A stretch of DNA of 7,861 bases from Dehalococcoidales bacterium. Its GTDB lineage: Bacteria > Chloroflexota > Dehalococcoidia > Dehalococcoidales > UBA2162. The position numbers and the translations under genes were made by a program. Positions within the stretch are counted from its first letter, which is position 1. Each line of letters starts with the position of its first letter. Below the pieces are notes generated by a model that searched no databases, had not been told where the DNA came from, and was given only the letters and a program-made list of their open reading frames with translations. The DNA lies in assembly GCA_020343555.1 (NCBI GenBank), contig CP070800.1, positions 726,265 through 734,125 of the forward strand, written 5' to 3'. Shown here in pieces: positions 1-7,861 of the stretch.

Positions 1-15
1 CCCAGGTGGGCATAG
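1..15 (+). CDS. Possible C-terminal tail of an upstream gene (partial)
   Basis: Frame 1 reads Pro-Arg-Trp-Ala then a TAG stop at 13-15, 21 bases before the next start. A terminal -PR(x) tail is common in acyl-CoA dehydrogenases, which often end in LGLPR-like sequence, so the upstream gene could be a second dehydrogenase. That is inference from four codons only. Frame 2 is also open from the left edge to a TGA at 38-40 that would overlap the next start (ATGA), so the frame of the upstream gene cannot be settled here. Confidence 0.3.
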   Translation, partial: PRWA

Positions 16-36
16 AAAAGAGAGGAGTAATATCAA

Positions 37-1176
37 ATGAACTTTGAACTTGATGAAGAGCAAGTAATGCTGAAAACTTCAGCCCGTGATTTTCTCGAGA
101 AAGAGTGCCCTAAGGAACTGGTCAGAGAAATAATGGAAGACGAGGAGAAGGCGTATTCTCCCGAGCTCTGGAAGAAGATGGCTGGACTGGGATGGCTGGG
201 CCTGTCCTTCCCCGAGGAGTACGGTGGAGCCGATTTTTCTTTCTTGGACCTGGCGGTACTACTGGAGGAGTGCGGACGCGCCCTGGTTCCCGGTCCGCTG
301 GTTCCGACAGTCGTACATGTCGGGCATACTATTCTTGCTGCAGGCACCGAAGAACAGAAACAGGACATACTTCCCAGGATGATAAACGGCGAGTTGATAC
401 TTACGCTGGCTTTCCAGGAGGAAAATGGAAGTCTGGAAGCATCCGGTATGACGGTTAAAGCGGAAAAATCCGGTGACAACTATATCATCAACGGCACCAA
501 GCTGTTTGTACCGGATGCCCATATAGCCGATTATCTGCTCTGTATCACCAGGACAACCGACGGCGCGGACAAGGAAGAAGGAATCACCCTTTTTCTTGTA
601 GATTCGAAAGCAGACGGTGTCCAGGTGGAAATTCTCAAGACAATGACAGGGGAAAAGCTTTGCGAAGTTGTTTTCAATAACGTTTCAGTTCCAGCGAAAA
701 GCATAATAGGCGAAGTCGACAAGGGATGGCCGGTTGTTGTGAAGATGAAGCATGAAGCGGAGGTTGCCGAGGCAGCCTGGATGACAGGTGGAGCTCGCTG
801 GGCACTCGATACAACGATAGATTATGCCAAGGAGAGAATCGCCTTCGAGAGACCGATAGGCAGTTTCCAGGCAATACAGCATAAACTCGCCGAGATAGCA
901 CTCGAGGTTGAAGGCTCAACGTCAATAATATATTACGCAGCATGGACGATAATGGAGAACGCTCCGGATATTGCCATGGCTGCGTCGATGGCGAAGGCCT
1001 GGTGCGGTGAATCCTACAAGCGTGCTGTATTCGATGGTGTCCAGATTCATGGCGGTATCGGTTTTACCTGGGATCATGATATGCATCTCTACTTCAAGAG
1101 AGCCAAAGCATGTGAAGTGAATTTCGGTGATAGTGACTATCATCGTGAAAAAGTAGCAAAATTACTGGAAATCTAA
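37..1176 (+). CDS. Acyl-CoA dehydrogenase family flavoprotein
   Basis: A cytoplasmic FAD enzyme of the acyl-CoA dehydrogenase fold, expected to introduce an alpha,beta double bond into an acyl-CoA and pass electrons to ETF. The 379 residues match the family length. The N-terminal helical domain spans about 1-115 (GLSFPEEYGGAD near 55-66), the central beta domain about 120-215, and the C-terminal helical domain about 230-375 with YAKERIAFERPIGSFQAIQH (263-282) and QIHGGIGFTWDHD (336-348), both hallmark FAD/subunit-contact stretches. The start is supported by GAGGAG at 22-27, nine bases upstream. Oddities: the YEGT-type motif carrying the C-terminal catalytic Glu of MCAD-like enzymes is absent, the region reading VNFGDSDYHRE (361-371), and the usual Gly of the FGRPIG motif is Glu271. 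Glutamates at 240, 242 and 245 lie near the alternative catalytic position used by isovaleryl-CoA dehydrogenase, but I cannot align them securely. The GD..HRE tail resembles subunits of heteromeric FadE pairs, so this may be one half of an alpha2beta2 enzyme. It is first in a line of CoA-ester genes. Family certain; substrate and direction unknown (a CaiA-like reductase is possible). Confidence 0.93.
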   Translation: MNFELDEEQVMLKTSARDFLEKECPKELVREIMEDEEKAYSPELWKKMAGLGWLGLSFPEEYGGADFSFLDLAVLLEECGRALVPGPLVPTVVHVGHTILAAGTEEQKQDILPRMINGELILTLAFQEENGSLEASGMTVKAEKSGDNYIINGTKLFVPDAHIADYLLCITRTTDGADKEEGITLFLVDSKADGVQVEILKTMTGEKLCEVVFNNVSVPAKSIIGEVDKGWPVVVKMKHEAEVAEAAWMTGGARWALDTTIDYAKERIAFERPIGSFQAIQHKLAEIALEVEGSTSIIYYAAWTIMENAPDIAMAASMAKAWCGESYKRAVFDGVQIHGGIGFTWDHDMHLYFKRAKACEVNFGDSDYHREKVAKLLEI

Positions 1177-1196
1177 TAGATGTTGATATCCGGAGA

Positions 1197-1225
1197 TTGA
1201 CTTCATTTATAACAAGTTATAAAAT
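1197..1225 (+). promoter_or_regulatory. Sigma70-like promoter before the enoyl-CoA hydratase gene
   Basis: TTGACT at 1197-1202 (five of six -35 consensus bases) is followed after exactly 17 bases by TAAAAT at 1220-1225 (five of six -10 consensus bases). Transcription would begin near 1232, giving an unusually long leader of about 160 bases before the start codon at 1393. An alternative -10 box, TATAAA at 1218-1223, has a 15-base spacer. Seen directly in sequence; activity is inferred. Confidence 0.55.
1206..1223. promoter_or_regulatory. Perfect 18-bp palindrome inside the promoter spacer (operator candidate)
   Basis: Arms TTTATAAC (1206-1213) and GTTATAAA (1216-1223) are exact reverse complements around a 2-base AA spacer. 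The palindrome sits between the -35 and -10 boxes and overlaps the -10, where a dimeric repressor of TetR or GntR type would block RNA polymerase. No regulator gene is in the window, so the binding protein is unknown. Confidence 0.5.
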
Positions 1226-1239
1226 CAGCCCACACTGAA

Positions 1240-1344
1240 ATGAAATATCCTGGATTTGAAGGAGGTGATAATCTGCCCTTCATGGTTGATTCAAATACCT
1301 GCGGCAGTAAAACAGAAAATAGACCCGTGCGAATCGATAAATAA
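1240..1344 (+). CDS. Possible 34-codon leader ORF (hypothetical)
   Basis: An ATG at 1240 opens a 34-codon frame ending in TAA at 1342-1344, entirely within the 216-base gap between the dehydrogenase and hydratase genes and just downstream of the predicted transcription start. It has no Shine-Dalgarno of its own. A consensus one lies inside it at 1259-1269, which could instead serve a CTG at 1273 (spacing 7) or the in-frame ATG at 1282 (spacing 16, too long). The peptide resembles no family I know and has no membrane segment. It may be a regulatory leader peptide, a decayed gene fragment or chance. Confidence 0.2.
   Translation: MKYPGFEGGDNLPFMVDSNTCGSKTENRPVRIDK
1259..1269 (+). promoter_or_regulatory. 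Isolated near-perfect Shine-Dalgarno in the leader
   Basis: AAGGAGGTGAT matches 11 contiguous bases of the complement of the bacterial 16S 3' end. It is far stronger than the site actually serving the hydratase gene (AGGAG at 1380-1384) and lies 120 bases upstream of it, with no well-spaced ATG behind it. It could drive a short leader peptide from CTG 1273 or ATG 1282, or hold a ribosome on the leader. Confidence 0.4.
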
Positions 1345-1351
1345 TAATCAA

Positions 1352-1370
1352 CGTGGTCATTTTTTCCACG
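1352..1370 (+). promoter_or_regulatory. Small stem-loop just upstream of the hydratase ribosome binding site
   Basis: CGTGG (1352-1356) pairs perfectly with CCACG (1366-1370) around a 9-base loop TCATTTTTT. The T run is in the loop rather than after the stem, so this is not a standard intrinsic terminator. It ends nine bases before the AGGAG that serves the start at 1393 and might affect translation or RNA processing. Confidence 0.3.
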
Positions 1371-1392
1371 AATAACTTCAGGAGAACGAAAA

Positions 1393-2157
1393 ATGCCGAT
1401 AGAATATGTTAAAGAAGGTCATGTAGCCACATTTACCATCAACAATCCGGAAGTGATGAATGCTCTGACTCCGACCCAGGTGGCGGAATGGACGGATGCG
1501 TTGATAGACTTTCGTGATGACAAGGATATGTGGGTGGGAATTGTGACTGGAGCCGGCGAAAGGGCTTTTTGCACAGGCTTAAATCTCAGGAGTGCCGGTC
1601 AGACAGCCAGTGGTGAAGCGAGGCCTATCCCAAAGGAAACACTCGTTCGAGGTCTCAAGCTGTACAAACCCCTCATCGCGGCTATTAATGGGTACGCTCT
1701 GGGCGGAGGTCTTGAAATAGCTCTTGCCTGTGATATCAGGATAGCTTCGGAAAATGCTCAACTGGGACTTACGGAAGTGACCTTGGGCCTGCTGCCTGGC
1801 TGGGGAGGTACTCAAAGATTACCGCGTCTCGTTCCATTCAGTGTGGCTGCGGAGATGATGATAATGGGCAGGCGAGTGAAAGCCGATGAAGCTCTTGCGA
1901 TAAGGCTTGTACATGAAGTGGTACCGCTGGAAAATCTGATGGAAGCAGCCAGAGTGCGTGCCGAGAAGATAGCCGAATCGGCACCTCTTGCGGTACAGGG
2001 CGTCAAAGAGGCTATGCTAAGAGGTATTGAAATGACCCTGGAGGATGGTCTCGCTCTCGAAAGTGAACTGGGCCGGAGAGTAAATTCCTCTAAAGATTTT
2101 GCCGAAGGAATGAAGGCTTTCGCGGAAAAAAGGAAACCGAATTATACAGGTGAATAA
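1393..2157 (+). CDS. Enoyl-CoA hydratase/isomerase (crotonase) family protein
   Basis: A crotonase-fold enzyme of 254 residues, normal family length, expected to hydrate a 2-enoyl-CoA to the 3-hydroxyacyl-CoA in the cytoplasm, probably as a trimer or hexamer. The oxyanion-hole strands are visible: AFCTGLNL at 58-65 (the common Asp of the AGADL motif is Asn64) and NGYALGGGLEIALACD at 99-114. Both catalytic glutamates of rat mitochondrial hydratase (Glu144 and Glu164) have counterparts here, Glu108 in GGGLE and Glu128 in GLTEVTLGLLPGWGGTQRL, so hydratase activity is more likely than isomerase or hydrolase. ATG 1393 has AGGAG at 1380-1384, eight bases away. The SDR gene follows after 35 bases, so the two are surely co-transcribed. 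The upstream gap of 216 bases carries its own promoter candidate. A CaiD-like or BbsH-like role is possible; the substrate is not readable. Confidence 0.93.
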   Translation: MPIEYVKEGHVATFTINNPEVMNALTPTQVAEWTDALIDFRDDKDMWVGIVTGAGERAFCTGLNLRSAGQTASGEARPIPKETLVRGLKLYKPLIAAINGYALGGGLEIALACDIRIASENAQLGLTEVTLGLLPGWGGTQRLPRLVPFSVAAEMMIMGRRVKADEALAIRLVHEVVPLENLMEAARVRAEKIAESAPLAVQGVKEAMLRGIEMTLEDGLALESELGRRVNSSKDFAEGMKAFAEKRKPNYTGE

Positions 2158-2192
2158 GTCTATTTCAAAATATAAGAAAGAAGGTATATGAA

Positions 2193-2957
2193 ATGGATTA
2201 TGGATTAAAAGGCAGGAATGCAGTAGTCACAGGTACCGGACGCCAGGGAGCGATGGGACATACTATTGCTAAAACTCTGGCCGGTGAAGGCGCGAATATC
2301 GCCTGTGTCGACGTCAATATCGAGGGTGCCGAAGCGATCGCTGAGGAACTCCGGGGAATGGGAGTTAACGCCAAAGCCTACAATATTGACCAGAGCGAAT
2401 ACGAGCAGGTTCAAGAAGGAGCAGCAAAGATACTGGCCGAGATGGGGCCGGTTGATATACTGGTCAATAACGCAGCTCTTCTTCGTGGCGGTGGACGTAT
2501 CCAGAAAACGTCCGTCGAAGACTGGAAAAACCTTTTGAAGATCGATCTGGACGGCCCATGGTACTGGATAAGGGAACTCTGGGACCAGATGGTTGAACGA
2601 GAGTATGGACGCATTGTTAATATATCCTCTATTGCCGGCGTCCAGGGTGGTTTCGGCCAAGCTAACTACTCGGCCGCTAAAGCCGGTGTTGTCGCACTGG
2701 CAAAAACAGCCGCACTTGAAGGTGCCAGGCATGGCATCACTGCCAATACCGTAACTCTTGGCGTAGTCGATACCAGTGGAGGAAGAATACTTGAATCCGA
2801 AACCTTCCAGCGGATCGTAGCGCAGGTAGCCATGCGGAAAATGGGAGAGCCGATTGATGTAGCGACCCTCATAGCGTTCCTGGTTTCTGAACAGTGCAAA
2901 TACATAACCGGTCAGAACATACATGTAATGGGCGGTCTCGACCTGTTCACATATTAA
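2193..2957 (+). CDS. Short-chain dehydrogenase/reductase (SDR), probable 3-hydroxyacyl-CoA dehydrogenase
   Basis: A classical SDR of 254 residues with a Rossmann fold. The nucleotide-binding loop reads TGTGRQGAMG (13-22), longer than the usual TGxxxGxG. Asp40 at the end of the second strand predicts NAD(H) rather than NADP(H). NNAA is at 92-95; Ser145 or Ser146 in NISS, Tyr159 and Lys163 (YSAAK) complete the catalytic triad. The fourth tetrad residue, normally Asn in the vNLxG motif, is Asp118 (KIDLDG). In this context it most likely oxidises the 3-hydroxyacyl-CoA made by the hydratase next door, the role played by BbsC/BbsD in benzylsuccinate oxidation; a steroid or other alcohol dehydrogenase is the alternative. 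GAAGG at 2180-2184 sets the start at 2193; an ATG at 2188 is in another frame. The gene is followed by two strong stem-loops. Confidence 0.93.
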   Translation: MDYGLKGRNAVVTGTGRQGAMGHTIAKTLAGEGANIACVDVNIEGAEAIAEELRGMGVNAKAYNIDQSEYEQVQEGAAKILAEMGPVDILVNNAALLRGGGRIQKTSVEDWKNLLKIDLDGPWYWIRELWDQMVEREYGRIVNISSIAGVQGGFGQANYSAAKAGVVALAKTAALEGARHGITANTVTLGVVDTSGGRILESETFQRIVAQVAMRKMGEPIDVATLIAFLVSEQCKYITGQNIHVMGGLDLFTY

Positions 2958-2973
2958 AACAGAAAAAGATGAT

Positions 2974-3006
2974 AATAGCTGCGGAATAAAATACTCCGCA
3001 GCTATT
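2974..3006 (+). terminator. Strong 12-bp stem-loop after the SDR gene
   Basis: AATAGCTGCGGA (2974-2985) and TCCGCAGCTATT (2995-3006) are exact reverse complements around a 9-base A/T-rich loop. It begins 16 bases after the SDR stop. Only TTT follows the G/C-rich part of the stem before TCACGG, so termination would be partial at best; a 3'-end stabiliser or an intercistronic processing hairpin fits as well. Confidence 0.55.
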
Positions 3007-3009
3007 TCA

Positions 3010-3057
3010 CGGTATATGATTTTCGGTGATGTGCAATCACCTGGATTTCATATACCG
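3010..3057 (+). promoter_or_regulatory. Two-tier 48-base stem-loop upstream of the first CoA-transferase
   Basis: The outer stem CGGTATATGA (3010-3019) pairs with TCATATACCG (3048-3057), 10 bp and perfect. Inside it GGTGAT (3025-3030) pairs with ATCACC (3036-3041) around a 5-base loop, with a small internal loop between the stems. It starts three bases after the preceding hairpin and ends 58 bases before the start codon at 3116. No T run follows, so it looks like a structured leader or a protein-binding palindrome rather than a simple terminator. Confidence 0.5.
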
Positions 3058-3115
3058 CTTTCAGGTCATATCTTTATCATTTAAGTTCAGCGAAGAGTTG
3101 AAGGGAGTCCACCAT

Positions 3116-4363
3116 ATGGCAGAGGAAGACAATGTTTCAGGCATGCTGAGTCCTTACCGGATTCTGGATCTGACCGATGAGAAGGGATTTCTCTGTGGGA
3201 AGATGCTCGGAGATCTCGGGGCAGACATAATAAAAATAGAAAAGCCGGATGGAGATTCCTCGCGGAACATCGGTCCGTATTACCACGATGAGATCGATCC
3301 TGAGAAAAGCCTTTACTGGTTTTCCTATAACGCAAACAAGCGTGGAATCACCCTGGATATCGAGAATCCTCAAGGCAAAGATATATTCAAAGAGCTGGTA
3401 AAAACCGCAGACGTAGTAGTCGAATCATTTCCTCCCGGTTATATGAATGAACTCGGACTCGGATACGAGGAACTGGAGAAGATAAATAAAGAAATAATCC
3501 TGACATCTATCACTCCATATGGCCAGACCGGACCTTACAGGGACTTCAAATACTCCGATATCACTCTCTATGCTATGGGAGGATATATGTCTTCCGTCGG
3601 AGATGCGGACAGACCACCCGTTCGGATAAGCCATCATTTTCAGACGTATCTCCATGGTGGTGGTCAAGCCGCTCAGGGTGTACTGTTCTCCCTTTACCAT
3701 CGTGAGATGACAGGTGAAGGCCAGTACATCGATGTCTCGATCCACGACTCAACCTCGAGAATCACTCCGGAAAGAGTGACGGCGTTCTGGGATTTCAGTA
3801 AAAGAATCCAGCACCGCGGTGGAGGAAGGGCAATTTTAGGACGGATATGGGAATGTAAGGACGGATACGTGTATGCGATGTACTGGGGAGGTACTGCAGG
3901 TAAGCGATGGAATGGTCCAATCGTAAAGTGGATGGAGAGCGAAGGAGTTGCCACCGACTTTATTAAAGAGTTTAACTGGGAAGAATTGAATTTGATGCAT
4001 ACCTCACCGGAAATTTTAAGGAAAATTGCCGAACCGACACGGGAACTTTTCATGCGGCATACCAAGGCGGAGCTGCTGGAAGCCGCGCTTGAACATAATG
4101 CCCAGGTCTATCCTCTCAACAGTACCGCTGAGATAGCCGGTAATCGACAACTTGCGGCAAGGGATTACTGGGTCAAGCTGGATCAACCCGAACTGGGAAC
4201 TACGATAACCTACCCCGGATCTTTTGCCAAGACAACAGAAGCGCCCCCACGCGTGACACGACGTGCTCCGCTTGTCGGCGAACACAACGAAGAAATTTAT
4301 ATTGATGAATTGAGATATTCGGAAGAAAAGCTCCAAGAACTGAAACGGGACGGAATCATTTAA
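3116..4363 (+). CDS. Family III (CaiB/BaiF) CoA-transferase, subunit lacking the catalytic Asp
   Basis: A 415-residue member of the formyl-CoA transferase/CaiB family, which moves CoA between carboxylic acids as interlocked dimers. The N-terminal Rossmann-like part has YRILDLTDEKGFLCGKMLGDLGADIIKIEKP split across 14-44; further marks are GQTGP (136-140), REMTGEGQYIDVSI (196-209) and the C-terminal PLVGEHNEEI (385-394). The small domain is about 225-350. The catalytic Asp (Asp169 in formyl-CoA transferase) should lie 18 residues before the conserved Arg196; here that position is Tyr178, and residues 166-196 contain no Asp or Glu at all. The protein alone is therefore unlikely to follow the usual anhydride mechanism, and it probably pairs with the neighbouring transferase 25 bases downstream, as two different subunits do in BbsEF. 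The start at 3116 has AAGGGAG about eight bases upstream and a normal family N-terminus; a GTG at 3026 would add 30 residues but lies inside a stem-loop and has no ribosome site. Confidence 0.9.
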   Translation: MAEEDNVSGMLSPYRILDLTDEKGFLCGKMLGDLGADIIKIEKPDGDSSRNIGPYYHDEIDPEKSLYWFSYNANKRGITLDIENPQGKDIFKELVKTADVVVESFPPGYMNELGLGYEELEKINKEIILTSITPYGQTGPYRDFKYSDITLYAMGGYMSSVGDADRPPVRISHHFQTYLHGGGQAAQGVLFSLYHREMTGEGQYIDVSIHDSTSRITPERVTAFWDFSKRIQHRGGGRAILGRIWECKDGYVYAMYWGGTAGKRWNGPIVKWMESEGVATDFIKEFNWEELNLMHTSPEILRKIAEPTRELFMRHTKAELLEAALEHNAQVYPLNSTAEIAGNRQLAARDYWVKLDQPELGTTITYPGSFAKTTEAPPRVTRRAPLVGEHNEEIYIDELRYSEEKLQELKRDGII

Positions 4364-4388
4364 TGAAGCCAGATGCAGGAGAAGAGAA

Positions 4389-5861
4389 ATGCCGAAGAAG
4401 CTGTTAGATGGAGTGAAGATCTGTGATTTTTCACGGGTAATCGTCGGACCGTTGACGACCAAACCATTGTCAGATTACGGTGCCACGGTGGTCAGGATAG
4501 AAGGCAGGACAAATCTTGAAATATTCAGAACACAGGCAGCTGATCCCGACCTGGCAACGCAATTTACGCAGTGGAATACCGGGAAGTTAGGCGTAACCCT
4601 TAAACTTAATGATCCCAGAGGAAGAGACATAGCTTTGAAGATAGCTGCCTGGGCTGATATCGTGGTCGAAAACTTCGCCGGTGGCGTGATTGAAAAACTG
4701 AGTCTTGGATATGAAGAAATTAAAAAAGTAAATCCGAACGTGATAATGTTGAGTTCCTGCATGCAGGGCCAGACCGGACCGTTTTCCCGGCACCCGGGAT
4801 GGGGATTCCAGCTTTCGGCTCTTTCCGGTTTCAGCCATATCGCTGGCTGGCTGGATAGACCTCCGCCTGAACTCGGAGTGTATACCGATTTCATTACACC
4901 ACATTATAATGTCTGCCTTCTTCTGGGAGCACTGATATACCGAAAACGTACCGGAAAGGGTATGTATATCGATACCGCTCAATTCGAGACCGGTCTGCAC
5001 TTTATCTCGCCACTGATCCTGGATTATTTTGTAAACGACCGCAATGCCGAGAGAATGGGAAATCGTTCCGATACGGCGTCACCGCATAATGCCTTCCGTT
5101 GTAAAGATGAAGCAAGGTACTGCGTAATCAATATTTCCAATGATGAAGAATGGGAAAAATTCTGTGGAGTTCTGGAAAATCCGAAATGGACAAAAGAAGA
5201 GAGATTTAGTACTCAGGAATTGAGAGAAGCGAATAGAGAAGAACTCAGGAAACTGGTTGAACAGTGGACGGCTGACCTCTGGGTAGAAGAAGTGATAAAC
5301 AGGATGCAGCCTGTAACGATAACTGCTGAAAGGCTCCTAAATGATAACGACTCTCAGAAAGTTAATAATTCCTACCGCTGTAAGAATGAAGACAGGTGGT
5401 GTGCTATCGCTGTGACCACCGATGAAGAGTGGAGGAATTTTTGTGAAGCTATCGGTAATCCCGAATGGAAGAATGACCAGCGGTTCAGCACCCTCGCGGC
5501 AAGAAAAGCAAACGAGGACGAACTGGAGAGCCTGGTAGAGAAATGGACGACTCAACATTTGGCTTTCGATGTAATGAATATTATGCAGGATGCCGGTGTG
5601 CCTGCCGGAGTAGTAGAGACCGGAGAAGACCAGCTTGAACACGACCTACAGACCCGGCACAGGAATTTCTTCCAGGAACTCGACCATCCGAGACTCGGAA
5701 AACACCATGCTGCGGCTTCGCCATTTCAGATGTCGAAAGCGCCATGCGAACTCGAACGGGCACCGCTGCTGGGAGAACATAACGAGTATGTATTAAAAGA
5801 GATACTCGGGTTTACTGACGAAGAGATTATCGACCTGGTAGTGAATGGCATCCTTGAATAG
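4389..5861 (+). CDS. Family III (CaiB/BaiF) CoA-transferase with tandemly duplicated small domain
   Basis: A 490-residue CoA-transferase, about 90 longer than is usual for the family. The N-terminal domain starts LLDGVKICDFSRVIVGP (5-21), with TKPLSDYGATVVRIE at 24-38 and GQTGP at 127-131. Asp167 lies exactly 18 residues before the Arg of YRKRTGKG and so fits the catalytic aspartate that forms the aspartyl-CoA/anhydride intermediates. The extra length is explained by two copies of the small domain: residues 234-307 and 327-400 align without a gap at a spacing of 93, 35 of 74 identical, sharing RCK, DEEW, NP.W, RFST, AN..EL, LVE.WT and MQ. Only the second copy keeps the family's AGVPAGVV turn (402-409); in the first it has become PVTITAERLL. 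The C-terminus has PLLGEHNEYVL (459-469). AGGAG at 4377-4381 is seven bases before the start, and the gene lies 25 bases after its partner, so the two are translated from one mRNA. Probably the catalytic subunit of a heteromeric transferase; substrate unknown. Confidence 0.92.
   Translation: MPKKLLDGVKICDFSRVIVGPLTTKPLSDYGATVVRIEGRTNLEIFRTQAADPDLATQFTQWNTGKLGVTLKLNDPRGRDIALKIAAWADIVVENFAGGVIEKLSLGYEEIKKVNPNVIMLSSCMQGQTGPFSRHPGWGFQLSALSGFSHIAGWLDRPPPELGVYTDFITPHYNVCLLLGALIYRKRTGKGMYIDTAQFETGLHFISPLILDYFVNDRNAERMGNRSDTASPHNAFRCKDEARYCVINISNDEEWEKFCGVLENPKWTKEERFSTQELREANREELRKLVEQWTADLWVEEVINRMQPVTITAERLLNDNDSQKVNNSYRCKNEDRWCAIAVTTDEEWRNFCEAIGNPEWKNDQRFSTLAARKANEDELESLVEKWTTQHLAFDVMNIMQDAGVPAGVVETGEDQLEHDLQTRHRNFFQELDHPRLGKHHAAASPFQMSKAPCELERAPLLGEHNEYVLKEILGFTDEEIIDLVVNGILE
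5088..5309 (+). repeat. Intragenic tandem duplication, copy 1 (residues 234-307)
   Basis: First copy of the duplicated small-domain segment in the second CoA-transferase. It aligns in frame and without gaps to 5367-5588, offset 279 bases (93 codons); 35 of 74 encoded residues are identical. The DNA has drifted at many third positions, so the duplication is old rather than an assembly artefact. Confidence 0.9.
5367..5588 (+). repeat. Intragenic tandem duplication, copy 2 (residues 327-400)
   Basis: Second copy of the segment at 5088-5309. It runs on into the family's AGVPAGVV motif, so this copy looks closer to the ancestral single small domain. Shared anchor residues include R330/C331/K332, W348, F351, C352, N357/P358, W360, R365-T368, W386 and M399/Q400. 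Confidence 0.9.
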
Positions 5862-5911
5862 TAGCGATACCCTGGTTCTGTGATAATATCGATCCTTGAC
5901 TGCTACATCAT

Positions 5912-5939
5912 ACCTGGAATTCCAACTCAGGTTATTTTT
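5912..5939 (+). terminator. Weak intrinsic-terminator-like hairpin after the CoA-transferase genes
   Basis: ACCTG (5912-5916) pairs with CAGGT (5928-5932) around an 11-base loop and is followed by TATTTTT. The loop contains part of a TGGAATTCCA palindrome that could fold alternatively. The stem is short, so termination is likely partial. Its place, 50 bases after the transferase stop and before the methyltransferase, fits the end of the CoA-ester operon. Confidence 0.4.
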
Positions 5940-5976
5940 CAGGTTTTGTGAGTATGTTTGTTGAGTATTAAGAACG

Positions 5977-6660
5977 GTGAATAATTCGTTGAATGACCGG
6001 CAAATATTACCTGTGAACAGGACAAAGGAACAGGCCAGACGGTCCTATGACCGTATGAGTGGCGCCTATGACTATATCTCAGGTCCGTTCGAGCGAAAAT
6101 ATGCTCTCAGAGTCCTGGAGTTATTGGGCGTAAAAGAAGGTGAAACAATACTAGAAATCGGCTTCGGTACCGGGCATTGTCTGAAAAAGATAGCAGTCTC
6201 CGTCGGAGAAACAGGAAAAGTATATGGTATAGATATCTCTTCGGGTATGCTGGAGGTAACAAGACGACGACTGAAAAAAGCACGATTACTCGATAGAGTC
6301 GAGTTGCATTGTGGCGATGCCTTAAGTCTTCCCTATGACAGTAATAGTATGGACGGTGTGTTCATGGCTTTTACCCTGGAGTTGTTCGATACTCCTGAAA
6401 TCCCGCTATTACTCGAGGAATCAAAGAGGGTACTCAAACCTGGAGGGAGAATAGGAGTTACCGCTTTATCAAAAAAAGATGGAGAATCCCTCATGGTACG
6501 CTTGTACGAGTGGGCACACAATAGATGGCCTGAATACGCGGATTGCAGACCGATATTCCTGGGAAACGTTTTACAGGATGCAGGATTTAAAATCACCTTC
6601 GGCGAAACGGTGAAATTGTTCGGGTTACCTGTTGAAATAATCACTGCACAAAAAATCTGA
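5977..6660 (+). CDS. Class I SAM-dependent methyltransferase (UbiE/MenG-like fold)
   Basis: A soluble 227-residue protein with the motifs of class I methyltransferases in order: motif I ILEIGFGTGH (58-67) binding S-adenosylmethionine, an acidic strand end VYGIDIS with Asp86 for the ribose hydroxyls, GDALSLPY (113-120) near the adenine, and RVLKPGGRIGV (151-161). The N-terminal RRSYDRMSGAYDYISGPFE stretch (21-39) resembles the substrate-side region of ubiquinone/menaquinone methyltransferases, but the acceptor cannot be assigned. The best start is GTG 5977, with only a weak AAGAA just upstream; GTG 6013 is an alternative 12 codons in. It is 115 bases from the CoA-transferase gene, with a terminator-like hairpin between, so it may not belong to that operon. 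The exporter gene follows in the same reading frame after 81 bases. Confidence 0.85.
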   Translation: MNNSLNDRQILPVNRTKEQARRSYDRMSGAYDYISGPFERKYALRVLELLGVKEGETILEIGFGTGHCLKKIAVSVGETGKVYGIDISSGMLEVTRRRLKKARLLDRVELHCGDALSLPYDSNSMDGVFMAFTLELFDTPEIPLLLEESKRVLKPGGRIGVTALSKKDGESLMVRLYEWAHNRWPEYADCRPIFLGNVLQDAGFKITFGETVKLFGLPVEIITAQKI

Positions 6661-6741
6661 TCTAACCACATTGCCGTTACCAGAATTACTTGTAATGACT
6701 CATTATCTGTGATTAAGACTGGGTTATCGAGAGTTGCTAAA

Positions 6742-7861
6742 TTGAGTGATAAAAATAAACCTGAGCTGAGCGACGAAAAACTGACTGTAGATAACAGTAA
6801 CAGGAATTTCCTGCGAAATATCAGTACATTCAGGTCACTGAAGAATCCCGTATACCGCCTTTATTTTACCGGAATTATGGGCCAACGGGCGTCTATGAAC
6901 ATGCAGATGATCGCCCGTTCATACCTGATTTATGAAATAACTGGATCTGCAGCCATTCTGGGAGTACTTTCTATTTGTAATGCGCTGCCTATTTTACTCT
7001 TTTCCGTTTTCGGGGGAGTGTTAGCAGATCGTATTCATAAAAAATACGTATTAACAATCGGCCTGGGAGGTTCGGCAATTATATCTCTCGGTGTCGCTGT
7101 TTTATTAAGTACAGGCTATATCAGCACGAACAACGAAGGTTCATGGTGGGTACTCGCTTTATCAGCCGTATTGCAGGGATGCATTATGGGATTAATGATC
7201 CCGTCCCGGCAGGCAATTATCCCGGAAATTGTCGATGAAGAAGATATCATGAATGCCGTATCACTCGACAGCACGGGCATGAATATCCTCAGGCTGGTAT
7301 CTCCCGCACTATCTGGCTTTTTAGTAGATTTCTTTGGTTATGGTTCCGTTTACTATGTTATGACTGGAATGTATGTATTTGGTACGGTATGCATCATGTT
7401 CATGCCTTTAACAGGAAAACTTGTCAGTGGTGCCAGTAACGTCATTCAGGATATCAAGGAAGGATTCCTGTATATAAGACGCGAATCTACAATCTTAATC
7501 CTCCTGATTTTCACCCTTTTTGTGGTTGTCCTGTCTATGCCTTATATGACCTTGCTCCCGGTGTTTGCTGAAGATGTACTTGATGTTGGTGCCAGCGGAA
7601 TGGGTATTCTTGTCAGCGTATCAGGAGTAGGTGCGATGATTACTTCTCTGATTCTTGCCTCTTTACCGAATAAGAGAAGGGGGATCATGCTGCTGACAAG
7701 CGGTTTACTGCTTGGCCTGGCTTTAACTGTATTTTCCTTTTCAAAATCCTGGGCGCTTTCTTTGACAATCATAATCTTTGTGGGTATGGGGCAAGCCGGG
7801 AGAATGGCTCTCGGGAACACACTTGTGCAATATTACGTCGATCCAAATTTCAGAGGACGCG
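6742..7861 (+). CDS. Major facilitator superfamily exporter, N-terminal part (cut by the window edge)
   Basis: A multi-pass inner-membrane secondary transporter, open to the right edge for about 373 codons; the family is usually about 400-440. The frame has no ATG near its 5' end. TTG 6742 is the best start, with GAGAG eight bases upstream and a short charged cytoplasmic tail (MSDKNKPELSDEK) before FRSLKNPVYRLYF (about 31-43), a typical beginning for drug/siderophore exporters of the EntS-like (DHA3) group. Motif A is seen as GVLADRIHKK (92-101). About ten hydrophobic segments follow, with the central cytoplasmic loop around residues 225-250. The last residues, VDPNFRGR, match the conserved loop before the final helices, so one or two helices are missing. 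GTG 6709 is a less likely start because it has no ribosome site. The substrate is unknown; proton-driven efflux is usual for this group. Confidence 0.85.
   Translation, partial: MSDKNKPELSDEKLTVDNSNRNFLRNISTFRSLKNPVYRLYFTGIMGQRASMNMQMIARSYLIYEITGSAAILGVLSICNALPILLFSVFGGVLADRIHKKYVLTIGLGGSAIISLGVAVLLSTGYISTNNEGSWWVLALSAVLQGCIMGLMIPSRQAIIPEIVDEEDIMNAVSLDSTGMNILRLVSPALSGFLVDFFGYGSVYYVMTGMYVFGTVCIMFMPLTGKLVSGASNVIQDIKEGFLYIRRESTILILLIFTLFVVVLSMPYMTLLPVFAEDVLDVGASGMGILVSVSGVGAMITSLILASLPNKRRGIMLLTSGLLLGLALTVFSFSKSWALSLTIIIFVGMGQAGRMALGNTLVQYYVDPNFRGR

What the first reader, a model, noticed from the sequence alone, without database searches (positions are those of the whole stretch)
5088..5588. 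Tandem duplication of the small domain in a family III CoA-transferase
Residues 234-307 and 327-400 of the second transferase align ungapped at a 93-residue period with 35/74 identities, which accounts for its ~490-residue length against the family's ~400. Copy 2 keeps the AGVPAGVV motif and copy 1 has lost it, suggesting one copy stayed in the old role while the other is free to diverge. In this family the small domain shapes the acyl-CoA pocket and the interlocked dimer, so an extra copy could enlarge the substrate site or bind the partner subunit. I do not know whether this architecture has been described.
Basis: seen in the sequence. Interest (0 to 1): 0.7.

Follow-up and report, generated by a model that had tools for sequence, protein, structure and literature searches.

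The report
Doubled small domain in CoA-transferase subunit
An enzyme subunit that hands coenzyme A from one acid to another carries two copies of a domain of which most relatives have one; many bacterial relatives share the doubling, which probably sits on the half of the enzyme that does no chemistry.

Summary
The second transferase, T2 (4389-5861, 490 aa), repeats its family III CoA-transferase small domain in tandem at a 93-residue period (self-score 233, best of 500 shuffles 63). [quoted passage not shown] both fold alike in the model. It recurs: of 225 homologues fetched from three capped searches, 89 carry two copies, 136 one, none three. T2 keeps catalytic Asp167; its upstream neighbour T1 resembles the other subunit and lacks the Asp. 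In two published dimers the active site joins one subunit's large domain with the partner's small domain, so the doubled domain most likely faces T1's dead site, not the catalytic pocket. That step is inferred; no complex was modelled, and a conservation check was mixed. 'Free to diverge' is not supported: dN/dS is 0.07-0.11 in copy 1 (four pairs). How often the duplication arose is unresolved. Ten literature searches listed no description. A new variant of a known kind.

The parts
4389..5861 (+). T2: family III CoA-transferase, BbsF-like catalytic subunit, 490 aa, with two tandem small domains
   Evidence: ORF; PF02515 E 4.4e-110 in two stretches; best solved relative 9fn0_B, a subunit of BbsEF, E 2.9e-62; AlphaFold2 model mean pLDDT 87.4
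4389..5045 (+). T2 large (Rossmann) domain, N-terminal part, residues 1-219
   Evidence: alignment with family members; model
4887..4889 (+). T2 catalytic Asp167 (YTDF)
   Evidence: aligns with Asp178 of 9fn0_B (from the alignment); the title of 9fol names a D178-CoA adduct; invariant in the 98-row alignment
5046..5324 (+). small domain copy 1, residues 220-312
5325..5603 (+). small domain copy 2, residues 313-405
   Evidence: period-93 repeat; residues 315-419 match 9fn0_B 249-336, E 1.3e-11; holds most of the invariant small-domain residues
5592..5615 (+). exit-linker motif AGVPAGVV, residues 402-409, leading back to the large domain
   Evidence: sequence; conserved in single-domain relatives
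5604..5861 (+). T2 large domain, C-terminal part, residues 406-490, and stop codon
   Evidence: alignment and model
3116..4363 (+). T1: BbsE-like partner subunit, 415 aa, one small domain, no catalytic Asp
   Evidence: PF02515 E 5.5e-76 in one stretch; best solved relative 9fn0_A, the other BbsEF subunit, E 7.9e-69 (read from the longer ORF start 3026); Thr at the Asp column; 25 nt upstream of T2
37..1176 (+). acyl-CoA dehydrogenase (context, beta-oxidation)
1393..2157 (+). enoyl-CoA hydratase/isomerase (context)
2193..2957 (+). short-chain dehydrogenase (context)

Best explanation
T2 is the catalytic (F-type) subunit of a two-subunit family III CoA-transferase built like BbsEF, and T1 is its Asp-less E-type partner. 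A tandem duplication of the small domain lengthened T2 from about 397 to 490 residues. The chain runs large domain (N part), small domain copy 1, small domain copy 2, large domain (C part). The CoA exchange proceeds on Asp167 of T2, in a pocket closed by T1's small domain. T2's own small-domain arm lies over T1's large domain, where there is no Asp, so it could be doubled without spoiling catalysis. The extra copy most likely serves as a docking or stabilising element on that non-catalytic side (or in higher-order assembly), and selection keeps both copies. Shown by computation: the duplication, the shared predicted fold, conservation of both copies, Asp in T2, its absence in T1, and the paired genes. 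Inferred: the heterodimer, which side the doubled arm faces, and its role.
Against: No complex was modelled and no coordinates were inspected, so which copy sits in the canonical place, and on which side, is not shown. The two structure papers concern other members of the family; the BbsEF arrangement itself was not seen. Across paralogues the conservation pattern runs against a simple form of the idea: E-type small domains are less alike (0.536 in 36 pairs of duplicated operons, 0.361 in 1176 single pairs) than F-type copy 2 or the F-type single domain (0.608 and 0.476), though copy 1 is lower still (0.523). That could mean substrate-specific change in the E domain, but it was not predicted. 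One of four orthologue-like pairs (L002-L006) shows T2's copies at least as conserved as T1's small domain. T1-T2 pairing is not specific to duplicated proteins.
Confidence: 0.5

Rival explanations
1. The second small domain reshapes or enlarges the catalytic acyl-CoA pocket and so changes substrate range.
For: Small domains do line the pocket in this family, and active-site loops are thought to set substrate choice in YfdE and FCOCT (PMC3720670 passages). Duplicated proteins form groups of their own on the large-domain tree, apart from P0020, as a change of substrate might give.
Against: In the two structures read about, the pocket at a given Asp uses the partner's small domain, and the partner T1 has one small domain. 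E-type rows lack the Asp (0 of 120 have it).
Confidence: 0.15
2. T2 works as a homodimer, so its small domains close its own active sites and T1 is a separate enzyme or regulator.
For: YfdE and mesaconyl-CoA transferase are dimers of one kind of chain (passages), and T2 has the Asp.
Against: T1 and T2 match the two different subunits of BbsEF best; the genes are 25 nt apart; 8 of 8 duplicated ORFs have the pair; long proteins that join an E-type and an F-type half exist, 80 of the 225 fetched homologues being over 700 aa (both halves examined in 62 of them).
Confidence: 0.1
3. The duplication is structurally tolerated and has become locked in, without a new function: both copies are needed only to hold the longer arm together.
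For: Both copies are under purifying selection, yet no residue common to copy 1 of both groups and rare elsewhere was found (thresholds 40% and 20%).
Against: Two-copy proteins recur and keep both copies over long divergence (89 of 225 fetched), while single-domain relatives of the same subfamily do without.
Confidence: 0.2

Closest known systems
BbsEF, succinyl-CoA:(R)-benzylsuccinate CoA-transferase (PDB 9fn0, 9fol, 9fun)
   Same: Best solved match of both proteins, T1 to chain A and T2 to chain B; catalytic Asp on one subunit, aligned with Asp178 of chain B; acyl-CoA dehydrogenase, hydratase and SDR genes nearby, the enzyme kinds of the bbs pathway (PMC10818641, passages)
   Different: 9fn0_B is 409 aa, and both T2 copies match one and the same part of it; T2 has 490 aa and two small domains. 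Substrate unknown here; no thiolase or glycyl-radical synthase among the seven window proteins scanned
Fused E-F proteins of about 820 aa (CaiB/BaiF proteins, several from Chloroflexota)
   Same: F-type half 47-55% identical to T2 over 62-70% of it in the listed rows; E half first, F half second
   Different: One chain, and a single small domain matched in the F half (63 of 63 over 780 aa; 80 of 80 over 700 aa)
Single-domain F-type subunits of 397-405 aa
   Same: 61-63% identical to T2 over aligned positions for the 397-401 aa rows; single-domain ORFs also mostly stand next to an E-type gene (55 of 65)
   Different: One small domain, corresponding best to copy 2
Human SUGCT (9br6, 9br7), YfdE, formyl-CoA transferase
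   Different: Chains of about 375-430 residues in the list, where T2 has 490

Membership tests
CoA-transferase family III (PF02515) | Match to the family profile above its curated cut-off | tested here: met
   368.7 bits against a cut-off of 23.3
CoA-transferase family III (PF02515) | Catalytic Asp that carries CoA | tested here: met
   Asp167 aligns with Asp178 of 9fn0_B; its chemistry here is not tested
CoA-transferase family III (PF02515) | Large Rossmann domain split in sequence around a small domain | tested here: met
CoA-transferase family III (PF02515) | Interlocked dimer | not testable with these tools
   No complex prediction available
BbsEF-type heterodimeric CoA-transferase | Two adjacent paralogous genes, each closest to one of the two BbsEF subunits | tested here: met
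   T1 to 9fn0_A, T2 to 9fn0_B; 25 nt apart
BbsEF-type heterodimeric CoA-transferase | Asp on F subunit only | tested here: met
   T2 Asp167, T1 Thr at that column
BbsEF-type heterodimeric CoA-transferase | F subunit with one small domain, about 410 aa (as in 9fn0_B; whether this defines the type is my judgement) | tested here: not met
   Two copies, 490 aa
Benzylsuccinate CoA-transferase (by substrate) | Activity with succinyl-CoA and benzylsuccinate | not testable with these tools
   Needs an enzyme assay
Benzylsuccinate CoA-transferase (by substrate) | Genes for the rest of the toluene pathway nearby (bbsG, bbsH, bbsCD, bbsAB, bss) | tested here: inconclusive
   Acyl-CoA dehydrogenase, hydratase and one SDR present, no thiolase or glycyl-radical synthase among the seven proteins scanned; the window is short and no whole genome is held

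The most novel reading that the evidence does not exclude
In asymmetric (E-F) family III CoA-transferases the catalytic subunit's small domain has been released from catalysis because it faces the partner's dead site. That allowed tandem duplication of the domain at least twice independently (490-503 aa and 503-532 aa groups, different unit lengths), and the extra domain has gained a new role there, such as binding a regulator, a second CoA or acyl ligand, or neighbouring beta-oxidation enzymes.
Probability: 0.2. Interest if true: 0.6.

Novelty: new variant of a known kind. Interest (0 to 1): 0.42.

Why it matters
Family III CoA-transferases are a large class, and some genomes here hold dozens of hits (54 matches, split hits included, in the genome of L001). 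A doubled small domain shows that the large-small layout is not fixed in the F-type subunit of E-F pairs, and gives a natural test of what that subunit's small domain is for. It also warns that length or Pfam labels hide the architecture: the 225 homologues fetched bear the same single label, PF02515.

Tried and rejected
Unrelated insertion: rejected, since each copy alone matches the same part of solved family members.

Assembly artefact: rejected, since the copies are only 139 of 222 identical as DNA, and many proteins from several sources share the layout.

Decaying copy 1: rejected on dN/dS. Both copies are nevertheless less constrained than the N-terminal large domain in all four pairs (0.019-0.055 there). 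In a fifth pair, the two L003 genes, dS could not be computed for three of the four regions.

Single or multiple origin of the duplication: not settled. On the large-domain tree one clade of all duplicated proteins is rejected (36 rows against 26, p-AU 1.7e-8; 62 rows chosen from the 126, the group being named after that tree had been seen); group A as one clade (p 0.43) and the longer proteins as one clade (p 0.68) are not rejected. On the small-domain tree (95 columns) all copy 1 rows fall together in the best tree with support 74, and separate origins are not rejected (p 0.45 and 0.15; 98 rows chosen from the 202, where copy 1 is also one side of a branch, support 40). Mean identities lean weakly to one origin in a four-point comparison worked by hand. 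P0020 (two copies) groups with single-domain proteins of 397-401 aa, so a loss is possible. No residue distinguishes both copy 1 groups from the other copies at the thresholds used.

Conservation test of which small domain lines the pocket: mixed (58 operons, 9 of them duplicated, after dropping pairs with an ORF of 380 aa or less), told under evidence against.

Frequency in genomes: 1 of 294 sampled genomes of the class of L001's genome had a match at E 1e-100 or better, and that one was L001's own genome; only the top 5 candidates per genome were scored. Four other duplicated genomes would pass that limit by their values, but a form like that of L005 (split hits, best 2.6e-64) would not, so the figure is rough.

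Triple copies: none among the 225 fetched proteins; each search listed only its best 120 of 3529, 6278 and 7444 hits.

Literature: ten counted searches gave no title or abstract start that described a small-domain duplication; two searches found no paper; most listed papers were not opened. Seen as passages only: PMC3720670, PMC9196870, PMC10818641, PMC5395668, PMC7285207. No paper on the BbsEF structure came up; only PDB entry titles were seen.

Plasmid records: 1188 records match T2, all under 60% identity, the 5 listed at 33-35%. Rfam: no match in the window at gathering threshold.

Full report
WHAT IS THERE. The window holds a run of genes on the plus strand: acyl-CoA dehydrogenase (37-1176), enoyl-CoA hydratase (1393-2157), short-chain dehydrogenase (2193-2957), two family III CoA-transferases (T1 3116-4363, T2 4389-5861), a methyltransferase and an MFS transporter. 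The T1 ORF can be read from a GTG at 3026, but an ATG at 3116 gives the usual length. The closest named relative of T2 among the genome loci is 91% identical, in a Dehalococcoidia MAG (L001, isolate W403), where relatives of the same seven genes stand in the same order, the first cut by the contig end. The source of the window itself is not known and no whole genome is held.

THE REPEAT. T2 residues 220-313 align with 313-406 at an offset of 93 with no gap (score 233; 500 shuffles reach at most 63). The 35 of 74 identities claimed are exact. T1 has no such repeat (best self-score 43). The core profile made from 40 single-domain homologues finds two domains in 74 of 74 proteins of 450-540 aa, the window's own included, one in 40 of 40 proteins of 390-410 aa, and one in 63 of 63 proteins over 780 aa. 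Seven of the 183 proteins fetched by then were left out of that count; one of them, P0152 (464 aa), would fall in the first class and has one copy. With all 225 fetched proteins counted, 89 have two copies, 136 one and none three. In the 450-555 aa class it is 88 of 90, the exceptions being P0152 and P0204; the 89th is a 381-aa protein, P0209. These are the best 120 rows of each of three searches, the first with T2, the last with a two-copy protein, so the share is not a frequency in nature.

KINDS AND HISTORY. Two-copy proteins come with periods of 93 (mostly 490 aa), 95 (491-502 aa), 104-106 (P0036-P0038, 503 aa) and 99-108 (503-532 aa). The 95-residue junction looks like the 106-residue one less a block of 11 residues (read by eye), which fits either a later deletion or separate breakpoints. 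The large-domain tree separates the 490-503 aa group from the longer group (p-AU 1.7e-8 against one clade), but the small-domain tree cannot exclude a single old duplication followed by losses. In group A copy 2 is closer to the single domains (mean identity 0.615) than copy 1 is (0.488); over the 74 proteins copy 2 has 18 positions at 95% conservation against 11 in copy 1, five of the 11 lying in the entry linker that most copies 2 lack. Copy 1 is nevertheless under purifying selection.

PARTNER. T1's best solved relative is 9fn0_A and T2's is 9fn0_B, the two subunits of BbsEF; which is E and which F is from recall, supported by source names of T2's relatives. T2 Asp167 corresponds to Asp178 of chain B; the title of 9fol names a D178-CoA adduct. 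At the same column 0 of 120 E-type sequences have Asp (8 partners of duplicated and 50 of single-domain proteins, all over 380 aa, and 62 first halves of proteins over 800 aa); 1 of 121, T1 included, has a D within two columns. All 8 duplicated ORFs in the 78 genome loci have the E-type gene directly upstream, as do 55 of 65 unfused single-domain ORFs; the other 10 were not examined further.

MECHANISM. [quoted passage not shown] With Asp on T2 only, the working site should be T2 large plus T1 small, and T2's doubled arm should face T1's Asp-less large domain. This would make the duplication easy to tolerate and argues against a larger catalytic pocket. It is an inference: no complex was modelled. 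A conservation check gave a mixed answer. T1's small domain is well conserved between orthologue-like pairs (0.90-0.93, above both T2 copies in 3 of 4 pairs, three of the pairs sharing the same loci). Across paralogues it is the most variable part in single-domain operons (0.361) and second only to copy 1 in duplicated ones (0.536 against 0.523).

VERDICT. A real and recurrent architecture within a well-known family, not found described in the searches made here; function of the extra domain unproved.

Noticed in passing
P0039-P0062 and others, over 700 aa: Natural fusions of E-type and F-type subunits into one chain of about 820 aa, with one small domain matched in the F half (80 of 80 fetched proteins over 700 aa); a ready single-chain model of the heterodimer.
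   Followed up: partly
L003:2921-8798: Two E-F pairs in tandem in one Dehalococcoidales genome, both F proteins with the doubled small domain.
   Followed up: no
L001, L010, L011, L015, L061 (contigs of isolate W403): One MAG carries duplicated, single-domain and fused forms of the same transferase subfamily together.
   Followed up: no
window 2974-3006: Inverted repeat of 15 pairs with a 3-base loop between the short-chain dehydrogenase and T1; scored as terminator-like on the minus strand (3 such sites found, 2.8 expected by shuffles).
   Followed up: no
P0020 (492 aa): A two-copy protein that groups with single-domain proteins of 397-401 aa on the large-domain tree, a possible case of loss by recombination between the repeats in its neighbours.
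   Followed up: partly
L005: A duplicated E-F pair in a record titled Deltaproteobacteria, so the form may not be confined to Chloroflexota.
   Followed up: no
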